Shown in pieces: positions 1-64,000 of a stretch of 64,000 bases of DNA. The first letter of the stretch is position 1. Each line of letters begins with the position of its first letter. The translations under genes were made by a program, and so were the position numbers. The DNA lies in contig NZ_WVHS01000002.1 of NCBI RefSeq assembly GCF_009834915.1, positions 434,001 through 498,000 of the forward strand, given 5' to 3'. Origin of the DNA: Hufsiella ginkgonis. GTDB lineage: Bacteria > Bacteroidota > Bacteroidia > Sphingobacteriales > Sphingobacteriaceae. The notes beneath the pieces are model-generated. The model searched no databases, had not been told where the DNA came from, and worked only from the letters and a program-made list of their open reading frames with translations.

Positions 1-225
1 CATCACCCAAAAACGGCCGTACGTATAACTTTCCATCAACACCTCCATGTACTCCAACAGGAGCCCGAAGGCTAACCCGCCCAATATATACAGCACATTA
101 CGCGCACCTCTCCCGGCGGCATGCACCAGGCATAGAATAAACAACAGGTAAAGCCCGCATTCAAATAAGGGGAAACACCAGGCAGGGGCCGGGCCGTAAG
201 GTATTCCGGCGTAAGGCAGGTCCAT
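1..225 (-). CDS. Membrane protein, N-terminal fragment (runs off window)
   Basis: Seventy-five codons are open from an ATG at 223-225 to the window edge, so the C-terminus is missing. The peptide starts MDLPYAGIPYGPAPAWCFPL and holds two hydrophobic stretches (about residues 17-35 and 43-60), so it is probably an integral membrane protein. No family was recognised. The A/T-rich region upstream (226-407) has no gene. A real gene is likely because the frame is open and the hydrophobic pattern is regular, but the function is unknown. Confidence 0.55.
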   Translation of the reverse strand, partial: MDLPYAGIPYGPAPAWCFPLFECGLYLLFILCLVHAAGRGARNVLYILGGLAFGLLLEYMEVLMESYTYGRFWVM

Positions 226-407
226 TCTTTTTTTTCTAAATAGCGGCAGCTGACGTTTAATTACAGCGCGAACGAAAATAAGAGATATTCTTATCGCAGG
301 GTAAGATCATGTAAAATTGGACTTATAATGGCTCCCAATTTTAGCTCCCAAACTTTTAAGCCTGATACAACCTTACGCTTGGTCCGCGGTTCCGAACTTT
401 AACGCAT

Positions 408-440
408 AAAAAAGCCCCTATTCCGGCAATAAGGGCTTTT
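408..440 (-). terminator. Rho-independent terminator of tRNA-His
   Basis: Inverted repeat with arms AAAAGCCCTTA and TAGGGGCTTTT around a short CCGG-containing loop. Read on the minus strand it ends in a run of Ts just downstream of the tRNA-His 3' end, so it most likely terminates that transcript. Confidence 0.75.
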
Positions 441-448
441 ACACGATG

Positions 449-523
449 GGTGGAATATGGGGCTCGAACCCACGACCTCCTGAACCACAATCAGGCGCTC
501 TAACCAACTGAGCTAAAACCACC
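449..523 (-). tRNA. tRNA-His (anticodon GTG)
   Basis: The minus strand folds as a tRNA: D-arm GCTC/GAGC, anticodon stem CCTGA/TCAGG with loop TTGTGGT (anticodon GTG), T-arm GTGGG/CCCAT with loop TTCGAGC. The 5' end carries the extra G(-1) typical of tRNA-His opposite C73. CCA is not encoded. The acceptor stem is odd: GTGGTTT faces ATTCCAC, giving two U-U oppositions at 5-68 and 6-67. A terminator follows at 408-440. Confidence 0.93.
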
Positions 524-582
524 GTGTTGGGGATGCAAAAATAATAAATTTCTCGCGCCAACCAAATTCAATCGTGAAAATC

Positions 583-590
583 TATTTTTG
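583..590 (+). promoter_or_regulatory. Putative -7 element of rnhA (TATTTTTG)
   Basis: TATTTTTG matches the Bacteroidota -7 consensus TAnnTTTG and ends 5 nt before the rnhA ATG, so the transcript would be leaderless or nearly so. No convincing -33 TTG was found at the usual spacing. Confidence 0.45.
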
Positions 591-595
591 CGCCA

Positions 596-1069
596 ATGAT
601 CGAACTATTTACAGACGGCGCATCAAGCGGTAACCCGGGTCCGGGGGGTTACGGCGTGATACTCCGCTCGGGAAAACATTATAAAGAACTTTCGGCGGGA
701 TTTCGCAAAACAACCAACAACCGGATGGAGCTGATGGCCGTGATCGTAGGGCTCGAAGCGCTCCGTAAGCCGGGTCAGCAGGTAACCATTTACTCCGATT
801 CGAAATATGTGATCGAGGCGGTAGAGAAGAAATGGGTATTTGGCTGGCTCGCAAAGGGTTTCCAGGGAAAAAAAAATAAAGACCTCTGGCTTCGGTTCCT
901 GGACGTGTATAAACTTCATACCGTACGGTTCCATTGGGTGAAAGGCCATGCCGGGCACCCGGAGAACGAACGATGCGACGTACTGGCGGTAGCCGCCGGA
1001 AAGCAAAAGGACCGGTTAGGGATCGATTCGGTATTTGAAGCAGAAAGTCAGCGAGATCAGCTGCTATAG
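596..1069 (+). CDS. rnhA: Ribonuclease HI
   Basis: A 157-residue RNase H1 that cleaves the RNA strand of RNA:DNA hybrids (primer and R-loop removal). The catalytic set is visible: D7 in FTDGASSGNPGPGG, E45 in NNRMELMAV, D68 in YSDSKYV, H118 in VKGHAGHPENERCD and D128. Length is normal for a single-domain bacterial enzyme, without an N-terminal hybrid-binding domain. The stop codon abuts the last base of the convergent fbp gene with no gap. A TAnnTTTG element lies immediately upstream, so initiation at ATG 596 is likely. Confidence 0.97.
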   Translation: MIELFTDGASSGNPGPGGYGVILRSGKHYKELSAGFRKTTNNRMELMAVIVGLEALRKPGQQVTIYSDSKYVIEAVEKKWVFGWLAKGFQGKKNKDLWLRFLDVYKLHTVRFHWVKGHAGHPENERCDVLAVAAGKQKDRLGIDSVFEAESQRDQLL

Positions 1070-2137
1070 TTAGTCGATGCCGCCGATGATACCCAGGTTT
1101 TCCAGCCTGGATTCTGTGTCGGCACGAATATCCTCAGAGTATTCGCTCATGAATTTCTCGGCCAGTAACACCATATTTTCGGATCCCACGAAAATGGCCG
1201 AACGCTGGTGAAGCGAGTCCACTTCGGTATCGAGTATCCGCGAGAATCCGTTGGTGGCCCTCCCCCCTGCTTGTTCGATGATGAAGGCGATGGGATTACA
1301 TTCATACACCAGCCGCAATTTTCCCCTGGGAGAGCCTGCCGTGGTAGGATAAATAAAGATCCCGCCTTTAATAATGTTCCGGTGCAGGTCGGCCACCATC
1401 GAACCGATATACCTGGAAGTGTACGGGCGGTTAGTGGCGTCGTCCTCTACCTGGCAGTACTTGATGTATTTTTTTACGCCTTCCGGGAAGCGTTTGTAAT
1501 TACCTTCATTGATCGAATAGATCTTGCCGTCTTTAGGTATCTTCATCTGCGGATGCGAAAGGCAGAACTCGCCGATAGAAGGATCGAGCGTAAAGCCGTT
1601 CACCCCTACACCGGTAGTATACACCAGCATGGTGGAAGCTCCGTAGACGATATAACCCGCGGCCACCTGCTCCGTGCCTTTTTGAAGCGCATCCCGCAAC
1701 GTGGCTTTTCCTTCGGTTGATTTACGCCGGTAGATGGAAAATACGGTGCCCACGGCTACGTTCACATCGATATTGGATGAACCATCAAGCGGGTCGATGG
1801 CGACAATGTACTTGGCGTTCCTGGAGATCTCGGAGTCGATGTAAATATAATCGTCATTCTCCTCCGAAACTACGATGCAGCATTCCCCGCCGCTCTTCAG
1901 CGCGGAGATAAATTGCTCGTTGGCATAAACGTCCAGTTTTTTCTGTGTTTCACCCTGCACATTGATATCTTCCGTGTCGCCGATGATGTCCATCAGGCCG
2001 GCTTTGTTTACTTCCCTGTTCACAATTTTCGCAGCGATTGCGAGATCGCGCAGGAGACGTGAAAGCTCTCCTTTGGCATAAGGAAAATCCGCTTGTTTTT
2101 CGATGATAAATTGGCCGAGGGTTTTGACTCCAGACAT
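1070..2137 (-). CDS. fbp: Class 1 fructose-1,6-bisphosphatase
   Basis: Hydrolyses fructose-1,6-bisphosphate to fructose-6-phosphate in gluconeogenesis. The 355 aa carry the class I signature: VSEEND (acidic metal ligands near residue 92), [10 protein letters not shown] (115-124), substrate-loop segments [15 protein letters not shown], and [15 protein letters not shown] with the last metal-ligand glutamate. Length is normal. It is the last gene of a minus-strand run with the phosphoesterase (19 nt gap). With ppc at 55494-58055, the window holds two steps of anaplerotic and gluconeogenic metabolism. Confidence 0.97.
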
Positions 2138-2156
2138 ACTTAGTGTATTTTATACA

Positions 2157-2651
2157 TTATCTATTACCTAATTCTATGGCTTCTAAGGTATGTATTTTTT
2201 TCTCTGAAACACAAAATCTAAGCAAAGTTCGCGTCTTGTGCCATCCTGCCCTGCCGGCGGCACCGGGATTTAAGTGTAAACAACTAATTTTTTTATCATA
2301 GATCACCTTAAGGATATGCGAATGCCCGCAAATAAAAATATCGGGGGCGTCGGCGTAGATTTGGGGCCTTACCTGGGGGCTGTATTTACCGGGGTAACCG
2401 CCGATGTGTGTCATCCAAATCTTCATCTCTTCGCACATAAAACGGAGGTGCTCGCGGTATTCCTGGCGTATTTCCCTACCGTCTATATTTCCGTAAACTC
2501 CCCTGAGAGGTTTAAAACGTTTTAGCCGTTCGGCTACCTCAGGATCGCCAAAATCGCCGGCGTGCCAGATCTCGTCGCACTGCTCAAAATGTTTAAAGAC
2601 CGCATCGTCCAGGTAACTATGCGTATCAGAAAGTAAACCGATCCGTTTCAT
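2157..2651 (-). CDS. YfcE/MJ0936-type metallophosphoesterase
   Basis: Small calcineurin-like phosphodiesterase of 164 aa with the ordered metal motifs of the family: SDTH (residues 8-11), HAGDFGD (31-37), GNID (54-57), THIGG (80-84) and GHSH (108-111). Homologues hydrolyse phosphodiesters in vitro and the physiological substrate is often unknown. It starts 6 nt after trmN6 ends and is followed 19 nt later by fbp, so it is probably co-transcribed. No signal peptide, hence cytoplasmic. Confidence 0.9.
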   Translation of the reverse strand: MKRIGLLSDTHSYLDDAVFKHFEQCDEIWHAGDFGDPEVAERLKRFKPLRGVYGNIDGREIRQEYREHLRFMCEEMKIWMTHIGGYPGKYSPQVRPQIYADAPDIFICGHSHILKVIYDKKISCLHLNPGAAGRAGWHKTRTLLRFCVSEKKIHTLEAIELGNR

Positions 2652-2657
2652 GGGTAA

Positions 2658-3371
2658 TCAGAAAATGGTAAAGAAATCTTTTAATAAAAGCCCGAACGCG
2701 GATGAATAGTTTTTGGGGCTCTCATATATCACCACCTCGCTTTCGATGGGGGTTCTCTCGTCGAACCCGAGCGAAAAGATCACCCTGTGCACCGGGTGTC
2801 CGCCGAACGATTTTACCCCGATCCAATGCCTGGGTTTAAGCCCGTAACGGGCGGCTGTCTCTTTCACTGGTCCGGCTGTTCCTTCCGGCAATATGAACCA
2901 GGCCGACCCGCCCGCAGCCAGGTGCGCGGCGCACTGTGCCACCAGCTCCTCAAAAAATATTTCGCCCGTATGCTTTGCCGTATTGATTTTTGCATGTGGG
3001 CTTTTCAGGGAGTTGATAAAGAAGGGCGGATTTGAAACGATCAGGTCGTATTTTAAATGCCCGTGCCGGTTAAGAAAAGCCTGGAAAGAATCGTGAAACA
3101 CCCTCAGTCGCGGCCCAAACACCGATCTGCTAAAATTACTTCCGGCTGTTTGGGCGGCTGCCTGATCAATTTCAACGCCGTCAATAACGGCGCCGGGAAA
3201 TCGCTGCGCCAGCATCAGCGCAATTACGCCGGTTCCGGTACCAATATCCAGTATGGCTTTCGGGGCCGGCTGACCGGCAATGGCGGCGAGCAGTACCCCG
3301 TCCGTATTGATCTTCATGGCGCAGCCGGTTTGATCGACATCAAATTGTTTGAAACGGAAAACACCCGCCAT
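2658..3371 (-). CDS. trmN6: tRNA1(Val) (adenine-37-N6)-methyltransferase
   Basis: SAM-dependent N6-adenine methyltransferase of the TrmN/YfiC family, modifying A37 of tRNA-Val. The SAM motif is DIGTGTGVIALMLAQRFP and the catalytic motif is SNPPFF. The N-terminus FRFKQFDVDQTGCAMKINTD is typical of the Bacteroidota form. The frame stays open a further 50 codons upstream but that part overlaps gloA2. ATG 3369-3371 gives MAGVFRFKQF, matches the family N-terminus and lies 1 nt after the gloA2 stop, so it was chosen (237 aa). Confidence 0.93.
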   Translation of the reverse strand: MAGVFRFKQFDVDQTGCAMKINTDGVLLAAIAGQPAPKAILDIGTGTGVIALMLAQRFPGAVIDGVEIDQAAAQTAGSNFSRSVFGPRLRVFHDSFQAFLNRHGHLKYDLIVSNPPFFINSLKSPHAKINTAKHTGEIFFEELVAQCAAHLAAGGSAWFILPEGTAGPVKETAARYGLKPRHWIGVKSFGGHPVHRVIFSLGFDERTPIESEVVIYESPKNYSSAFGLLLKDFFTIF

Positions 3372-3372
3372 A

Positions 3373-3762
3373 TTACTTTTCGTAAAGTTCCAGCGGAAGC
3401 TGGTCTGGATCGCTGAAAAACGTGAACTTCCTGCCTGTGCACTCATCGATGCGAACAGGCTCAGTAGCCACGCCGTGTGCCTGCAGGTTTGATATCGCTT
3501 CTGCAATATCGTCCACTTCAAAGGCTAGGTGCCTTAAACCAACTGCCTCGGGGCGTGAGGCCCGTACTGGCGGCTGCGGGAACGAAAATAACTCGACCTG
3601 GTAAAGGCCGTTGATGGCAAGATCGAGCTTGTACGACTCCCTTTCGGACCGGTATACTTCGGCCACGATCGCAAACCCGAGGATCTCCGTATAGAACTTT
3701 TTTGAAACGGCGTAATCGCTGCAGATAATGGCTAAGTGGTGGATGCGGTTTAACTTGATCAT
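3373..3762 (-). CDS. gloA2: YaeR/SMU1112c-type glyoxalase-like VOC metalloprotein
   Basis: A 129-residue vicinal-oxygen-chelate protein closely resembling E. coli YaeR: IHHLAIICSDYAVSKKFY at the start, VGLRHLAFEVDDI in the middle and LPLELYEK at the end. Paired beta-alpha-beta-beta-beta modules supply metal ligands (H9, E55-region, H75, E126-region). The substrate of YaeR-type proteins is not established. The start ATG overlaps the stop of the upstream PAS/HisKA gene as ATGA, showing translational coupling. A longer frame upstream was rejected because the family N-terminus begins here. Confidence 0.93.
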   Translation of the reverse strand: MIKLNRIHHLAIICSDYAVSKKFYTEILGFAIVAEVYRSERESYKLDLAINGLYQVELFSFPQPPVRASRPEAVGLRHLAFEVDDIAEAISNLQAHGVATEPVRIDECTGRKFTFFSDPDQLPLELYEK

Positions 3763-4955
3763 TCTGTTTGTTTTACGATGTGATGGATCTTTTGATCGAG
3801 GTCCCTCACCGCTTTTTCCATCAGCAGCAGGCATTCTTCGGAATCCTTATACCCCGACTCCCTGATAATGCTCATTAGCCCCAGGATCGAAGCCACCGGC
3901 GCCCTCAGCTCATGCGATTGAAAATGAGCGATCTTAAGAAGCGTTTCATTTTTTTCGCGTAAAGCGATCTCGTGTTTCTTGAGCTCATTCATATTTGCAC
4001 CGTTGAACGAGATACCCAGGATGTCGCCTTTGGTATCCCAGGCGGGTTCGTACTTAAATGACCACCAGATCGAAAACTCCCCGTAATCTATCCAAAGATC
4101 ATCATACGCCGTGATCCCTTCAATGGCGAGCCTGAACCTCGACAAAAAGCGCTCTTTATACGATTCGCTCAGGTATTCCATAATGTTGCTCCCGAGCACG
4201 ATTTCTCTTGAATGCGCCTTCCCGATAAATTCGGATACCGCGTTGTTAAAATCCAGGATATGCATCCCCTTGTCAAGCAGCACATGGCAGATCGATGAAC
4301 TGTGAAAGAATGCCCGGAGCTTCGCCTCCGAATTTTCGGCGATGAGCATCTGTTTTTCCAGCTCGAGTGCGCGGGATTGCGCCAGTTTTTTTTCTGATTT
4401 ATAATAATTGCGAATGTAAATGGTAACGTAATAAATGAACAGCAGGGTAATCAGGTAGGTAAAAAAGATATCATAGGTCCGCCACCGGGCGTTTGGATAC
4501 GTATTGCGAAAAATATCCGGCATGGCCGATTCCACGAACAGCAGGCTCATCACAACCACTACGTGCAGAACGATCCAGACAATATGTTGCCGCCGGGGAG
4601 TAATGATAATCAGCAGGTTGAACGTAAAAAAAAATAAGAAAATGGTTGGACCATTAATTCCCGAATTAAAATAATAATTGGAAATAAGCGCCAGGTAACT
4701 AATAACGGCGCTTCCCATCACACTAAACCTGAACAATTTTTTAAACCTCGAAAGGCAGTAAAAAGTAAGCAGCAATATCAAAACGCTGATACTAAGCACT
4801 ATTACAGGCAGCAAATGCAGCAAAAGATTAACCAGCAGGAACCCCGTAAGCACGATAATGCTGATGATACAGGCAGCATGATAAGTTCTTGCTTCCATGG
4901 AAAACTCTTTAGCTGAGCCAATCAGGTCATTCCACTTGGTTTTTAACTTATTCAT
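3759..4955 (-). CDS. Membrane PAS-HisKA protein lacking the kinase ATPase domain
   Basis: 398 aa from ATG 4955. Six hydrophobic segments fill roughly residues 28-180, then a short helical linker, a PAS-like domain (about 210-325) and a HisKA-like helix with the phospho-acceptor motif FQSHELRAPVASILG (His near residue 348). The protein ends about 50 residues later at HHIVKQTE, so the HATPase_c domain of a histidine kinase is absent. No frameshift is needed, as the next gene overlaps by ATGA. A TATATTTG promoter element lies between this ATG and an upstream in-frame ATG (4988), supporting the chosen start. First gene of the gloA2-trmN6-phosphoesterase-fbp run and divergent from a complete histidine kinase. 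Confidence 0.85.
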   Translation of the reverse strand: MNKLKTKWNDLIGSAKEFSMEARTYHAACIISIIVLTGFLLVNLLLHLLPVIVLSISVLILLLTFYCLSRFKKLFRFSVMGSAVISYLALISNYYFNSGINGPTIFLFFFTFNLLIIITPRRQHIVWIVLHVVVVMSLLFVESAMPDIFRNTYPNARWRTYDIFFTYLITLLFIYYVTIYIRNYYKSEKKLAQSRALELEKQMLIAENSEAKLRAFFHSSSICHVLLDKGMHILDFNNAVSEFIGKAHSREIVLGSNIMEYLSESYKERFLSRFRLAIEGITAYDDLWIDYGEFSIWWSFKYEPAWDTKGDILGISFNGANMNELKKHEIALREKNETLLKIAHFQSHELRAPVASILGLMSIIRESGYKDSEECLLLMEKAVRDLDQKIHHIVKQTE

Positions 4956-4969
4956 AGGTGAAGTCCGGT

Positions 4970-4977
4970 CAAATATA
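4970..4977 (-). promoter_or_regulatory. Putative -7 element (TATATTTG) of the PAS-HisKA operon
   Basis: TATATTTG on the minus strand fits TAnnTTTG and lies 14 nt before ATG 4955. Its position inside the longer frame argues that translation starts at 4955 rather than 4988. Confidence 0.5.
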
Positions 4978-5016
4978 AAAAAATCCATACCTTTCTGTCA
5001 CTTTTACTACCCGCCA

Positions 5017-6057
5017 ATGAAATTGTATTCGCTACTATCAAGAGTAGCTTTTTTAAGAAACAAGTATTCCTATAAATTCCTTTTCGTAGCTTTTATAGGA
5101 ATTCACCTGCCTTTGATCGCGATTATCCTGCTGATATCCCTTTCCGGTAAACATACTTTTGATGCGTTTAATATTATCGTGGTAACGCTTATTGTCACGC
5201 TGTCGGCCACAGCGGCTACTCTATGGGTGCAGCATGCGCTGATGGAGCCCATCCGGGTATGCCGGGATGCGCTGACCGATTATGTAGAAAAGCAGCAGCT
5301 TCCCAATATTCCCAAATCATTTCCTGACGAGATTGGCGTATTGATGCGCGGGTTAACCATGGCCATACACACCTTTGATAACCACATCCAGGAAAAAAAG
5401 GCGATTACCAACCTGCTGGCGCACGACCTGCGGGCGCCTTTAAACAACATTATACAGATCACTGAGCTGATAGACGGGAACCAGGATGAGGAAAGCCTGA
5501 AGGAATATGTACACTATATCCGCCAGGCAGCAGCACACCAGCGAAACATCCTGGGCAATGTACTGGAGCTGATGAGACTGGAAATCAGGCATTCTCAAAC
5601 CTCCGAACAAACAAATGTAAAGGAAGTGATTAACCGCTGTGTCGAACACCTATCGATGAACATTACGGCCAAGGATTTAAAAGTTAACGTGAACGTTATG
5701 GCCAACCATAAAATAAACATCAGCAAGCAAGCCGTTGAACTGGTTATTAACAACCTACTAACTAACGCGATTAAATTCAGCCAGCCCGGACAGCCTGTTT
5801 ATATTGAGGGAGCGAGGCACAAAGATCATTTCCAGCTGAGCGTGAGAGACGAAGGCGAAGGTTTTAACACCGAGGACACATCCCGTTTATTTGACGTATT
5901 CACCAGGCTATCGCGCGAAGGTACTTTTGGAGAGGTTTCGAACGGAATCGGTCTCCATTTATGTAAAAAGATCATCGAAAGCAATGGCGGCCGCATTACC
6001 GCCAAAAGTGAGGGAAAAGGATCGGGCGCGACTTTTACGCTGGTGATACCTTATTAA
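5017..6057 (+). CDS. Membrane sensor histidine kinase
   Basis: 346 aa. Two transmembrane helices (about 21-41 and 52-72) enclose a very short extracytoplasmic loop, followed by a HAMP-like linker, a HisKA helix with LLAHDLRAPLNNIIQ (phospho-His H136) and a complete HATPase_c domain: N-box NNLLTNAIKFS, G1 DEGEGF, G2 GIGLHLCKKIIES. It has no receiver and no response regulator lies next to it, so its output is unknown. The frame extends 40 codons upstream, but ATG 5017 was chosen because it starts just before TM1 and avoids overlap with the divergent gene. Confidence 0.92.
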   Translation: MKLYSLLSRVAFLRNKYSYKFLFVAFIGIHLPLIAIILLISLSGKHTFDAFNIIVVTLIVTLSATAATLWVQHALMEPIRVCRDALTDYVEKQQLPNIPKSFPDEIGVLMRGLTMAIHTFDNHIQEKKAITNLLAHDLRAPLNNIIQITELIDGNQDEESLKEYVHYIRQAAAHQRNILGNVLELMRLEIRHSQTSEQTNVKEVINRCVEHLSMNITAKDLKVNVNVMANHKINISKQAVELVINNLLTNAIKFSQPGQPVYIEGARHKDHFQLSVRDEGEGFNTEDTSRLFDVFTRLSREGTFGEVSNGIGLHLCKKIIESNGGRITAKSEGKGSGATFTLVIPY

Positions 6058-6074
6058 AGTGACTGTCCGCGACT

Positions 6075-6110
6075 AAAAAAGCCCGCGCCGGATCACCGGG
6101 CGGGCCTTTT
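6075..6110. terminator. Bidirectional terminator between histidine kinase and tonB
   Basis: GC-rich inverted repeat with arms AAAAGCCCGC and GCGGGCCTTTT around a CCGG-paired loop. It is flanked by an A run on the left and a T run on the right, so it can stop transcripts from both convergent genes. Confidence 0.8.
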
Positions 6111-6130
6111 ATCTGTCACTTATGATGTGC

Positions 6131-7051
6131 TTATTCTGTTGTCTGGAAGTTTAATGGCACTGTATACATTACGCGGACTTTTCGCCCGTTCTGCTCCCCG
6201 GGGATCCAGTTAGGAACTTTCTTGAGCACCCGGATGGCTTCCTGGTCACAGCCGTACCCGATGCCGCGCATCAGCTGTACGTTCGAGATGCTGCCATCGC
6301 GCTCAACCACGAAACTCACGATCACCTTACCATTAATCCCCGCTTCCACAGCAGCCGGGGGATAATGCAGGTTTTTGCGGATGAATTTGGCGAAGGCTTC
6401 CTGCCCGCCGGGAAATTGCGGGTTCACCTCCGCGGTACGGAAGATCTCTTTGTCGCCTTCTCCTTCTTCAGCAGGGGCGGTTCCGGTACCGCCCTTCCCC
6501 GGGCTCTCTATTGGCGCAACGCCTGCCTCAACCGGTACGCCATCGGTTTTCGCATCGCCGATGGCCGCATCGCGGAGATCGGTAAGATCAGGCATGTCTT
6601 CAATTACATCCTGTTCGGGTGCAGCTGCCGGTGCTACGAACCTTACCGTTTTAACCTTCACAGGATCAGCTGCTGCTGCTTTGGGAAGCTCGAGGGGCTT
6701 CTTTTTCGGAGGTTCTATTTCCGGGTGAAGTATCACGACGACAGAATCGGTCGCCGGAAGTGCGGGAACGTTCGCTTGTTCCGGGCCCTTGTACTTGTTA
6801 TACAGGAACGGTCCCGTAATAGCGCTTACGAATAGTGCTGCCGAAATAAGCATCGCGTGGGAGAGCCTGGAAGAATAATTCCGGCGCAGTTCATAGGCTC
6901 CGTAAAGCTGGTTTCTTTTGGCGAATACAAGATCGAGCCACTCGTTCCTGTACACATTGGTTTTAAAGCTTAGCATATCCTGTGGGTTTAATAAATGGAT
7001 GTGCGGCTGCAGGCTATTCCATAATGAATTAGTAAATACTTTCGTGGCCAT
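6131..7051 (-). CDS. Energy transducer TonB
   Basis: 306 aa. A cytoplasmic N-terminus with the Bacteroidota TonB motif NEWLDLVFAKRNQLYGAYELR precedes one transmembrane helix (about 65-82), a Pro/Lys-rich periplasmic linker (EPPKKKPLELP) and a TonB C-terminal domain (FPGGQEAFAKFIRKNLHYP...VPLNFQ). It transmits ExbBD energy to outer-membrane receptors such as the Oar- and SusC-type proteins here. ExbB/ExbD are not in the window. An internal ATG (start at 6976, MLSFKTNVYRNEW) with AGGA just upstream resembles relatives better, so the true product may be 25 residues shorter. Confidence 0.9.
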   Translation of the reverse strand: MATKVFTNSLWNSLQPHIHLLNPQDMLSFKTNVYRNEWLDLVFAKRNQLYGAYELRRNYSSRLSHAMLISAALFVSAITGPFLYNKYKGPEQANVPALPATDSVVVILHPEIEPPKKKPLELPKAAAADPVKVKTVRFVAPAAAPEQDVIEDMPDLTDLRDAAIGDAKTDGVPVEAGVAPIESPGKGGTGTAPAEEGEGDKEIFRTAEVNPQFPGGQEAFAKFIRKNLHYPPAAVEAGINGKVIVSFVVERDGSISNVQLMRGIGYGCDQEAIRVLKKVPNWIPGEQNGRKVRVMYTVPLNFQTTE

Positions 7052-7092
7052 GGGATAAAATATTTACCGATTATTCCCTGATTGTTCCGATT

Positions 7093-7110
7093 TTTTCAAA
7101 TCTTTGAAAA
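7093..7110. promoter_or_regulatory. Perfect palindrome in the tonB/glnN divergent promoter region
   Basis: TTTTCAAA and TTTGAAAA are separated by 2 nt, in the middle of the 97-nt region between the two divergent starts. The dyad is a plausible operator for either gene, but no regulator is identifiable. Confidence 0.35.
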
Positions 7111-7148
7111 CCATATAACTAACCTCACGTGCTTTAAATCACATTACT

Positions 7149-9320
7149 ATGTCAAGCATTCGTTTCCAGGCATTAGACGCCGTACTTACGCGCGTTATTC
7201 CAGAAGTAAAATCACCGTCAGCAAAAACATCAGATTATTTTGGCTGTAATGTTTTCGATAAGAAAAAGATGAAGGATTTCTTGTCAAAAGATGCCTTCGA
7301 TAGTGTAAATGAATCGATTACCATGGGCATTCCCATCGACAGGGAGATCGCGGAACAGGTGGCCTCGGCGATGAAATCCTGGGCGATCGGTAAAGGAGCT
7401 ACTCATTATACACATTGGTTCCAGCCGTTAACAGGCTCTACTGCAGAAAAACACGATTCATTTTTCGAGCCTTCGCAGGATGGCGGACTTGAGAAATTCT
7501 CCGGCGAAGCGCTGTCACAACAGGAGCCTGACGCTTCCAGTTTCCCAAATGGCGGGATCCGCAGCACATTTGAGGCACGCGGCTATACGGCCTGGGACCC
7601 GTCGTCGCCGGCCTTCATTCTCGGCAGGACACTTTGTATCCCAACGGTTTTCGTATCCTACACCGGAGAATCGCTGGATTACAAAGCGCCGTTATTAAAA
7701 GCGTTAAACGCCCTCGACAAAGCGGCGGTTGGCGTTGCGCAGTATTTCGATAAAAGCGTCGAAAAAGTAAATGCTTCCCTGGGTATCGAACAGGAGTACT
7801 TCCTGGTCGACCTGGCATTATACAACGCGCGCCCCGACCTGCTCTTAACCGGCAGGGCGCTTTTCGGTCATATGTCGGCAAAGAACCAGCAGCTGGAAGA
7901 CCATTATTTCGGGTCGATCCCCGAGCGTGTGTATGCCTTTATGCAGGACCTGGAAGTAGAATCGCTGCAGTTGGGAATTCCTTTAAAAACCCGCCACAAC
8001 GAAGTCGCACCCTCACAGTTTGAAGCTGCCCCGGTGTATGAAGAGATCAACCTTGCCATCGATCATAACCAGCTATTAATGGACCTGATGGACCGCGTCG
8101 CCCGCCGCCACAATTTCAAGGTACTTTTACATGAGAAACCTTATGCCGGCATTAATGGCTCAGGCAAACATAACAACTGGTCGCTGATCACCAATACGGG
8201 AAAGAACCTGCTATCTCCGGGTAAAACGCCAAAGAACAACCTCATGTTCCTTACGTTTTTTGTGAATACCATCAAAGCCGTACACGAACACGCCGACCTG
8301 CTAAGGGCCTCGATCGCATCGGTGAATAACGACCACCGCCTCGGGGCCAATGAAGCCCCGCCTGCTATCATCTCGATTTTTCTGGGCACACAACTCAAGG
8401 ATGTACTCGATGAAATAGAAACCTCGAGGGTAACCTCAAAAATGAAGCAGGAAAATGCCTTATGGACTAACATCCCTAAAATCCCGCAAATCCTGCTCGA
8501 TAATACCGACCGCAACCGTACTTCTCCTTTTGCGTTCACCGGCAATAAATTTGAACTGCGGGCTGTTGGCTCTTCCGCTAATTCGGCCAACCCGATGACG
8601 ATCCTTAACCTCATCGTTGCCGACCAGCTGGTGAAATTTAAAACCGAGGTCGACAAACTTCTTAAAAAAGGCGAAAAGAAAGACGTGGCGCTGATGACCG
8701 TCATTAAACGCTACATTAAGGAATCTAAATCGATCCGCTTCGAGGGCAACGGTTACAGCGACGAATGGGCGAAAGAAGCAGCCGCACGCGGCCTGTCAAA
8801 TATCAAAACAACCCCGCTTGCACTTGATATACTGGTTAGCGAAAAAACGGACAAGCTGTTTGAAACGACCGGCGTGTTCAGTAAACGGGAAGCACATGCC
8901 CGCCACGAGATCCTCCTGGAAAACTATTACAAGAAACTGCAGATCGAAGCGCGGACAATGGGCGAATTAGCGACCAACGTAATTCTTCCCGCCGCGATCT
9001 CGTACCAAACTGATCTCCTAAACAATGTGAAGGGATTGAAAGATCTTGGCCTCGATACGGATTCTTATTCCGCCCAACTTACCATCATCAAGGACATTTC
9101 CAAACATGTTAACTTTATAAGCGATAACGTGGTTAAGATGATCAACGCCCGGAAACTTGCCAACGTAATCGACGATGTGCGTGAAAAGGCGATCGCTTAC
9201 GACGAAACCGTTAAAACCTATTTCGATCCCATACGCTACCACGTAGATAAACTCGAATTGCTGGTAGACGACGCCAAATGGCCATTGCCGAAATTCAGGG
9301 AGTTGTTGTTTATTAAGTAG
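7149..9320 (+). CDS. glnN: Type III glutamine synthetase
   Basis: 723 aa, the usual length of GSIII and much longer than GSI. Makes glutamine from glutamate, ammonia and ATP. Family marks include the N-terminal SDYFGCNVF, THWFQPLTGSTAEKHDSFF, metal-site region GIEQEYFLVD, KTRHNEVAPSQFE, substrate/ATP loop GINGSGKHNNWS and GSSANSANPM. The helical C-terminal extension is also typical. This is probably a main ammonia-assimilation enzyme. The start matches the family N-terminus. Divergent from tonB; purM follows after an 96-nt gap that holds an inverted heptamer-repeat hairpin. Confidence 0.97.
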   Translation: MSSIRFQALDAVLTRVIPEVKSPSAKTSDYFGCNVFDKKKMKDFLSKDAFDSVNESITMGIPIDREIAEQVASAMKSWAIGKGATHYTHWFQPLTGSTAEKHDSFFEPSQDGGLEKFSGEALSQQEPDASSFPNGGIRSTFEARGYTAWDPSSPAFILGRTLCIPTVFVSYTGESLDYKAPLLKALNALDKAAVGVAQYFDKSVEKVNASLGIEQEYFLVDLALYNARPDLLLTGRALFGHMSAKNQQLEDHYFGSIPERVYAFMQDLEVESLQLGIPLKTRHNEVAPSQFEAAPVYEEINLAIDHNQLLMDLMDRVARRHNFKVLLHEKPYAGINGSGKHNNWSLITNTGKNLLSPGKTPKNNLMFLTFFVNTIKAVHEHADLLRASIASVNNDHRLGANEAPPAIISIFLGTQLKDVLDEIETSRVTSKMKQENALWTNIPKIPQILLDNTDRNRTSPFAFTGNKFELRAVGSSANSANPMTILNLIVADQLVKFKTEVDKLLKKGEKKDVALMTVIKRYIKESKSIRFEGNGYSDEWAKEAAARGLSNIKTTPLALDILVSEKTDKLFETTGVFSKREAHARHEILLENYYKKLQIEARTMGELATNVILPAAISYQTDLLNNVKGLKDLGLDTDSYSAQLTIIKDISKHVNFISDNVVKMINARKLANVIDDVREKAIAYDETVKTYFDPIRYHVDKLELLVDDAKWPLPKFRELLFIK

Positions 9321-9323
9321 CGG

Positions 9324-9395
9324 GTTTTCAGTTATCGGCAGACAGTTCTTTTATAGCGCCGGAAGACTGAAAGCTGACTACTGATAACTGAAAAC
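9324..9395. repeat. Inverted heptamer-type repeat between glnN and purM
   Basis: GTTTTCAGTTATC (9324-9336) is the exact reverse complement of GATAACTGAAAAC (9383-9395). Between them lie further CTGA/TCAG units (for example 9366-9388). The units match the TTATCAG/CTGATAA family seen at 36363, 37904, 46973 and 58073. The 13-bp arms with a 46-nt loop could form a hairpin at the glnN 3' end. Confidence 0.7.
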
Positions 9396-9402
9396 TGATA
9401 AC

Positions 9403-9410
9403 TACCTTTG
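9403..9410 (+). promoter_or_regulatory. Putative -7 element of purM (TACCTTTG)
   Basis: TACCTTTG fits TAnnTTTG and ends 6 nt before the purM ATG at 9417, implying a leaderless or very short-leader transcript. No good -33 element is seen because repeat sequence occupies that position. Confidence 0.45.
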
Positions 9411-9416
9411 TGCTCA

Positions 9417-10595
9417 ATGTCAGACTTAAAATACAACCTCCGCGGCGTTTCTGCGGGCAAAGAAGACGTACACCAGGCGATAAAGAACATCGACAAGGGC
9501 TTATTCCCTAAAGCTTTCTGTAAGATCATTCCCGATATACTCGGCAGCGACGACGCATGGTGCAATATCATGCACGCCGATGGTGCAGGTACGAAATCCT
9601 CCCTGGCGTATATTTACTGGAAAGAAACCGGCGACCTTTCGGTGTGGAAAGGGATTGCCCAGGACGCCATCATTATGAATCTCGACGACCTGTTATGCGT
9701 TGGCGCTACCGATAACATCCTGCTCTCTTCAACCATCGGCAGGAACAAAAACCTCATCCCGGGAGCGGTGATCGCCGAACTGATCAATGGTACGGAGGAG
9801 ATCCTTTCGGAACTGCGCGGCATGGGGGTCGGGATCTTCTCCACCGGGGGTGAAACGGCAGATGTGGGCGACATTGTACGCACCCTGATCGTCGACTCTA
9901 CCGTAACCTGCCGTATGAAACGATCGGAGGTGATCTCCAACAGTAATATTGCCGCCGGCGATGTGATCGTTGGGCTGGCGTCTTACGGCCAGGCGACTTA
10001 CGAAAAGGAATATAACGGCGGGATGGGATCAAACGGGCTGACCTCTGCGCGGCATGATGTTTTCGGCAAACACATCGCCGAACAATTCCCGGAAAGCTTT
10101 GATCCGTCCGTGCCCCCAGATCTCGTATTTTCAGGCTCCAGGAGGCTTACAGACCTTGTTGATATTGGGAACGGACAGCAGGTTACCGCCGGGAAACTGG
10201 TGCTCTCCCCTACCCGCACTTATGCCCCGGTAATTGTAAAGATGCTGGAAACGTATCGCAGCCAGATCCACGGTATGGTTCATTGCAGCGGTGGCGCACA
10301 AACCAAGGTACTGCATTTTATTGATGACGTTCACGTAATAAAAGATAACCTGTTCCCGGTTCCGCCGCTTTTCCGGCTGATCAGGGAAGAATCGGGCACT
10401 CCCTGGGAGGAGATGTACAAGGTGTTCAATATGGGGCACCGGATGGAGCTCTATGTTCCCCGGGAAATTGCAAACGACCTGGTAAGCATTTCCGAAGAAT
10501 TCGGCATCGATGCCAGGATCATCGGAAACGTGGTGTCGTCAGACAGAAAACGAGTAACCATTAAATCTGAGTTCGGCGAGTTTGTGTATCAGTAA
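9417..10595 (+). CDS. purM: Phosphoribosylformylglycinamidine cyclo-ligase (AIR synthetase), Bacteroidota type
   Basis: 392 aa. Converts FGAM to AIR with ATP in purine synthesis. The PurM fold is visible: HADGAGTKSSLAY near the N-terminus, the active-site loop DDLLCVGA, GVGIFSTGGETADVGD and the C-terminal domain with MVHCSGGAQTKV and VFNMGHRMELY. It is longer than the E. coli enzyme (345 aa), as is usual in Bacteroidota. ATG 9417 (MSDLKYNLRG) was chosen over the non-ATG extension 9 nt upstream because a TAnnTTTG element ends 6 nt before it. Confidence 0.95.
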   Translation: MSDLKYNLRGVSAGKEDVHQAIKNIDKGLFPKAFCKIIPDILGSDDAWCNIMHADGAGTKSSLAYIYWKETGDLSVWKGIAQDAIIMNLDDLLCVGATDNILLSSTIGRNKNLIPGAVIAELINGTEEILSELRGMGVGIFSTGGETADVGDIVRTLIVDSTVTCRMKRSEVISNSNIAAGDVIVGLASYGQATYEKEYNGGMGSNGLTSARHDVFGKHIAEQFPESFDPSVPPDLVFSGSRRLTDLVDIGNGQQVTAGKLVLSPTRTYAPVIVKMLETYRSQIHGMVHCSGGAQTKVLHFIDDVHVIKDNLFPVPPLFRLIREESGTPWEEMYKVFNMGHRMELYVPREIANDLVSISEEFGIDARIIGNVVSSDRKRVTIKSEFGEFVYQ

Positions 10596-10631
10596 ATAAT
10601 ATCGCCGGCTGTAATTACTTACCGGTTCTTA

Positions 10632-10679
10632 AACAATAAAAAGCCGCTTCATCAAATGATGGAGCGGCTTTTTATTGTT
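10632..10679. terminator. Bidirectional terminator between purM and the Oar-type gene
   Basis: Perfect 17-bp arms (AACAATAAAAAGCCGCT and its complement) with an inner CATC/GATG pairing. A and T runs on both sides fit termination of the convergent genes from both directions. Confidence 0.88.
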
Positions 10680-10692
10680 GGGTCCCTATCGG

Positions 10693-13600
10693 CTATTGGA
10701 AAGTCATACGGAAACCGAATTGCATAAAGTAAGTAGACGTGATGCTGTTGTTAGTAACGAACGTTTTTGAAACGATCTCGTTGTTAGCGGTCGCCATTCT
10801 GAAAGTAGGTTTGGTGGTGCCGTTGGCATTAAGTGCGCCAACGTTCTGAGGAACCAGCAGGCCGATCGCATTGCTGTTGCTGCCTACGCTGAATGCCTGT
10901 GTAAACTTGTACACACCCCAATCGCTGTTAAGCAGGTTACCCAGGTTGAAGATGTCCCAGGTGAACTGGAAGGTATTCTTGGTTTTACCCATAGCATGTG
11001 TTTTGAACACATCCTGGATAAATTTAAAGTCAACCTGGTTTCTCCATGGATACTGCGCGCCGTTACGCTCAGCGTACTTACCTTTACGGGTTTTCAGGTA
11101 ATCGTCCTGCTCCACGTAATTAAAGAAAATATCGCTTTGCTCTTGTGCGGTGTAACCAGCCGCCCGGTAACCTGAAGTCCCTGCGGGGATCGCAACGAAA
11201 GTGATTTCGCTGGCATCCTTTGGTACATAGATCAAATCGTTGATCACGCCATCGCGGTTAAAGTCGGTAGTGTAGGTGTAAGAGAAACGGGATGCATTAG
11301 ATGATGCAGAAGCAGCGCCTTCGTAGAAGAACGACACCTGGGTTGCCAGGTTCTTAAGATACTCTTTACGGTAGTTCAGGGTAGCGATCACCCTCGATGG
11401 AAGTACGTTGCTGGTATAGCTCAGAGTTGGGATGTTTGAGTTAGAGCTGGTTACCGGGTATGTCCAAACGTTGGTCATCTGGTCACCACCGGCATCACCG
11501 TAGTTCCTGGCACCGCTCCTGGTGTAAGCAGCAGAAACCGAAAGGCCTTTTGAAAGCTGTTTGCTTAACTGGGCGCTTACCGACCAGTAGTGCCCGCCTT
11601 CCGTGTTATCCAGCAGAACGGTAGTAAATCCCGACGAGTTGGTAGTAGCGGCAGTAGTAGCTACTTTACCGGCTCCAGTCAGCGAATTCAGTTGCCGTGC
11701 AAAAGCAGCGGCGGCGGTAGTAGGTAAACCACCTGCGGAAGGATAGATCGGCCTGTTATCCGCATAACCGGAAACGTTTAATGAAGTTGGATCTACCAGG
11801 TTCACGTTCTTTGCATAAACCGCGTGAATATCTTTATTGTAGATACCTTCCAAGGTACCCGTAATTCCGAAAGGAAGTTTGGTATCAAAAGCGAGGCTTG
11901 ATTTCCAGGTCTGTGGAGACTGGAAGTCAGGGCTGATGAGGTTGATGGCAGACTGAAGCGTTTCACCGGCAGTAGCAACCGTTACCTTAGGAGTAAGCAG
12001 GTTTGGAGCGATGCTTGGATTAAATGTAGGGGTGTTCGCAGTTCCGGCATAAGTCTGCAGGAATTGCAGCAAGCCTACGTCAGAGTGAGAAACGATCCAT
12101 ACGAATGGAATTCTTCCGGTAAAGATCCCGGTCCCGCCGCGAACCTGGAGCGAACGGTCGCCCTTTACGTTCCAGTTAAATCCGAACCTTGGAGAAAGCA
12201 ATACTTTAGATTCCGGAAGCTCACCGCTGTTCAGTTTCTGACCTTGTGCGAAAGTAAGTGAAGCCAGTAAAGGATGCGTTTTCACTTCATCCAGGTCAGG
12301 ATAATCAGATTTTTCAACCCTTAAACCTGCTGTGAATTTCAAACGGTCGGATGCGGTGAACTCATCCTGGATATAAGCAGAATACTGCTCGAACTTAAAG
12401 CTTGGGAATGCCTGCGAGCCATCAGCGTTTAACGAATAAGTTACCGCATAGTTGTTAGGTTTAGCACCGTTCACGAAATCGGCCCATGAGTTAAACACAT
12501 AATAACCGGTACCGAAACGCTGGAAACCGTTCTTCGTTTTGCTCTTCTCGATCTGCGCGCCAAGTAACACGCTATGTTTGCCGAGCGACATGGTCAACTC
12601 GTCGGTAAGGGTCTTCGAGTTAACGTCCCTCAGGTTTCCATAGGTAAATGGCTCGTAACCGAACGTGGTGATCGGTGTACCCCCTTCCAGAATATCCACC
12701 AGCGGGAAAGGTGAGCTGGTTGAGCTTCTTGGGTCATTCTGGTGCGAATAGGAAGCCCTTAATACGTTAGAGAACTTGCTGCCAAAGCTGGAGTTTAACT
12801 CAGCAGTTCCCGAATAAAGATTTGCTTCCTGGCCATAATTGGAGTTGGCGAAGTGGAGCGCGTTGTTCCCGGTACGTGAACCGGTATAAGTAGTTCCTGA
12901 GTTGGTGGTCGAGTTGCTCAACGAGTTCGCCACGTTACTTTCTACCTGGTTGTAACGAACGTTCAGCGAGTGCTTGGAGCTGATGTTCCAGTCTAAACGT
13001 GCGAACAGCTTATCGTTGTAGCTTTTGTTGCTATAGCCCTGGAAAACGCCGGTCTCGTAACCGTATTTCGATCTCAGGTACGCCGAAACATCGTTCAGGA
13101 ATGCACTGGTAGGACGGGAAACAAGCGTGTTCCCGGTAGTAGGATAAGGAACTGCGCCGGAAGTGTACCTCGCCTGTCCCGGACGTGTTTCCTTATTGTA
13201 TTCAACGTTCCCGAAAAAGAACAGCTTGTTTTTGATGATCGGCAAGCCTACGCTCACACCGTACTGTTTCTGGTCGTACTGCTGGCGAACCAACGATGGA
13301 TTGGCCTCTACCTTATCACCCTGCTGTTTTTCGTTACGCAGCGTAAAAAAAGCGGTTGCGTAAGGGTTGTTCGTACCGGAACGGGTAACCGCGTTGATAG
13401 AAGCACCGGTAAAGCCGGTTTGTCTTACGTCGAAAGGAGTAACGTTAATAGAGATCTGGTCGATCGCATCAAGCGAAATAGGCGAACCGTTTGCCGGAAT
13501 GTTCTGACCGATACCAAACTGGTTGTTAAAGTTAGCGCCGTCGACCGTGAAGTTGTTCGACCGGTAGCTGCCACCGCCGATCGAAGTACCGTTCGCCTGT

Positions 13601-14082
13601 GGAGTAAGCCTGGTCATATCGTTCACACTGCGTGTGATGGTGGGCAACGACTGAAGCTGTGCCCTGGAAATGTTCGTTGTCGAACCCGTACGGTCTGCGT
13701 TGAGCACCGAATTCGGATTAGCGGCAACCACACTTACTTCGCGTAGGGTAGTTCCTGTTGCCTGAAGCGTAACGTTCAGCACGAAAGGCTCTCCTAATTT
13801 GATATTGATTCCCTCAAACTTAGCGGGTTCATAACCTACGTAGGTTACTTCGATCAGGTAAGGTCCGCCCACACGAATGTTAGGGATGGTGAACCGGCCA
13901 TCGGCTTTGGTCGACGATCCATAAACTGTTCCTGTCGGCTGGTGCGTAGCTTTGACGGTGGCTCCGATCAGCGTTTCCTTAGAATCTTTGATCGTACCTG
14001 TTAAACTACTCGTGGTTACCTGGGCCGACAAGCCGAAGGCCGTTAGCAACAGGGCAAGTGTTGAGAGTAAAAACTTGTTCAT
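10693..14082 (-). CDS. Oar-like TonB-dependent receptor with carboxypeptidase-regulatory domain
   Basis: 1129 aa outer-membrane protein: signal peptide (MNKFLLSTLALLLTAFGLSA), an Ig-like carboxypeptidase-regulatory domain (about 25-115: SLTGTIKDSKETLIGATV...GRFTIPNI), a plug region (NRAQLQSLP-like TRSVNDMTRLTPQANG), and a long beta-barrel ending in ...YFMQFGFRMTFQ with C-terminal Phe. The plug has GASINAVTRSGTN in place of the usual SusC plug signature, which is typical of Oar proteins. Substrate unknown. No SusD partner is nearby. A TATCTTTG element lies 41 nt upstream of the ATG. Confidence 0.9.
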   Translation of the reverse strand: MNKFLLSTLALLLTAFGLSAQVTTSSLTGTIKDSKETLIGATVKATHQPTGTVYGSSTKADGRFTIPNIRVGGPYLIEVTYVGYEPAKFEGINIKLGEPFVLNVTLQATGTTLREVSVVAANPNSVLNADRTGSTTNISRAQLQSLPTITRSVNDMTRLTPQANGTSIGGGSYRSNNFTVDGANFNNQFGIGQNIPANGSPISLDAIDQISINVTPFDVRQTGFTGASINAVTRSGTNNPYATAFFTLRNEKQQGDKVEANPSLVRQQYDQKQYGVSVGLPIIKNKLFFFGNVEYNKETRPGQARYTSGAVPYPTTGNTLVSRPTSAFLNDVSAYLRSKYGYETGVFQGYSNKSYNDKLFARLDWNISSKHSLNVRYNQVESNVANSLSNSTTNSGTTYTGSRTGNNALHFANSNYGQEANLYSGTAELNSSFGSKFSNVLRASYSHQNDPRSSTSSPFPLVDILEGGTPITTFGYEPFTYGNLRDVNSKTLTDELTMSLGKHSVLLGAQIEKSKTKNGFQRFGTGYYVFNSWADFVNGAKPNNYAVTYSLNADGSQAFPSFKFEQYSAYIQDEFTASDRLKFTAGLRVEKSDYPDLDEVKTHPLLASLTFAQGQKLNSGELPESKVLLSPRFGFNWNVKGDRSLQVRGGTGIFTGRIPFVWIVSHSDVGLLQFLQTYAGTANTPTFNPSIAPNLLTPKVTVATAGETLQSAINLISPDFQSPQTWKSSLAFDTKLPFGITGTLEGIYNKDIHAVYAKNVNLVDPTSLNVSGYADNRPIYPSAGGLPTTAAAAFARQLNSLTGAGKVATTAATTNSSGFTTVLLDNTEGGHYWSVSAQLSKQLSKGLSVSAAYTRSGARNYGDAGGDQMTNVWTYPVTSSNSNIPTLSYTSNVLPSRVIATLNYRKEYLKNLATQVSFFYEGAASASSNASRFSYTYTTDFNRDGVINDLIYVPKDASEITFVAIPAGTSGYRAAGYTAQEQSDIFFNYVEQDDYLKTRKGKYAERNGAQYPWRNQVDFKFIQDVFKTHAMGKTKNTFQFTWDIFNLGNLLNSDWGVYKFTQAFSVGSNSNAIGLLVPQNVGALNANGTTKPTFRMATANNEIVSKTFVTNNSITSTYFMQFGFRMTFQ

Positions 14083-14123
14083 AAATGTTGTTTGTTAATG
14101 AGTTTGTTTTTTGTAATGATTTG

Positions 14124-14131
14124 CAAAGATA
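14124..14131 (-). promoter_or_regulatory. Putative -7 element of the Oar-type receptor gene (TATCTTTG)
   Basis: Minus-strand TATCTTTG matches TAnnTTTG and predicts a leader of roughly 35 nt before ATG 14082. The surrounding 308-nt intergenic region (14083-14390) is A/T-rich, holds no gene and carries the promoters of both divergent genes. Confidence 0.45.
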
Positions 14132-14339
14132 GAGCGTTTTTTTGTCTTTTTATCATTGCCGTTGTTAACTTAATATTAATTCTTTAAAATATCAAGCCTG
14201 TGTTAACAAATGTGTAATAAACTTTCCTTTCCCCGTTACGGTTTTTCCAATTCCCGTTTTTTTAATCATAATTGTGGATAACTTTCGCTATACTATCGTC
14301 ATGGGAATGTGGAAAACCCTGGTCATTAAATATTCATCC

Positions 14340-14369
14340 TTTGTTATTTTTATACAATTGTTAGATTTG
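14340..14369 (+). promoter_or_regulatory. Bacteroidota-type promoter of lpdA (TTTG-N18-TAGATTTG)
   Basis: TTTG (14340-14343) and TAGATTTG (14362-14369) are 18 nt apart, fitting the -33/-7 pair of Bacteroidota sigma-A promoters. The lpdA ATG lies 21 nt downstream. This is the best complete promoter match in the window. Confidence 0.6.
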
Positions 14370-14390
14370 GCCACTTTATAACTCATAAAT

Positions 14391-15779
14391 ATGAACTACG
14401 ACCTTATAGTGATCGGAAGCGGCCCCGGCGGATATGTGGCAGCCATACGTGCTTCGCAGCTTGGATTAAAAACGGCGATCGTTGAGCGCGAGTCCCTCGG
14501 CGGCATCTGCCTGAACTGGGGATGCATTCCTACCAAAGCGCTCATCAAAAGCGCCCAGGTATTCGAATACACTAACCATGCGGCAGACTACGGGATCAAT
14601 GTCGCCTCTTCTTCGGTCGACTTTCCAGCAGTGATCAAACGCAGCCGTGGCGTAGCCGATGGCATGAGTAAAGGCATCCAGTTCCTCATGAAGAAGAACA
14701 AGATCGATGTGATCATGGGCACCGCCAAAATCAAAAAGGGTAATGTTACGGAGGTAAAACAAGCCGACGGCAGCATCAAGGAATATACCGCAAAACACAC
14801 GATCCTCGCTACCGGCGGACGTTCACGCGAACTGCCCAACCTGAAACAGGATGGCAGGAAAGTGATCGGCTACCGCCAGGCGATGAACCTCCCCGAGCAG
14901 CCTAAATCGCTGATCGTAGTGGGCTCCGGCGCTATCGGCATCGAGTTCGCTTACTTTTATAATTCGATCGGCACACAGGTAACGGTGGTAGAATACCTTG
15001 ACAATATCGTACCCCTGGAAGACGAGGAGATCTCCAAAGCCCTTTTCCGCAGTCTCAAAAAAGCGGGCATCAATATCCTGACGGGCTCGAACGTTGAATC
15101 GGTTGACACATCCGGCACCGGTTGTAAGGTACAGGTTAAAACTGCCAAGGGCACTGAAACACTTGAGGCGGATATCGTACTTTCAGCCGTAGGCGTAACC
15201 CCTAACATCGAGAATATCGGGCTTGAAGAAGTAGGGGTTAAAACGGAACGCGGTAAAGTAATAACCGATCCTTATTATAAGACCAACGTCGAAGGCGTTT
15301 ATGCCATCGGCGATATCGTGGGCGGCCAGGCGCTTGCGCATGTTGCTTCCGCTGAAGGCATCACCTGTGTGGAAAAGATCGCAGGTCACCATCCAGAACC
15401 CATTAATTACAACAATATTCCGGGCTGTACCTATTGTTCACCGGAGATCGCATCAGTTGGATACACCGAAAAGGCGGCCAAAGAAGCCGGGTATGAAATC
15501 AAGGTTGGCAAGTTCCCGTTCTCTGCCTCCGGAAAAGCGAGCGCTGCCGGCAACAAGGACGGATTTGTAAAACTGATCTTTGATGCCAAGTATGGCGAGT
15601 TCCTCGGAGCGCATATGATTGGCGCCAACGTAACCGAAATGATTGCCGAAGTGGTGGTAGCCCGTAAACTGGAAACCACCGGTATGGAAATTATTAAATC
15701 GGTACACCCGCACCCCACCATGAGTGAGGCGATCATGGAAGCCGCCGCCGATGCGTACGGTGAAGTGATCCACTTATAA
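14391..15779 (+). CDS. lpdA: Dihydrolipoyl dehydrogenase (E3)
   Basis: 462 aa FAD enzyme that reoxidises dihydrolipoamide of the 2-oxo acid dehydrogenase and glycine-cleavage complexes. Motifs in order: FAD-binding GSGPGGYVAAIRA (residues 9-21), redox disulfide GGICLNWGCIPTKAL, NAD site VVGSGAIGIEFAYFYNSIG, FAD motif GVYAIGDI, and the interface catalytic HPHPTMSEA with His-Glu pair. Length is normal. E1/E2 genes are not adjacent. The gdx ATG overlaps the stop codon by one base, so the two are translationally coupled. Confidence 0.96.
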   Translation: MNYDLIVIGSGPGGYVAAIRASQLGLKTAIVERESLGGICLNWGCIPTKALIKSAQVFEYTNHAADYGINVASSSVDFPAVIKRSRGVADGMSKGIQFLMKKNKIDVIMGTAKIKKGNVTEVKQADGSIKEYTAKHTILATGGRSRELPNLKQDGRKVIGYRQAMNLPEQPKSLIVVGSGAIGIEFAYFYNSIGTQVTVVEYLDNIVPLEDEEISKALFRSLKKAGINILTGSNVESVDTSGTGCKVQVKTAKGTETLEADIVLSAVGVTPNIENIGLEEVGVKTERGKVITDPYYKTNVEGVYAIGDIVGGQALAHVASAEGITCVEKIAGHHPEPINYNNIPGCTYCSPEIASVGYTEKAAKEAGYEIKVGKFPFSASGKASAAGNKDGFVKLIFDAKYGEFLGAHMIGANVTEMIAEVVVARKLETTGMEIIKSVHPHPTMSEAIMEAAADAYGEVIHL

Positions 15780-16096
15780 TGGCTTGGATCTTCCTGGTTC
15801 TGGGCGGATTATTTGAGGTAGGTTTTGCGATCTGCCTCAAATATTCCCAGAACTTTTCCAATTCCAGGTGGAGCGCAGGATTCTTTATTTGCATTACCGT
15901 GAGTTTCCTGTTGTTGAACAAAGCCGTTCAAACAATTCCCATCGGCACGGCGTACGCCGTATGGACAGGGATCGGCGCCGCCGGATCAGTCATCGCGGGA
16001 ATCCTGCTGTTTAAGGAACCTTCGGATTTTTGGCGGATGGTGTTCCTGTTTACCCTGGTAACATCAATTATCGGGTTGAAAATTGTTTCTGAATAA
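15779..16096 (+). CDS. gdx: SMR family transporter, Gdx/SugE (guanidinium exporter) type
   Basis: 105 aa with four transmembrane helices. The conserved membrane glutamate lies in GLFEVGFAICLKYSQ (E14), and IPIGTAYAVWTGIGAAGS matches the SugE/Gdx signature closely. Family members export guanidinium (some also export quaternary ammonium compounds) in exchange for protons as dual-topology dimers. The ATG shares one base with the lpdA stop. No guanidine riboswitch is seen in front, so expression seems tied to lpdA. Confidence 0.88.
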   Translation: MAWIFLVLGGLFEVGFAICLKYSQNFSNSRWSAGFFICITVSFLLLNKAVQTIPIGTAYAVWTGIGAAGSVIAGILLFKEPSDFWRMVFLFTLVTSIIGLKIVSE

Positions 16097-16116
16097 CCAT
16101 ATCCCTATCGTATCAA

Positions 16117-16956
16117 ATGACGCTCCACACCATCGATACCGGATTCTTTAAACTCGACGGCGGCGCTATGTTCGGCGTAGTGCCGAAATCGATCTGGCAA
16201 AAAACCAACCCCGCCGACGAGAATAACCTTTGTACCTGGGCGATGCGCTGCCTGCTGATCGAAGACGACGATCGTTTGATCCTGGTCGATACCGGGATCG
16301 GTAATAAGCAAGACCCCAAATTCCTGGGCCATTATCACCTGCATGGTGAGGAGACGCTTGAAAACTCCCTCGCAGGACATGGATTTTCGCCGGCCGATAT
16401 CACCGACGTATTTCTTACCCATCTTCATTTCGACCATTGCGGCGGCGCCATCATCCGCGAAAACGACCAGCTTATTCCAGCCTTCCGCAATGCGGTATAC
16501 TGGACTAACGAAAAACATTGGAACTGGGCTACTAAACCTAACGACCGCGAAAAGGCTTCCTTCCTGGAAGAGAATATCCTGCCCATCCGCGAAAGCGGTA
16601 AACTTAAATTCGTCGAAGAAACCGGGCTTTTCTCTTTCAGCACTCATGTAAAAGTGCGCTTTGCTTATGGGCATACAGAGGCAATGATGCTTCCGCAGAT
16701 CAGTTATAAAGACAGAACGATCGTTTATATGGCCGATCTCCTCCCCTCTACGGGCCACCTGCCGCTGCCTTATGTAATGGCATATGATATGTTCCCCCTG
16801 CAAACACTCGACGAAAAAAGGCAATTCCTGGAAGAAGCGGTAGAAAACAATTATGTTCTTTTCCTGGAACACGACCCGGTTAATGAGTGCTGTACCCTTA
16901 CCCGGACCGAAAAAGGGATCAGGGCAGCAGAAACATTCAGGCTCGCCGACCTGTAA
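16117..16956 (+). CDS. MBL-fold metallo-hydrolase
   Basis: 279 aa metallo-beta-lactamase-fold protein with the dinuclear zinc motifs LTHLHFDHCGG (HxHxDH), the downstream His in GHTEAM, Asp in YMADLLPS, and LEHDPV. The layout resembles the lactonase-like/MBL hydrolases, but the substrate cannot be read from sequence. No signal peptide, so cytoplasmic. It starts 20 nt after gdx and is probably part of the lpdA-gdx transcript. Confidence 0.85.
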   Translation: MTLHTIDTGFFKLDGGAMFGVVPKSIWQKTNPADENNLCTWAMRCLLIEDDDRLILVDTGIGNKQDPKFLGHYHLHGEETLENSLAGHGFSPADITDVFLTHLHFDHCGGAIIRENDQLIPAFRNAVYWTNEKHWNWATKPNDREKASFLEENILPIRESGKLKFVEETGLFSFSTHVKVRFAYGHTEAMMLPQISYKDRTIVYMADLLPSTGHLPLPYVMAYDMFPLQTLDEKRQFLEEAVENNYVLFLEHDPVNECCTLTRTEKGIRAAETFRLADL

Positions 16957-17053
16957 ACGGTCATAGAACTATCAAACTCTGCGCTCTTTACTACGTGCGG
17001 ACACCCGCACAAAACAATTCGAAAGCGAGTAAGGTTCCTCTGTCAGAACAGCT

Positions 17054-17863
17054 ATGCTGATGAAGAGAATTATTCCGTTCCTGCTTTTTATCGTGGTGGC
17101 ATTAGCCGGCTGCGAAAAATTTGAATTCAGTCCCAATCAGAAATTCCATCAGAATACCCCCGAAAACCTCAACGCCATTAACATCGCGAGGTTACAATCG
17201 TCAGCGGGCGACGATACCGTCCGTTTTATCGTAAGCGGCGATCCACAGCGCGCTTACAACCAGGCCGAAGATTTTGTCGCTGCAATAAATAAATTAAAAG
17301 GTATCGACTTTGTTGTTGTCGACGGAGATCTCTCAGATTTCGGTTTACTGCAGGAGATGGAATGGGTACACGAAATATATGGTAAGTTAGTCGTCCCATA
17401 TGTCGCTGTTATTGGCAATCATGACCTGCAGGCCAGCGGCGAAGACATTTTCCGCCGGATGTACGGCCCTTTGAACTACAGCTTTATTTATGGCGGGATA
17501 AAATTCGTCTGCCACAATACCAACAGCCGCGAATACAACTTTAATCATGCCGTTCCTGATATCACCTGGCTAACCAACGAGTTCAAAGCTCAGCCGGGAG
17601 TTACGGCTTTTGTGGGCCTCGCACACGTACCTCCCACCGACCCCGATTTCGACCATGACCTCGAGTCAGCCTACCTCCATGCCATTAACTACTCGGGCAG
17701 CACATTGGGCTCTGTGTATGCCCATATCGATAAAGGAACGACCTGGTATCCCGACGACGGAGAAAGCCCGCCGGTTTACACTACCAATGCCATTGGCAAC
17801 CGCGAATGTATGCTTATAGAGATTACCCATGGAATACTTCACACCCGTACGATCAGTTTTTAA
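17054..17863 (+). CDS. Metallophosphoesterase lipoprotein
   Basis: 269 aa with a signal peptide and lipobox (VVALAGCEKF), then a calcineurin-like phosphoesterase domain: VSGDPQ replaces the usual DxH motif, then DGDLSD (GDxxD), GNHD and GLAHVPPTDPD near the C-terminus. The altered first motif could reduce metal binding. A second ATG at 17060 is an equally good start. Its last 35 nt overlap the next gene, so both are probably coupled. Exported and membrane-anchored; substrate unknown. Confidence 0.75.
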   Translation: MLMKRIIPFLLFIVVALAGCEKFEFSPNQKFHQNTPENLNAINIARLQSSAGDDTVRFIVSGDPQRAYNQAEDFVAAINKLKGIDFVVVDGDLSDFGLLQEMEWVHEIYGKLVVPYVAVIGNHDLQASGEDIFRRMYGPLNYSFIYGGIKFVCHNTNSREYNFNHAVPDITWLTNEFKAQPGVTAFVGLAHVPPTDPDFDHDLESAYLHAINYSGSTLGSVYAHIDKGTTWYPDDGESPPVYTTNAIGNRECMLIEITHGILHTRTISF

Positions 17864-18443
17864 AGCGGGCATTCTCCTTATCCTGCTTGCCTTCCCGTTT
17901 ACGGTGAAATCCCAGTTTCTTAAAACGGTTGCGCCCGATGCGGTAATCGCTCAATATGCGGGAAGCATCGGCTTTGGGAGCATTGGAGGTACTTATGATC
18001 TCTGGAAAGGAAAAGGGACTGCTGATCTCTTATACGGTTTCGTGCCCAAATCAAAAGGCGGCAGCCTGCACATCGCCACCGCGAAGTTTTCTTATCGCCC
18101 CTTCAGGATCAGAATAGGGGAAACAGCCACCATCTACCCCGCCAACCCGGGCGCGTTTTTTTCGTATCATTTCGGCAAGGAGTTCAATTTTTCTTGGAGC
18201 AGCGAACAGTATCCCAAAGGCTATTATTGGTGGTCGCCCGCGTTCCGGCCGCATTTGTCGTTAAGTAATGAAATCAGGTTCCATTCAGGCAAAACGCCTG
18301 CTAGTCACCGGATAAGAGAGGTTAGTGTTTACAATGAGTTCAACACCAACGACCTGTACCTGGTGAGCTGGGCAAAAAATCGTGAAAGCATCTCCGTTTT
18401 TGATGCCGTGAAAATGGGGTTCGGTGTAAGGGTCTACTTTTAA
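17829..18443 (+). CDS. Exported protein, predicted outer-membrane beta-barrel
   Basis: 204 aa, no family recognised. Signal peptide about residues 1-28 (FKAGILLILLAFPFTVKS-Q). The rest alternates aromatic and polar residues in strand-like stretches (FSYRPFRIRIG, FFSYHFGKEFNFSW, YYWWSPAFRPHLSL) and ends in VRVYF with C-terminal Phe, as outer-membrane barrels often do. The start overlaps the preceding phosphoesterase gene by 35 nt in another frame. The stop overlaps the convergent pspC-like gene by 4 nt. Confidence 0.65.
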   Translation: MEYFTPVRSVFKAGILLILLAFPFTVKSQFLKTVAPDAVIAQYAGSIGFGSIGGTYDLWKGKGTADLLYGFVPKSKGGSLHIATAKFSYRPFRIRIGETATIYPANPGAFFSYHFGKEFNFSWSSEQYPKGYYWWSPAFRPHLSLSNEIRFHSGKTPASHRIREVSVYNEFNTNDLYLVSWAKNRESISVFDAVKMGFGVRVYF

Positions 18444-18661
18444 AAATCCCAGGTGCGGGTGCGGATCCGTTTAATATAAGTACGGATGTCGAGCACGAAG
18501 GCTGCGAGGAAATAAAACACCAGGGGAAATCCCACAGCCAGGAAAGAAGAGTAGATAAAGAAAAGCCTGATCTTCGAAATCGACACGCTAAAACGCTCTC
18601 CAAGGTAAGCGCATACCCCAAAAGAGTATTTTTCAAAATATGTTAAGATGCGCTGTATCAT
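18440..18661 (-). CDS. PspC-domain small membrane protein
   Basis: 73 aa. The PspC core is visible: FGVCAYLGERFSVSISKIRLFF followed by one long hydrophobic segment (about 33-58). PspC proteins sit in the inner membrane and take part in envelope-stress responses in Proteobacteria, but the role in Bacteroidota is unclear. The ATG lies 29 nt inside the end of the DUF2851 gene, so translation is coupled. It is the last gene of the pyrF-DUF2851-pspC run. Confidence 0.8.
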   Translation of the reverse strand: MIQRILTYFEKYSFGVCAYLGERFSVSISKIRLFFIYSSFLAVGFPLVFYFLAAFVLDIRTYIKRIRTRTWDF

Positions 18662-19946
18662 TTAACCCGGTTTTTAGCAATTTAACTCCGATTCCACAAT
18701 TTAAGCATTTTTTTCTTTCGCAGTACATTTTTTGTAAATACAGTAAGGCCTGCGAAGTTCCTGCACTGGTGCATATCACGCCTTCTTTGGTAAAACGACG
18801 GATCACCTGGTTTGTTTCAGGCGGGAGATCTTCGAGCATCGATATCGCCTTATTGATAAACTCTTTACCTCCCACCAGCTTACCGTAGGTGAACAGGAAC
18901 GGCGCAACCGTATTGATGAGCAGTACATGAGCAGACTCCCTGCCCATTAACGGGGAGAACGGTGCTGCTTCATTTTTAAAATGGTAATGTGTTGCCCAGT
19001 AAGGGTTCACCTCCAGGTTCAGGAATCGCTTCTCGATCGTATTGCTGTTCAATGCTTTAACAAGCCCTGAAAACAGGTGCTGCGATTCCTGTACAAGGGC
19101 GGCAAATTGCGCCAGCCGAAGCGTAGGAAAATTCTGGGGCCGTAACCGTGAAAATTTCCATACGTAAACATCTATCGGCCGCAACCGGTATTTGCGCCGC
19201 AGGTAAGCGTACTCACTCACCAGCGCAGCCGGGTAAGCCTCTGTAAACTTCTCCCCGAGAAAGCCCGCCTGCCCGAACACGAGCGATTCTATCTGTATGG
19301 CATTGCCCTGGTGCCTCGAAAGCAGTTTAAGCGGCAGCGAACGGGCCAGCAATTCGAATGGAACGGCATTCGTTTTAAAGCCAAAATTACGCGCCAGCAT
19401 TACATAAAACGCATCTTCCCAGCTCCCTTTGTACTCCTGCAGTAAGGTGTCTATCAGCATTGCACGCTGTTCGAGCCTTTCTACCAGCATCCGGCTCAGC
19501 CACCCGGAAATATAGGGTTCTGCTACTGATGAGATATGCTTCTGGCATGGAATCCAGTTCATATTCTCCATGAGTTGCCGGTACCCGGAAATAACCCGTT
19601 CGGTGATGCGTTCCTTTAGTTCCAGCACGGGAATCTCTGTGCCATCCTCCCGGAATACCTTTCGATCGTGCTCGTAAACCACGTGAAGGATCACGTTACC
19701 ATAACGCTTGTCGCTGGTATGGTCATGGCGTTCCCAATCAGAAGATCGTAAATGGAGCTCTATATTGCCGGCCCATAGCGTGCCGCCGATCCTGACCCTG
19801 GCGTTGTCGAAATCCGGACCGGCATCCTGATTGATGGTTCCGGGCGAGATGAGTTCGATCGCTTCACCGGCCGAAGTAGTGAGGCCGCCCAGGCGGAACA
19901 ACCCAAACTGCCAGGTAAACTGTAACAATTCCTCGGTAAATAACAT
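18633..19946 (-). CDS. DUF2851 family protein
   Basis: 437 aa, a conserved Bacteroidota protein of unknown function. Marks include TEELLQFTWQFGLF at the start, INQDAGPDFDNARVRIGG and GNIELHLRSSDWERHDH (with conserved acidic/His residues that could be an active site), and C-terminal CxxxxCLNCGIG. No signal peptide or membrane segment. ATG 19946 was chosen because the family begins MLFTEELLQ; 5 more upstream codons are open. Transcribed after pyrF (32 nt gap) and before pspC. Confidence 0.85.
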   Translation of the reverse strand: MLFTEELLQFTWQFGLFRLGGLTTSAGEAIELISPGTINQDAGPDFDNARVRIGGTLWAGNIELHLRSSDWERHDHTSDKRYGNVILHVVYEHDRKVFREDGTEIPVLELKERITERVISGYRQLMENMNWIPCQKHISSVAEPYISGWLSRMLVERLEQRAMLIDTLLQEYKGSWEDAFYVMLARNFGFKTNAVPFELLARSLPLKLLSRHQGNAIQIESLVFGQAGFLGEKFTEAYPAALVSEYAYLRRKYRLRPIDVYVWKFSRLRPQNFPTLRLAQFAALVQESQHLFSGLVKALNSNTIEKRFLNLEVNPYWATHYHFKNEAAPFSPLMGRESAHVLLINTVAPFLFTYGKLVGGKEFINKAISMLEDLPPETNQVIRRFTKEGVICTSAGTSQALLYLQKMYCERKKCLNCGIGVKLLKTGLNDTAHLNIF

Positions 19947-19978
19947 GCGTAAATTTACCAAAGAAATAATAAATTAAC

Positions 19979-20812
19979 TCAATAGAAATTAAATTTATTT
20001 AATTCTACTTCCATCTCTTTCTGTAAACGCATCGCTTCTTCTCTTGCCTTCACGGCGAAATCCTCACCGCCGGAAGCATAAATAATTGCGCGCGATGAGT
20101 TCACGAGTAACCCGCAATCGCGGTTAAGCCCATAGCGGCAAACGTCCTGCAGGCTTCCGCCCTGGGCGCCCACGCCGGGAACCAGGAGAAAATTATCGGG
20201 GGCATGTTTCCTGATAGTAAGGAATGCCTCTCCCCTGGTTGCGCCTACCACGTACATCAACCGGTCGGCATCTGCCCAAGTATTGGCTGTTCTTATAACT
20301 GATTCGAACAGGCTCTCATTTTGCCCGTTTTTAATGTTCTGAAAATCAGCACTGCCCTCATTAGAAGTCAACGCCAGCAAGATCACCCATTTATCCCGGA
20401 ACCTGAGGAACGGCTTTACAGAGTCGCTGCCCATATAGGGCGCAACGGTTACCGAATCGAAGTTCATACCTGATGCTTCCGGGTCGAAAAACGCCCGGGC
20501 GTACATTTCGGAGGTGTTGCCGATATCGCCCCGCTTGGCATCTGCAATACCCAAGCATTCTTTTGGGATATAGTTGCTGGTAGCTACCAGGCTCTGCCAT
20601 CCGGCGATGCCCCTCGATTCATAAAAAGCCGTATTGATCTTGTAGGAAACGCAGAGATCATGCGTTGCATCGATGATCATTTTATTAAATTCAAAAACCG
20701 GATCAGATTTTTCAAGCAAAAAACGCGGGATTTTGTTAATGTCGGTATCAAGCCCAACACACAGGAAGGATCGCTTGGTTTTTATCTGCTCAATAAGGGT
20801 GTTGCGATTCAT
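19979..20812 (-). CDS. pyrF: Orotidine-5'-phosphate decarboxylase (type 2)
   Basis: 277 aa. Converts OMP to UMP. Visible motifs: [13 protein letters not shown] near the N-terminus, the catalytic [19 protein letters not shown] (lysine between aspartates), the phosphate-binding VGATRGEAF and [13 protein letters not shown]. The length and layout match the longer type 2 enzyme. ATG 20812 ([11 protein letters not shown]) fits the family; the open frame 9 codons upstream was judged non-coding. Divergent from rho across a 237-nt region. Confidence 0.95.
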
Positions 20813-21049
20813 GCGTTCGATGTGCGGCGAAATTAGCAAAATGAGTAGCTGGCATGAATTTTTTTTTAAAGTTTTTGATTTTTAAATTTTATTGCAGTAC
20901 AATTGTAACGATATCTCAATTTGCCCTGCACGACAGGAAATCATCAAAACTTCTTAATCAAGCGTGGATATAAGCAACCATGTTGAGTCTGTAGCGACCG
21001 GGCGAGTTTCATTAAATAATAAATCCTATCAATAATTCAACATATTTTG

Positions 21050-22720
21050 ATGTTAACAAGTAATGAATTGAACGACAAGCTCGTATCGGAGCTGCGTGAA
21101 ATTGCGAAGTCTTTTGGTATAGCCGATACAGATGCGCTGCGAAAACAGGAGCTGATCAATAGGATCACCGAACACCAAAGCGCCCCGCCTGCCGCGGCTG
21201 CACCTGAGCCGGAACTGGTTTCCGCGGGCGCGGAACCGGCGGTTGAAGCGAAGCCACGCAAACGCACACGTTCAGTAAAGGCGAAAGAGGATGCGCATGC
21301 ACCCGATACCCGGGTAGCAGACAGCGACCTCTTCGACCCGCCTGCTGAGGCTCCCCGCACCGGGGAACCTGTGAAAACAGAAGCCCCTCCTGCCGAACCG
21401 GTTGAGCCCGTCAGCGTGGAAACCCCCGCCCAGCCTGTGACCAAACCGGAAAAAGCCCCTTCAGAAAGTAAAACAACGCGTTTCGAACGCAAGAACCAGG
21501 GAAACCAGAACCAGGGAAACCAGAACTCAAATCAGCATACGCAGCCACCAGCGCCTAAAACACCGGTGGAACCTAAAGCGCCTGAGCCGGTGGTAAACCT
21601 CGATTTCGATAACGTGATCGTAAATGAAGGCATCCTGGAGATCATGCCCGATGGCTATGGTTTCCTGCGGTCTTCTGACTATAATTATCTTACTTCTCCC
21701 GACGACATTTACGTATCACAATCGCAGATCAAGCTCTTCGGCCTGAAAACGGGCGATACGGTCCGCGGGAGTATCCGTCCTCCCAAAGAGGGGGAGAAAT
21801 ATTTTCCGCTGGTGCGCGTAGAAGCCATTAACGGACGGATCCCTGCCGATGTAAGGGACCGCGTTCCTTTCGACTTCCTTACCCCGCTGTTCCCCACCGA
21901 AAGGCTAAACCTTTTTACCGGGCCGGGCAATAATTCTACCAGGATCATCGACCTCTTTACCCCGATCGGCAAAGGCCAGCGCGGATTGATCGTAGCGCAG
22001 CCTAAAACGGGTAAGACCATGCTGCTTAAGGATGTAGCGAACGCGATCGCAAAGAATCACCCGGAAGTATACCTGATCATCCTGCTGATCGATGAACGCC
22101 CGGAAGAGGTGACCGATATGGCACGCAGCGTACGCGCCGAAGTGGTATCATCTACCTTTGATGAACCGGCAGAGCGCCATGTAAAGATCGCCAATATCGT
22201 ACTCGAGAAGGCAAAACGCATGGTAGAATGCGGCCACGACGTTGTGATCCTGCTCGACTCGATCACCAGGCTGGCACGTGCCTATAACACTGTTGCTCCC
22301 GCTTCCGGAAAGATCCTTTCGGGTGGCGTGGACGCCAATGCGCTTCATAAACCAAAACGCTTTTTCGGCGCCGCCCGGAATATCGAAGACGGCGGCTCGC
22401 TTACCATCCTTGCCACTGCCCTTACAGACACGGGATCTAAAATGGACGAGGTGATCTTCGAGGAATTTAAAGGCACCGGTAACATGGAGCTCCAGCTCGA
22501 CCGCAAGCTTTCTAACAAAAGGGTATTCCCGGCCATCGATCTTACGGCTTCGAGTACGCGCCGCGACGACCTGCTGCATGATAAAGAGACGCTTCAGCGT
22601 ATCTGGATCCTTCGTAACCACCTTGCCGATATGAATTCGCAGGAAGCGATGGAATTTTTGCAAGGTCAAATGAGAGGCACCAAAACCAACGAAGAGTTCT
22701 TGATATCCATGAATAGTTAA
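21050..22720 (+). CDS. rho: Transcription termination factor Rho
   Basis: 556 aa hexameric RNA helicase. Rho_N-like helical region (residues 1-43), an acidic Pro/Ala-rich insert typical of Bacteroidota Rho (about 44-180) with a Gln/Asn-rich patch at about 149-164, RNA-binding cold-shock fold ([20 protein letters not shown]), Walker [13 protein letters not shown], Walker [18 protein letters not shown]-loop [22 protein letters not shown] (shown in part). The Q/N patch is encoded by two perfect 15-bp repeats (21494-21523). ATG 21050 follows an in-frame TTG at 21047 and fits the family better. pssA follows after 17 nt. Confidence 0.97.
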
Positions 22721-22737
22721 GATCGCCTTAGATATCC

Positions 22738-23433
22738 ATGAAGAAACACGTTCCCAACGCGCTAAGCTGCCTCAATCTTTTCAGCGGTTGTGTAGGTATT
22801 GTACTGGCATTCCAGGACCAATTGGTTTATGCGGGCTTTATTATCATCCTGGCAACGATCATCGACTTCTTCGACGGGTTAACGGCCCGTCTTCTAAAAG
22901 CCTATTCAGAAACCGGGGAACAGTTGGATTCCCTGGCAGATATCGTGAGCTTCGGCATCCTGCCATCAGTGATCATTTACCAGCTGTTTCTTCGCTCGCC
23001 TTCATTGGGTACCGTAAGCACGTTTCTCAATTTCTCTGCGTTCCTCATTGCGGTGTTTTCCGCGTTACGGCTGGCGAAATTCAATATCGATCCGCGGCAA
23101 ACAGATAACTTTATCGGCTTGCCTACACCGGCGAACGCGCTGGTGATCGCTTCCCTACCCGGAATCTCTGAGGCGAACGTCACGCTTTCAAACTATATCC
23201 TGAATCCCTTCTTCCTGTTTGTGTTTACGCTGGGCATGGGGTTATTGCTGATCGCCGAGATCCCGCTCATGTCCCTGAAGTTCAGAAGTAAGAAACTGGA
23301 CGATAATCTTTTCCGGTATATTTTGCTGATATCCGGGTCGATACTGATCCTTATCTTTAAATTCACGGCATTCCCGATGATATTCTTCATCTACGTAGGA
23401 TTGTCGCTCGTTCAGTTTAAAGTAGTAAAGTAA
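22738..23433 (+). CDS. pssA: CDP-diacylglycerol--serine O-phosphatidyltransferase
   Basis: 231 aa membrane enzyme of the CDP-alcohol phosphatidyltransferase family. It joins CDP-diacylglycerol and serine to give phosphatidylserine, the precursor of phosphatidylethanolamine. The active-site motif D-G-x2-A-R-x8-G-x3-D-x3-D is present as FDGLTARLLKAYSETGEQLD(SLAD), and about six to seven membrane helices follow the family layout. Starts 17 nt after rho, so probably co-transcribed. No psd gene is in the window. Confidence 0.94.
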   Translation: MKKHVPNALSCLNLFSGCVGIVLAFQDQLVYAGFIIILATIIDFFDGLTARLLKAYSETGEQLDSLADIVSFGILPSVIIYQLFLRSPSLGTVSTFLNFSAFLIAVFSALRLAKFNIDPRQTDNFIGLPTPANALVIASLPGISEANVTLSNYILNPFFLFVFTLGMGLLLIAEIPLMSLKFRSKKLDDNLFRYILLISGSILILIFKFTAFPMIFFIYVGLSLVQFKVVK

Positions 23434-23468
23434 AGGAGAAAATAACAAAAAAATCGCCGGAATATCGG

Positions 23469-23855
23469 TCAGATTTGGCTAAGCAGCTCTTTCTTATACT
23501 TTTCGAGCTTTATGAAAAGCTGATCACAGGTTTTGATCAGCGATTGGTAGGCCGGTTCGATCGTTCCGAGATTCTCCCCCATCCTTGCATTCTTTTCTAA
23601 TACCTGCATTTCCTCGCGGGCATGGTCCACCCCCATAAACGCCAGGGTTGGCTTGATCTTATGTGCCGCTTCGGCCACCTGCTTCCAGTCGCTTTCTTGT
23701 ATCGCCTCAGAAAGCTGCTGGAAGTAGATTGGGGTCTGCTCCAGAAAAATATCGATCATCTCTACCATGAACTCCACATTTCCACCAGAAATATCATTTA
23801 AATAAGATAAATCCAGTTCGGATCCCTGGCCGGCGTTATTGCTTTCTTCAAACAT
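23469..23855 (-). CDS. HPt (histidine phosphotransfer) domain protein
   Basis: 128 aa, a free-standing four-helix HPt domain with the phospho-histidine motif AEAAHKIKPTLAFMG (H65). N-terminal LSYLNDISGGNVEFMVEMIDIFLEQTP is typical of the fold. It could relay phosphate between a hybrid kinase (such as that at 59515) and a response regulator, but no partner is adjacent. It lies 12 nt downstream of folK, an unrelated gene, and converges with pssA. Confidence 0.88.
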   Translation of the reverse strand: MFEESNNAGQGSELDLSYLNDISGGNVEFMVEMIDIFLEQTPIYFQQLSEAIQESDWKQVAEAAHKIKPTLAFMGVDHAREEMQVLEKNARMGENLGTIEPAYQSLIKTCDQLFIKLEKYKKELLSQI

Positions 23856-23867
23856 AATGGGTGCAAT

Positions 23868-24353
23868 TTAATGGTTTATCTTTTTTACCGCCAATTTATC
23901 AGAAGAATTTTCAATTATTTCTTCGATGCTCAAATGTAATGCCGGATGTACCAGGCCGGGAGAAAGTTCGGCGAGCGGCACCAGCGTAAAATTGCGGAGA
24001 TGGAGCTGCGGATGCGGTATTACGAGGTCAGGCGTATCAATGATTTCGGCGCCATAAAACAGGATATCGATGTCGATCGTTCTCGAATCCCATTTCTGGC
24101 TGCGCTCACGTCCCAACAGCTGCTCGATGTGCAGCACCTCGCGCAGGACCTCTTCCGCGGAAAGCGCGCTGTTTACGACGATCACCTGGTTGATGAACTC
24201 CGGCTGATCCGTTTTTCCCCACGACTCGGTGCTGTACAAAGAAGATTCCGTTGCTATTTCGCCTATCTTATGAGCGATATGCAGGCGGGCTTGCTGCAGG
24301 TAGGATTCGCGGTTACCCAGGTTACTTCCCAGGAGCAGGTAAACAAGTTCCAT
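23868..24353 (-). CDS. folK: 2-amino-4-hydroxy-6-hydroxymethyldihydropteridine diphosphokinase (HPPK)
   Basis: 161 aa. Transfers pyrophosphate from ATP to hydroxymethyl-dihydropterin in folate synthesis. The N-terminal YLLLGSNLGNRESYLQQA, the PS00794-type motif RTIDIDILFYG with paired metal-binding aspartates, and IPHPQLHLRNFTLVPLAEL mark the family. Length is normal. It heads a two-gene run with the HPt protein and is divergent from sppA. Confidence 0.96.
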   Translation of the reverse strand: MELVYLLLGSNLGNRESYLQQARLHIAHKIGEIATESSLYSTESWGKTDQPEFINQVIVVNSALSAEEVLREVLHIEQLLGRERSQKWDSRTIDIDILFYGAEIIDTPDLVIPHPQLHLRNFTLVPLAELSPGLVHPALHLSIEEIIENSSDKLAVKKINH

Positions 24354-24441
24354 GAACAGTTAATATTTTGCAATGTTATGAAACTTATCCCACCTTCGAG
24401 GGTCTAAATTAGTATTATTGTAATGTACTAATTCACCTTTG

Positions 24442-26211
24442 ATGAAACAATTCTTCAAGTTTGTGGCGGCCTCTATGCTAGGCTTCCTTATTTCAATATT
24501 TGTGATCTTTATCTTCTTTGTTATCGGCATTAGTGCCATGATCGCGGCAGCGGGAAATGAAGCGCCGGCTGACGTTAGTAATAACTCGGTACTGCGTATC
24601 GACCTTAACTACCCGATCAACGAACGCACCATCAGCAGCCCGCTGGAGGGCCTGAACATACCCGGGTTTAAATCAACCAAATCACTGGGACTTAACGACA
24701 TCCTGGCAAGCATAAAAAAAGCCAGGACCGACGACAATATAAAGGGCATTTGTCTCGACCTCAGCGGCATACAGGCTGGTATGGCAACCATCGAAGAGAT
24801 CAGGAACGCGCTGATCGACTTTAAAACCTCGCATAAGTTTATTTACTCGTACAGTGAGGTGTATACCAAAGGCGACTATTACCTCGCTTCTGTAGCGGAT
24901 AAGGTATACATTAACCCCGAAGGTTTCCTGGAATTCAGCGGATTCAATTCCGACATCACCTTCTTTAAGGGCGCCCTTGATAAGTTAGGGATCGAGGCGC
25001 AGATCATCAAAGTGGGCACCTATAAAAGCGCGGTAGAGCCCTTTATACTCGACCACATGAGCGATGCCAACCGGCTGCAGGTGACCTCTTTCCTCGGATC
25101 GATGTACGACCACTACCTCCTCTCTATTGCCGCCAGCAGGAAGATCCCCAAAGATTCCCTGTTCGCAATTGCCAATGAGCTGAAGGTGCGCACGGCTGTT
25201 GATGCGGTAAAATACAGGCTGGCGGACGGCGTTCGGTATAAGGACCAACTGCTCGACGAATTAAAAGCCGCCACGGGGATCGATAAAAAGAAGAACGTAA
25301 ACTCGATCAGCATCGAAGATTACAGCGGTAATGCCGGGAAAACAACTGCCGTTACCGGCGACCGGGTTGCAGTAGTATATGCTGTGGGCGAGATAGCCGG
25401 CGGTGAGGGCAGCGACGAAGTGATGGGCTCTGAAAAAATATCCCGCGATCTGCGTAAAGTACGGTTGGACGATCACGTAAAGGCAGTAGTGCTGCGCGTG
25501 AATTCGCCCGGCGGGGGGGTGCTGGCATCTGACGTTATCTGGCGGGAAGTGGTGCTTACGCGGAAAGTGAAACCCGTGGTGGTATCAATGGGCGATGTTG
25601 CCGCATCCGGCGGATACTACATCGCCTGCGGTGCCGACTCAATTTTCGCGCAGCCCAATACCATTACCGGTTCGATCGGCGTTTTCGGTATTATCCCTAA
25701 CATGAAAGAATTCTTTAATAACAAACTCGGGATTACCTTTGACGGCGTTAAAACCGGGCAATATGCCGATATGGGCAGCATCGACCGCCCCCTCACCCCT
25801 GCCGAACGCCTGATCTTCCAGCGTGAAGTAAACCGGGTATACGACGGTTTTACCAAACGCGTGGCCGAGGGCCGTAAAAAGAGCCAGGCGTATGTCGACA
25901 GCATCGGCCAGGGTCGGGTGTGGAGCGGCACAGAAGCATTAAAAATAGGCCTGGTAGATAAATTGGGAAGCATAAATGACGCCATCCGCAGTGCTGCCGG
26001 GATGGCGAAGCTGAAAGACTATAAGCTGGTAAATTACCCGGTAATGAAAGACCCCTTCCAATCGTTATTCGATAATTCCGGCGAACGCATGAAAGACTAT
26101 GTGACCAGGATGCAGCTGGGCGAAGAATATACCTATTACAAACAGCTTAAAAGTGCCGTACGGCTAACCGGCGTACAGGCGAGAATGCCCTTTACGATCT
26201 CCGTGAAATAG
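24442..26211 (+). CDS. sppA: Signal peptide peptidase SppA, 67K type
   Basis: 589 aa S49 serine peptidase with an N-terminal membrane anchor (about residues 5-36), cleaving leftover signal peptides on the periplasmic face. It contains tandem ClpP-like halves, as in E. coli SppA. The second half carries the catalytic serine in MGDVAASGGYYIACGAD, and the first half supplies the lysine (EAQIIKVGTYKSAVEPF). LRVNSPGGGVLASD is also typical. ATG 24442 was chosen over the in-frame TTG one codon earlier. Divergent from folK. Confidence 0.95.
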   Translation: MKQFFKFVAASMLGFLISIFVIFIFFVIGISAMIAAAGNEAPADVSNNSVLRIDLNYPINERTISSPLEGLNIPGFKSTKSLGLNDILASIKKARTDDNIKGICLDLSGIQAGMATIEEIRNALIDFKTSHKFIYSYSEVYTKGDYYLASVADKVYINPEGFLEFSGFNSDITFFKGALDKLGIEAQIIKVGTYKSAVEPFILDHMSDANRLQVTSFLGSMYDHYLLSIAASRKIPKDSLFAIANELKVRTAVDAVKYRLADGVRYKDQLLDELKAATGIDKKKNVNSISIEDYSGNAGKTTAVTGDRVAVVYAVGEIAGGEGSDEVMGSEKISRDLRKVRLDDHVKAVVLRVNSPGGGVLASDVIWREVVLTRKVKPVVVSMGDVAASGGYYIACGADSIFAQPNTITGSIGVFGIIPNMKEFFNNKLGITFDGVKTGQYADMGSIDRPLTPAERLIFQREVNRVYDGFTKRVAEGRKKSQAYVDSIGQGRVWSGTEALKIGLVDKLGSINDAIRSAAGMAKLKDYKLVNYPVMKDPFQSLFDNSGERMKDYVTRMQLGEEYTYYKQLKSAVRLTGVQARMPFTISVK

Positions 26212-26213
26212 GA

Positions 26214-26221
26214 TATTTTTG
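26214..26221 (+). promoter_or_regulatory. Putative -7 element of the PolX-like gene (TATTTTTG)
   Basis: TATTTTTG starts 2 nt after the sppA stop and ends 14 nt before the polX-like ATG, so this gene may have its own promoter despite the short gap. No clear -33 element. Confidence 0.4.
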
Positions 26222-26235
26222 GGCAAATAAAATCG

Positions 26236-27918
26236 ATGGATAATAAAACCATTTCACGCCGGTTAAAACTGCTCGGCCAGCTGATGGAGCTGCATGACGA
26301 GAATCCATTTAAGGTGCGCTCCGTGATGAACGCCTCCTTCAAGATCGACAAGCTCCCGTTCCAGGCAGCCGGCAAACCGCTTGCGGAACTTGAAAAGATA
26401 GATGGTATAGGGAAAAGCACCGCCGCGAAGGTTTGGGAACTGCTGGATACGCAAACGCTCGCCGAACTGGAGGGATTCATCGCTAAAACACCTTCGGGTG
26501 TGATCGAGATCATGTCTGTTAAAGGGCTGGGGCCTAAAAAGGCATCGGTGATCTGGAAGACGCTGGGCATCGAAGACCTCGGTGAGCTCCTGTACGCCTG
26601 CAATGAAAACCGCCTGATCGAAGCAAAAGGATTTGGAAGCAAAACCCAGGAAGAGATTATCAAGGCCATCGAGTTTAAACTCGCAGGCAGCGGCAAATTC
26701 CTCTACGCACACCTGGTGCTCCTGGCAGAGCAGCTTTTAGCAGATATAAAGACCTGTACCGGCGACGCTCCCGTGATCATTACCGGTGAGTTCAGGCGCC
26801 GTTGTGAGATCATTAACTCCCTCGACTTCCTGGTTTGTGACAAGCCTGCATCTTCTTTTGAACCGATCACAGACAGGCTTACCGTCATCGGCAGGACAGG
26901 CGACAAGATAACCGCGGAAGCAAACAACGGCCTCAAGGTGAACATTCATTTTTGCGCCGCCGCCGAAATGGGTTGGGAACTTATCCATCATACAGGCAAC
27001 GAGTCTCATGTTTCTTCCCTAAAAGATCTGTTAGCGGGTAAAGACCTGCTTACTTACACGGAACCCGAAATCTATGAAATGGCCGGGTTATCTTATATCG
27101 AGCCCGAGCTTCGCGAAGGCTTTAATGAGCTGGAGCTCGCCCGCGAAAACAAACTCCCGGAATTGCTTACGTATAACGACCTTAAAGGTACCCTGCACAA
27201 TCACAGTACCTGGAGCGACGGCGTAAACACACTGGAAGAAATGGCGCTGTATTGCCGGGATGTGCTTAATCTCGAATACCTTGGTAATTGCGATCATTCC
27301 AAATCGGCCGTATATGCCAAAGGGTTATCTGAAGAACGTGTAATAGCACAACATGCGGAGATTGATCTGCTTAATCACAAATTGGCACCTTTCAAGATTT
27401 TTAAAGGAATTGAATCGGATATTTTATCTGATGGATCACTTGATTACCCGGACGAAATACTGGCTACCTTTGATTTCGTGGTTGCATCTATCCATTCCGC
27501 GTTTAAAATGACGGAGGAACGCGCCGCTGAACGCCTGGTCAAAGCAATCGAAAACCCATACACCACGATCCTCGGCCACCCCACCGGGCGCTTATTACTC
27601 AGCAGAAGCGGGTACCCGGTGGATTTTAGAAAGATCATCGACGCCTGCGCGGCGAATGGCGTAGTGATCGAGATCAATGCAAACCCGCTCAGGCTGGACA
27701 TGGATTGGAGATGGCACCGCTACGCGACAGATAAAGGCGTCTTGTTGTCGGTGAACCCGGACGCTCACCGTACCGAAGGATTTCACGACATGCACTATGG
27801 CGTTCTCGTGGCGCGAAAAGGAGGCCTCGCGGCTGCAAACTGCCTGAACACGTTCTCAATGGAAGAGATCAGCCGTTTTTTTGATCAGAGAAAAGTACGG
27901 TCAAGCAATAACACATGA
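26236..27918 (+). CDS. PolX-like protein with degenerate polymerase site and intact PHP domain
   Basis: 560 aa. Layout as in bacterial PolX: helix-hairpin-helix repeats (IDGIGKSTAAKVWE, VKGLGPKKASVIWK, AKGFGSKTQEEI), a polymerase-beta-like nucleotidyltransferase region (about 155-260) and a C-terminal PHP domain (from about 318). In the polymerase motif EFRRRCEIINSLDFLV the first catalytic Asp is Ser195, and the third Asp position reads VNIHF (Asn236); only D197 remains. PHP metal motifs are intact: TLHNHSTWSDG, NCDHS, GIESDI, ASIHS, GHPTG, NPDAH. It is therefore more likely a 3'-5' exonuclease or phosphoesterase than a polymerase. The GT9 gene overlaps its end by 4 nt. Confidence 0.88.
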   Translation: MDNKTISRRLKLLGQLMELHDENPFKVRSVMNASFKIDKLPFQAAGKPLAELEKIDGIGKSTAAKVWELLDTQTLAELEGFIAKTPSGVIEIMSVKGLGPKKASVIWKTLGIEDLGELLYACNENRLIEAKGFGSKTQEEIIKAIEFKLAGSGKFLYAHLVLLAEQLLADIKTCTGDAPVIITGEFRRRCEIINSLDFLVCDKPASSFEPITDRLTVIGRTGDKITAEANNGLKVNIHFCAAAEMGWELIHHTGNESHVSSLKDLLAGKDLLTYTEPEIYEMAGLSYIEPELREGFNELELARENKLPELLTYNDLKGTLHNHSTWSDGVNTLEEMALYCRDVLNLEYLGNCDHSKSAVYAKGLSEERVIAQHAEIDLLNHKLAPFKIFKGIESDILSDGSLDYPDEILATFDFVVASIHSAFKMTEERAAERLVKAIENPYTTILGHPTGRLLLSRSGYPVDFRKIIDACAANGVVIEINANPLRLDMDWRWHRYATDKGVLLSVNPDAHRTEGFHDMHYGVLVARKGGLAAANCLNTFSMEEISRFFDQRKVRSSNNT

Positions 27919-28874
27919 AGATCCTGGTCATCCGGTTCAGCTCTATCGGCGACATCGTATTAACAACGCCGGTGATCCGTTGCCTGAAACAGCAGCTTCC
28001 CGGAGCCGAGATCCATTTTATTACCAAACCCGCGTTTAAAACGGTGCTGGAACACAATCCATACATCGATAAGCTGCATTTAGCGGCAGCTTCATGGGAT
28101 GAAACCGTCGAATCCCTTCGGAATGAACATTTCGATCACATCATCGACCTTCACAACAACCTGCGTACCCGTATCCTTAAGTTAAAACTGGGAGTTCATG
28201 CCGTCTCTTTTAACAAGCTGAATATCCGGAAATGGTTATTGGTTAATTTTAAGGTAAACCTGATGCCGGATGTACACATCGTAGACCGTAACCTGGACAC
28301 CGTAAAATTCCTCGGCATAATTGATGACGGAAAAGGGCTCGACTATTTCCTGGAAAGGGATTATGAGCTAAGCGAGTTACTTCCGCCCTCGCATCGCCTG
28401 GGGTACGTTGGTATTGCGATCGGTGCGCAGCATGCCACTAAACGGATGCCGGTAGATAAATTGGTGGAGGTATGCCGCCTCATCGAGGCTCCTGTTGTAC
28501 TCCTGGGAGGAAAAGACGATGCGGAGCGCGGCGACATCATAGCGGAAGCTGCTGGCAGCCATGTACTAAACACCTGTGGAGCGTTATCGCTAAATCAATC
28601 CGCCTGCGTGGTAAAAATGGCTGAACGCATCATTACACACGATACCGGCCTTATGCACATCGCGGCAGCTTTTAACAAACCCATCACGTCTGTTTGGGGA
28701 AATACAGTTCCCGAATTTGGCATGTACCCATTTAGAACCGACAGGTCGAAGCTCGTACAGCATCCCGGGCTCAAATGCCGGCCCTGCTCAAAGATCGGTT
28801 ACAAAAAATGCCCCCTCGGGCATTTTAAATGTATGAAGGAACTGGATGCCAAACTGGTAGCATCTGCAATATGA
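27915..28874 (+). CDS. Glycosyltransferase family 9 (heptosyltransferase-like)
   Basis: 319 aa. N-terminal MKILVIRFSSIGDIVLTTPV is the hallmark of ADP-heptose:LPS heptosyltransferases, and ITHDTGLMHIAAAFNKP is the nucleotide-sugar-binding motif near the C-terminus. It probably adds a sugar to the lipooligosaccharide core on the cytoplasmic face of the inner membrane; the exact acceptor cannot be read. C-terminal CRPCSKIGYKKCPLGHFKC has four Cys and is common in the Bacteroidota form. The start overlaps the PolX-like gene as ATGA. Confidence 0.9.
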   Translation: MKILVIRFSSIGDIVLTTPVIRCLKQQLPGAEIHFITKPAFKTVLEHNPYIDKLHLAAASWDETVESLRNEHFDHIIDLHNNLRTRILKLKLGVHAVSFNKLNIRKWLLVNFKVNLMPDVHIVDRNLDTVKFLGIIDDGKGLDYFLERDYELSELLPPSHRLGYVGIAIGAQHATKRMPVDKLVEVCRLIEAPVVLLGGKDDAERGDIIAEAAGSHVLNTCGALSLNQSACVVKMAERIITHDTGLMHIAAAFNKPITSVWGNTVPEFGMYPFRTDRSKLVQHPGLKCRPCSKIGYKKCPLGHFKCMKELDAKLVASAI

Positions 28875-28876
28875 TC

Positions 28877-29545
28877 TTATGTACGCTGGTTGATCGTGTT
28901 GTAATACCCGATCAACTTCGATATATCGCTGTCGTCTTTAAAACTGATCTTCTCGCTGTCGATATATTTTTCGAGCGCTGCTGCTTTATCGCTTAAAACG
29001 GCAAGAATGATCTTTTTATCTTTCTTAACGGGGATCATTTGCCCCGACTTAAAGATGTAATAGCTAATTACAGGTACGAATGTCTTAACGGCTGTTGAGT
29101 TGTATTCTTTAGTTTCAATGATCGATTTTATGCTGCGCTTTAAAAACTGAACTTTTCCGTCGGCCAGCACCTGGAAAAAAGATTTCTCGGTAGTATTTTT
29201 GGCTGCAGGATAATTGTTCCTGAATGTCTGATTTTCCATCATTCCGCTGCTTAGCGTAAACTCCGACACCGGATCGATAAAATTAAACGGTTCCCCGGTC
29301 TTCGACAGAAACAAGAGATTGTCATTTAATTGGTCATAATTCAGCTTATCATAACGGTAAGGCTTTCCTTCATTGAATTTCACAAGACCATTTACCCAAT
29401 CTTTATACAGGTTAGGATCTCCCTGTACTTCCGAATAGTTTTTCGTAAGAACCGGTTTGCCGTTAATGTCCGTTACAAATCCCTGGGCCTTTACCCCGTT
29501 GACGCCTATAAAAAGCAAGCTTGCTATTAATAGTACCTTTTTCAT
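28877..29545 (-). CDS. Exported protein of unknown function
   Basis: 222 aa with a clear signal peptide (MKKVLLIASLLFIGVNGVKA-Q). No family was recognised. The mature part is rich in Lys, Asn and Tyr, has a repeated aromatic pattern and no Cys, so a soluble periplasmic or surface protein is likely. It is convergent with the GT9 gene with only 2 nt between the stops. A gap of about 216 nt upstream holds the susCD-operon terminator. Confidence 0.75.
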   Translation of the reverse strand: MKKVLLIASLLFIGVNGVKAQGFVTDINGKPVLTKNYSEVQGDPNLYKDWVNGLVKFNEGKPYRYDKLNYDQLNDNLLFLSKTGEPFNFIDPVSEFTLSSGMMENQTFRNNYPAAKNTTEKSFFQVLADGKVQFLKRSIKSIIETKEYNSTAVKTFVPVISYYIFKSGQMIPVKKDKKIILAVLSDKAAALEKYIDSEKISFKDDSDISKLIGYYNTINQRT

Positions 29546-29668
29546 ACTTGTTAATATTTAAATTATCCGATTTCAATGTCCCGGCACTGTTAAAGCTCCG
29601 AACGTATAAATATAAGAAGTATTAGTTTAATGAAAGTTTATATTCCTAAAGAAGCGATCACTAAAATG

Positions 29669-29703
29669 TTTAAAAGCAGCAGTGGTTAACTGCTGCTTTT
29701 AAA
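29669..29703 (-). terminator. Terminator downstream of the susCD cassette
   Basis: Perfect 15-bp arms (TTTAAAAGCAGCAGT and complement) with a 5-nt loop, about 60 nt after the last stop of the minus-strand susC-susD-lipoprotein run. Both sides are A/T-rich, so it may work in both directions. Confidence 0.8.
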
Positions 29704-29761
29704 GTACCCGCGGGAAGCCTGCCAAAGGCGACTTTCCAGATAACTCAATAACGTGTATTAT

Positions 29762-30271
29762 TTAGTTCTGGGCAATGCTCAAACCAATATACTTCTCATT
29801 TTCACTGGGCTTAATGTCACCGCTGGGCAGCAATTCGAGCGCCAATGTTTTCGCGCCGCCGGTGCTTGCTCCAGGGTTCAGGATCACCACCTCAACCTCA
29901 GCGAAACTTGAGTTTGCCGGAATGGTGGCTTTGCCCGTGGTAGTAAAGTGTGTACCAGAAACAGCGGTAGTACCTGCGGCTTGTACAGAGTAAGAGATCT
30001 CTGTAGCTGTGCTGCGTTGCGGGCCGACAAGGTTAACACGCAACTTAACGGTACCGGATGTCCTGGTAAGCAACGGGTCGGTGGTTACGGTTGCCCTGCC
30101 ATAGCCGGTATAGCGGGTTAGCAACGGGTATAAAAGCCCTGCTGAGTTGGCATTATAAGTAGCTGCATCCCATTCTATCACAGTGCTTTGGACAGTTATC
30201 TCGTCATTCTTGATACAAGAAGATGAAAAGAGCAGGATGACGATTCCTAATAGATATTTTATTTTGTTCAT
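29762..30271 (-). CDS. SusE-position lipoprotein (Calx-beta/DUF4843-like)
   Basis: 169 aa. Signal peptide with lipobox (LLFSSSCIKND) and a beta-rich domain with SGTVKLRVNLVGPQ...GTHFTTTGKATIPANSSFAEVEVVI, resembling Calx-beta-like modules of SusE/DUF4843 lipoproteins. It follows susD by 11 nt, in the third position of the cassette where surface glycan-binding lipoproteins usually lie. Substrate unknown. Confidence 0.75.
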   Translation of the reverse strand: MNKIKYLLGIVILLFSSSCIKNDEITVQSTVIEWDAATYNANSAGLLYPLLTRYTGYGRATVTTDPLLTRTSGTVKLRVNLVGPQRSTATEISYSVQAAGTTAVSGTHFTTTGKATIPANSSFAEVEVVILNPGASTGGAKTLALELLPSGDIKPSENEKYIGLSIAQN

Positions 30272-30282
30272 TGCTAATTTTA

Positions 30283-31791
30283 TTAATAACTAAAGTTTTG
30301 AGGAATGGTACCCTTGCTTCCGTCAACATCAGCCTGCGGGATAGCAGGAAGAATTACCGGGTCTGTGAAAGCCACAACTGTGTTGCTAGCTGGTTTGAAA
30401 ATATCTAAACCAAGACGTTTCAGGTCGAAAAAGCGTTGTCCTTCAAACGCGAATTCAACTCTTCTCTGCAGCAGGATCTCGGTCAGCAATGCAGTGCCGG
30501 TTGCGGCAGAAACCGCCAGGCCGCGATTGGTCCTGATCTTATTCACATCTGCAAGCGCAAGCGCTTCGCTTCCGGGCGTATTGTAGTAAGCTTCCGCACG
30601 CACTAAGTATGCTTCCGCGATACGGAACAACGGGAAGTTATCCACGTTAATTGCACCGCCTTTACCCAGGTACTTGGTACATTCTACATAATAAGGGGAG
30701 CTCGAAGTTGCACTCAGCTCGAACAGCTGGTTTCTCACATCGGCCGTTCTGGCTGTGATTGCCGCAGTCGCGCTACCGCTTCCGGTAACGGTGATTCCCA
30801 GCGCGTTGGCGAGGTCGACGGTGGCTACAAGATCACCAAAACCGCCTTTACGCGCGCGGTCGCCACGGGCAACCAGGGTAGTGAGGTTAGTCTGGAGCGA
30901 AAGGTTTACACCTAACGTTTCTGAAGTATTGAATGAAGTTACCTCGAAAACAGACTCAGGGTTTACGGCGACGCTCCAACCGTTCACATAGTTTGCCGGG
31001 GTTAACAATGTTGTTCCCCTTACATTGATCGCGTCAGTTGCATACTGGATCGCTTTAGGATAGTCCTTGTTGTAAAGGGCTACTCTCGAATACAGCATTT
31101 GGGCGGCCTGCTTGTTGGCTTTCGCCGGAGAGGTGGTGCCGGTCATACTGGCCAGCTTTGCCACCGCATCGTCAAGGTCGGCATAAATAAAATCATATAC
31201 CTGTTTGATGGTCGCTCTTGGCGACGAAAAGTTCAACGCTTCCTCAGCTGTCTTGGTCGACTTGTCTGAAATAGGAACGCCACCTTTATCCTGTGCAGCT
31301 ACCACCGCTCCCGGGATATAGGCATAGGTACGAACAAGGTCAAAATGATACAGTGCTCTTAAGAATTTCAACTCGCCAACCCATGCATCTTTCTGCGCCT
31401 GGGTTACAACTGGCGGGTTCAGCAGAGGGGCAGCCTCCAATGCGCGGTTGATCCTGTTAAGAACTACGTAAGCGGTAGACCACTGTGAATAGTGAGCACC
31501 ACGGGTATTCCGTGATTCAGAAAGGTATCTCCCGCCCTTATTGGTACCCTGGCCGTTATCAGACAGTGCGTCACCAAGCATCACCATCCTGTTTCCATAC
31601 ATTACTTCGGTTTTAAGCGTGGCATAAATGGAAGTGATAGCCGCGTCGATACCCTCTTTAGTACTCAATGCGTCATCAGCAGGGATCTGGTCAACCGGAT
31701 CCACACTGATGGTATCCTTACAAGATACCGCCGTAAAAGCCAGCGCGCCTGCAAGTAAGATCGTTTTTGCGTATTTATTTAATGTTATCAT
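30283..31791 (-). CDS. SusD/RagB-family nutrient-binding lipoprotein
   Basis: 502 aa. Lipobox AFTAVSCKDT, then the SusD fold: tetratricopeptide-like helices in the N-terminal half (AKKNQWVGELKFLRALYHFDLV-like region, here WVGELKFLRALYHFDLVRTY) and the C-terminal RVEFAFEGQRFFDLKRLG. SusD lids the SusC barrel on the outer-membrane surface and captures ligand. It starts 11 nt after susC ends. No glycoside hydrolase, peptidase or sensor follows, so the substrate cannot be inferred. Confidence 0.95.
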   Translation of the reverse strand: MITLNKYAKTILLAGALAFTAVSCKDTISVDPVDQIPADDALSTKEGIDAAITSIYATLKTEVMYGNRMVMLGDALSDNGQGTNKGGRYLSESRNTRGAHYSQWSTAYVVLNRINRALEAAPLLNPPVVTQAQKDAWVGELKFLRALYHFDLVRTYAYIPGAVVAAQDKGGVPISDKSTKTAEEALNFSSPRATIKQVYDFIYADLDDAVAKLASMTGTTSPAKANKQAAQMLYSRVALYNKDYPKAIQYATDAINVRGTTLLTPANYVNGWSVAVNPESVFEVTSFNTSETLGVNLSLQTNLTTLVARGDRARKGGFGDLVATVDLANALGITVTGSGSATAAITARTADVRNQLFELSATSSSPYYVECTKYLGKGGAINVDNFPLFRIAEAYLVRAEAYYNTPGSEALALADVNKIRTNRGLAVSAATGTALLTEILLQRRVEFAFEGQRFFDLKRLGLDIFKPASNTVVAFTDPVILPAIPQADVDGSKGTIPQNFSY

Positions 31792-31802
31792 GTTCTTAGT
31801 CG

Positions 31803-34800
31803 TTAAAATCCAACCTGAAGGCCAAATGTGAAGTTTTTAGACTGAGGAATAATTCCTAGCGGAGAATTGAAGAACTCCGGATCGTATCCACCCCAATCAT
31901 CATAGGTGAAAAGGTTCGTACCGTTTGCGTATACCCTTGCACTGTTTACTTTAAGTTTCGTAGCAAGGTTTTTAGGAAGTAAATAAGCGATCTGGATCTG
32001 CTTTAAACGAATGTAATCGGTTTTCTTGTAGAACCTGTTTCCGCTAAGCGCGCTAACACCCTGCGGCTCAATACCACCGCTGTATGCTCTTGGCACGTCG
32101 GTGATCTGGCCCGGAGTGGTCCACCTGCGGTTGTAAAGATCGTAAGTGGTGTTAAGGGCTCTTTGCGAAAGCTCCGAAATAAAACGCTCCTGGTCATCGG
32201 TCTGCTTTCTTCCATACTGGTACTGGAAGAGAAAGTCGAGATCAAAGCCTTTGTAAGAGAACGTGTTATTCAAACCACCGGTGTATTTAGGGAAAGTAGA
32301 TCCCACGTATTTACGATCGGCAGCGGTTGGGGAGTAAGTGTAGTTACCGTTAATGTCGTAGAACAATGGACGACCGGTAGCCGGGTTAACACCTGCGTAT
32401 TCAGCAAGGAAAATGGCGCCGTAGTCCCAACCTACACGTACCGAAGGATCGCTTGGAAGCTGTGAAAGCCCGCCGTAAAGTTTTTTGATCTCGTTCTTGA
32501 TGTAAGTAAAGTTAAAGTTGGTAACCCATTTAAACCCTTTAAACTCCAGGTTAGTGGTGTTCAGCTCGATTTCGATACCTTTATTATCCATCGAGCCCAC
32601 GTTGGTGGTGATAGAAGTAAAGCCGGAAGTTCCTAATAACGGCTGTCCGAGCAGCAGGTTGCTGCTTCTTTTGAGGAATACGCCAAATGAACCTGAGATA
32701 CGGTTATTTACGATGGAGTAATCGACACCTAAATCATAGGTAGTTGCTTTTTCCCACTGCAGGTTGACGTTACCCAATGATGATTGCGCGATACCCGGCG
32801 AACCATTGTATACGCCGCTGCTGCTGAATAAGCTGCGTGAGGCAAAGTTGGAGATCCTGTCGTTACCTGCCTGGCCATAGCTGGCGCGAAGCTTGATATC
32901 GTTAATCCATGGTGCTTTAAGGAAAGGCTCGTCAGAGATATTCCACACAAGGCTTACGCCAGGGAACCATCCGAAAAGATTGTCGGAACCAAACCTGGAA
33001 GAACCATCGTAACGTAAAATACCATTGATGATATATTTGCCTTTGAAGCTATAGTTCACCCTGCTGAAATAACCGACACGTTTATAACCGGTTGAATACT
33101 CATCTACGTCGAGCGCATTACCAGCGGCGCCAAGATTGGTGAACTGTGGCGTTGGATAGCCGTCACCGAAGCCGTAAGTACCTTCGTTCATATCGCTTCT
33201 GTACTCAAAACCAACTAACGCGTCCAGTTTATGATCTGTGTTGATCACTTTGCTGTAGTTCAGCGTTTGAGTGGTCATGAAGTTGGTGTTATAATCTGCC
33301 AGCACTTCACCATAACCTTTACGGTTATAGCCGTCCTGCGTGCGCGGATCACGGAAGTTCTTTCCGGTAAGCATCCTGTAGTCAAGTGAATAGAATGACT
33401 TAAGGCTCAGCTCAGGCATAAACTTGTAGGTTCCTGAGAACGAACCGATGAGGTTATTGGTACGCTGGTTACTGATGTTATACTCGTTGGTAGCCACGAT
33501 GTTCTGGTTAAGAACGCCACGGAACGTTTGCCCTGAACCCGGCATACCGAAAAATGTGCCGTCTTGGTTATAAACCGGGTTGAACGGCAGGATCAGACTG
33601 GAAGAGAACGCCGGGTTACCGATGGTGGAACCTGAAATGGAAAAAGGCGCTTTCTGTTTGAAGCTGCTCAGGTTCAGGTTTGCGTTCACACTAAATTTAC
33701 TGCTCACTTTGTGATCAAGTGATAACTTAAAAGTTCCTCTCTTAAAATCCGCCTTGGTCATTATAGCGTCCTGGGTATTGTAAGAGCTGGAAAGGAAGAA
33801 GGTGGTTTTATCGTTTCCACCGCTTGTTGAAAGCTCATAGTTAGAAACGACACCGGTCCTGAATGCCTCATCCTGCCAGTTATAGCTTGGCAGCGCAGCG
33901 ATATCGGCGTCTGTGAGGGTAGTTGCCTGCCCGATCTCACCCAATACCGAGTTACGGACCGCCGTAGCCGTAGCGGTAGGATTCGCGTTTTGAACCGCTT
34001 CCAGGCGCAGTTTCACATAGTCTTGCGTGTTCAGTACATCATACTGCTTGATCACGTCCGCACGACCTGTATAATAGTTAAGGTCAAACTTGGTTCTTCC
34101 GTTCTTGCCTTTTTTGGTAGTGATAAGCACTACCCCGTTTGCAGCCTGTGCCCCGTAGATCGCGCCGGAAGCCGCATCTTTAAGGATCTCGATCGATTCG
34201 ATGTCGTTGCTGTTAATGGCCGCCAGTGAGTTCGACTGGGTAAAACCAGAGTTGGTAGCGCCATTTAACTGCACACCGTCAACAATGTACAACGGCTGTG
34301 TTCCCGCCGAGAACGACCCGACCCCACGGATCTGGACGTTCACCGCACCACCGGGGATACCGTTATTAGCCTGTACAACAACACCTGCCGCACGTCCCTG
34401 GATCGCTTTGTCAAAAGACGCTATCGGAGCGTTCTGAAAATCCTCCCCGCTGATCTTTGCAATCGCGCCGCCGACTTCCCTCTTACGCTGAACACCGTAA
34501 CCCGTAACCACGACTTCGCTCAGCTGACGTGCATCAGGATCCAATGCGACATTCACCGAAGCGCCTGTTGCCGGTAATGTTTGAGTAGTATACCCCAGAT
34601 AGGTAAACGTGAGCGACTGCCCCGTTGCTACTACAATGGAATATCTTCCATCAACTGATGTTTGGGTACCTACTTTAGTGCCCTTAACAACCACACTTAC
34701 TCCTGGTAGTGAAGTTCCGTCGGCTTTGTCAGTCACCACACCCGTAACGGTCCGGTTCTGAGCATAAGCTTGCGAAATTACACATACGAATAGTAAGCAC

Positions 34801-34835
34801 CATTTAAGTAATTCTTTTTTCATACGCTTTATCAT
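31803..34835 (-). CDS. SusC/RagA-family TonB-linked outer-membrane protein
   Basis: 1010 aa. Signal peptide ending AYAQ, carboxypeptidase-like regulatory domain (VTGVVTDKADGTSLPGVSV), the linker SEVVVTGYGVQRKREVGGAI, plug with LKDAASGAIYGAQAANGVVL, and a 22-strand-type barrel ending LQVGF with C-terminal Phe. It imports the ligand captured by the adjacent SusD, powered by TonB/ExbBD. A second Met at residue 5 is an alternative start. Divergent from sixA. Confidence 0.96.
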   Translation of the reverse strand: MIKRMKKELLKWCLLFVCVISQAYAQNRTVTGVVTDKADGTSLPGVSVVVKGTKVGTQTSVDGRYSIVVATGQSLTFTYLGYTTQTLPATGASVNVALDPDARQLSEVVVTGYGVQRKREVGGAIAKISGEDFQNAPIASFDKAIQGRAAGVVVQANNGIPGGAVNVQIRGVGSFSAGTQPLYIVDGVQLNGATNSGFTQSNSLAAINSNDIESIEILKDAASGAIYGAQAANGVVLITTKKGKNGRTKFDLNYYTGRADVIKQYDVLNTQDYVKLRLEAVQNANPTATATAVRNSVLGEIGQATTLTDADIAALPSYNWQDEAFRTGVVSNYELSTSGGNDKTTFFLSSSYNTQDAIMTKADFKRGTFKLSLDHKVSSKFSVNANLNLSSFKQKAPFSISGSTIGNPAFSSSLILPFNPVYNQDGTFFGMPGSGQTFRGVLNQNIVATNEYNISNQRTNNLIGSFSGTYKFMPELSLKSFYSLDYRMLTGKNFRDPRTQDGYNRKGYGEVLADYNTNFMTTQTLNYSKVINTDHKLDALVGFEYRSDMNEGTYGFGDGYPTPQFTNLGAAGNALDVDEYSTGYKRVGYFSRVNYSFKGKYIINGILRYDGSSRFGSDNLFGWFPGVSLVWNISDEPFLKAPWINDIKLRASYGQAGNDRISNFASRSLFSSSGVYNGSPGIAQSSLGNVNLQWEKATTYDLGVDYSIVNNRISGSFGVFLKRSSNLLLGQPLLGTSGFTSITTNVGSMDNKGIEIELNTTNLEFKGFKWVTNFNFTYIKNEIKKLYGGLSQLPSDPSVRVGWDYGAIFLAEYAGVNPATGRPLFYDINGNYTYSPTAADRKYVGSTFPKYTGGLNNTFSYKGFDLDFLFQYQYGRKQTDDQERFISELSQRALNTTYDLYNRRWTTPGQITDVPRAYSGGIEPQGVSALSGNRFYKKTDYIRLKQIQIAYLLPKNLATKLKVNSARVYANGTNLFTYDDWGGYDPEFFNSPLGIIPQSKNFTFGLQVGF

Positions 34836-34938
34836 TTACTAATTAAAACAGAGTGCAAGGTAAGGTGTTATAACCTATTTTTTACATATTTTCTATACAA
34901 ATGTGTAAAAAACACCTTTTTCAACTCAGTTTGAACTT

Positions 34939-34946
34939 TAGTTTTG
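34939..34946 (+). promoter_or_regulatory. Putative -7 element of sixA (TAGTTTTG)
   Basis: TAGTTTTG matches TAnnTTTG and ends 6 nt before the ATG at 34953, the same arrangement as purM. A leaderless transcript is likely. The -33 region is poor. Confidence 0.45.
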
Positions 34947-34952
34947 TTAAAA

Positions 34953-35450
34953 ATGAAATCTATTTTACTTGTACGACACGCCAAATCGGACTGGGAAGGC
35001 CGGAATCTGAGCGACTTTGAGCGACCGCTGAACGCCCGCGGGCACCGGGATGCGCCCATGATGGCCACCCGGCTGATGAAGTCGAAAATACTCCCGCAGA
35101 AAATTGTGTCCAGCCCCGCCGTCCGTGCATGGACCACCGCGGGATATTTCGCTGAGGCGTGGGGTATCGACAGACAATCGATCCAGCCCTGCCCAGCCAT
35201 CTACGAGGCGTCGGTAAATACCCTCCTTGAAACGGTAAATGCCTTCGACAACCAATATGACCTGGTGGCACTTTTTGGGCACAACCCAGGGATTACGATG
35301 CTCACCACCGCTTTATCGGGACGGGAGATCGGTAACATGCCTACCTGCGCCGTAGCCCTGATCGGGTTCCCTTTCCATGACTGGCGGGAGATCAGCTTCA
35401 ATACCGGCGACCTCCGCCTGTTCGATTTTCCCAAGAATACCCTACTTTAG
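34953..35450 (+). CDS. sixA: SixA-type histidine phosphatase
   Basis: 165 aa histidine-phosphatase-superfamily protein. The catalytic RHG-type motif is LLVRHAKSDWEG (His9 region), and GHNPGITML carries the second His. E. coli SixA dephosphorylates HPt domains such as that of ArcB, and Bacteroidota homologues are usually called SixA by similarity. A target could be the stand-alone HPt protein in this window, but that is inference. ATG 34953 was chosen over the in-frame TTG at 34944. hbd follows after 18 nt. Confidence 0.88.
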   Translation: MKSILLVRHAKSDWEGRNLSDFERPLNARGHRDAPMMATRLMKSKILPQKIVSSPAVRAWTTAGYFAEAWGIDRQSIQPCPAIYEASVNTLLETVNAFDNQYDLVALFGHNPGITMLTTALSGREIGNMPTCAVALIGFPFHDWREISFNTGDLRLFDFPKNTLL

Positions 35451-35468
35451 CGCCTTACCCCGTATCGT

Positions 35469-36359
35469 ATGATCAAACATATCGCCGTGATCGGCTCCGG
35501 AACCATGGGAAACGGCATTGCACACAGCTTTGCCCAACATGGATACATGGTTAACCTGGTCGATATTTCACAGGAAGCGCTGGATCGCGCCATTAAAACT
35601 ATCACCGCTAACCTCGACCGCCAGGTAGCCAAAGAGCTCATCAGCGAAAGCGGGAAGGAAAGTACGCTAAAAAACATCACCACCTTCCCCGATGTGGAAA
35701 CAGGAACGATGAGCGCAGACCTGGTGGTGGAAGCAGCTACAGAAAACACCGACCTTAAACTAAAGATCTTTAAACAGCTTTCGGCCTGCTGCAAGCCGGA
35801 AGCGATCCTGGCCACCAACACCTCCTCTATTTCCATCACCAGGATCGCGGCAGCTACCGAACGGCCCGCGCAGGTGATCGGCATGCATTTCATGAACCCG
35901 GTCCCTGTAATGAAGCTGGTGGAAGTGATCAGGGGGTTTTCTACCAGCGACGAAACCACCCGGCTGGTGATGGAGCTCTCAGAGAAACTGGAGAAAACTC
36001 CCGTAGAGGTGAACGATTACCCGGGCTTTGTGGCCAACCGGATCCTCATGCCAATGATCAACGAAGCGATCTATGCGCTGCACGAAGGCGTGGCCGGTGT
36101 CACAGAAATAGACACGGTAATGAAACTCGGCATGGCACATCCCATGGGACCGCTTCAGCTAGCTGACTTTATCGGGCTGGATGTTTGCCTGTCTATCATG
36201 GAGGTGCTTTATCAGGGCTTTGGTAACACCAAATATTTCCCCTGCCCCCTGCTCGTAAACATGGTGAACGCCGGTCATAAGGGCATTAAATCAGGAAACG
36301 GATTTTATACTTATGAGAAAGGACGTAAAGAGTTAGTAGTAGCACCTAGTTTTAGGTAA
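35469..36359 (+). CDS. hbd: 3-hydroxybutyryl-CoA dehydrogenase
   Basis: 296 aa. NAD(P)-linked oxidation of 3-hydroxyacyl-CoA to 3-oxoacyl-CoA in fatty-acid/amino-acid degradation or butyrate metabolism. The Rossmann motif is IAVIGSGTMGNGIAHSFA, the catalytic Ser/His/Asn region NTSSISITRIA and GMHFMNPVPVMKLVEVI, and NDYPGFVANRILMPMINEA plus GPLQLADFIGLD in the C-terminal domain. Single-domain length. Probably co-transcribed with sixA. The 3' side runs into a heptamer-repeat array. Confidence 0.95.
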   Translation: MIKHIAVIGSGTMGNGIAHSFAQHGYMVNLVDISQEALDRAIKTITANLDRQVAKELISESGKESTLKNITTFPDVETGTMSADLVVEAATENTDLKLKIFKQLSACCKPEAILATNTSSISITRIAAATERPAQVIGMHFMNPVPVMKLVEVIRGFSTSDETTRLVMELSEKLEKTPVEVNDYPGFVANRILMPMINEAIYALHEGVAGVTEIDTVMKLGMAHPMGPLQLADFIGLDVCLSIMEVLYQGFGNTKYFPCPLLVNMVNAGHKGIKSGNGFYTYEKGRKELVVAPSFR

Positions 36360-36362
36360 CGG

Positions 36363-36456
36363 TTATCAGTTATCAGTTATCAGTTATCAGTTATCAGCTG
36401 TCAGTTATCAGCTATCAGCCGTCAGTTATCAGCAGCTACCAGTTATTAGCTGTCGG
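36363..36456 (+). repeat. Heptamer tandem array (TTATCAG family), 3' of hbd
   Basis: Five perfect TTATCAG units (36363-36397) are followed by CTGTCAG, TTATCAG, CTATCAG, CCGTCAG, TTATCAG and, after a 3-nt slip, CTACCAG, TTATTAG and CTGTCGG: about 13 units of consensus YTATCAG. It begins 4 nt after the hbd stop and ends 20 nt before the DUF4403 stop codon. The array at 37904 is its inverse, on the other side of the DUF4403 gene. Confidence 0.85.
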
Positions 36457-36476
36457 GTATGGCTACGGCTAAACCG

Positions 36477-37877
36477 CTACTCCATCCCATCGATACTGAT
36501 CGCTACCTTCCCCTTTGCCACCACCATGGCAACGATGGCGTTCGGCGTAAGGAAGATCTTATTCGGCGTCAATTCCGTCATCGAGCCGTTTACCTTCACC
36601 CCTTTCACAGGCTGATAGCCGTTCAGGTACGTAGCCATGGTCTTCTGTCCTTCAATTAGCTGTTCAAGTATGGAGAACCGGCAATTTTGCTGGATCTTTT
36701 TAATGATGATGCCATGCACCAGCCAGCTGCCCGCCTTCATCAGCCGGTTTTTGGAATCGAGTACAAAGTCTACCTGGTCAAGATAAATCTCTTTAGTGGC
36801 GGCGTTGTAAATGGGAAATCCCGAAAGGTAAATGTCGCCGTTTAACGAGCCCGACATACCCAGCTGTACTACGATCTTGCCATCCTTACCCCAAAGGTCC
36901 ACCTTATTAACGGTAACCGCGCGGCCACCCGATTCATATTTCTCCCCGGCAAAGTTTTTCTGCATCAGTGCGGCGGCATCGGGATATTTTACAAATCCTG
37001 CAATGTTTGCGTTAAACTCGTTCGGCATGGTATTTACGGCCTTCAGTACGAGTTTCGATTTATCGAAGCTCAGTTGCGGCTTGGCTCCTACACTGGTTTC
37101 CAGGTACGACTTCATGCCCAAATTAACGGTGATCTTCTTATTGGCAATCACCGACCTGGTGGCATACAGCTCAACAGGCTGGATAGCGAACCAGGTGTGG
37201 TATTCCGGATCTACCTCGGTAGGTTTGCTCATTTCTTCGAGCGCACTTAATACATATGGTTTAATATCCACAAACTGGCTGATCGTCTGGTCCATTATCT
37301 TTGCCATCTTTGTTTTAAAGACCGATAAGGTTGGATTGATGAGGTAGGTGATCGGCACGCTTTTGCCCATTACGGTTACGCTCGGACTTTCCGCCCACTC
37401 AATTCCTTCGATGGTGGTATTGGTAGTCACCTTCCAGTTGGTCAGACCGGCGGAGGTACTCAGCTTAATGGTACCGTTCAGGTTAAAATCACGGGTGTCC
37501 ATGGCGGAAATGCCGAATTTCTCGATCCCGTATTTCACCCGCGCCCAGATCTTTAACGGCAGATCCATGTAAAGCCTGCCCGATTCTTCGCGTATCGCGA
37601 TCGGCGCCTGTTTCGACACCTTCAGCATCATGTTGTCCCCATCCATCGAAACATCGTCGTAGATCACACCGTTCAGGTACTTATTGGTCTGGTTCTGAAT
37701 ATCGGCAATGCTCAATTCCACCGGCAGGTTTACAAACGAAAGTTGTTTATCATATACTACCTGGGTGTTATTATAATCCGGGGCAGGCTTTAACGTAAGA
37801 ATCTTGCTTCCCGTACTGCAGGAGGCGCTAACTAAAACAGCACCCAGGATCAGGATAAATGATAATCGCTGGTTCAT
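36477..37877 (-). CDS. DUF4403 family lipoprotein
   Basis: 466 aa. Signal peptide with lipobox (VSASCSTGSK), so an outer-membrane or periplasmic lipoprotein. The repeated beta-sheet/helix pattern resembles the lipid-binding TULIP/BPI-like fold suggested for DUF4403 (fold level, inference). Key stretches: LPVELSIADIQNQTNKYLNG and KIMDQTISQFVDIKPYV. Function unknown. It is isolated between two oppositely oriented heptamer-repeat arrays, so its promoter must lie within about 95 nt that are mostly repeat. Confidence 0.85.
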   Translation of the reverse strand: MNQRLSFILILGAVLVSASCSTGSKILTLKPAPDYNNTQVVYDKQLSFVNLPVELSIADIQNQTNKYLNGVIYDDVSMDGDNMMLKVSKQAPIAIREESGRLYMDLPLKIWARVKYGIEKFGISAMDTRDFNLNGTIKLSTSAGLTNWKVTTNTTIEGIEWAESPSVTVMGKSVPITYLINPTLSVFKTKMAKIMDQTISQFVDIKPYVLSALEEMSKPTEVDPEYHTWFAIQPVELYATRSVIANKKITVNLGMKSYLETSVGAKPQLSFDKSKLVLKAVNTMPNEFNANIAGFVKYPDAAALMQKNFAGEKYESGGRAVTVNKVDLWGKDGKIVVQLGMSGSLNGDIYLSGFPIYNAATKEIYLDQVDFVLDSKNRLMKAGSWLVHGIIIKKIQQNCRFSILEQLIEGQKTMATYLNGYQPVKGVKVNGSMTELTPNKIFLTPNAIVAMVVAKGKVAISIDGME

Positions 37878-37903
37878 CGATTTATTTGATAATTATAATA
37901 TAG

Positions 37904-37968
37904 CTGATAGCTGACAACTGATAGCTGACGGCTGATAGCTGATAACTGACAACTTGATAACTTGACAA
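37904..37968 (-). repeat. Heptamer array (CTGATAG family), upstream of DUF4403
   Basis: Units CTGATAG, CTGACAA, CTGATAG, CTGACGG, CTGATAG, CTGATAA, CTGACAA and two 8-nt variants CTTGATAA and CTTGACAA. Reverse-complement of the array at 36363 (consensus CTGAYAR), it lies between the DUF4403 ATG and the stop of the next gene. Confidence 0.85.
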
Positions 37969-37972
37969 CTCT

Positions 37973-39277
37973 CTACTTCCCTCTATACACGATCCTGTAA
38001 ATCGTCCCCTTACTATCGTCAGAAACGTACAGCGAACCGTCAGGTCCCTGCGCCAATCCGCAAGGGCGATGCTGTGCAGACCTGCCGCCGGCCGCGGTTG
38101 CTTCTTTCGAGCCTGAGAAATTATCGGCGAAAACTTCCCAATCGCCGAAGGGCTTGCCGTCTTTAAATGGCTGGAACACCACGAAATAGCCTGCCTGCGG
38201 TTCCGGTGCACGGTTCCAGGACCCGTGAAATGCGATAAAAGCGCCGTTCCGGTATTTCGCAGGAAACTGTGTGCCGGTATAAAAAAGCAACCCGTTAGGC
38301 GCCATGTGTGCTGGGTAGGCCGCCACAGGTTGGGTAAATGCAGGATCACCTTCTTTCTTACCGTCGCCGCCATATTCCGGGGCCAGTATGTTCTTTTTCT
38401 GTACCGGATCGTAATAAATATATGGCCAGCCGCCGTTCGTGCCTTTTTTAACCATAAACATACATTCGGCCGGTAGCTCGGCAGATTGCTTGTCGTTATA
38501 TTCAGGGAACATGTTCAACATGTCGCGTCCATGCTGCATCACAAACAAGGTATTGTTTTGCTGGTTCCAATCGAGGCCCACCACGTTGCGTAAACCGGTG
38601 GCATACCGGGTGCCGTCACTATATTGCTGGTTCAACTTATCCGCGCGGAATTGCCAGATACCGCCTGCCGAGTCGAGCACAGGGCAGTTTTCTCTGCCTT
38701 TCGAGCCTTTCTCCCGGTCTTTGATCTGGCAGGAATTGGAGAACGCGCCGATATTTACATAGATGTTTCCGTCGTTATCGAGCGCCAGCGATTTCGTTTC
38801 ATGCTGCCTGCGATCGATCAGGCCGGTTACGATCTTCTCCGGGACGCCGGTATTCACCACCCGTTCGTTTCCATCCAGTTTATAGCGGAACACTTCGGTA
38901 TTAGAGGAGGCGTATAAATACCCGTCTTTTATGGCGATGCCCGTACCGCTATAACCCGCAAAACCGGTTTTTTCTTCAAACTTCCCGTCGCCATCCTTAT
39001 CTTTCAGGAAGATGATACTCTTCCCGTTCCGGGGACGGCTGAGCTTTACATACAAGTCTCCTTGTTTAGTCACCGCGATATGTCTAGCCCCACCCACTGT
39101 GTCGGCCGCCACCAGCGCGCCAAATCCGGCAGGAAGGATCAAACCGGCATTACCAGCGTCGGGCTTAACCTCTATCCCCGATGGTGCCGCGGCATTTCTT
39201 GCCGCATACATGCTAAAGATGACAGCGGTCGCACCTGCGATCATGATGCTTCTTGAAAGCGTTGTTTTCATGTTCAT
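37973..39277 (-). CDS. PQQ-dependent sugar/sorbosone dehydrogenase-like protein
   Basis: 434 aa from ATG 39277. Signal peptide, then a six-bladed beta-propeller of the glucose/sorbosone dehydrogenase family: FGALVAADTVGGARHIAVTK, TGIAIKDGYLYASS, HETKSLALDNDGNIYVNIG, TGLRNVVGLDW and CGLAQGPDGSLYVSDDSKG. Periplasmic oxidoreductase; PQQ use and substrate are inferred from family. No haem or cytochrome domain. An ATG two codons downstream (39271) is equally possible; 5 upstream codons up to 39292 were left out. Promoter at 39300-39307. Confidence 0.85.
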   Translation of the reverse strand: MNMKTTLSRSIMIAGATAVIFSMYAARNAAAPSGIEVKPDAGNAGLILPAGFGALVAADTVGGARHIAVTKQGDLYVKLSRPRNGKSIIFLKDKDGDGKFEEKTGFAGYSGTGIAIKDGYLYASSNTEVFRYKLDGNERVVNTGVPEKIVTGLIDRRQHETKSLALDNDGNIYVNIGAFSNSCQIKDREKGSKGRENCPVLDSAGGIWQFRADKLNQQYSDGTRYATGLRNVVGLDWNQQNNTLFVMQHGRDMLNMFPEYNDKQSAELPAECMFMVKKGTNGGWPYIYYDPVQKKNILAPEYGGDGKKEGDPAFTQPVAAYPAHMAPNGLLFYTGTQFPAKYRNGAFIAFHGSWNRAPEPQAGYFVVFQPFKDGKPFGDWEVFADNFSGSKEATAAGGRSAQHRPCGLAQGPDGSLYVSDDSKGTIYRIVYRGK

Positions 39278-39299
39278 TTTATTTCGCGTCAAAGGTATA

Positions 39300-39324
39300 C
39301 AAAACTAAAATTGAATTAGTTTTG
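39300..39324. promoter_or_regulatory. Mirror-symmetric divergent promoter (two TAGTTTTG elements)
   Basis: A palindrome with arms CAAAACTAA and TTAGTTTTG carries TAGTTTTG on both strands: minus at 39300-39307 and plus at 39317-39324. The start codons of the two divergent genes lie 22 nt (minus, ATG 39277) and 21 nt (plus, ATG 39346) away. No -33 TTG is evident for either. Confidence 0.55.
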
Positions 39325-39345
39325 TAGTATACTTTTTATGATCTC

Positions 39346-39636
39346 ATGAACCAATATTTAATCACCGCCTACGATTTCACAGACGAACAGGCCCTCGATC
39401 GCCGCATGGCAGTTCGTCCTGACCACCTGGAAGGTGCACGCACGCTGAAGTCAAAAAACCAGTTCGTCCTGGGCGGCGCTATGCTGAACGACGATGGCAA
39501 AATGGTCGGCTCTACCATGATGGTGCAGTTTGAAACTCCCGCTGACCTGGATGAATGGCTGGCAAACGAGCCTTATATATTGAGGAAGGTTTGGGATAAG
39601 GTGACCGTGACATCGTTTAGAGTGGCTAACGTGTGA
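39346..39636 (+). CDS. YciI family protein
   Basis: 96 aa, single YCII-related (ferredoxin-like alpha/beta) domain. The start YLITAYDFTD, RPDHLEGARTL with the conserved Asp-His pair and LDEWLANEPYI are typical. Members of the family include dehydrochlorinases, but most have no known function. Divergent from the sorbosone-dehydrogenase-like gene across a shared promoter region. Confidence 0.88.
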   Translation: MNQYLITAYDFTDEQALDRRMAVRPDHLEGARTLKSKNQFVLGGAMLNDDGKMVGSTMMVQFETPADLDEWLANEPYILRKVWDKVTVTSFRVANV

Positions 39637-39765
39637 ATCGGGGGCGCAAGTTTGCCTGGTGCGTTCGAGGTTTTACATGACCAGTAATAATTAACATACA
39701 ACTTTTCAATATCCGGACCATTCACGAATGACGGCAAGGGGTAATAAACGTCCAACGCATAACGT

Positions 39766-40503
39766 ATGAAAGACAATTTCTCCAACCAGGCAGCTTCTTA
39801 TGCGCGGTTCCGGCCCGTTTACCCGAAGGAGATGTTCGACCTTATCGGCTCATTCGTGACGCACAAACATTGCGCGTGGGATTGCGGCACCGGCAACGGG
39901 CAGGTAGCCGGGGAACTGGCGAACGTGTTTGAGCAGGTATATGCCACAGATATCAGCGAAAAACAACTGGCACATGCTATAAAACAGCCGAATATAGTTT
40001 ACAGCCTGCAACCTGCGGAAAGCACAAACTTCGCAGACGACATGTTCGACCTGGTAACCGTATCGCAAGCCATTCACTGGTTCGATTTCGACCGCTTTTA
40101 TGCGGAAGTAAAACGAACCCTCAAACCCGGCGGCATTTTAGCGGTCGCGGGGTATAAAATGTTCATTGCCGACGACGAGGTTAACCCGCTGATCCGGGAT
40201 TTCTACGTACGCGTGACCGGCCCGTACTGGGACCCCGAGCGCCGTTATATCGACGAAGATTACCGGACCATTCCTTTCCCGTTCAGGGATATTCCCGTAC
40301 CCGATTTTACCATGAATTATTATTGGACGGCAGAGCAGGCGGCAGGCTATTTTTCAACCTGGTCTGCCGTGCAGCACTTCATTGCCAAAAACGGGTACAA
40401 CCTGGTAGATGAGTTTGCTACAGCCCTGGCACAGAGCTGGGGCGACCAGCCGCGTAAGGTAAGCTTCCCGGTATTGCTTCGCGTAGCCAGGAACGATATC
40501 TAA
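39766..40503 (+). CDS. Class I SAM-dependent methyltransferase
   Basis: 245 aa. Start FSNQAASYARFRPVYP is typical of the trans-aconitate-methyltransferase-like group. SAM motif I WDCGTGNGQVAGEL, then YATDISEKQLAHA, DLVTVSQAIHWFD and LKPGGILAVAGY. Acceptor substrate unknown. No signal peptide. murI follows after 9 nt, so they are probably co-transcribed. The 129-nt gap before it shows no strong promoter or terminator. Confidence 0.88.
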   Translation: MKDNFSNQAASYARFRPVYPKEMFDLIGSFVTHKHCAWDCGTGNGQVAGELANVFEQVYATDISEKQLAHAIKQPNIVYSLQPAESTNFADDMFDLVTVSQAIHWFDFDRFYAEVKRTLKPGGILAVAGYKMFIADDEVNPLIRDFYVRVTGPYWDPERRYIDEDYRTIPFPFRDIPVPDFTMNYYWTAEQAAGYFSTWSAVQHFIAKNGYNLVDEFATALAQSWGDQPRKVSFPVLLRVARNDI

Positions 40504-40512
40504 GCAGCTTTT

Positions 40513-41340
40513 ATGGCAGAGCACACAGGCCCCATTGGCATTTTCGATTCCGGCTACGGCGGGCTCACGGTTTTTAAAGAGATCGCAGCGCGACTTCCGC
40601 AATATGATTACATCTATCTTGGCGACAATGCGCGTGTTCCCTATGGCAACCGTTCGTTCGAAACCGTTTACCAATACACGCTCGAATGTGTAAACCATTT
40701 GTTCGACAAGGGTTGCCACCTGGTAATTCTCGCTTGTAACACCGCTTCCGCGAAAGCGCTGCGCACCATCCAGCAACAGGATTTGCCAAAGAAGGAGGAA
40801 TTGCGCCGGGTGCTGGGGGTTATTCGTCCCACCACCGAGCTCGTAGGTGAATTGTCGCTGACAAAACACGTGGGGGTGCTCGCCACTACCGGCACCGTTT
40901 CTTCGCTCTCCTACCCTGTAGAGATCGGTAAGTTTTATCCCGACCTCTCCGTTTTCCAGCAAGCCTGCCCCATGTGGGTACCGTTGGTCGAAAACAATGA
41001 GCACCAATCGCCGGGCGCCGACTATTTCATCAAACAAGGGCTGGATAACCTGCTGGAACAATCGCCGGACATCGACGTGATCATCCTCGGCTGCACCCAC
41101 TACCCCTTGCTCATCAATAAGATACGTGAGTACGTACCCGAAAACACCAGGATACTGTCGCAGGGGGCCATCGTAGCGGAACGATTGGAAGATTATCTCC
41201 TGCGTCACCCGGAAATGGCGGCACGCTGCAGCAAAAACGGCAGCCAGTCTTTTTTCACCACCGAGTCGGCCACTGACTTCGACCGGCATGCTGCCATTTT
41301 CTTCGGGAAAGAAGTGAGATCGGTTCACCTGCCTTTATAA
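40513..41340 (+). CDS. murI: Glutamate racemase
   Basis: 275 aa. Makes D-glutamate for peptidoglycan. N-terminal GIFDSGYGGLTVFKEI with the catalytic Asp-Ser, first catalytic Cys in LACNTASAKALR, second Cys in ILGCTHYPLLINKI. Length is normal. It follows the methyltransferase gene by 9 nt. Confidence 0.97.
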   Translation: MAEHTGPIGIFDSGYGGLTVFKEIAARLPQYDYIYLGDNARVPYGNRSFETVYQYTLECVNHLFDKGCHLVILACNTASAKALRTIQQQDLPKKEELRRVLGVIRPTTELVGELSLTKHVGVLATTGTVSSLSYPVEIGKFYPDLSVFQQACPMWVPLVENNEHQSPGADYFIKQGLDNLLEQSPDIDVIILGCTHYPLLINKIREYVPENTRILSQGAIVAERLEDYLLRHPEMAARCSKNGSQSFFTTESATDFDRHAAIFFGKEVRSVHLPL

Positions 41341-41371
41341 GCCGGTTCCCGCATCGCGACCGGGTTTTTCT

Positions 41372-41379
41372 TATATTTG
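41372..41379 (+). promoter_or_regulatory. Putative -7 element (TATATTTG)
   Basis: TATATTTG matches TAnnTTTG and ends 19 nt before the amidohydrolase ATG. No -33 TTG at 17-23 nt upstream. Confidence 0.4.
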
Positions 41380-41398
41380 TAATTCCTTCAGCAACATT

Positions 41399-44300
41399 AT
41401 GAGAAAGATTACCTGCCTGCTTTTACTTTCTATTCCTGCTTTTCTTTTTTCTGTACATGCGCAGCCCGCCAAATGGAATGTGGAAAAACCTTCAGGTCCA
41501 TCAAAATCCGTGTCATTCAATACCGACGAGGGCACCTGGATGAACCTCGACGTAAGTCCCGATGGGAAGGACATAGTTTTCGATCTATTAGGCGACATCT
41601 ACAAAATACCCGCCGCAGGTGGCAAGGCGGCTTTACTGGCCGGCGGGCTGGCGTTCGAGGTGCAGCCCCGCTACAGCTCAGACGGGAAATATATTTCGTA
41701 TACCAGCGATAAAGACGGCGGCGACAACATCTGGGTGATGAATGCCGACGGCAGCAATAAGCACGCAGTGACTAAAGAAACTTTCCGCCTGCTCAACAAC
41801 GCGGTATGGATCCCGGGTACGCAATACCTGGTAGCCAGGAAACACTTCACCGGGACCCGGTCGCTTGGCGCCGGCGAACTGTGGATGTATCACATTACCG
41901 GTGGAGACGGCGTACAGCTCACTAAACGTAAGAACGACCAGCAGGACCAGGGCGAGCCGGAAGTTTCCCCCGATGGAAAATTCGTCTATTTTAGTGAGGA
42001 TGTAAGCCCCGGCCCTTTTTTTCAATATAATAAAGATCCGAATGGCGAGATCTACAACATCCGGAGATTGAACCGCGAAACCGGTGAATTCGAAACCATA
42101 GCAGGCGGACAAGGCGGCGCGGTACGTCCCCAAATCTCGCCCGATGGTAAAATGCTCGCTTTCGTGCGGCGCGTGCGGTTAAAATCTGTGCTATACCTGC
42201 AGGATCTCGAAACCGGGGAGGAATGGCCTGTTTATACCGAGCTCTCCCGCGATCAGCAGGAAGCATGGGCGATATTCGGCCTGTACACGAACTTCGCGTG
42301 GACGCCAGACAGTAAGCATATCATCTTTTACGCCAAAGGAAAGATCCGCGATCTCGACCTGCTCACGCAAACAGCCTCGGTGATCCCCTTCGAGGTGACC
42401 TCACAACAAAATATTACCGAATCCCTTCATTTTGAACAGAAGGTGTTCCAGGACGAATTCGATGTTAAAATGGTTCGCCAGCTAACTACTTCCCCTGACG
42501 GAAAACAGGTGGCATTTAACTCTGCGGGCCACATTTATGTAAAAGACCTTCCTAACGGGAAACCAGCGCGTGTAACGGATGCCACAGATTTTGAATTCGA
42601 ACCTGATTACAGCCCTGATGGTAAATCGCTCGTGTTCGTTTCCTGGAGCGACGAATATAAAGGCTCTATCAACCGGGTGGATATCAAAACCAAGCTGGTA
42701 ACCCGCCTCACCATGGAACGCGGCTTCTACTATTCCCCTAAATTTTCGAATAAAGGAGATAAGATCGCTTTCCGCAAAGGCGTAGGTAACGACATGCTGG
42801 GTTATAGCTACGGCAAAAACCCGGGCATGTACGTGATGACATTGGATGGCACTAAACCCGTCCTTATCAGCAGCCGCGGCCTGAAACCTTCCTTCAGCGC
42901 CGACGACAGCAAGATCTTTTTCCAGTCGTCCGAAGGTGCCAAAAAAGCGTTTAAAGTGATGGACCTCAGCGGCGCCAACGAACGCACGCTGTATACCTCC
43001 ACCAACGCCACGCAATTCGCGCCAAGTCCCGATGGCAAATGGATCGCCTTTACGGAATTTTACAACGCTTACATCACGCCCATGGTGCAATCGGGCGGCA
43101 GTTTCGACCTCTCCGCCACCAACAAGGCCATCCCGCTTACCAGAGTTACCCGCGATGCCGGCACTTACCTGCACTGGAGCAAAGACGGCCAGCGGCTGAT
43201 GTGGACACTGGGGCCGCAATATTTCTCGCGCGAGATCAAAAACTCATTCTCTTTTGCCGATGGCGCACCTGCAAAACTGCCCGCCATTGACAGTGTAGGC
43301 ACCGATATCGGCCTGCGCCTGACCACCGATCGCCCGCAAGGGAAAATCGCACTGACGGGTGCAAGAATTATTACCATGAAGGGCGACGAAGTGATCGCTA
43401 AAGGCACCATCATTATCGATCAGAACAGGATCGTCGCCATCGGCACAACCGCACAGGTGCCGTTACCGGAAGATGCGCGGGTGATTGATGTGGCGGGAAA
43501 AACCGTCATGCCAGGCATCGTAGACGTTCACGCACACTTACGTACCAGCCCTGACGGCGTTACGCCGCAGCAGGACTGGGGATATTTCGTGAACCTTTCC
43601 TTCGGCGTAACCACTTCACACGACCCGTCAAGCAATACCGAAATGGTATTCAGCCAATCGGAGATGTTAAAGGCGGGTGTGATCACCGGGCCACGCGTAT
43701 ATTCCACCGGCACCATTTTGTATGGCGCGGAGGGCGATTTTAAAGCAGTGGTGAATAACCTCGACGACGCCCGCTCGCACCTGCGCAGGCTGAAAGCCGT
43801 TGGCGCCTTTTCTGTGAAATCGTATAACCAGCCGCGCCGTGATCAGCGCCAGCAGATCATCCAGGCAGCCCGCGAGCTAAAAATGGAAGTAGTGCCCGAA
43901 GGCGGCTCAACCTACTTTACTAACATGAGTATGATCCTCGACGGACATACGGGCATAGAACACAATATTCCGGTAGTACCGGTATACAAAGACATGAAAT
44001 CTCTTTTTAACGAAAGCAGAACGGCTTATACCCCTACCCTTATCGTAAGCTACGGATCGCAATCGGGCGAAAACTTCTGGTACGATCGTACCAATGTCTG
44101 GGAGAATGAACACCTGATGAGCTTTACTCCCCGGAGCATTATCGACGCCCGTTCCAGGCGCCGCACTACTTCCGAATACAGCGACTACGGACATATCGAG
44201 GTCTCGAAGGCGGTAAAACAGATCTCAGACGGAGGCACAAAGATCAACCTCGGCGCACACGGCCAGCTCCAGGGATTAGGAGCGCACTGGGAGCTCTGGA

Positions 44301-44641
44301 TGCTGGCGCAGGGAGGTATGACCCCGCTGCAGGCCATACGCTGCGCAACCCTCAACGGAGCGCAATACCTAGGTATGGGTAAAGAGATCGGATCGCTGGA
44401 AACCGGTAAATTAGCCGACCTCATCGTGCTCGACGCGAACCCGCTCGAAGATATCCGCAACAGCGAAAAGATCAGGTACGTGATGATAAACGGCCGCATT
44501 TTCGACGCGCCCACTATGAACGAAATCGGAAACCAGGAAAAGATCAGGAACAAATTTTGGTGGCAAACTGAACGCTCCGGCGATTTTAGCTACCCGGTAA
44601 ACAAGGAAACGTATACGTTTACGGTGCCTTCGGTGGATTAA
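41399..44641 (+). CDS. Exported amidohydrolase with N-terminal TolB-like beta-propeller
   Basis: 1080 aa. Signal peptide (LLLLSIPAFLFSVHAQ), then PD40/WD40-like propeller repeats with SPDGK motifs (VSPDGKDIVFD, SSDGKYISYTSDKDG, SPDGKSLVFVS, TSPDGKQVAF) to about residue 640, then an amidohydrolase domain: IVDVHAHLRTSPDG (HxH), the metal-bridging Lys in GAFSVKSYNQPR, the His ligands HTGIEHN and GAHGQLQGLG. It likely cleaves a C-N bond in the periplasm; substrate unknown. Large exported hydrolases with this fusion are frequent in Bacteroidota. Confidence 0.9.
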   Translation: MRKITCLLLLSIPAFLFSVHAQPAKWNVEKPSGPSKSVSFNTDEGTWMNLDVSPDGKDIVFDLLGDIYKIPAAGGKAALLAGGLAFEVQPRYSSDGKYISYTSDKDGGDNIWVMNADGSNKHAVTKETFRLLNNAVWIPGTQYLVARKHFTGTRSLGAGELWMYHITGGDGVQLTKRKNDQQDQGEPEVSPDGKFVYFSEDVSPGPFFQYNKDPNGEIYNIRRLNRETGEFETIAGGQGGAVRPQISPDGKMLAFVRRVRLKSVLYLQDLETGEEWPVYTELSRDQQEAWAIFGLYTNFAWTPDSKHIIFYAKGKIRDLDLLTQTASVIPFEVTSQQNITESLHFEQKVFQDEFDVKMVRQLTTSPDGKQVAFNSAGHIYVKDLPNGKPARVTDATDFEFEPDYSPDGKSLVFVSWSDEYKGSINRVDIKTKLVTRLTMERGFYYSPKFSNKGDKIAFRKGVGNDMLGYSYGKNPGMYVMTLDGTKPVLISSRGLKPSFSADDSKIFFQSSEGAKKAFKVMDLSGANERTLYTSTNATQFAPSPDGKWIAFTEFYNAYITPMVQSGGSFDLSATNKAIPLTRVTRDAGTYLHWSKDGQRLMWTLGPQYFSREIKNSFSFADGAPAKLPAIDSVGTDIGLRLTTDRPQGKIALTGARIITMKGDEVIAKGTIIIDQNRIVAIGTTAQVPLPEDARVIDVAGKTVMPGIVDVHAHLRTSPDGVTPQQDWGYFVNLSFGVTTSHDPSSNTEMVFSQSEMLKAGVITGPRVYSTGTILYGAEGDFKAVVNNLDDARSHLRRLKAVGAFSVKSYNQPRRDQRQQIIQAARELKMEVVPEGGSTYFTNMSMILDGHTGIEHNIPVVPVYKDMKSLFNESRTAYTPTLIVSYGSQSGENFWYDRTNVWENEHLMSFTPRSIIDARSRRRTTSEYSDYGHIEVSKAVKQISDGGTKINLGAHGQLQGLGAHWELWMLAQGGMTPLQAIRCATLNGAQYLGMGKEIGSLETGKLADLIVLDANPLEDIRNSEKIRYVMINGRIFDAPTMNEIGNQEKIRNKFWWQTERSGDFSYPVNKETYTFTVPSVD

Positions 44642-44652
44642 GCAGGATCTCC

Positions 44653-44726
44653 CTTCGCCCGGCTCAGTATTACGAAAACACGATAACGCGCGATCATGTT
44701 AGTTTGCTATGCTGAGCCTGCCGAAG
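44653..44726. repeat. REP-like inverted pair (GGCTCAG/CTGAGCC) after the amidohydrolase gene
   Basis: CTTCGCCCGGCTCAGTAT (44653-44670) and ATGCTGAGCCTGCCGAAG (44709-44726) are inverted and match at 15 of 18 positions with a 38-nt loop. The core resembles the CTTCGrCAGGCTCAG element common in extragenic repeats of many bacteria. It lies between convergent gene ends, so a terminator-like role is possible. Confidence 0.65.
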
Positions 44727-44729
44727 CAA

Positions 44730-45128
44730 CTACCTCTTATAGGTCATCAGCAAATTATTCGATTCATAGAGGTACAGCAACCCGTAACGGATCTCGAACC
44801 GCGTTACCTTTTGCAGGTTCTGCACGATCTGGTTCTCCTGGTCCATCAGCCCGTCGCAAAACATTTTGGTGGACATGATCGGGCCTAGCTTCACGTGACT
44901 TCGCTTAAGCTCGTACTCCGAAGAAAAAGAGTTGCAGGCGGCTTTCCCGGATGCCTTCCCTTCTTTAAATTCCAAAAAAGCCTGTTCACTGGGTTCTACC
45001 GGTTTTTGGTTAAGGGCGATCAGCCTCCAATGCGTTCCTTCCAGCACAGGCTGCTCGCCGGTACCGCTTAATACTTTACATGATGAGATAAAAACAACGA
45101 TGGGGAGTAGCAGGCGAATGGCTTTCAT
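44730..45128 (-). CDS. META-domain lipoprotein (HslJ-like)
   Basis: 132 aa. Lipobox VVFISSCKVL, then one META domain: EGTHWRLIALNQKPV, GKASGKAACNSFSSEY (the GxxGCNxY-like motif) and LGPIMSTKMFC. META/HslJ proteins are exported, small, and of uncertain function (E. coli HslJ is linked to novobiocin tolerance). No promoter at a standard position; TACCTTGG sits 30 nt upstream of the ATG. Confidence 0.85.
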   Translation of the reverse strand: MKAIRLLLPIVVFISSCKVLSGTGEQPVLEGTHWRLIALNQKPVEPSEQAFLEFKEGKASGKAACNSFSSEYELKRSHVKLGPIMSTKMFCDGLMDQENQIVQNLQKVTRFEIRYGLLYLYESNNLLMTYKR

Positions 45129-45175
45129 GACTGTCGGTTTGACTTAATTTATAACGGACCAAGGTAATAATAGTT

Positions 45176-46366
45176 TCACAGATGCTGTGCGATCACAAAA
45201 CCGCTCGCCCATGCCCACTGGAAATTATAACCACCCAGCCAGCCGGTTACATCCACACACTCCCCGCCAAAAAACAAACCGGGAACTTGCTTTGCCTCGA
45301 GGGTTTTCGATGAAAGCTCACCGGTGGCAACGCCGCCACGCATCACCTCCGCTTTGTCGTATCCCTTGTCTCCGGCAGGTTTCACGGTAAAATGATGGAT
45401 CATCTGTTGGACCTTCTCCAGGTCGGCATTGCTGAGCGATGCCAGGTTCTTATGGACGGGCAGGAACTTTCCTAATGCCTCCGCAAACTTTCGTGTAAAC
45501 AACTGCGAAAGCAGCGTAAGCAATGACCGTTTACCGTTCACCACCTTTTCCGCCGAGATCAGCGCCAGGACCTCGCCGCCCGGGTACAGGTCTATAAGAA
45601 GCGTTTCGCCCGGCCGCCAGTACGACGATTGCTGCAGGATCGCCGGGCCGCTCAATCCCCAATGGGTAAAGAGGATGTTCTCTTCAAAGCCGATCTCATC
45701 GTTCCAGGTGCGGCTAAAAATGGTATTTCCAGACAACTCTGCAAACCAGTCGGCATCTTTTCCCGTGATGGTAAGCGGAACCAGTGCAGGAGCGGTTTCG
45801 GTAACCCGCATTCCAAATTGCCTGGCGATGCGCAGCGCGAAATCGGATGCGCCCATTTTTGAAACGGGCAAACCACCGCTGGCCATCACCACTGCCGGCG
45901 CGGTTACTTCAGTTAACATACCGTTGACCAGGTAACTTACCCGGAATGATCCGTTTTCCCGGGCGACCGATTTAACTTCCGCATTACATTGCAGACCTTG
46001 TCCAAGGTCGTTACACAGGGAAACAAAAACGTCGACGATATCCTTCGCTTTGTTACTTACCGGGAAGAGCTGTCCCAGCGTTTTTTCGTGCCCCGTGATA
46101 CCATATGACTCAAAAAAAGCGATAGTATCCGCCACTGTCCATTGCGACAATGCGGATTTGCAGAAATGAGGATTTTCGGAGATAAAGTTCACCGGCGAAG
46201 CGTAGAGATTGGTATAATTACAACGGCCGCCGCCGGATACCAGGATCTTTGCGCCCGGCCTGGCATTCTTTTCGAGTACCAATATTTTTTTACCAAGAAA
46301 CCCTGCCTGTACCGCACACATCAACCCACATGCACCGCCGCCGATAATAATTGCCTGGTAGTTCAT
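45176..46366 (-). CDS. BaiN/RdsA-type NAD(P)/FAD-dependent oxidoreductase (HI0933-like)
   Basis: 396 aa flavoprotein. FAD-binding IIIGGGACGLMCAVQAGFLG near the start, ARPGAKILVSGGGRCNYTNL, VMASGGLPVSKMGASDFAL and the C-terminal FFGGECVDVTGWLGGYNFQWA (in part) match the HI0933/BaiN family. Substrate unclear; one homologue acts in bile-acid reduction. ATG 46366 was chosen (MNYQAIIIGGG) because a variant TATCTTGG element ends 6 nt upstream; the frame runs 8 codons further. Confidence 0.9.
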   Translation of the reverse strand: MNYQAIIIGGGACGLMCAVQAGFLGKKILVLEKNARPGAKILVSGGGRCNYTNLYASPVNFISENPHFCKSALSQWTVADTIAFFESYGITGHEKTLGQLFPVSNKAKDIVDVFVSLCNDLGQGLQCNAEVKSVARENGSFRVSYLVNGMLTEVTAPAVVMASGGLPVSKMGASDFALRIARQFGMRVTETAPALVPLTITGKDADWFAELSGNTIFSRTWNDEIGFEENILFTHWGLSGPAILQQSSYWRPGETLLIDLYPGGEVLALISAEKVVNGKRSLLTLLSQLFTRKFAEALGKFLPVHKNLASLSNADLEKVQQMIHHFTVKPAGDKGYDKAEVMRGGVATGELSSKTLEAKQVPGLFFGGECVDVTGWLGGYNFQWAWASGFVIAQHL

Positions 46367-46459
46367 TGGCGGCCAAGATAAGGATTTCATTATTCAACCC
46401 GGCGTAATGCTGCCGCCTGGCCAAAACCGCACGGATCGCATACATAGCAAGGAAATAAA

Positions 46460-46501
46460 CGCAAAGGGCACAAAGCAGGAATCAACTTTGCGCCCTTTGC
46501 G
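46460..46501 (-). terminator. Terminator of the Pro-rich peptide gene
   Basis: Perfect 10-bp arms CGCAAAGGGC/GCCCTTTGCG, extended by ACAAAG/CTTTG-like pairing, 29 nt after the stop at 46531. Minus-strand side continues T-rich (TTTATTT). Confidence 0.7.
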
Positions 46502-46530
46502 AAACTTTTTGAGCGCTTCGCGCGAAACTC

Positions 46531-46875
46531 TTACCTTGGCTTAGGCACCGGGTTAGGCACCGGCGTCGGTGTAGGGCTTGGAGCAGGCGATGGTACAGGG
46601 GCCGGGTTCTGCGGATTTGGTGTAGGCGAAGGCGTTGGATTCGGCAACGGGTTAGGAACCGGCGTAGGTATCGGGCTCGGGTTGGGGGTCGGCGTCGGTT
46701 TAGGGTTCGGGTTAGGCGTTGGTAGCGGCGAAGGTGCTGGAATCCGCCTGGTGGTGTCCTGCGGCGACCGTGTCGGCACCCGCCTGCTGGTGGTATCGCG
46801 CCTTGTTTGCGCCATCGCCGCATCAAATGCGCTGACGGCAACCATTACCAGCAACGCTAAACTTAACTTTTTCAT
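46531..46875 (-). CDS. Secreted proline-rich repeat peptide
   Basis: 114 aa. Signal peptide about residues 1-22 ([18 protein letters not shown]), an Arg/Thr stretch ([14 protein letters not shown]) and then about 65 residues of near-perfect P-x-P-x repeats (PTPNPxPxP) to the C-terminus. Low complexity; no known domain. Such extended Pro-rich tails may span the cell wall or bind partners, but no function is inferred. The DNA has a matching G-rich tandem pattern, so overlapping frames are also open; this frame is chosen for its signal peptide. Confidence 0.65.
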
Positions 46876-46972
46876 AATCGTAGCTTTTAAATAGGTGATG
46901 TACGTAACTTGTTAAAGTTTAACGCCTGTTTTACCGGGCTTGTTTGAAAAATGTGAGATTTGTAGCAGGCAG

Positions 46973-47021
46973 CTGATGGCCTATGACTGATAGCTGACAG
47001 CTAATGGCTGACAGCTGATAG
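46973..47021. repeat. Heptamer array (CTGATAG family), upstream of 47064
   Basis: Seven units in 49 nt: CTGATGG, CCTATGA, CTGATAG, CTGACAG, CTAATGG, CTGACAG, CTGATAG. Same family and orientation as the array at 37904, in a divergent intergenic region. Confidence 0.75.
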
Positions 47022-47032
47022 CTATTTTTCAC

Positions 47033-47040
47033 TATTTTTG
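47033..47040 (+). promoter_or_regulatory. Putative -7 element (TATTTTTG)
   Basis: TATTTTTG, preceded by a TATTTTTC near-copy 10 nt before, ends 23 nt before ATG 47064, directly after the heptamer array. No -33 TTG is seen because repeat units occupy that spacing. Confidence 0.4.
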
Positions 47041-47063
47041 ACGCTCCTATTCAAGCAAATAAC

Positions 47064-47597
47064 ATGAACGAAAATATCGGCATCGGCTCCAGGATCCAGC
47101 ATTCGAAATATGGCAAAGGCGTAGTGATCAACGTGCGCTCCGATGCATTCCAGGTAACATTTATCGATAGCGGTTACAAAGAAATCCCGGTAGGAGAAGA
47201 AATTACCGTACTTGACGATATGGCACCCGATACCGATATGGTAAGCCTCTACGAAGTGGAAAAAACCTTGAAAAAGGTACTTCAGCGCTGGTCTGGCATC
47301 TCCGAGACGGTGTCTCTTGGCGACAAATGGAAAGGCGGGAAAATGATCCTGCAGCCCGGCAATACGGGCTTAACTGCTAAGGAGATCTCCATCGATCAGT
47401 TCTTTTATAAGATCGTAATGGTACGCGACCGCGTGCGCGTAATGGAACAACGCATTAACAGCAGCAACCTGGATAACGAAGAGAAAGTGAACCTGCAGCA
47501 ATATATTACCCGCATCTACGGCAGCCTCACTACCTTTAACGTGCTGTTTAAATTAAAAGAAGACCAGTTTGTAGGCGAAAAGGGCAGCGGTGATTAA
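47064..47597 (+). CDS. Protein with PcrA/UvrD C-terminal-like (tudor-like) domain
   Basis: 177 aa, no signal peptide. Residues about 6-45 (IGSRIQHSKYGKGVVINV...VTFIDSGYKEIPV) match the G-x-x-V-x-H-x-x-Y/F-G-x-G-x-V small domain found at the C-terminus of PcrA/UvrD helicases, which contacts RNA polymerase. The C-terminal half is helical and charged. No helicase motifs exist, so it is a stand-alone domain protein; function unknown. A heptamer array and a TAnnTTTG element lie upstream. Confidence 0.75.
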   Translation: MNENIGIGSRIQHSKYGKGVVINVRSDAFQVTFIDSGYKEIPVGEEITVLDDMAPDTDMVSLYEVEKTLKKVLQRWSGISETVSLGDKWKGGKMILQPGNTGLTAKEISIDQFFYKIVMVRDRVRVMEQRINSSNLDNEEKVNLQQYITRIYGSLTTFNVLFKLKEDQFVGEKGSGD

Positions 47598-47822
47598 GGA
47601 GGCCGAACGATAAATCACCTTAGTTACAAGTGACTTCCATGCAGGGAATTAAACCATGTAACCTCCTTGCGTTCATCCGCTGCACCATAACGAGATAAGC
47701 AAGCAGGAAAAATATCGAAGCTTATGCGTCTATTCTCTCCTGCCTGGTAGTAGATGAAAAGCGTCAGCGTAGAAATAACGTAAACAACAAGACTGAAACT
47801 TGCGTCTATCAAAATAACTCCT
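47598..47822. other. Gap between convergent genes
   Basis: A 225-nt stretch between convergent gene ends. A 62-codon frame on the minus strand (47624-47812, one hydrophobic segment) is open but has no ribosome-binding support and was not called. No strong terminator seen. Confidence 0.5.
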
Positions 47823-50369
47823 CTAAAGTTCCACCCGAGCCCAATCCCAGCCCTGCATTTCCCGTTGATTCACCGCTTTCACTTCCACCAGGCTTTTCGC
47901 GGCCGCAGCGTTGAGGGTAACAGAGAGCCCTTTAACGGCTACCTGCTCTTTTTTACCTTTCGCATCGGTATACCGTACGATGTAGCCGGTAACATCTTTC
48001 TCCGGTGAAGCCTGCCAGCTAACCTTATATGACCCGTCCTCTTCCTTGTGAGCAGCAACGCCCTTTAAGCGCGAAGGGCTCGATGCCAGCAGCATCAGGG
48101 TAGCAGCGGTTGTTTTCGCTACTTCTATAACCAACTGGTGATTAATGGTTTCCAGGAAATCGTTCCATTGATGATAGTATGGGCTTCCCAATACCGGGTA
48201 AGAGCCTATTCCTCCCACGATATCGCCGTAAGCATCATAATATGACTGCGCATCGGTGCTTTTGTAATAAACCACGTCATAGGTAACCATGTTGGTAAAA
48301 AGGAATGCCGCTGCATGCTGGATGTCGCGGATCCCCGGGTTGGAATAGCGGATCGTATTGTCCAGCCGGCTATCATTGGCCCATCCGATCATGTCGTTAT
48401 TCAGCGCCCCGGCGATCTGCATATGGTTGGCCTGCGCTTGTCTTACAAACTCGCGGCTGCCTTGCAGCCCGGCTTCTTCGGCGGTAAAAGAAGCGAAAAT
48501 AATGGTGCAGGGCATGGGATGATCAGCCAGGATCCGGGCCGCCTCAAGGAGGGCAGCCGTTCCCGAGGCGTCATCGTCCGCCCCCGGACCGATCACCACA
48601 GAATCATAGTGACTGCTTACCACGTACACGATCTCGGGATTTACCGTGCCTTTTAGCACCGCAAAAACGTTGGCTGTTTTGGCAGTGGAAGCACGGGGCG
48701 TAAACCACTGGTATTGCGGCTCATACCCAAACGATTTATACTGGTCGAACAGGTATTCTGCCGCCTTGTTGTTTCCCGGCTGGGTAATATGTTTGGAACC
48801 GAATTTAAAGAGGCTGTTCTCGTAATCGTAAACACGGTGTACCGAAGCCTGGCTGGTAACCGATCTTACCAGCTCCGCGATCTTTGCATAAGAGGCCTCT
48901 CCCCTTGTACGAAGGTCTGTTTCTGCCTTGATATCAGCCTCGATCCGGGCCAGTACTTCAGTTTTAGTCACCTTTTGGCCAAGGTCTGCCAGGTATACGC
49001 CCCGTTCGGGGGAAATGGTATTGCCATCCCGCTCGGCGGTAACCAGCACGTACCGGCCGGAAACATCGGGTTCCCAGTCATATTCCGGTACCAGTGTCCG
49101 CACGGTATTGTTGTGGAAAAGCTTGATCGATTCGCCTGTTTTCAGGTCATACAGGTAAGACCTGCGGTGCCGGGGCTCCCCTTTTGCGGCCATTAGCCGA
49201 TCGTTGCCGATAAATACCGGCAGGCGGTCGTGCTGGATCTCGGAGGTGATGCGGGTGGCCTGCTTCGTCGCGAGATCGACCGTAAAGATCTCGTAATCAT
49301 CCAGCAGCTTCACCGCAAGGGCGGCCTTACTCCCATCGGGCGAAAACACCGGATCGGCAATCAGCTTATCAGTGGTGTAAACCACCTCAAGTTTAAAATT
49401 ATCGGTGTTGGTGACGGCCAGGATATTCTGCGCATCATCTTTAACAAGATACATGAACCGGGTAAACGCAGCGTTTACGGCGGCGATCCTCCCGGGAAAC
49501 TGTTTGATGCTTTGGTCTGCGAGGTCCACTAATACGGTTCCTTCCGCCCTTTCAGGCTTCACGTCGCTGGCTGCATAGGCGAACCGCGGCAGGTATTCAA
49601 ACAGCAGTTTATCACCCGCTGGCGATACCTGCAAACCTCCGGGAAAGTTTTTACCGGTAACCAGCTCGGTCACTTTTCGATCCTCCAGCGCCAGCTTATA
49701 AACAGCTGGATAAGCATTGCCTTCCTTTAATGCCAGCAAATACAGGTTATTGAGCCCGGGGCCGGCCACCAGCTCGCTCACCAGGTAGCCTTTCGGCAAC
49801 AGCTGGACAGTTTTCTTTTTCTTAAGGTCGTAGCTGAATAAAAAGGTTTGCGCTGCCGCAAGTTTATTGTAGGCGTTGTTAACCTGTGCACGACGGGTAG
49901 GATCGTTCCCGATGGTTTTCAATTGTTCATCCCGCCTTTTTGCGGCAGCGGTTAAACTATCTGTCGGGATGGTGCGGAGAAACACCAGTTGCCCGTTACC
50001 AATAAGCAGGTTCTTGCCTTCTATAATTCCCGTTTTTCTCCCGGCAATGGAATAATAAACCGAAATATCCCTGCCGTTCTCAATTTTTTCAAATATAGCA
50101 TAGCTCCCATCCGGGGAAAACCGGGCAAGCTTGCCATCTGCCGACAGTTCGTTTACCTGGTAAAGCTCGCCGGTGGTCAACGCGATCCTATCCAGCCAGG
50201 CCTCGCCATCACGACCGTTAAGTACCTGTTTGAACCCGGTGAGCGCCTCAATATATTTGCCTTGTTTCCAGTTATCTTCCGCTTCGGGAAAGGTTTTAGC
50301 CGGGTTCTGTCCCCGCGAGGAAATAAACAGCAAACACAGGGCGATGGTTACCGGTAAACGCATGCTCAT
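47823..50369 (-). CDS. Exported M28-family metallopeptidase with beta-propeller and FN3-like domain
   Basis: 848 aa. Signal peptide, N-terminal PD40/TolB-like propeller repeats (SADGKLARFSPDGSYAIFE, FSPDGSKAALAVKLLDDY), then the M28 zinc aminopeptidase core: SSHYDSVVIGPGADDDASG, EEAGLQGSREFV, DMIGWAN and the C-terminal YHQWNDFLETIN. The last about 85 residues look like an FN3-type module (VSWQASPEKDVTGYIVRY). It probably trims peptides in the periplasm or on the surface. The ATG overlaps the DUF3347 stop as ATGA. An alternative ATG lies 2 codons in. Confidence 0.88.
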   Translation of the reverse strand: MSMRLPVTIALCLLFISSRGQNPAKTFPEAEDNWKQGKYIEALTGFKQVLNGRDGEAWLDRIALTTGELYQVNELSADGKLARFSPDGSYAIFEKIENGRDISVYYSIAGRKTGIIEGKNLLIGNGQLVFLRTIPTDSLTAAAKRRDEQLKTIGNDPTRRAQVNNAYNKLAAAQTFLFSYDLKKKKTVQLLPKGYLVSELVAGPGLNNLYLLALKEGNAYPAVYKLALEDRKVTELVTGKNFPGGLQVSPAGDKLLFEYLPRFAYAASDVKPERAEGTVLVDLADQSIKQFPGRIAAVNAAFTRFMYLVKDDAQNILAVTNTDNFKLEVVYTTDKLIADPVFSPDGSKAALAVKLLDDYEIFTVDLATKQATRITSEIQHDRLPVFIGNDRLMAAKGEPRHRRSYLYDLKTGESIKLFHNNTVRTLVPEYDWEPDVSGRYVLVTAERDGNTISPERGVYLADLGQKVTKTEVLARIEADIKAETDLRTRGEASYAKIAELVRSVTSQASVHRVYDYENSLFKFGSKHITQPGNNKAAEYLFDQYKSFGYEPQYQWFTPRASTAKTANVFAVLKGTVNPEIVYVVSSHYDSVVIGPGADDDASGTAALLEAARILADHPMPCTIIFASFTAEEAGLQGSREFVRQAQANHMQIAGALNNDMIGWANDSRLDNTIRYSNPGIRDIQHAAAFLFTNMVTYDVVYYKSTDAQSYYDAYGDIVGGIGSYPVLGSPYYHQWNDFLETINHQLVIEVAKTTAATLMLLASSPSRLKGVAAHKEEDGSYKVSWQASPEKDVTGYIVRYTDAKGKKEQVAVKGLSVTLNAAAAKSLVEVKAVNQREMQGWDWARVEL

Positions 50370-50884
50370 TTTACCACCTCTTTCACTTCACCGCAGGTCA
50401 GCATTTCGTCGCCGTAATAGGGATTCCTGATCTCTTTCTCGGAAGCCAGCCAGTACGCGCCTTTGCTGTCGTTTGCCATCGGGCAGTACTGCACAAAAAT
50501 GTTCCCCCTGGTAAGACCGGCGTGTTTGATCACCGGGATCACCTCCCCGTTCAGTATTACAAAACCCTTCCGCTGCGCCTCTATCGTAGCGGCGGTAGCT
50601 ATGCCCGAAGCCACTTTCGCCGCTTCTTCACAACCAGCTATCTGTTGAAGGTCGGCGGCTACGGAAGCACCTGCGCTGGCCGCCGTAGCAGTATCTGCTT
50701 TAACCAGGGCATCTTTTAAAAGGATGTAGTTTGCATACAGGCGGTTGGTTACCGCATCGCCGATCACGACGTGTTGTGCGGTGATAATAGTGTCTGTTTT
50801 TTCGGTCGTTTTCGTAGTAGGCGACTGACATGCCGACAAATAAATTCCGGCCGCCAGTATGACGAATAGGGGTGATCTTTTCAT
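50366..50884 (-). CDS. DUF3347-domain lipoprotein
   Basis: 172 aa. Lipobox LSACQSP, a Thr/Asp-rich spacer and a DUF3347 domain with VIKHAGLTRGNIFVQYCPMANDSKGAYWL and NPYYGDEMLTCGEV. The conserved Cys/Met/His positions (CPMA, MLTCG) resemble the metal-binding form that occurs at the end of copper efflux adaptor proteins. Metal binding is an inference. It is upstream of, and translationally coupled with, the M28 peptidase gene. Confidence 0.82.
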   Translation of the reverse strand: MKRSPLFVILAAGIYLSACQSPTTKTTEKTDTIITAQHVVIGDAVTNRLYANYILLKDALVKADTATAASAGASVAADLQQIAGCEEAAKVASGIATAATIEAQRKGFVILNGEVIPVIKHAGLTRGNIFVQYCPMANDSKGAYWLASEKEIRNPYYGDEMLTCGEVKEVVK

Positions 50885-50919
50885 AAACTTTTTTGTAAAG
50901 CTATAAAAATTAACAAAAA

Positions 50920-50951
50920 AAGCCCCGTCTCACACAGGTGAGACAGGGCTT
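50920..50951 (-). terminator. Terminator of the outer-membrane barrel gene
   Basis: Arms AAGCCCyGTCTCAC and GTGAGACrGGGCTT around an ACAG loop. On the minus strand the hairpin is followed by seven Ts, 19 nt after the stop at 50970. Confidence 0.85.
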
Positions 50952-50969
50952 CGTATCAAATTCGACGTG

Positions 50970-51479
50970 TTAGTTCAGGGCAAAACCATAAGCTACGCGC
51001 AGCGCAACATGTCCGAGCGTGCTTCCGTTAGCAGAAAACCCTTCATAACGAAGTCCGAGGTCTACGCCATTGTTAAAACCAAGGCCGATACCCGGAGCCC
51101 ATACGATCGCCGTTTTCTGGCCATCATCGGTACCGAAAGCCGGGCCAACTTCACCCGAGAAATAGAACCTTTCTACCGGGAAGATCTTTATTCCCGCTTT
51201 AACAGGAATATAACCAACGCTGCCGGCATTTTCACCGTCACGCGAAAAATTGGTATAACCTACTGTCAGCATACCGCTTACATTGGAGGTAAAGTCCTGC
51301 TGTAAACGGGCGTCACCGCCGAGGGAAACGTTATAACCGTCAGTGGTAGGTATGCCTGCATTGAAGCCAAATCCCAGGCGGGTACTTTTGGAATCACCCG
51401 CCGACTGTGCATAACCTGTTGTGTAAACTAAAGCGACTACAGCTGCTGCAGAAGCTATTCTTTTGATCATTTTATTCAT
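50970..51479 (-). CDS. Outer-membrane beta-barrel protein
   Basis: 169 aa. Signal peptide (IASAAAVVALVYTTGYAQ), then alternating strand-like segments (LGFGFNAGIP, GMLTVGYTNF, RFYFSGEVGPAFG, IGLGFNNGVDLGLRYEGF, VALRVAYGF) that suggest an eight-stranded barrel of the OmpA/OprF-like type. Function unknown. ATG 51479 was chosen; the next Met three codons in is an alternative. A short upstream reading frame overlaps the start. Confidence 0.8.
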   Translation of the reverse strand: MNKMIKRIASAAAVVALVYTTGYAQSAGDSKSTRLGFGFNAGIPTTDGYNVSLGGDARLQQDFTSNVSGMLTVGYTNFSRDGENAGSVGYIPVKAGIKIFPVERFYFSGEVGPAFGTDDGQKTAIVWAPGIGLGFNNGVDLGLRYEGFSANGSTLGHVALRVAYGFALN

Positions 51480-51555
51480 TTCTTGCATTTTTAGGTAGTG
51501 ATGAAGCTCCGCGGAGCCCTCTTTGTTTCTCAGCAGCAGCTCTAACGGTTTTCAT
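51472..51555 (-). CDS. Possible 27-codon upstream reading frame of the barrel gene
   Basis: ATG at 51553-51555 after an AAGGTG stretch opens a 27-residue frame (MKTVRAAAEKQRGLRGASSL...) that ends inside the barrel gene start, overlapping ATG 51479 by 8 nt. A perfect 12-bp palindrome (GCTCCGCGGAGC, 51506-51517) lies in it. No homologue known; it may be accidental. Confidence 0.2.
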   Translation of the reverse strand: MKTVRAAAEKQRGLRGASSLPKNARNE

Positions 51556-51892
51556 CACCTTGATTTTTTATTGCTGCTGATACCGACTAAGTGCAACATC
51601 CATACCATTATGTTAGTAGATAGCATTAATTTTTGCATATTGCAGGGAATAAACACCGTAATAGATTCATACAGAGCCTTCCCGCTTTATTATGACGCGG
51701 GAGCGCGCAAGATGGGCATCGGTGACAGTGTCCTTTATTTTTAGCAATAGATGACTAGAATTATTTACATTCTTTTAAAATATCGCCAGACATTTTAAAA
51801 GATTTAAATTTTATTTATTTTTAGGGCAGAATCACCGGAAACAATCTATCCACCATAACAAAAGATTAACCAATCAAGGCGCGCAAGCAACT
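51556..51892. other. A/T-rich intergenic region upstream of the sugar transferase
   Basis: 337 nt without a supported gene. TGCTGCTGA (51572-51580) is the inverse of TCAGCAGCA (51530-51538). A 73-codon plus-strand frame (51523-51744) is open but has no coding character. Upstream of 51893 only near-consensus promoter words are seen. Confidence 0.4.
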
Positions 51893-52984
51893 ATGAATAC
51901 TGAAGTTATCAATATGTCCAATTCCGATATCGGGATGAAAGCGAGCGTAGTATATGCCGGTTCGTCATTAAAGAACCTCCTTGCTGCCGATCTTGGTGCC
52001 CAGTTCCGGATCCAGACAGCCATGCCGACGGCCGATTTGAATACTTACCTGAGTGAACAGTCGCTGTTAAGCTTGCCCGACATCATCCTCATCGAAACCG
52101 ATCCTGCCGAAGAATGCTTTAAAGCTATCGGGAAGATCCGGAAAAACCCGCTGCTTCAAGGCCTTATCATCGTACTCGTTTCGGGCGAGAAGCGCAACGA
52201 GTGGAAACAAAAAGCCTTTGCCTTAAAAGTACACGATTACTATACTTACCCTTTCCCTACCGAAGATCTCTGTGAAAGACTGAACTTCCTGGTTAAATTC
52301 AGGTTGATCAAGCCCCGTTTGGCGAAATTATCGGAAGAGGTCGACGTAACGTATAAGACTCCGACGTTTAAACGGTATTTCGACATCCTGGCATCAGGCT
52401 GCGCCTTACTGGTGTTGTCGCCTATCTTCCTGATCGTAGCCATCGTGATCCGCCTCGAGTCGAAAGGAAAGATCATCTACAAAAGCAAGCGCGTAGGTAC
52501 CGGTTACAAGATCTTCGATTTCTATAAGTTCCGCTCCATGCGCTCGGACGCCGACAAGATGCTTGCCAGCATGGCTTCGCTTAACCAGTACGACGACGTA
52601 GAAAGCGCCGACGGAAAATCGGCCTTCGTAAAGATCAAGAACGATCCCCGGATCACCAAGGTGGGTAATTTTATCAGGCGTACCAGCATCGACGAGCTGC
52701 CGCAGCTGGTAAATGTATTTAAAGGCGATATGTCATTGGTGGGTAACAGGCCCCTTCCGCTGTACGAAGCGGAGATGCTTACCTCTAACGAATGGTCTAT
52801 GCGTTTCCTCGGGCCTGCCGGCCTCACCGGCCTATGGCAGATCAGTAAACGCGGGCAAAAAGAAATGTCGGAACGTGAACGTAAAAAACTCGATAACTTT
52901 TATGCAATCAACCATTCCTTCTGGCTCGACATGAAAATAATTATCGGTACGATCCCCGCGCTCCTGCAAAAAGAAAAAGTTTAA
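51893..52984 (+). CDS. Sugar-phosphate (polyprenol-phosphoglycosyl) transferase with N-terminal pseudo-receiver domain
   Basis: 363 aa. The C-terminal half is a WcaJ/ExoY-type initiating transferase: membrane helix (about 168-187), KRVGTGYKIFDFYKFRSM, FVKIKNDPRITKVGNFIRRTSIDELPQL (in parts), KGDMSLVGNRPLP, GLTGLWQISKRG and a final DMKIIIGTIPALL. It would load the first sugar onto a lipid carrier for exopolysaccharide. Residues 14-135 look like a response-regulator receiver fold (DIILIETDP, VLVSGEK, DYYTYPFPTEDL), but the phospho-acceptor Asp is E68, the switch Lys is Tyr119 and the acidic pair is missing. It should not be phosphorylated. Confidence 0.88.
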   Translation: MNTEVINMSNSDIGMKASVVYAGSSLKNLLAADLGAQFRIQTAMPTADLNTYLSEQSLLSLPDIILIETDPAEECFKAIGKIRKNPLLQGLIIVLVSGEKRNEWKQKAFALKVHDYYTYPFPTEDLCERLNFLVKFRLIKPRLAKLSEEVDVTYKTPTFKRYFDILASGCALLVLSPIFLIVAIVIRLESKGKIIYKSKRVGTGYKIFDFYKFRSMRSDADKMLASMASLNQYDDVESADGKSAFVKIKNDPRITKVGNFIRRTSIDELPQLVNVFKGDMSLVGNRPLPLYEAEMLTSNEWSMRFLGPAGLTGLWQISKRGQKEMSERERKKLDNFYAINHSFWLDMKIIIGTIPALLQKEKV

Positions 52985-53056
52985 TCACCCAACCCGCTTT
53001 AATCTTTCAACTTTAACCTTTTTCCTATCTTTACGACACACTTAATAAATGTCGTA

Positions 53057-54103
53057 ATGACAATTCAAACTTCAACCAAGGGATCAGCAATTTTTTACCA
53101 GCCATTAACTGTTCTAAAACAAGCTGTTAAATCACTCCTTCCGGGCGTACCGTTTCTTTGGTCGCTGTCAGCGCTCGCAGGCGGCAATCCCGTTGTGGAT
53201 ACGCTCATCAAAGCGAACGGAAACCCGATCTTCACCCATAAATTCACGGCCGACCCGGCAGCTATGGTGTACGATGGAAAAGTATACCTGTATACCGGGC
53301 ACGACGTAGCTCCCGCGAAGCGGAACGGTTATGAAATGCACGAATGGCTTTGTTTTTCGTCCCCGGATATGGTAAACTGGACCGAACATCCTTCCCCGTT
53401 ATCGGTTAAAGATTTTAAATGGGCCAAAGACGATGCGTGGGCCGCACAGGTAATCCCCTATAACGGGAAATTCTACTGGTATGTAGCCATCACCCATGCC
53501 ACCGTCCCCGGTAAGGCGATCGGCGTAGCTGTTTCCGATAGCCCGACAGGTCCTTTTAAAGACGCGATCGGTGCGGCGCTGATCACCAACAACATGACCA
53601 CGGCACAAACCAGGATCAGCTGGGACGATATAGACCCCACCGTGATCATCGACCGTACCGGGCAGCCCTGGCTTTTCTGGGGGAATACCGCTTGTTACTA
53701 TGCCAAATTAAAAAAGAATATGATCGAGCTCGATGGCCCGATCAAAACCGTCAACCTGCCTAATTTCACCGAGGCGCCCTGGGTACACGAACGAAATGGC
53801 TGGTACTATCTTTCATATGCCATTCATTTCCCGGAGAAAACGGCCTATGCCATGAGCCGCAACATCGAAGGCCCGTGGGAATACAAAGGGATCCTGAACG
53901 AGCTCGCCGGGAACTCCAACACCAACCACCAGGCCATCATCGACTTCAAAGGCAAAACCTACTTCATTTACCATAACGGAGCATTGGTGCCCGACTACGG
54001 CAGCTTTCACCGCTCGGTTTGTATCGATTACCTCTATTACAATAAAGACGGAACCATGAAACGGGTAATTATGACATCTGAAGGAGTTCCAGCTGCCAGA
54101 TAA
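53057..54103 (+). CDS. Glycoside hydrolase family 43
   Basis: 348 aa five-bladed beta-propeller. The start of the propeller FTADPAAMVYDGKVYLYTGHD supplies the general base Asp; SWDDIDPTVIID the pKa-modulating Asp; FTEAPWVHERNGWYYLSYA the general acid Glu. Typical activities are beta-xylosidase or alpha-arabinofuranosidase; the exact one cannot be read. The N-terminal about 45 residues contain a weak hydrophobic stretch, so export is likely but not clear-cut. Not linked to susCD. Its 3' end overlaps the convergent gene by 35 nt. Confidence 0.9.
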   Translation: MTIQTSTKGSAIFYQPLTVLKQAVKSLLPGVPFLWSLSALAGGNPVVDTLIKANGNPIFTHKFTADPAAMVYDGKVYLYTGHDVAPAKRNGYEMHEWLCFSSPDMVNWTEHPSPLSVKDFKWAKDDAWAAQVIPYNGKFYWYVAITHATVPGKAIGVAVSDSPTGPFKDAIGAALITNNMTTAQTRISWDDIDPTVIIDRTGQPWLFWGNTACYYAKLKKNMIELDGPIKTVNLPNFTEAPWVHERNGWYYLSYAIHFPEKTAYAMSRNIEGPWEYKGILNELAGNSNTNHQAIIDFKGKTYFIYHNGALVPDYGSFHRSVCIDYLYYNKDGTMKRVIMTSEGVPAAR

Positions 54104-55082
54104 CCTGTTCTTCTTTAACCGGGTAAGGCACCCCGTTGCGGATCTGTACATGTACCGCGTCAAATAAACCCATATAGTTGCCTTTGGGTGCCGTAATGGC
54201 GGAGGTAGTTTTCGTACCGTCGGGGGCAACTACGGTAAGCGCACCTTCGCTACCGGCATGCTCCACACCGTACGATGCATCGGTAGGCAATGTACCCGCA
54301 TCAAGCTGCGCTTCCTGCACATCCACCCGGTCTTTGATAAATGAACCGTTAGCGCCATGGATTACGAAAGAAGGCAACGGCTTAGCTGTTAACAGGCTGG
54401 AGGTGACGAACACATTCACGTTCCCCTCAAAGGTAAGCTGGAACGACATGTAATCGTCTACCTTCGAGCCCTCCCTGAAGGTACCGGTTACCTTCCTGCT
54501 TTGCAGCGGTTTGCCAAACAAGCTGATCACCTGGTCGAGCAGGTGCGGGCCAAGGTCGTAAGTAAGACCGGTTGCCGGTACGAGCTCCTCTTTAAACTTT
54601 TTTACACTGATCTCGCGGCGGTAGCGGTCGAACCGGAAGTTCACCTCGATCAGCTTCCCCAGCTCTCCGCTTTCGATCACGCTCTTTACCGATTGAAAAT
54701 CGCTGTCCCAGCGCCTGTTCTGGTACACCATCACGTGCCTGTCCATTTCACGGGCGAGGCTAAACAGTTCTTTGCCCTCAACAGCCGTGGCGGCGAACGG
54801 CTTTTCTACCAATACATGTTTGCCTGCCAGCAAAGCCTGTTTGGCCAGCGGATAGTGCGTGTCGTTCGGCGTGTTAACGATCACGAGCTCCAGGGCGTCG
54901 TCGGCCAGCAGGGAAGCCACATCGTCATAACTGATCACGCCCGGGTAGCGTTCGTTTACTTTTTTTACGGAACGCTCTGTTACGGAGTGAAATTTGAATC
55001 CCGGGTGAGCGGCTACAAATGGGGCATGAAAGATCCTTCCAGACATGCCATAAGATAAAATTCCTGTTGAAATGGGTTGCAT
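54069..55082 (-). CDS. Gfo/Idh/MocA family oxidoreductase
   Basis: 337 aa NAD(P)-dependent oxidoreductase. N-terminal Rossmann start ISTGILSYGMSGRIFHAPF, VIVNTPNDTHYPLAKQAL, catalytic GKHVLVEKPFAAT (EKP motif) and the C-terminal domain with LVPATGLTYDLGPHLLDQVI (in part). Acts on an unknown sugar or cyclitol in the cytoplasm. Convergent overlap of 35 nt with the GH43 gene; divergent from cspA. Confidence 0.93.
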   Translation of the reverse strand: MQPISTGILSYGMSGRIFHAPFVAAHPGFKFHSVTERSVKKVNERYPGVISYDDVASLLADDALELVIVNTPNDTHYPLAKQALLAGKHVLVEKPFAATAVEGKELFSLAREMDRHVMVYQNRRWDSDFQSVKSVIESGELGKLIEVNFRFDRYRREISVKKFKEELVPATGLTYDLGPHLLDQVISLFGKPLQSRKVTGTFREGSKVDDYMSFQLTFEGNVNVFVTSSLLTAKPLPSFVIHGANGSFIKDRVDVQEAQLDAGTLPTDASYGVEHAGSEGALTVVAPDGTKTTSAITAPKGNYMGLFDAVHVQIRNGVPYPVKEEQVIWQLELLQMS

Positions 55083-55174
55083 ACGGCAATATTACGGTTT
55101 TAAGAATAATTTCCCGGCGGGATGATAATCCGATTTATATAGCTATCTTGCGCCACAAATTAATATTTAATACA

Positions 55175-55369
55175 ATGCAAGAAGGTACAGTAAAATTTTT
55201 CAATGAAACAAAAGGATTCGGTTTCATCATCCCGTCAAACGGTGGTGAGGATATTTTTGTTCATTCCTCAGGCCTGATCGACAAGATCCGTGAAAATGAT
55301 AAAGTAGAATACGAGTCAGAAAGAGGCAAAAAAGGTCTTAACGCAGTTAATGTTAAGGTAGTAGGTTAA
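55175..55369 (+). CDS. cspA: Cold-shock protein
   Basis: 64 aa single cold-shock domain with both RNA-binding motifs: KGFGFI (RNP1) and DIFVHSS (RNP2). RNA chaperone. The start MQEGTVKFFNETKGFGFI fits the family; the open frame further upstream is not coding. Terminator at 55393-55419. Confidence 0.97.
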   Translation: MQEGTVKFFNETKGFGFIIPSNGGEDIFVHSSGLIDKIRENDKVEYESERGKKGLNAVNVKVVG

Positions 55370-55392
55370 TCCTTAACTATTGATGATCTTTA

Positions 55393-55419
55393 TAAAGCGC
55401 CGTAACAGGCGCTTTTTTT
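55393..55419 (+). terminator. Rho-independent terminator of cspA
   Basis: AAAGCGCC-GTAACA-GGCGCTTT followed by a T run, 24 nt after the stop. Confidence 0.9.
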
Positions 55420-55493
55420 GTGCTCCGACCTTTCCGGGATTCAATTGGGTCAGGCATAAAAATTAGGGACTAGCCATAAAACCAGTCCCAATC

Positions 55494-58055
55494 CTACGCC
55501 AGGTTCCTTCCCGCGTTCACAATACCATAAACCGTCCTGATCACCAGTTTATGGTAGATAGACGCCTGCTCTTCGTCGGTTATCTCGTTCAGCTTCTGCA
55601 GCGCATAATGCTGGATGATCACCAGCGGCAGCACGATCTTTTCGCGGATACCGATGGATTTACGCTCGATCGGGTACTGCTCCATCAGCATGCAGTTGCC
55701 GGTAAGGTCGAGGATCATCTGGTGGGTAAGATCGAACTCCGCACTCAGCCTTTCCCAGAAATGACCGAACTGCGCGTCCTGCTTCAGGTAGGACGTGACC
55801 CGGAAATCGGATTTCGACATAGACATCATGCAGTTATCCACAATGGTTTTAAACTGGCCCGACTGTTCGTAGAGGTCCTTTACTTCGTGCCACAGGCCGT
55901 CGTCTTTGGCTTTTTTCAGCGCCGTTCCTACCCCGTAGAAACCCGGAATATTCTGTTTAAGCTGGCTCCAGGCCGTTACGAAGCTGATGGCGCGAAGATC
56001 TTCGAGTTTTAGCTCTGAGCCGGAGTTACGCTTAACCGGGCGACTGCTGATATTGATCTGCGAAAGCAACTTCAGGGGACTGTGGTTTTCAAGATATTTG
56101 AGAAACAGGGGATCCTCCCTTAAACCTACGAAGGCTTTGTAACTTTCTTCGGCCATCTGGTCGATCAGCCCTTTTTGCCCGCTGTTCAGGGTATCCTTAT
56201 CATCGGCCTGCCGCGAAGAGATGATCCCTGCGTTTATCAGCTGCTCCATGTTATAGTACGCCGTATCGAAAGAACCGTACTGGCTGCTGATGGTCTGCCC
56301 CTGTATGGTCAGCTCGATGTGCTCGTTGGCGATCTCTTTACCCATGGTAGCATAAAAACGCTGGGTTTTGCCGCCGCCACGTGCCGGCGGCCCCCCGCGG
56401 CCGTCAAAAAAGGCCAGTTGAACGCCATACTTGCGGGCGATGGCGGTAAGGCGGATCTTTGCCTGGTAAATAGACCAGTTAGCCATTAGGTAACCTCCAT
56501 CTTTCGTGCTGTCCGAGAATCCAAGCATAATAACCTGGCGATTGCCACGTTTGGCAAGATGTTCCTGGTAGAACGGGTGCGTATATAATCTTTCCATTAC
56601 ATCCGCCGACGCGTGAAGATCTTGTACCGTTTCAAACAAGGGCACGAAATCAACGGTTAGCGACTCTTTCTTCCAGCCACTCCATAAAAACAGGTTGATA
56701 AGCTGGAGAATATCCGACGCCTGCTGGCAATTGCTGATAATGAACCTGTGAGAAGCTTTTTCGCCGCCCGCATGCTGCATCTTTTTCATCAGGCGAATGG
56801 TCTCGAGGGTATCTTTCGCCAGGTCGTCTGCATCGGCGGCGCAGGGATGATCTTCCTCGGTAAACTGCAGCACTTCCAGTTTCTCCTCTTCCGAAAGCCC
56901 GTCGTAACCCGCCGGGAGTAGCCCTTCGCTGCGGCAGGATTGGTGTGTAGTACGCAGGATACGGCTATCCTGCCTGATATCAAGCGAAGCGAAATAACAG
57001 CCAAACAGTTTTACTTTACGGATCAGGTCGTCGACCTTTGCCACGAACAGACCATCGTGATCTTTGATCAGCACGTCTTTGGTTTGCTGCAGGTTCTCGA
57101 TGATCTCCGCCTGGCGGTCGCTCGGGTCGGCTACATTGTTAAAGCTGTTTTCGTAGAACAGGTCCTGGAGGTTATTCATAAAACCCTCTACACCCCTAAA
57201 GGTGATGCGGCGCTTCAATACCCTGAAATCACGGTAATAACACCGGAACAGGATCTTACGCAGCAACTCGGCTACCGCCCTGGTGCTCCCCGAGTTTACG
57301 TTCGGGTTGCCATCACGGTCGCCGCCCGGCCAGAAGCCAAGCTCGATCAACTGGTGCGTATCAAAAAGCGGCACATCAAACTCGTTCTCGATCTGCGACT
57401 GGATGGTAGAAGCCACCGTATAAAATACATTCTCGAGGAACCAGGCCAGACTGATCGCTTCGTCAACCGGCGTAGGCTTATTTTTATTAAAGAACGGCGT
57501 TTTTCCCAACTGCTGGAGCAGCTGGTTCACCATGTTGATATCGTTGGTCTTGAGGGCCTCGGTCAGGTCAGTAATGATCGACAACACCGTACCCGGGTAA
57601 AACTGCGTAGGATGAGCGGTGAGCACCAACCGGAGTGAAAAATCCTTAAACTTTTCGATCAGCTCCTTTTTCAGCGCCGGGTTTTCTGCCACCTGCCGGA
57701 GCAGCACTTCGAGGTTCCCGGTTTCTTCAGAGCGCCCAGTGCGGGTAAAAGCCGAATCTTCGATGGCATCGAACAATACCACCTGCCGCTCAATGTAACG
57801 GATAAAGCGGAACAACAGGTCGAACCGGTCCGAGGCCTGCACATATTGCTCGTACTGCCCGAAGAAACTGGCGATGATGTCTTCCGGCGAAAGCTGCTGC
57901 TTCACTCCTTCCTCGCAATGCGACGTGAAAAATGGCAGCAGCATCCCGGTATGTTTTACCTGGTAAAAGGGCAGCGTGAGGAAAAGGCTGTTGTATAATT
58001 CGAATCTCGTAACCACTTCACTGGCAAAAACGGCTTCCTTTTGACTGAGTTTCAT
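55494..58055 (-). CDS. ppc: Phosphoenolpyruvate carboxylase
   Basis: 853 aa. Carboxylates PEP to oxaloacetate with bicarbonate. Both signatures are present: VLTAHPTQFYPG (catalytic His) and VMLGFSDSTKDGGYLMANW (catalytic Lys); GFWPGGDRDGNPNV and FFDGRGGPPARGGG are the substrate loops; the C-terminal NAGRNLA is close to the usual NTG end. Slightly shorter than E. coli Ppc (883 aa). Divergent from the FIST-HK cluster. Confidence 0.97.
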   Translation of the reverse strand: MKLSQKEAVFASEVVTRFELYNSLFLTLPFYQVKHTGMLLPFFTSHCEEGVKQQLSPEDIIASFFGQYEQYVQASDRFDLLFRFIRYIERQVVLFDAIEDSAFTRTGRSEETGNLEVLLRQVAENPALKKELIEKFKDFSLRLVLTAHPTQFYPGTVLSIITDLTEALKTNDINMVNQLLQQLGKTPFFNKNKPTPVDEAISLAWFLENVFYTVASTIQSQIENEFDVPLFDTHQLIELGFWPGGDRDGNPNVNSGSTRAVAELLRKILFRCYYRDFRVLKRRITFRGVEGFMNNLQDLFYENSFNNVADPSDRQAEIIENLQQTKDVLIKDHDGLFVAKVDDLIRKVKLFGCYFASLDIRQDSRILRTTHQSCRSEGLLPAGYDGLSEEEKLEVLQFTEEDHPCAADADDLAKDTLETIRLMKKMQHAGGEKASHRFIISNCQQASDILQLINLFLWSGWKKESLTVDFVPLFETVQDLHASADVMERLYTHPFYQEHLAKRGNRQVIMLGFSDSTKDGGYLMANWSIYQAKIRLTAIARKYGVQLAFFDGRGGPPARGGGKTQRFYATMGKEIANEHIELTIQGQTISSQYGSFDTAYYNMEQLINAGIISSRQADDKDTLNSGQKGLIDQMAEESYKAFVGLREDPLFLKYLENHSPLKLLSQINISSRPVKRNSGSELKLEDLRAISFVTAWSQLKQNIPGFYGVGTALKKAKDDGLWHEVKDLYEQSGQFKTIVDNCMMSMSKSDFRVTSYLKQDAQFGHFWERLSAEFDLTHQMILDLTGNCMLMEQYPIERKSIGIREKIVLPLVIIQHYALQKLNEITDEEQASIYHKLVIRTVYGIVNAGRNLA

Positions 58056-58355
58056 ATGATCTTATCTATTTGGCCGATAGCTATTGACTATTGGCTTTGT
58101 TGTCTTTATTCCTGTGCGTAAAACCTGTAGCTGAGCTGTTGCGGTGCCACCGGTTACCAGCCGTCAGCTAATAGCCAATACACGCGCCGACAAAAATAGC
58201 AGGTTAATCGTGACTGTGAAATAAAAGTTAAAAAGCGTTCCTCATGCTTAAAAATTAATCGCTCCGGGTTTTAAAAAAGTATGGCCGGCATGATAAATAT
58301 TCGTATTTTTATTCGCCGTTTTCCTGCGGGCCTTTAAATTAAACAACACACAGTA
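58056..58355. other. Divergent intergenic region with imperfect heptamer-type repeats
   Basis: 300 nt between ppc and the FIST gene. CCGATAG, CTATTGA and CTATTGG units at 58073-58095 are followed, in inverse orientation, by CCGTCAG, CTAATAG and CCAATAC units at 58160-58180, in the same style as the arrays at 36363-46973. No TAnnTTTG element at a convincing position was found. Confidence 0.5.
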
Positions 58356-59498
58356 ATGAAAGTTCTCCAGCATCATTTTGTGCACGACCAATGGAAAGAT
58401 CTTCCTTCGGTTAACGCGTCTGAAGCTTCAAATTGTCAGCTGGTTTTGGCTTTCGGATCGTCGGAAGCGATTGTGAACCCGGCGGTTTTCAACTATCTCC
58501 GGGAGAGATATCCAAACGCTGCGCTCGTTTTTTCCTCGACAGCCGGCGAGATCATAGATGATTCAGTTTTCGACGACAGCGTGGTGGCCAGCGCCATCGA
58601 GTTTGAAAAAACCACCGTAAAATCGGTAACCACCCGGGTAACAGACCATGCCAGCAGTTATGATACCGGCGTGTTCCTGATGGAACAGCTATCGGCGGAA
58701 GATCTCTGCGGCGTATTCATCATTTCCGACGGTACATTCATCAATGGCAGCGAACTGGTTGCCGGTTTTAACAGGGACAATACCCGCAATATCCCGGTAA
58801 CAGGCGGCCTCGCCGGAGACGCCGCGCGCTTCGCCAAAACATTTACGGGTCTTAACCAGGTCCCCGCGCAAGGTAACGTAGTGGCCGTAGGCTTCTACGG
58901 CAGCAGCCTGCAGGTAGGACACGGATCTTTTGGCGGCTGGGACGAATTCGGCCAGGAACGCACCGTAACGCGTTCGGAGAAGAACGTGCTTTTCGAGATC
59001 GACGGCAAGAACGCGCTCGACCTTTACAAACATTACCTGGGCGATTACGTAAATGAGCTGCCCGGCTCTGCGTTGCTCTTCCCGCTTTCGCTGAAACTCG
59101 CAGGCTCGGAAAAAAACCTGGTACGCACGATCCTGAGTGTGAACGAAGCCGAAAAATCCATGACTTTTGCAGGCAACCTGCCCGAAGGCAGTAAAGTGCG
59201 ACTGATGAAGGCCAACTTCGATAAGCTGATCGACGCGTCATCCACCGCCGCCAGTGATTCGTTTACCGCCATTAAGGACCATCACCCGGATTTCGCCATT
59301 TTGGTGAGCTGCGTGGGCCGCAAGCTGATCCTCCAGGAACGCACAGACGAGGAGATCATTGCCGCCAAAGACGTGCTGGGCGCACAGGCATCCATCACCG
59401 GCTTCTACTCTTATGGAGAAATTTCTCCGTTCGGTACGGGTTCGCAATGTGAGCTGCACAACCAAACCATGACCATCACCAGCTTTAAAGAACTATAA
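58356..59498 (+). CDS. FIST N- and C-domain sensory protein
   Basis: 380 aa soluble protein. FIST_N covers about residues 28-220 (LVLAFGSSEAIVNPAVF, FSSTAGEIIDD, GGLAGDAARFAKTF) and FIST_C about 220-360 (DGKNALDLYKHYLGDYVNEL, TGFYSYGEISPFG). FIST domains are believed to bind small ligands and are typically joined to signalling modules. No transmembrane segment. The hybrid kinase starts 16 nt downstream, suggesting the two form a sensor pair. Confidence 0.92.
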   Translation: MKVLQHHFVHDQWKDLPSVNASEASNCQLVLAFGSSEAIVNPAVFNYLRERYPNAALVFSSTAGEIIDDSVFDDSVVASAIEFEKTTVKSVTTRVTDHASSYDTGVFLMEQLSAEDLCGVFIISDGTFINGSELVAGFNRDNTRNIPVTGGLAGDAARFAKTFTGLNQVPAQGNVVAVGFYGSSLQVGHGSFGGWDEFGQERTVTRSEKNVLFEIDGKNALDLYKHYLGDYVNELPGSALLFPLSLKLAGSEKNLVRTILSVNEAEKSMTFAGNLPEGSKVRLMKANFDKLIDASSTAASDSFTAIKDHHPDFAILVSCVGRKLILQERTDEEIIAAKDVLGAQASITGFYSYGEISPFGTGSQCELHNQTMTITSFKEL

Positions 59499-59514
59499 TA
59501 CGTACTTGCGAAAA

Positions 59515-61050
59515 ATGGAATACCATCATATACTAAGCAAGCAGATCAGGAAATTACTGCCCGAAGCTTACCTGCAGGATCCGGTGATGCTTAGCTTTCT
59601 TGAAAATATCAGCACCTCCTACCATTCTTTCGACCGGTCGAAAAAGATCGCGGATCACGCGTTTAACCTGAGCGAACGTGAATACCAGGAAGTAAATGCC
59701 AACCTGATGCGCGAGAACGAGATCCGCCAGAAATCGATCGGCGAGCTGAAAAAAGCGATCCGCTCGTTATCACCTGAACCGGTGGAAGGGCTCGACGGTT
59801 CAGACGAAGACCTGATCCATATGATCGAATACTTGCAGGCGCAGATCCTGAAGGCCAAAGAATTGGAATCGGCGCTGATCGTTTCCAAGGAGCTGGCCGA
59901 GAAAGCCGCAATCGCCAAGTCGCAGTTCCTTTCCACCATGAGCCACGAGATCCGCACGCCGATGAACGCCGTGATCGGGTTCACTCACCTGCTCCTGCAG
60001 CAGGACCCGCGCCCCGAGCAGATGGAATACCTGAAGCTGCTTAAGTTCTCCGCCGAAAACCTGCTGGTGCTCATTAATGATATTCTCGACTTTAACAAGA
60101 TCGAAGCGGGCAAGATCGAATTTGAAGAAGCCGATTTCAGCGTGCGCGAGCTGGTGAGCAACATCCGCCTGGCGCTTCTCCAGAAAGCGAACGAGAAGGA
60201 CATTAAGATCAAGCTGATGCTGGATGAAGACTTGCCGAACGTGGTAAAAGGAGATCCTGTCCGCCTTGGGCAGATCCTTACCAACCTGATCAGCAACGCG
60301 GTAAAATTCACCAAACAGGGCAAGGTGACCATTATGGCTTCGCTCGGCAAAGCGACCGGCAACACGACCGTGATCGATTTCGAAGTGTCAGACACCGGCA
60401 TCGGCATTCCGCCGGAAAAGATCGAGTATATATTCGAGAGCTTCGCACAGGCTAATTCAGACACCACACGCAAATTCGGCGGCACCGGCCTCGGCCTTAC
60501 CATTACTAAACGCCTGCTCGAACTGCAGGGCAGCGAGATCAAGGTAAAGAGCACCCCCGGCGAGGGCTCGGTATTCTATTTCAGCCTGGAGCTTAAAAAC
60601 AGCGACCACAAAGAAGTGGTAAGTACCTACTCAGGCGAGTCTTCCGTTCCGGTTAAAAGCCTGAAAGGCGTAAAACTGCTGATCGCAGAAGACAACCAGA
60701 TCAACGTGATCCTGGCCAAACAGTATATGCGCTTGTGGGATGTGGAATGCGACGTAGCCGAAAACGGCGAAATCGCCTATACACTGGTGCAAACCAACGA
60801 CTACGACATGGTGTTGATGGATCTCCAGATGCCTGAAATGGACGGTTATCAAACAACCATGGCCATCCGTCAGCTCGAGGGCGATAAATTTAAGAACCTC
60901 CCTATTATCGCGTTAACGGCATCGGCTATGCTTGATATCAAGGACCAGGCATTTGTGGTAGGGATGAACGATTATATCAGCAAACCGTTTAATCCCGACG
61001 AGCTGTACCGGAAGATCGCGTCATACGCCCGGCTTAAAGAAGCGTCGTAA
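59515..61050 (+). CDS. Soluble hybrid histidine kinase (HisKA-HATPase-REC)
   Basis: 511 aa, no membrane segment. N-terminal helical region with coiled-coil-like stretch (about 1-130), HisKA with FLSTMSHEIRTPMNAVIGF (H144), HATPase_c: N-box NLISNAVKFT, G1 DTGIGIP, G2 GGTGLGLTITKRL; and a C-terminal receiver: LLIAEDNQINVI, phospho-acceptor D436 in VLMDLQMPEMDG, YISKPFNPDEL. A linker peptide SPEPVEGLDGSD is encoded by an inverted repeat (59774-59803). No DNA-binding output, so an HPt/effector elsewhere is needed. ATG 59515 preferred over TTG 59506. Coupled to FIST upstream (16 nt) and the TMEM175 gene (3 nt). Confidence 0.93.
   Translation: MEYHHILSKQIRKLLPEAYLQDPVMLSFLENISTSYHSFDRSKKIADHAFNLSEREYQEVNANLMRENEIRQKSIGELKKAIRSLSPEPVEGLDGSDEDLIHMIEYLQAQILKAKELESALIVSKELAEKAAIAKSQFLSTMSHEIRTPMNAVIGFTHLLLQQDPRPEQMEYLKLLKFSAENLLVLINDILDFNKIEAGKIEFEEADFSVRELVSNIRLALLQKANEKDIKIKLMLDEDLPNVVKGDPVRLGQILTNLISNAVKFTKQGKVTIMASLGKATGNTTVIDFEVSDTGIGIPPEKIEYIFESFAQANSDTTRKFGGTGLGLTITKRLLELQGSEIKVKSTPGEGSVFYFSLELKNSDHKEVVSTYSGESSVPVKSLKGVKLLIAEDNQINVILAKQYMRLWDVECDVAENGEIAYTLVQTNDYDMVLMDLQMPEMDGYQTTMAIRQLEGDKFKNLPIIALTASAMLDIKDQAFVVGMNDYISKPFNPDELYRKIASYARLKEAS
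59774..59803. repeat. Inverted repeat inside the hybrid-kinase coding sequence
   Basis: CTGAACCG (59774-59781) and CGGTTCAG (59796-59803), loop 14 nt, in the linker-encoding region. The DNA resembles the CTGAGCCTG-CCGAAG element at 44653-44726, suggesting an old REP-like insertion kept in frame. Confidence 0.5.
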
Positions 61051-61053
61051 CCT

Positions 61054-61641
61054 ATGGGAAAAGGACGATTAGAGGCCTTTAGCGATGGGGTGATCGCCAT
61101 TATCATCACCATTATGGTATTGGAAATGAAAGTGCCCCATGGCGATTCCATCGGGTCGGTGAAACCGTTACTGCCTGTGTTTATGAGCTATGTGCTCAGC
61201 TTTATCTATACCGGTATTTACTGGAACAACCATCACCACATGATCCACGTGGCAAAGTCTGTGAACGGCGGGATCCTTTGGGCCAATCTCCACCTGCTTT
61301 TCTGGCTTTCGCTGATCCCGTTCGTAACAGGCTGGATGGGCGAGAATCATTTCGCCCGGTGGCCCGTCGCTTTTTACGGCTTAGTGCTGCTGATGAACGG
61401 TGTGGCGTACGCAATTTTGGCCGGTGCGCTGGTTAAGCAGCACGGGAAAGATTCGCTGCTGGCGGAGGCTATCGGGAAAGATACCAAAGGCAAAATATCT
61501 GTGGTGATCTACGCGCTCGCCATTACTATTGCATGCTTTAACAACCCAATGATAAGCCTCGGATTGTATACGCTGGTGGCGCTCGTCTGGCTCATTCCCG
61601 ACCGGCGGATAGAAAACCTCGTAACAAAGAAAGAACCATAA
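61054..61641 (+). CDS. TMEM175-family (DUF1211) membrane protein, putative K+ channel
   Basis: 195 aa with about six hydrophobic segments. N-terminal RLEAFSDGVIAIIITIMVLEM carries the F-S-D motif of the family. Bacterial TMEM175 homologues are tetrameric potassium channels. It starts 3 nt after the hybrid kinase stop, so co-expression with the FIST sensor pair is likely. Confidence 0.88.
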   Translation: MGKGRLEAFSDGVIAIIITIMVLEMKVPHGDSIGSVKPLLPVFMSYVLSFIYTGIYWNNHHHMIHVAKSVNGGILWANLHLLFWLSLIPFVTGWMGENHFARWPVAFYGLVLLMNGVAYAILAGALVKQHGKDSLLAEAIGKDTKGKISVVIYALAITIACFNNPMISLGLYTLVALVWLIPDRRIENLVTKKEP

Positions 61642-61655
61642 TTAACCTTTCTGTG

Positions 61656-61663
61656 TACCTTTG
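61656..61663 (+). promoter_or_regulatory. Putative -7 element (TACCTTTG) of the TPR histidine kinase
   Basis: TACCTTTG lies 12 nt before ATG 61676, so the last gene may have its own start in addition to read-through. Confidence 0.45.
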
Positions 61664-61675
61664 CAGGAAGTAAGT

Positions 61676-63610
61676 ATGTTCTTCAAGCGTTTCTCCTTAT
61701 TTCTCGCCTTGATCAGTCACCCGGCGTCGGCACAGGAAGCCCCGGTGAAAGCACCCAGCATAGCGGATTACGAAAAACTGGTAAGCGGCTATCGGTATTA
61801 TAAACCTGATTCAGCTATTTTCTTTGCACAGAAAGCCATCGGTCATGCCCGCAAAACAAGCGACAGCAACGGCGTAGCCAGGATGCTGAACCAGTTGGGT
61901 ATGATCGACGATAATCTCGGCAGGTACAACGATGCGCGCAAAAAGTACCTCACTTCCCTTGAATTGTTTACCCGCCTCGGCGATAAAAAGGGAATGGCCG
62001 CCGAGAATATCCGGCTTGGTGTGGTGGAGCTTCGCAAGGGCAGTTACGACAAAGCGATCGGTTACTTTCTACAGGCGCTAAAGATCAGCGAACAGGCAAA
62101 AAACACGCCTGGTATGATGGAAGCCTACATCACCCTCGGCGAGGCTTATCTTGGTCAGCAAAAATACGATACCGCCATTAACTACCTTAAAACCGCCGAA
62201 GGGCTGAACGATATACTGCCCTTTTCGAGCCTGACCCTGAACCTTTACAACGATTTTGGCGCCGTTTACCGGCAGACGGGCAACTTCCCCCTGGCAGAGG
62301 CCTATTTACGCAAAGGCATCGGCCTGAGCAATAAGCCGGAACTGCAGGGACTGTTTATTACGCTTACCAACAACCTTGCGGCTCTTTATAACAGGAAAGG
62401 ATTAAAAAAGGAATCGATCGCCCTGCAGCTAACAGCGTTGCAAAGGGCGCGCGAGATAAAAAACTATATCCGCGAGCTGCAGGTTCTTACCAGCCTGGCA
62501 GATACTTACGGCCAGGACAATGCCGCCAGATCATTGAGCTATTTGGAGGAAGCACTCGCCCTTGCGCGCGACAAAAACGCCCATAAACAGGAAATCGACC
62601 TGCTCGACCGGTTAAGCAAGCTATACCGTTTCCTGGGCAGGCAGGCCGAAGCCCTCAAAATGAAAGAAATGCAGTACGAACTGGCCGATAGTTTCTTCTA
62701 CCGGAACATGACCGAAGAGATCGCCAACCTGCAGGCAGCGTACGAGCTTGATAAGTCAAAGGCGCACATTAAGGAGCTTAAATACGTAAACAACAGGCAG
62801 CAGCTGGAGGGCAACGTGAGTTTGGGGATTACCGCCGGTATGATCGTATTGCTGGCCGTGGTGGCTACCTTCTACTACCGCACCCGTAAGTTGAATAACC
62901 TGCTAAACAAGCTGAATACACAGCTCGTCGAATCAAACTCGGTAAAAGATAAACTGTTTTCGATCCTCGGGCACGATCTTCGTGCGCCGATTTCCTCCAT
63001 CATCAGCTTGCTCTACCTGGTTAACGAAGACGATCTTTCCGCCGACGAGCGCAAGGACGTGATCAACCGGCTTGCCGTTAGCAGCAATGCCTCGCTCGAA
63101 ACGCTGAACAAGCTGCTGAAATGGGGAGAAACGCAGATCAAGGGCATCCTGCTCAACCCCATGGAATTTCGTCCGAAAGAAGTCATTGCACGCACCATCG
63201 CACTGTTATCTGTGGACGCGGAAAAGAAGTCGATCACGATCGAGGACCTTTCGGGCGAAAACGAAACGATCTTTGCCGACCCCGATCACTTTGAGTTCGT
63301 AATGCGGAACCTGATCTCGAACGCCATCAAGTTCACTCCCGAGCAGGGAAGTGTGACCGTCAGCACCTCGCACGAATTAAAAAATTGCCTCACCTTTCAT
63401 GTAAAAGACACGGGCGTAGGGATCGATCCCGCACGCATCCCTAACATCTTCACCCTGGCAAATACCAGCACCAAGGGAACCAACAACGAAAAAGGCACCA
63501 GCCTGGGGCTTGTGATGTGCAAAGAATTTATCGAAGCCAACCACGGAAAGATCTCGGCAACGAGTGAGCCCGGACAAGGAACGGAGTTTATTTTTTCGCT
63601 GAGGACATAG
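61676..63610 (+). CDS. TPR-containing membrane histidine kinase
   Basis: 644 aa. Signal peptide (residues 1-19), an extracytoplasmic tetratricopeptide-repeat array of about seven units (NQLGMIDDNLGRYNDARKKY, YITLGEAYLGQQKYDTAINY), one membrane helix (about 395-415), a coiled coil, HisKA with LFSILGHDLRAPISSIISL and HATPase_c (NLISNAIKFT, DTGVGIDP, GTSLGLVMCKEF). G2 box reads TSLGL instead of GTGLGL. No receiver and no output. The start was set at ATG 61676, after AGGAAG; the TTG at 61661 is rejected. No adjacent response regulator. Confidence 0.92.
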   Translation: MFFKRFSLFLALISHPASAQEAPVKAPSIADYEKLVSGYRYYKPDSAIFFAQKAIGHARKTSDSNGVARMLNQLGMIDDNLGRYNDARKKYLTSLELFTRLGDKKGMAAENIRLGVVELRKGSYDKAIGYFLQALKISEQAKNTPGMMEAYITLGEAYLGQQKYDTAINYLKTAEGLNDILPFSSLTLNLYNDFGAVYRQTGNFPLAEAYLRKGIGLSNKPELQGLFITLTNNLAALYNRKGLKKESIALQLTALQRAREIKNYIRELQVLTSLADTYGQDNAARSLSYLEEALALARDKNAHKQEIDLLDRLSKLYRFLGRQAEALKMKEMQYELADSFFYRNMTEEIANLQAAYELDKSKAHIKELKYVNNRQQLEGNVSLGITAGMIVLLAVVATFYYRTRKLNNLLNKLNTQLVESNSVKDKLFSILGHDLRAPISSIISLLYLVNEDDLSADERKDVINRLAVSSNASLETLNKLLKWGETQIKGILLNPMEFRPKEVIARTIALLSVDAEKKSITIEDLSGENETIFADPDHFEFVMRNLISNAIKFTPEQGSVTVSTSHELKNCLTFHVKDTGVGIDPARIPNIFTLANTSTKGTNNEKGTSLGLVMCKEFIEANHGKISATSEPGQGTEFIFSLRT

Positions 63611-63748
63611 CGTCCGCCCTTTTCCCGGCGTACGGCTTTTGTCCAAATAGCGATATCCCTTCAGCGCCGGGAGATACCCGCCCAATAGATAAGATCGTTC
63701 CGGAAGCCTGTAGTTACCGGTAGTTGCTGCCGATATCCGGTATAATCG

Positions 63749-64000
63749 CTAAGCGAGCACGTTCTTTAAAAAATCAAGCCCATTGGTGGCGATGCTTTCC
63801 TGCGAGGGCTCGATCTGGCGCCAGATAGCTGCGGCGCGGGCGATCACCTTCACGTCGGGGGTAAAGGATTCGATGTTTACGCTTCCCTTGTAGCCAACTT
63901 GTTTTAATGCGCGTACGATGGCCGTCCAGTGGATATGGTCGTTCCCCGGGGTACCCCGATCACTTCCGCAAGCGTGGAAATGGAACAGGCGTGACCCTGC
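63749..64000 (-). CDS. Sugar phosphate isomerase/epimerase-like protein, C-terminal fragment
   Basis: 84 codons, N-terminus beyond the window. Contains LFHFHACGSDRGTPGNDHIHW and GYKGSVNIESFTPDVKVIA, characteristic of the xylose-isomerase-like TIM-barrel family (D-tagatose/D-psicose 3-epimerase group), with metal-ligand His and Glu (ES) in place. Stop at 63749-63751. Confidence 0.85.
   Translation of the reverse strand, partial: AGSRLFHFHACGSDRGTPGNDHIHWTAIVRALKQVGYKGSVNIESFTPDVKVIARAAAIWRQIEPSQESIATNGLDFLKNVLA

Follow-up and report, generated by a model that had tools for sequence, protein, structure and literature searches.

HATPase-less hairpin proteins are a large family, whose members probably pass phosphate between other signalling proteins and do not make the signal themselves. 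One of them is encoded by the focus gene (3759..4955, reverse strand) of the window, a stretch of 64,000 nucleotides corresponding to positions 434001–498000 of its contig in the 5.2-Mb genome of Hufsiella ginkgonis. The focus protein (398 aa) joins a six-helix membrane domain and a PAS domain to a HisKA/DHp hairpin, with no HATPase domain, and whether it serves in histidine phosphotransfer (or receiver docking) under the control of its sensor part is in our judgement an even call.

Focus protein and its natural end

The ORF at 3759–4988 (reverse strand) comprises 409 aa, and reading from the ATG at 4955 gives the 398-aa protein. The N-terminal membrane domain with its signal helix (residues 20–219; 4299..4898, reverse strand) was delimited by similarity to relatives and a structure model. 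The PAS domain (residues 220–322; 3990..4298, same strand) was recognised from the model, PAS structures and the NCBIfam PAS domain model “sensory_box”, which matched above its cut-off (30.5 versus 22.9 bits). The DHp hairpin (residues 323–398; 3762..3989, same strand), assigned by the tail alignment and the model, terminates where an ATPase domain would start. The H-box reads FQSHELRAPVASILG and, as in orthodox kinases, an acid directly follows the phospho-acceptor His (HELRAP). This conserved His348 (codon 3912..3914, reverse strand) is followed by 50 residues up to the stop, as the sequence-only reading had stated. In Pfam searches, the focus protein gave a weak HisKA match (18.7 bits, cut-off 26.9), sub-threshold matches to PAS models and no match to HATPase, so that the C-terminal HATPase_c domain of orthodox HisKA kinases is absent.

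An AlphaFold2 model of the focus protein (67-row alignment, mean pLDDT 83) showed six N-terminal helices, a PAS fold (223–321) and a two-helix hairpin (323–367 and 370–397) that extends to the C-terminus. Residues 71–160, with pLDDT values of only 50–63, make up the middle of the membrane part. Simple hydropathy gave five clear membrane segments, and we count about six membrane helices overall. The top Foldseek matches in the PDB were PAS/LOV kinases and PAS domains. The proposal that the six-helix membrane part and the PAS domain belong to a real sensor part is supported. The N-termini of frames of approximately 450 aa in relatives resemble residues 14–213 or so of the focus protein (409-aa reading), and several of these frames were shown to carry HATPase. 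At the DNA level, a degenerate pattern of the H-box matched twice in the window, compared with 4.7 matches expected; this is not above chance and is uninformative on the protein.

The focus stop codon TGA (3759–3761) overlaps the ATG (3760–3762) of the downstream VOC/glyoxalase-like gene (3373..3762, reverse strand; Pfam Glyoxalase, 8.9e-23). Inspection by eye of the three same-strand frames downstream found only this gene and no ATPase remnant. The ATGA overlap and the lack of a remnant indicate that the focus protein ends naturally, which confirms what had been proposed from the overlap with this gene, then named gloA2. On the other side, a short divergent intergenic region (4956..5016) carries TATATTTG at 4970–4977 (reverse strand), a putative match to the Bacteroidota −7 element. 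It separates the focus gene from a divergent gene (5017..6057, forward strand), whose start is most likely the ATG at 5017 (346 aa). The product has two membrane helices, a HisKA domain (His at 5422–5424; 33.7 bits in Pfam) and an HATPase_c domain (73.6 bits), and its earlier description as a complete histidine kinase is correct.

Extent and common ending of the family

A profile was built from a tail alignment of 18 rows (A1), which covers the C-terminus of the focus protein and has an invariant His, Arg and Pro and a later invariant Asp. It matched in 26 of 31 genomes of the taxonomic family (E 1e-9) and in 49 of 296 genomes of the phylum (E 1e-11), and the loci of the better-scoring matches were fetched. 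Within the first fetched set, 106 of 109 matches (the focus gene counted twice) ended no more than 26 aa from the model end, and the three exceptions were weak matches to ordinary kinases. The full set comprised 221 unique ORFs, after removal of duplicates by their last 60 aa, and 211 of these scored at least 50 bits. Among these 211, 205 stopped within 60 aa past the model and lacked a following ATPase domain, four had such a domain, and two were long but lacked it: L069 is cut by a contig end, and L293 has a receiver fused directly behind the hairpin, in the usual place of the ATPase domain. We defined the family by a tail-profile score of at least 50 bits and a stop codon no more than 60 aa beyond the model end, which excluded 16 of the 221 ORFs (score below 50 bits, ATPase after the tail, or an extension of over 60 aa). 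The focus protein scored 104.6 bits with 0 residues beyond the model end and belongs to the family. In further members, the hairpin is joined to GAF, PAS or TPR domains. The 205 include one complete TPR-kinase, L108, whose ATPase domain is followed by PAS domains and by the tail, which forms its second hairpin. In 19 of the 205, the reading frame continues upstream beyond the fetched sequence, where an ATPase domain is possible.

A scan of species genomes with a closer alignment (A2), which partly covered the same genomes as the tail-profile search, yielded 151 pattern matches and 140 relatives. The best 80 of these 140 were all short ORFs (80/80), 79 from Bacteroidota and one from Balneolota. 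The sequence-only reading had called for homologues with the same ending and had named close homologues with an additional HATPase domain as evidence against a natural end; the former are the rule (205 of 211), and the latter amount to only 4 of 211, with none among the best 80 relatives.

Of the 78 HisKA matches in the focus protein's own genome, five lacked an HATPase match in the 900 bp that follow: the focus protein, two relatives (contigs C21 and C19), a HisKA–receiver–HPt protein (374 aa) and a receiver–PAS protein. The tail profile added three more (C12:1160252, C12:670691 and C1:1381273), which the Pfam search at E 0.001 had missed. Tail-profile scores in this genome were 65–112 bits for six hairpin-terminal proteins versus 43–50 bits for three proteins with HATPase downstream. 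Conversely, 25 ATPase matches had no upstream HisKA match and are candidate stand-alone ATPase partners.

In a tree, 139 hairpin-terminal proteins were placed on one side of a single branch relative to 45 kinase hairpins, with support of 100/99. This separation is based on 78 columns and an unsettled bootstrap (200 trees examined), with some kinase rows on very long, possibly misread branches; the input of 264 rows had been thinned to 184 at 60% identity, and the kinases were those within the fetched loci. The full kinases nearest to the tail, by score (52–62 bits) and likewise in the tree, were of a SHDLR[AS]P type (L072, L073, L101 and L103). In these Bacteroidota kinases, unlike in the family, a complete HATPase domain follows the hairpin.

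Selection was estimated in a sister protein, represented by 23 close homologues with at least 55% identity to one Mucilaginibacter member, a similarity-based group of presumed orthologues. The stop lay exactly 60 aa past the His in 23/23, and the His was kept in 23/23. The median dN/dS was about 0.08 for the tail and 0.13 for the part preceding it, calculated from pairs with dS between 0.1 and 2 only; the tail value came from 52 pairs with a median dS of about 1.6, near saturation. These data show purifying selection and fixed ends in the sister group, where the absence of the ATPase domain is evolutionarily stable. That the focus protein is a relic, either a drifting kinase that lacks its ATPase domain or a product of an assembly or frameshift error, is highly improbable. 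Its membrane domain is common to complete kinases, as a relic's would be, but it has an in-frame natural end, 204 relatives in the fetched set end alike, and the sister tail is under the constraint just described, saturation of dS notwithstanding. Truncation or an assembly artefact as such is ruled out by the common ending, the selection on the tail and the lack of a downstream remnant.

Conserved residues, receivers and the source of phosphate

The phospho-acceptor His and the Arg at +3 were kept in 205/205 members and the Pro at +5 in 204/205. An acid at +1 was found in 115/205, a count that includes 79 members retrieved by means of an HE pattern, which carry the acid by selection; it was present in 36 of the remaining 126 and lost in 90. 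Thr or Asn at +4 occurred in 0/205. When L108 was left out, the counts were 114 for the acid, 0 for Thr/Asn and 203 for Pro, all of 204. Kinases from the same loci had the acid in 57/58 and Thr/Asn in 28/58 cases, in a comparison confined to kinases with a recognisable H-box (39 other ATPase ORFs were left out). According to PMC3510030, kinase activity depended on the acid and phosphatase activity on Thr/Asn in the four HisKA kinases tested, neither residue being required for the other activity. Given these roles, the frequent loss of the acid and the absence of Thr/Asn suggest that what remains in the family is a bare phosphotransfer His. In the window's own clade, the +1 acid was kept in 7/8 homologues that were not HE-fetched (window protein counted); hence the loss-of-kinase argument fits the wider family and applies less to the focus protein.

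The same residues bear on the possibility that the hairpin is a non-catalytic regulator, which would dock on the DHp domain of a kinase or on a receiver and block or titrate it in the manner of RetS or a decoy, with His phosphorylation being secondary. RetS, a hybrid kinase with an ATPase domain and receivers, inhibits GacS and is said to act through DHp–DHp contact. The DHp sequence of RetS is detectably similar to the tail: the tail profile matched DHp chains named RetS (6dk7 and 6dk8; E 4.5e-4 and 4.8e-4), and the best-scoring structure matches were kinases other than RetS, such as 7n0e (5.3e-8). The receiver–PAS relative in the same genome points the same way, since it has an H-box without His (DQIRNP) and no ATPase, and this loss indicates that such hairpins can have a phosphorylation-free use. 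Against this, a pure decoy would not need the His that 205/205 members keep, and members without it are presumably not hidden by the threshold, as most score well above 50 bits. We therefore regard docking without catalysis as unlikely.

Receivers are found in the company of part of the family. Before the search was steered, 19/183 members were accompanied by a single-receiver frame on their own strand (at a distance of at most 600 bp on the upstream side or 250 bp on the downstream side), six of them on both sides. After a further search with an alignment (A3) of mostly receiver-linked members, which steered the later count, the numbers were 29/205 and seven. A rough, hand-made expectation, based on 21 single-receiver frames in the focus protein's own genome, was less than one. 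A receiver domain lay in the same chain in 21/205 members, and inside or nearby in 33/205. The Asp and Lys columns of phospho-accepting receivers were kept in all 35 receivers examined (21 internal and 14 neighbouring). At L158, L160 and L163, one strand encodes one or more kinases, a receiver, a receiver(–PAS)–DHp protein and another receiver; L181 has a short ATPase-bearing frame before the receiver, and L151 combines the receiver sandwich with a kinase on the opposite strand. Pfam recognised receiver–PAS–HisKA without HATPase in L160, L151 and L163, and in L158 the receiver only, the hairpin being detected by the tail profile. Adjacent or fused receivers are thus the recurrent neighbours in a section of the wider family, which speaks for a relay more than for mixed dimers.

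The clade of the window protein is mostly orphan: a same-strand upstream receiver gene was found for 2/75 focus homologues (L212 and L228), and there was none beside the focus gene in the window. Among the neighbours of this clade, receivers and kinases formed one mixed cluster, which comprised 25 neighbours at 19 loci. A subgroup, mostly Mucilaginibacter, lies near genes that we take to be lysA/aspartokinase-like and cold-shock-like. This neighbourhood is a position effect and gives no functional hint.

Since the focus protein has no ATPase domain of its own, any phosphoryl group must arrive in trans. The sequence-only reading had proposed such phosphorylation, which is likely, and had pointed to the divergent kinase as the possible donor, a role that more probably falls to a receiver; the pairing with the divergent kinase is not conserved. 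The divergent kinase had two orthologue-like, near-full-length matches (44% and 35% identity) in 60 genomes searched, neither of which had an ATPase-less neighbour detectable by the tail profile within 1.5 kb. Of 71 focus homologues with enough flanking sequence, seven (the one in the window included) had an ATPase gene no more than 700 bp away, and these neighbours varied in size and orientation. A conserved pairing between the focus protein and the divergent kinase was thus not found among the two kinase orthologues and 71 focus homologues, and the special partnership once suggested for them was not upheld by co-occurrence.

These results also weigh on the idea of a split or mixed-dimer kinase, in which the hairpin would pair with a complete kinase, such as the divergent one, whose ATPase domain would phosphorylate the His, the focus protein adding a second sensory input. 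A complete kinase is indeed encoded divergently in the window, and the Glu beside the His, needed for kinase activity, is mostly kept in the window clade, so that mixed dimers are possible there. Split kinases exist, namely CheA3/CheA4 and, in vitro, a split EnvZ, as described in PMC3591291. However, besides the unconserved pairing and the loss of the +1 acid in most members that were not HE-fetched, the motif HE/DxxN/T, given in the same text for bifunctional split kinases, occurs in 0/205, as no member has Thr/Asn at +4. A kinase partnership of this kind is therefore improbable.

We return to phosphotransfer. A phospho-acceptor His with no ATP-binding domain and no phosphatase residue, and with receivers on either side in part of the family, is most simply explained as a phosphotransfer node. 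The DHp hairpin would dimerise into a four-helix bundle without an ATPase domain, and its conserved His would take up the phosphoryl group of a receiver domain and pass it to a second receiver. The membrane and PAS parts may set whether, or how fast, this transfer occurs. By extension from the family to the individual protein, the window orphan would work as its operon-encoded relatives do.

Relation to known phosphotransferases and meaning

A DHp hairpin, a conserved His and the absence of a functional ATPase domain, by which a kinase-derived histidine phosphotransferase is recognised, are all found in the focus protein. A HisKA-like hairpin with a single phospho-acceptor His is likewise present in Spo0B, ChpT and PhyT, and no autokinase activity is expected in the family described here. 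The operon-encoded members with receivers on both sides (7/205) also resemble them in layout. The likeness that we suggest concerns layout, and membership is not claimed: in the family, the hairpin has no ATPase fold behind it and is combined with PAS, GAF, TPR, receiver or membrane parts. Spo0B keeps a degenerate ATPase domain. Among solved structures, the tail profile had 28 matches (E up to 1), which include kinase DHp domains but no chain named Spo0B or ChpT. ChpT is described as having an atypical ATPase fold (PMC3433190) and PhyT a degenerated ATPase domain (PMC5898713), and PhyT, ChpT and Spo0B as phosphotransferases derived from degenerated kinases (PMC5898713; for ChpT also PMC3433190). 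CheA3/CheA4 of Rhodobacter sphaeroides likewise have the phospho-acceptor apart from the ATPase, on separate proteins (PMC3591291), but their phospho-acceptor domain is a CheA-type P1 domain, not HisKA, and their ATPase partner is defined.

HisKA proteins without HATPase have been counted before: in SMART, 1556 of 42417 HisKA proteins fell into this class and were regarded as possible split kinases (Amin, Porter and Soyer 2013, PMC3591291). As far as its available text goes, that census covers the same kind of protein and names no family, clade or operon of them. A published survey of the domains HK, HPt and RR does not mention HATPase in its main text, and no description of a Bacteroidota family, clade or operon of such proteins was found in the open-access literature, as far as its texts were available. 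Thus, HATPase-less HisKA proteins are already on record, and the family and its receiver–DHp–receiver operons are apparently undescribed in the open-access literature searched.

As a whole, this information leads us to propose, tentatively, that ATP-independent relay sensors form a large monophyletic class in Bacteroidota, in which varied inputs (six-helix membrane domains, PAS, GAF, TPR or receivers) and one bare DHp hairpin would gate the flow of phosphoryl groups from receiver to receiver, making a membrane receptor a switchable phosphotransferase. The receiver–DHp protein–receiver operons (e.g., L160 and L163) make the relay question testable in vitro. If the relay is true, the label “histidine kinase” would misname at least the majority of the 205 members, kinase counts in Bacteroidota would be inflated, and a sensor could act on the middle of a relay.

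Putative promoter of the focus gene

Upstream of the ATG of the focus gene, TATATTTG (window 4970–4977, minus strand) resembles the Bacteroidota −7 promoter element. This candidate −7 element would fit the ATG at 4955 as the start of the gene.

Gene neighbourhoods of family members

The motif SH[QE][IV]R[GA]PV[AS]T was present in the members at seven loci from the same taxonomic family (L036, L121, L129, L139, L141, L145 and L146), where the member adjoins a helicase gene, presumably uvrD/pcrA-like, in a conserved gene order; Pfam detected TPR repeats in the L036 member. In two related genomes (L153:2698–3969 and L161:4340–5605), a family member is convergent with a gene whose product is a kinase roughly 420 aa long, across a gap of 24–35 bp, and these kinases scored only 32–33 bits with the tail profile, built from the C-terminus of the focus protein.

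Variant architectures and relatives in the same genome

The protein at L108:1133–4183 (minus strand) is a complete TPR-HisKA-HATPase kinase followed by PAS domains and, at its C-terminal end, a second hairpin of the family type. At L293:1–2196, a receiver domain is fused directly behind the family hairpin, and no ATPase domain was detected within the fetched part of this protein. In the H. ginkgonis genome, L034:2956–3906 (contig C1, about 590 kb) encodes a receiver-PAS protein, its domains named by reading the sequence, that ends C-terminally in a degenerate hairpin from which the phospho-His is gone (DQIRNPLTAV). The 374-aa HisKA-receiver-HPt protein at L035:3004–4128 (contig C12, about 846.5–847.6 kb), which has an intact H-box and lacks the HATPase domain, is a hybrid kinase minus its ATPase.
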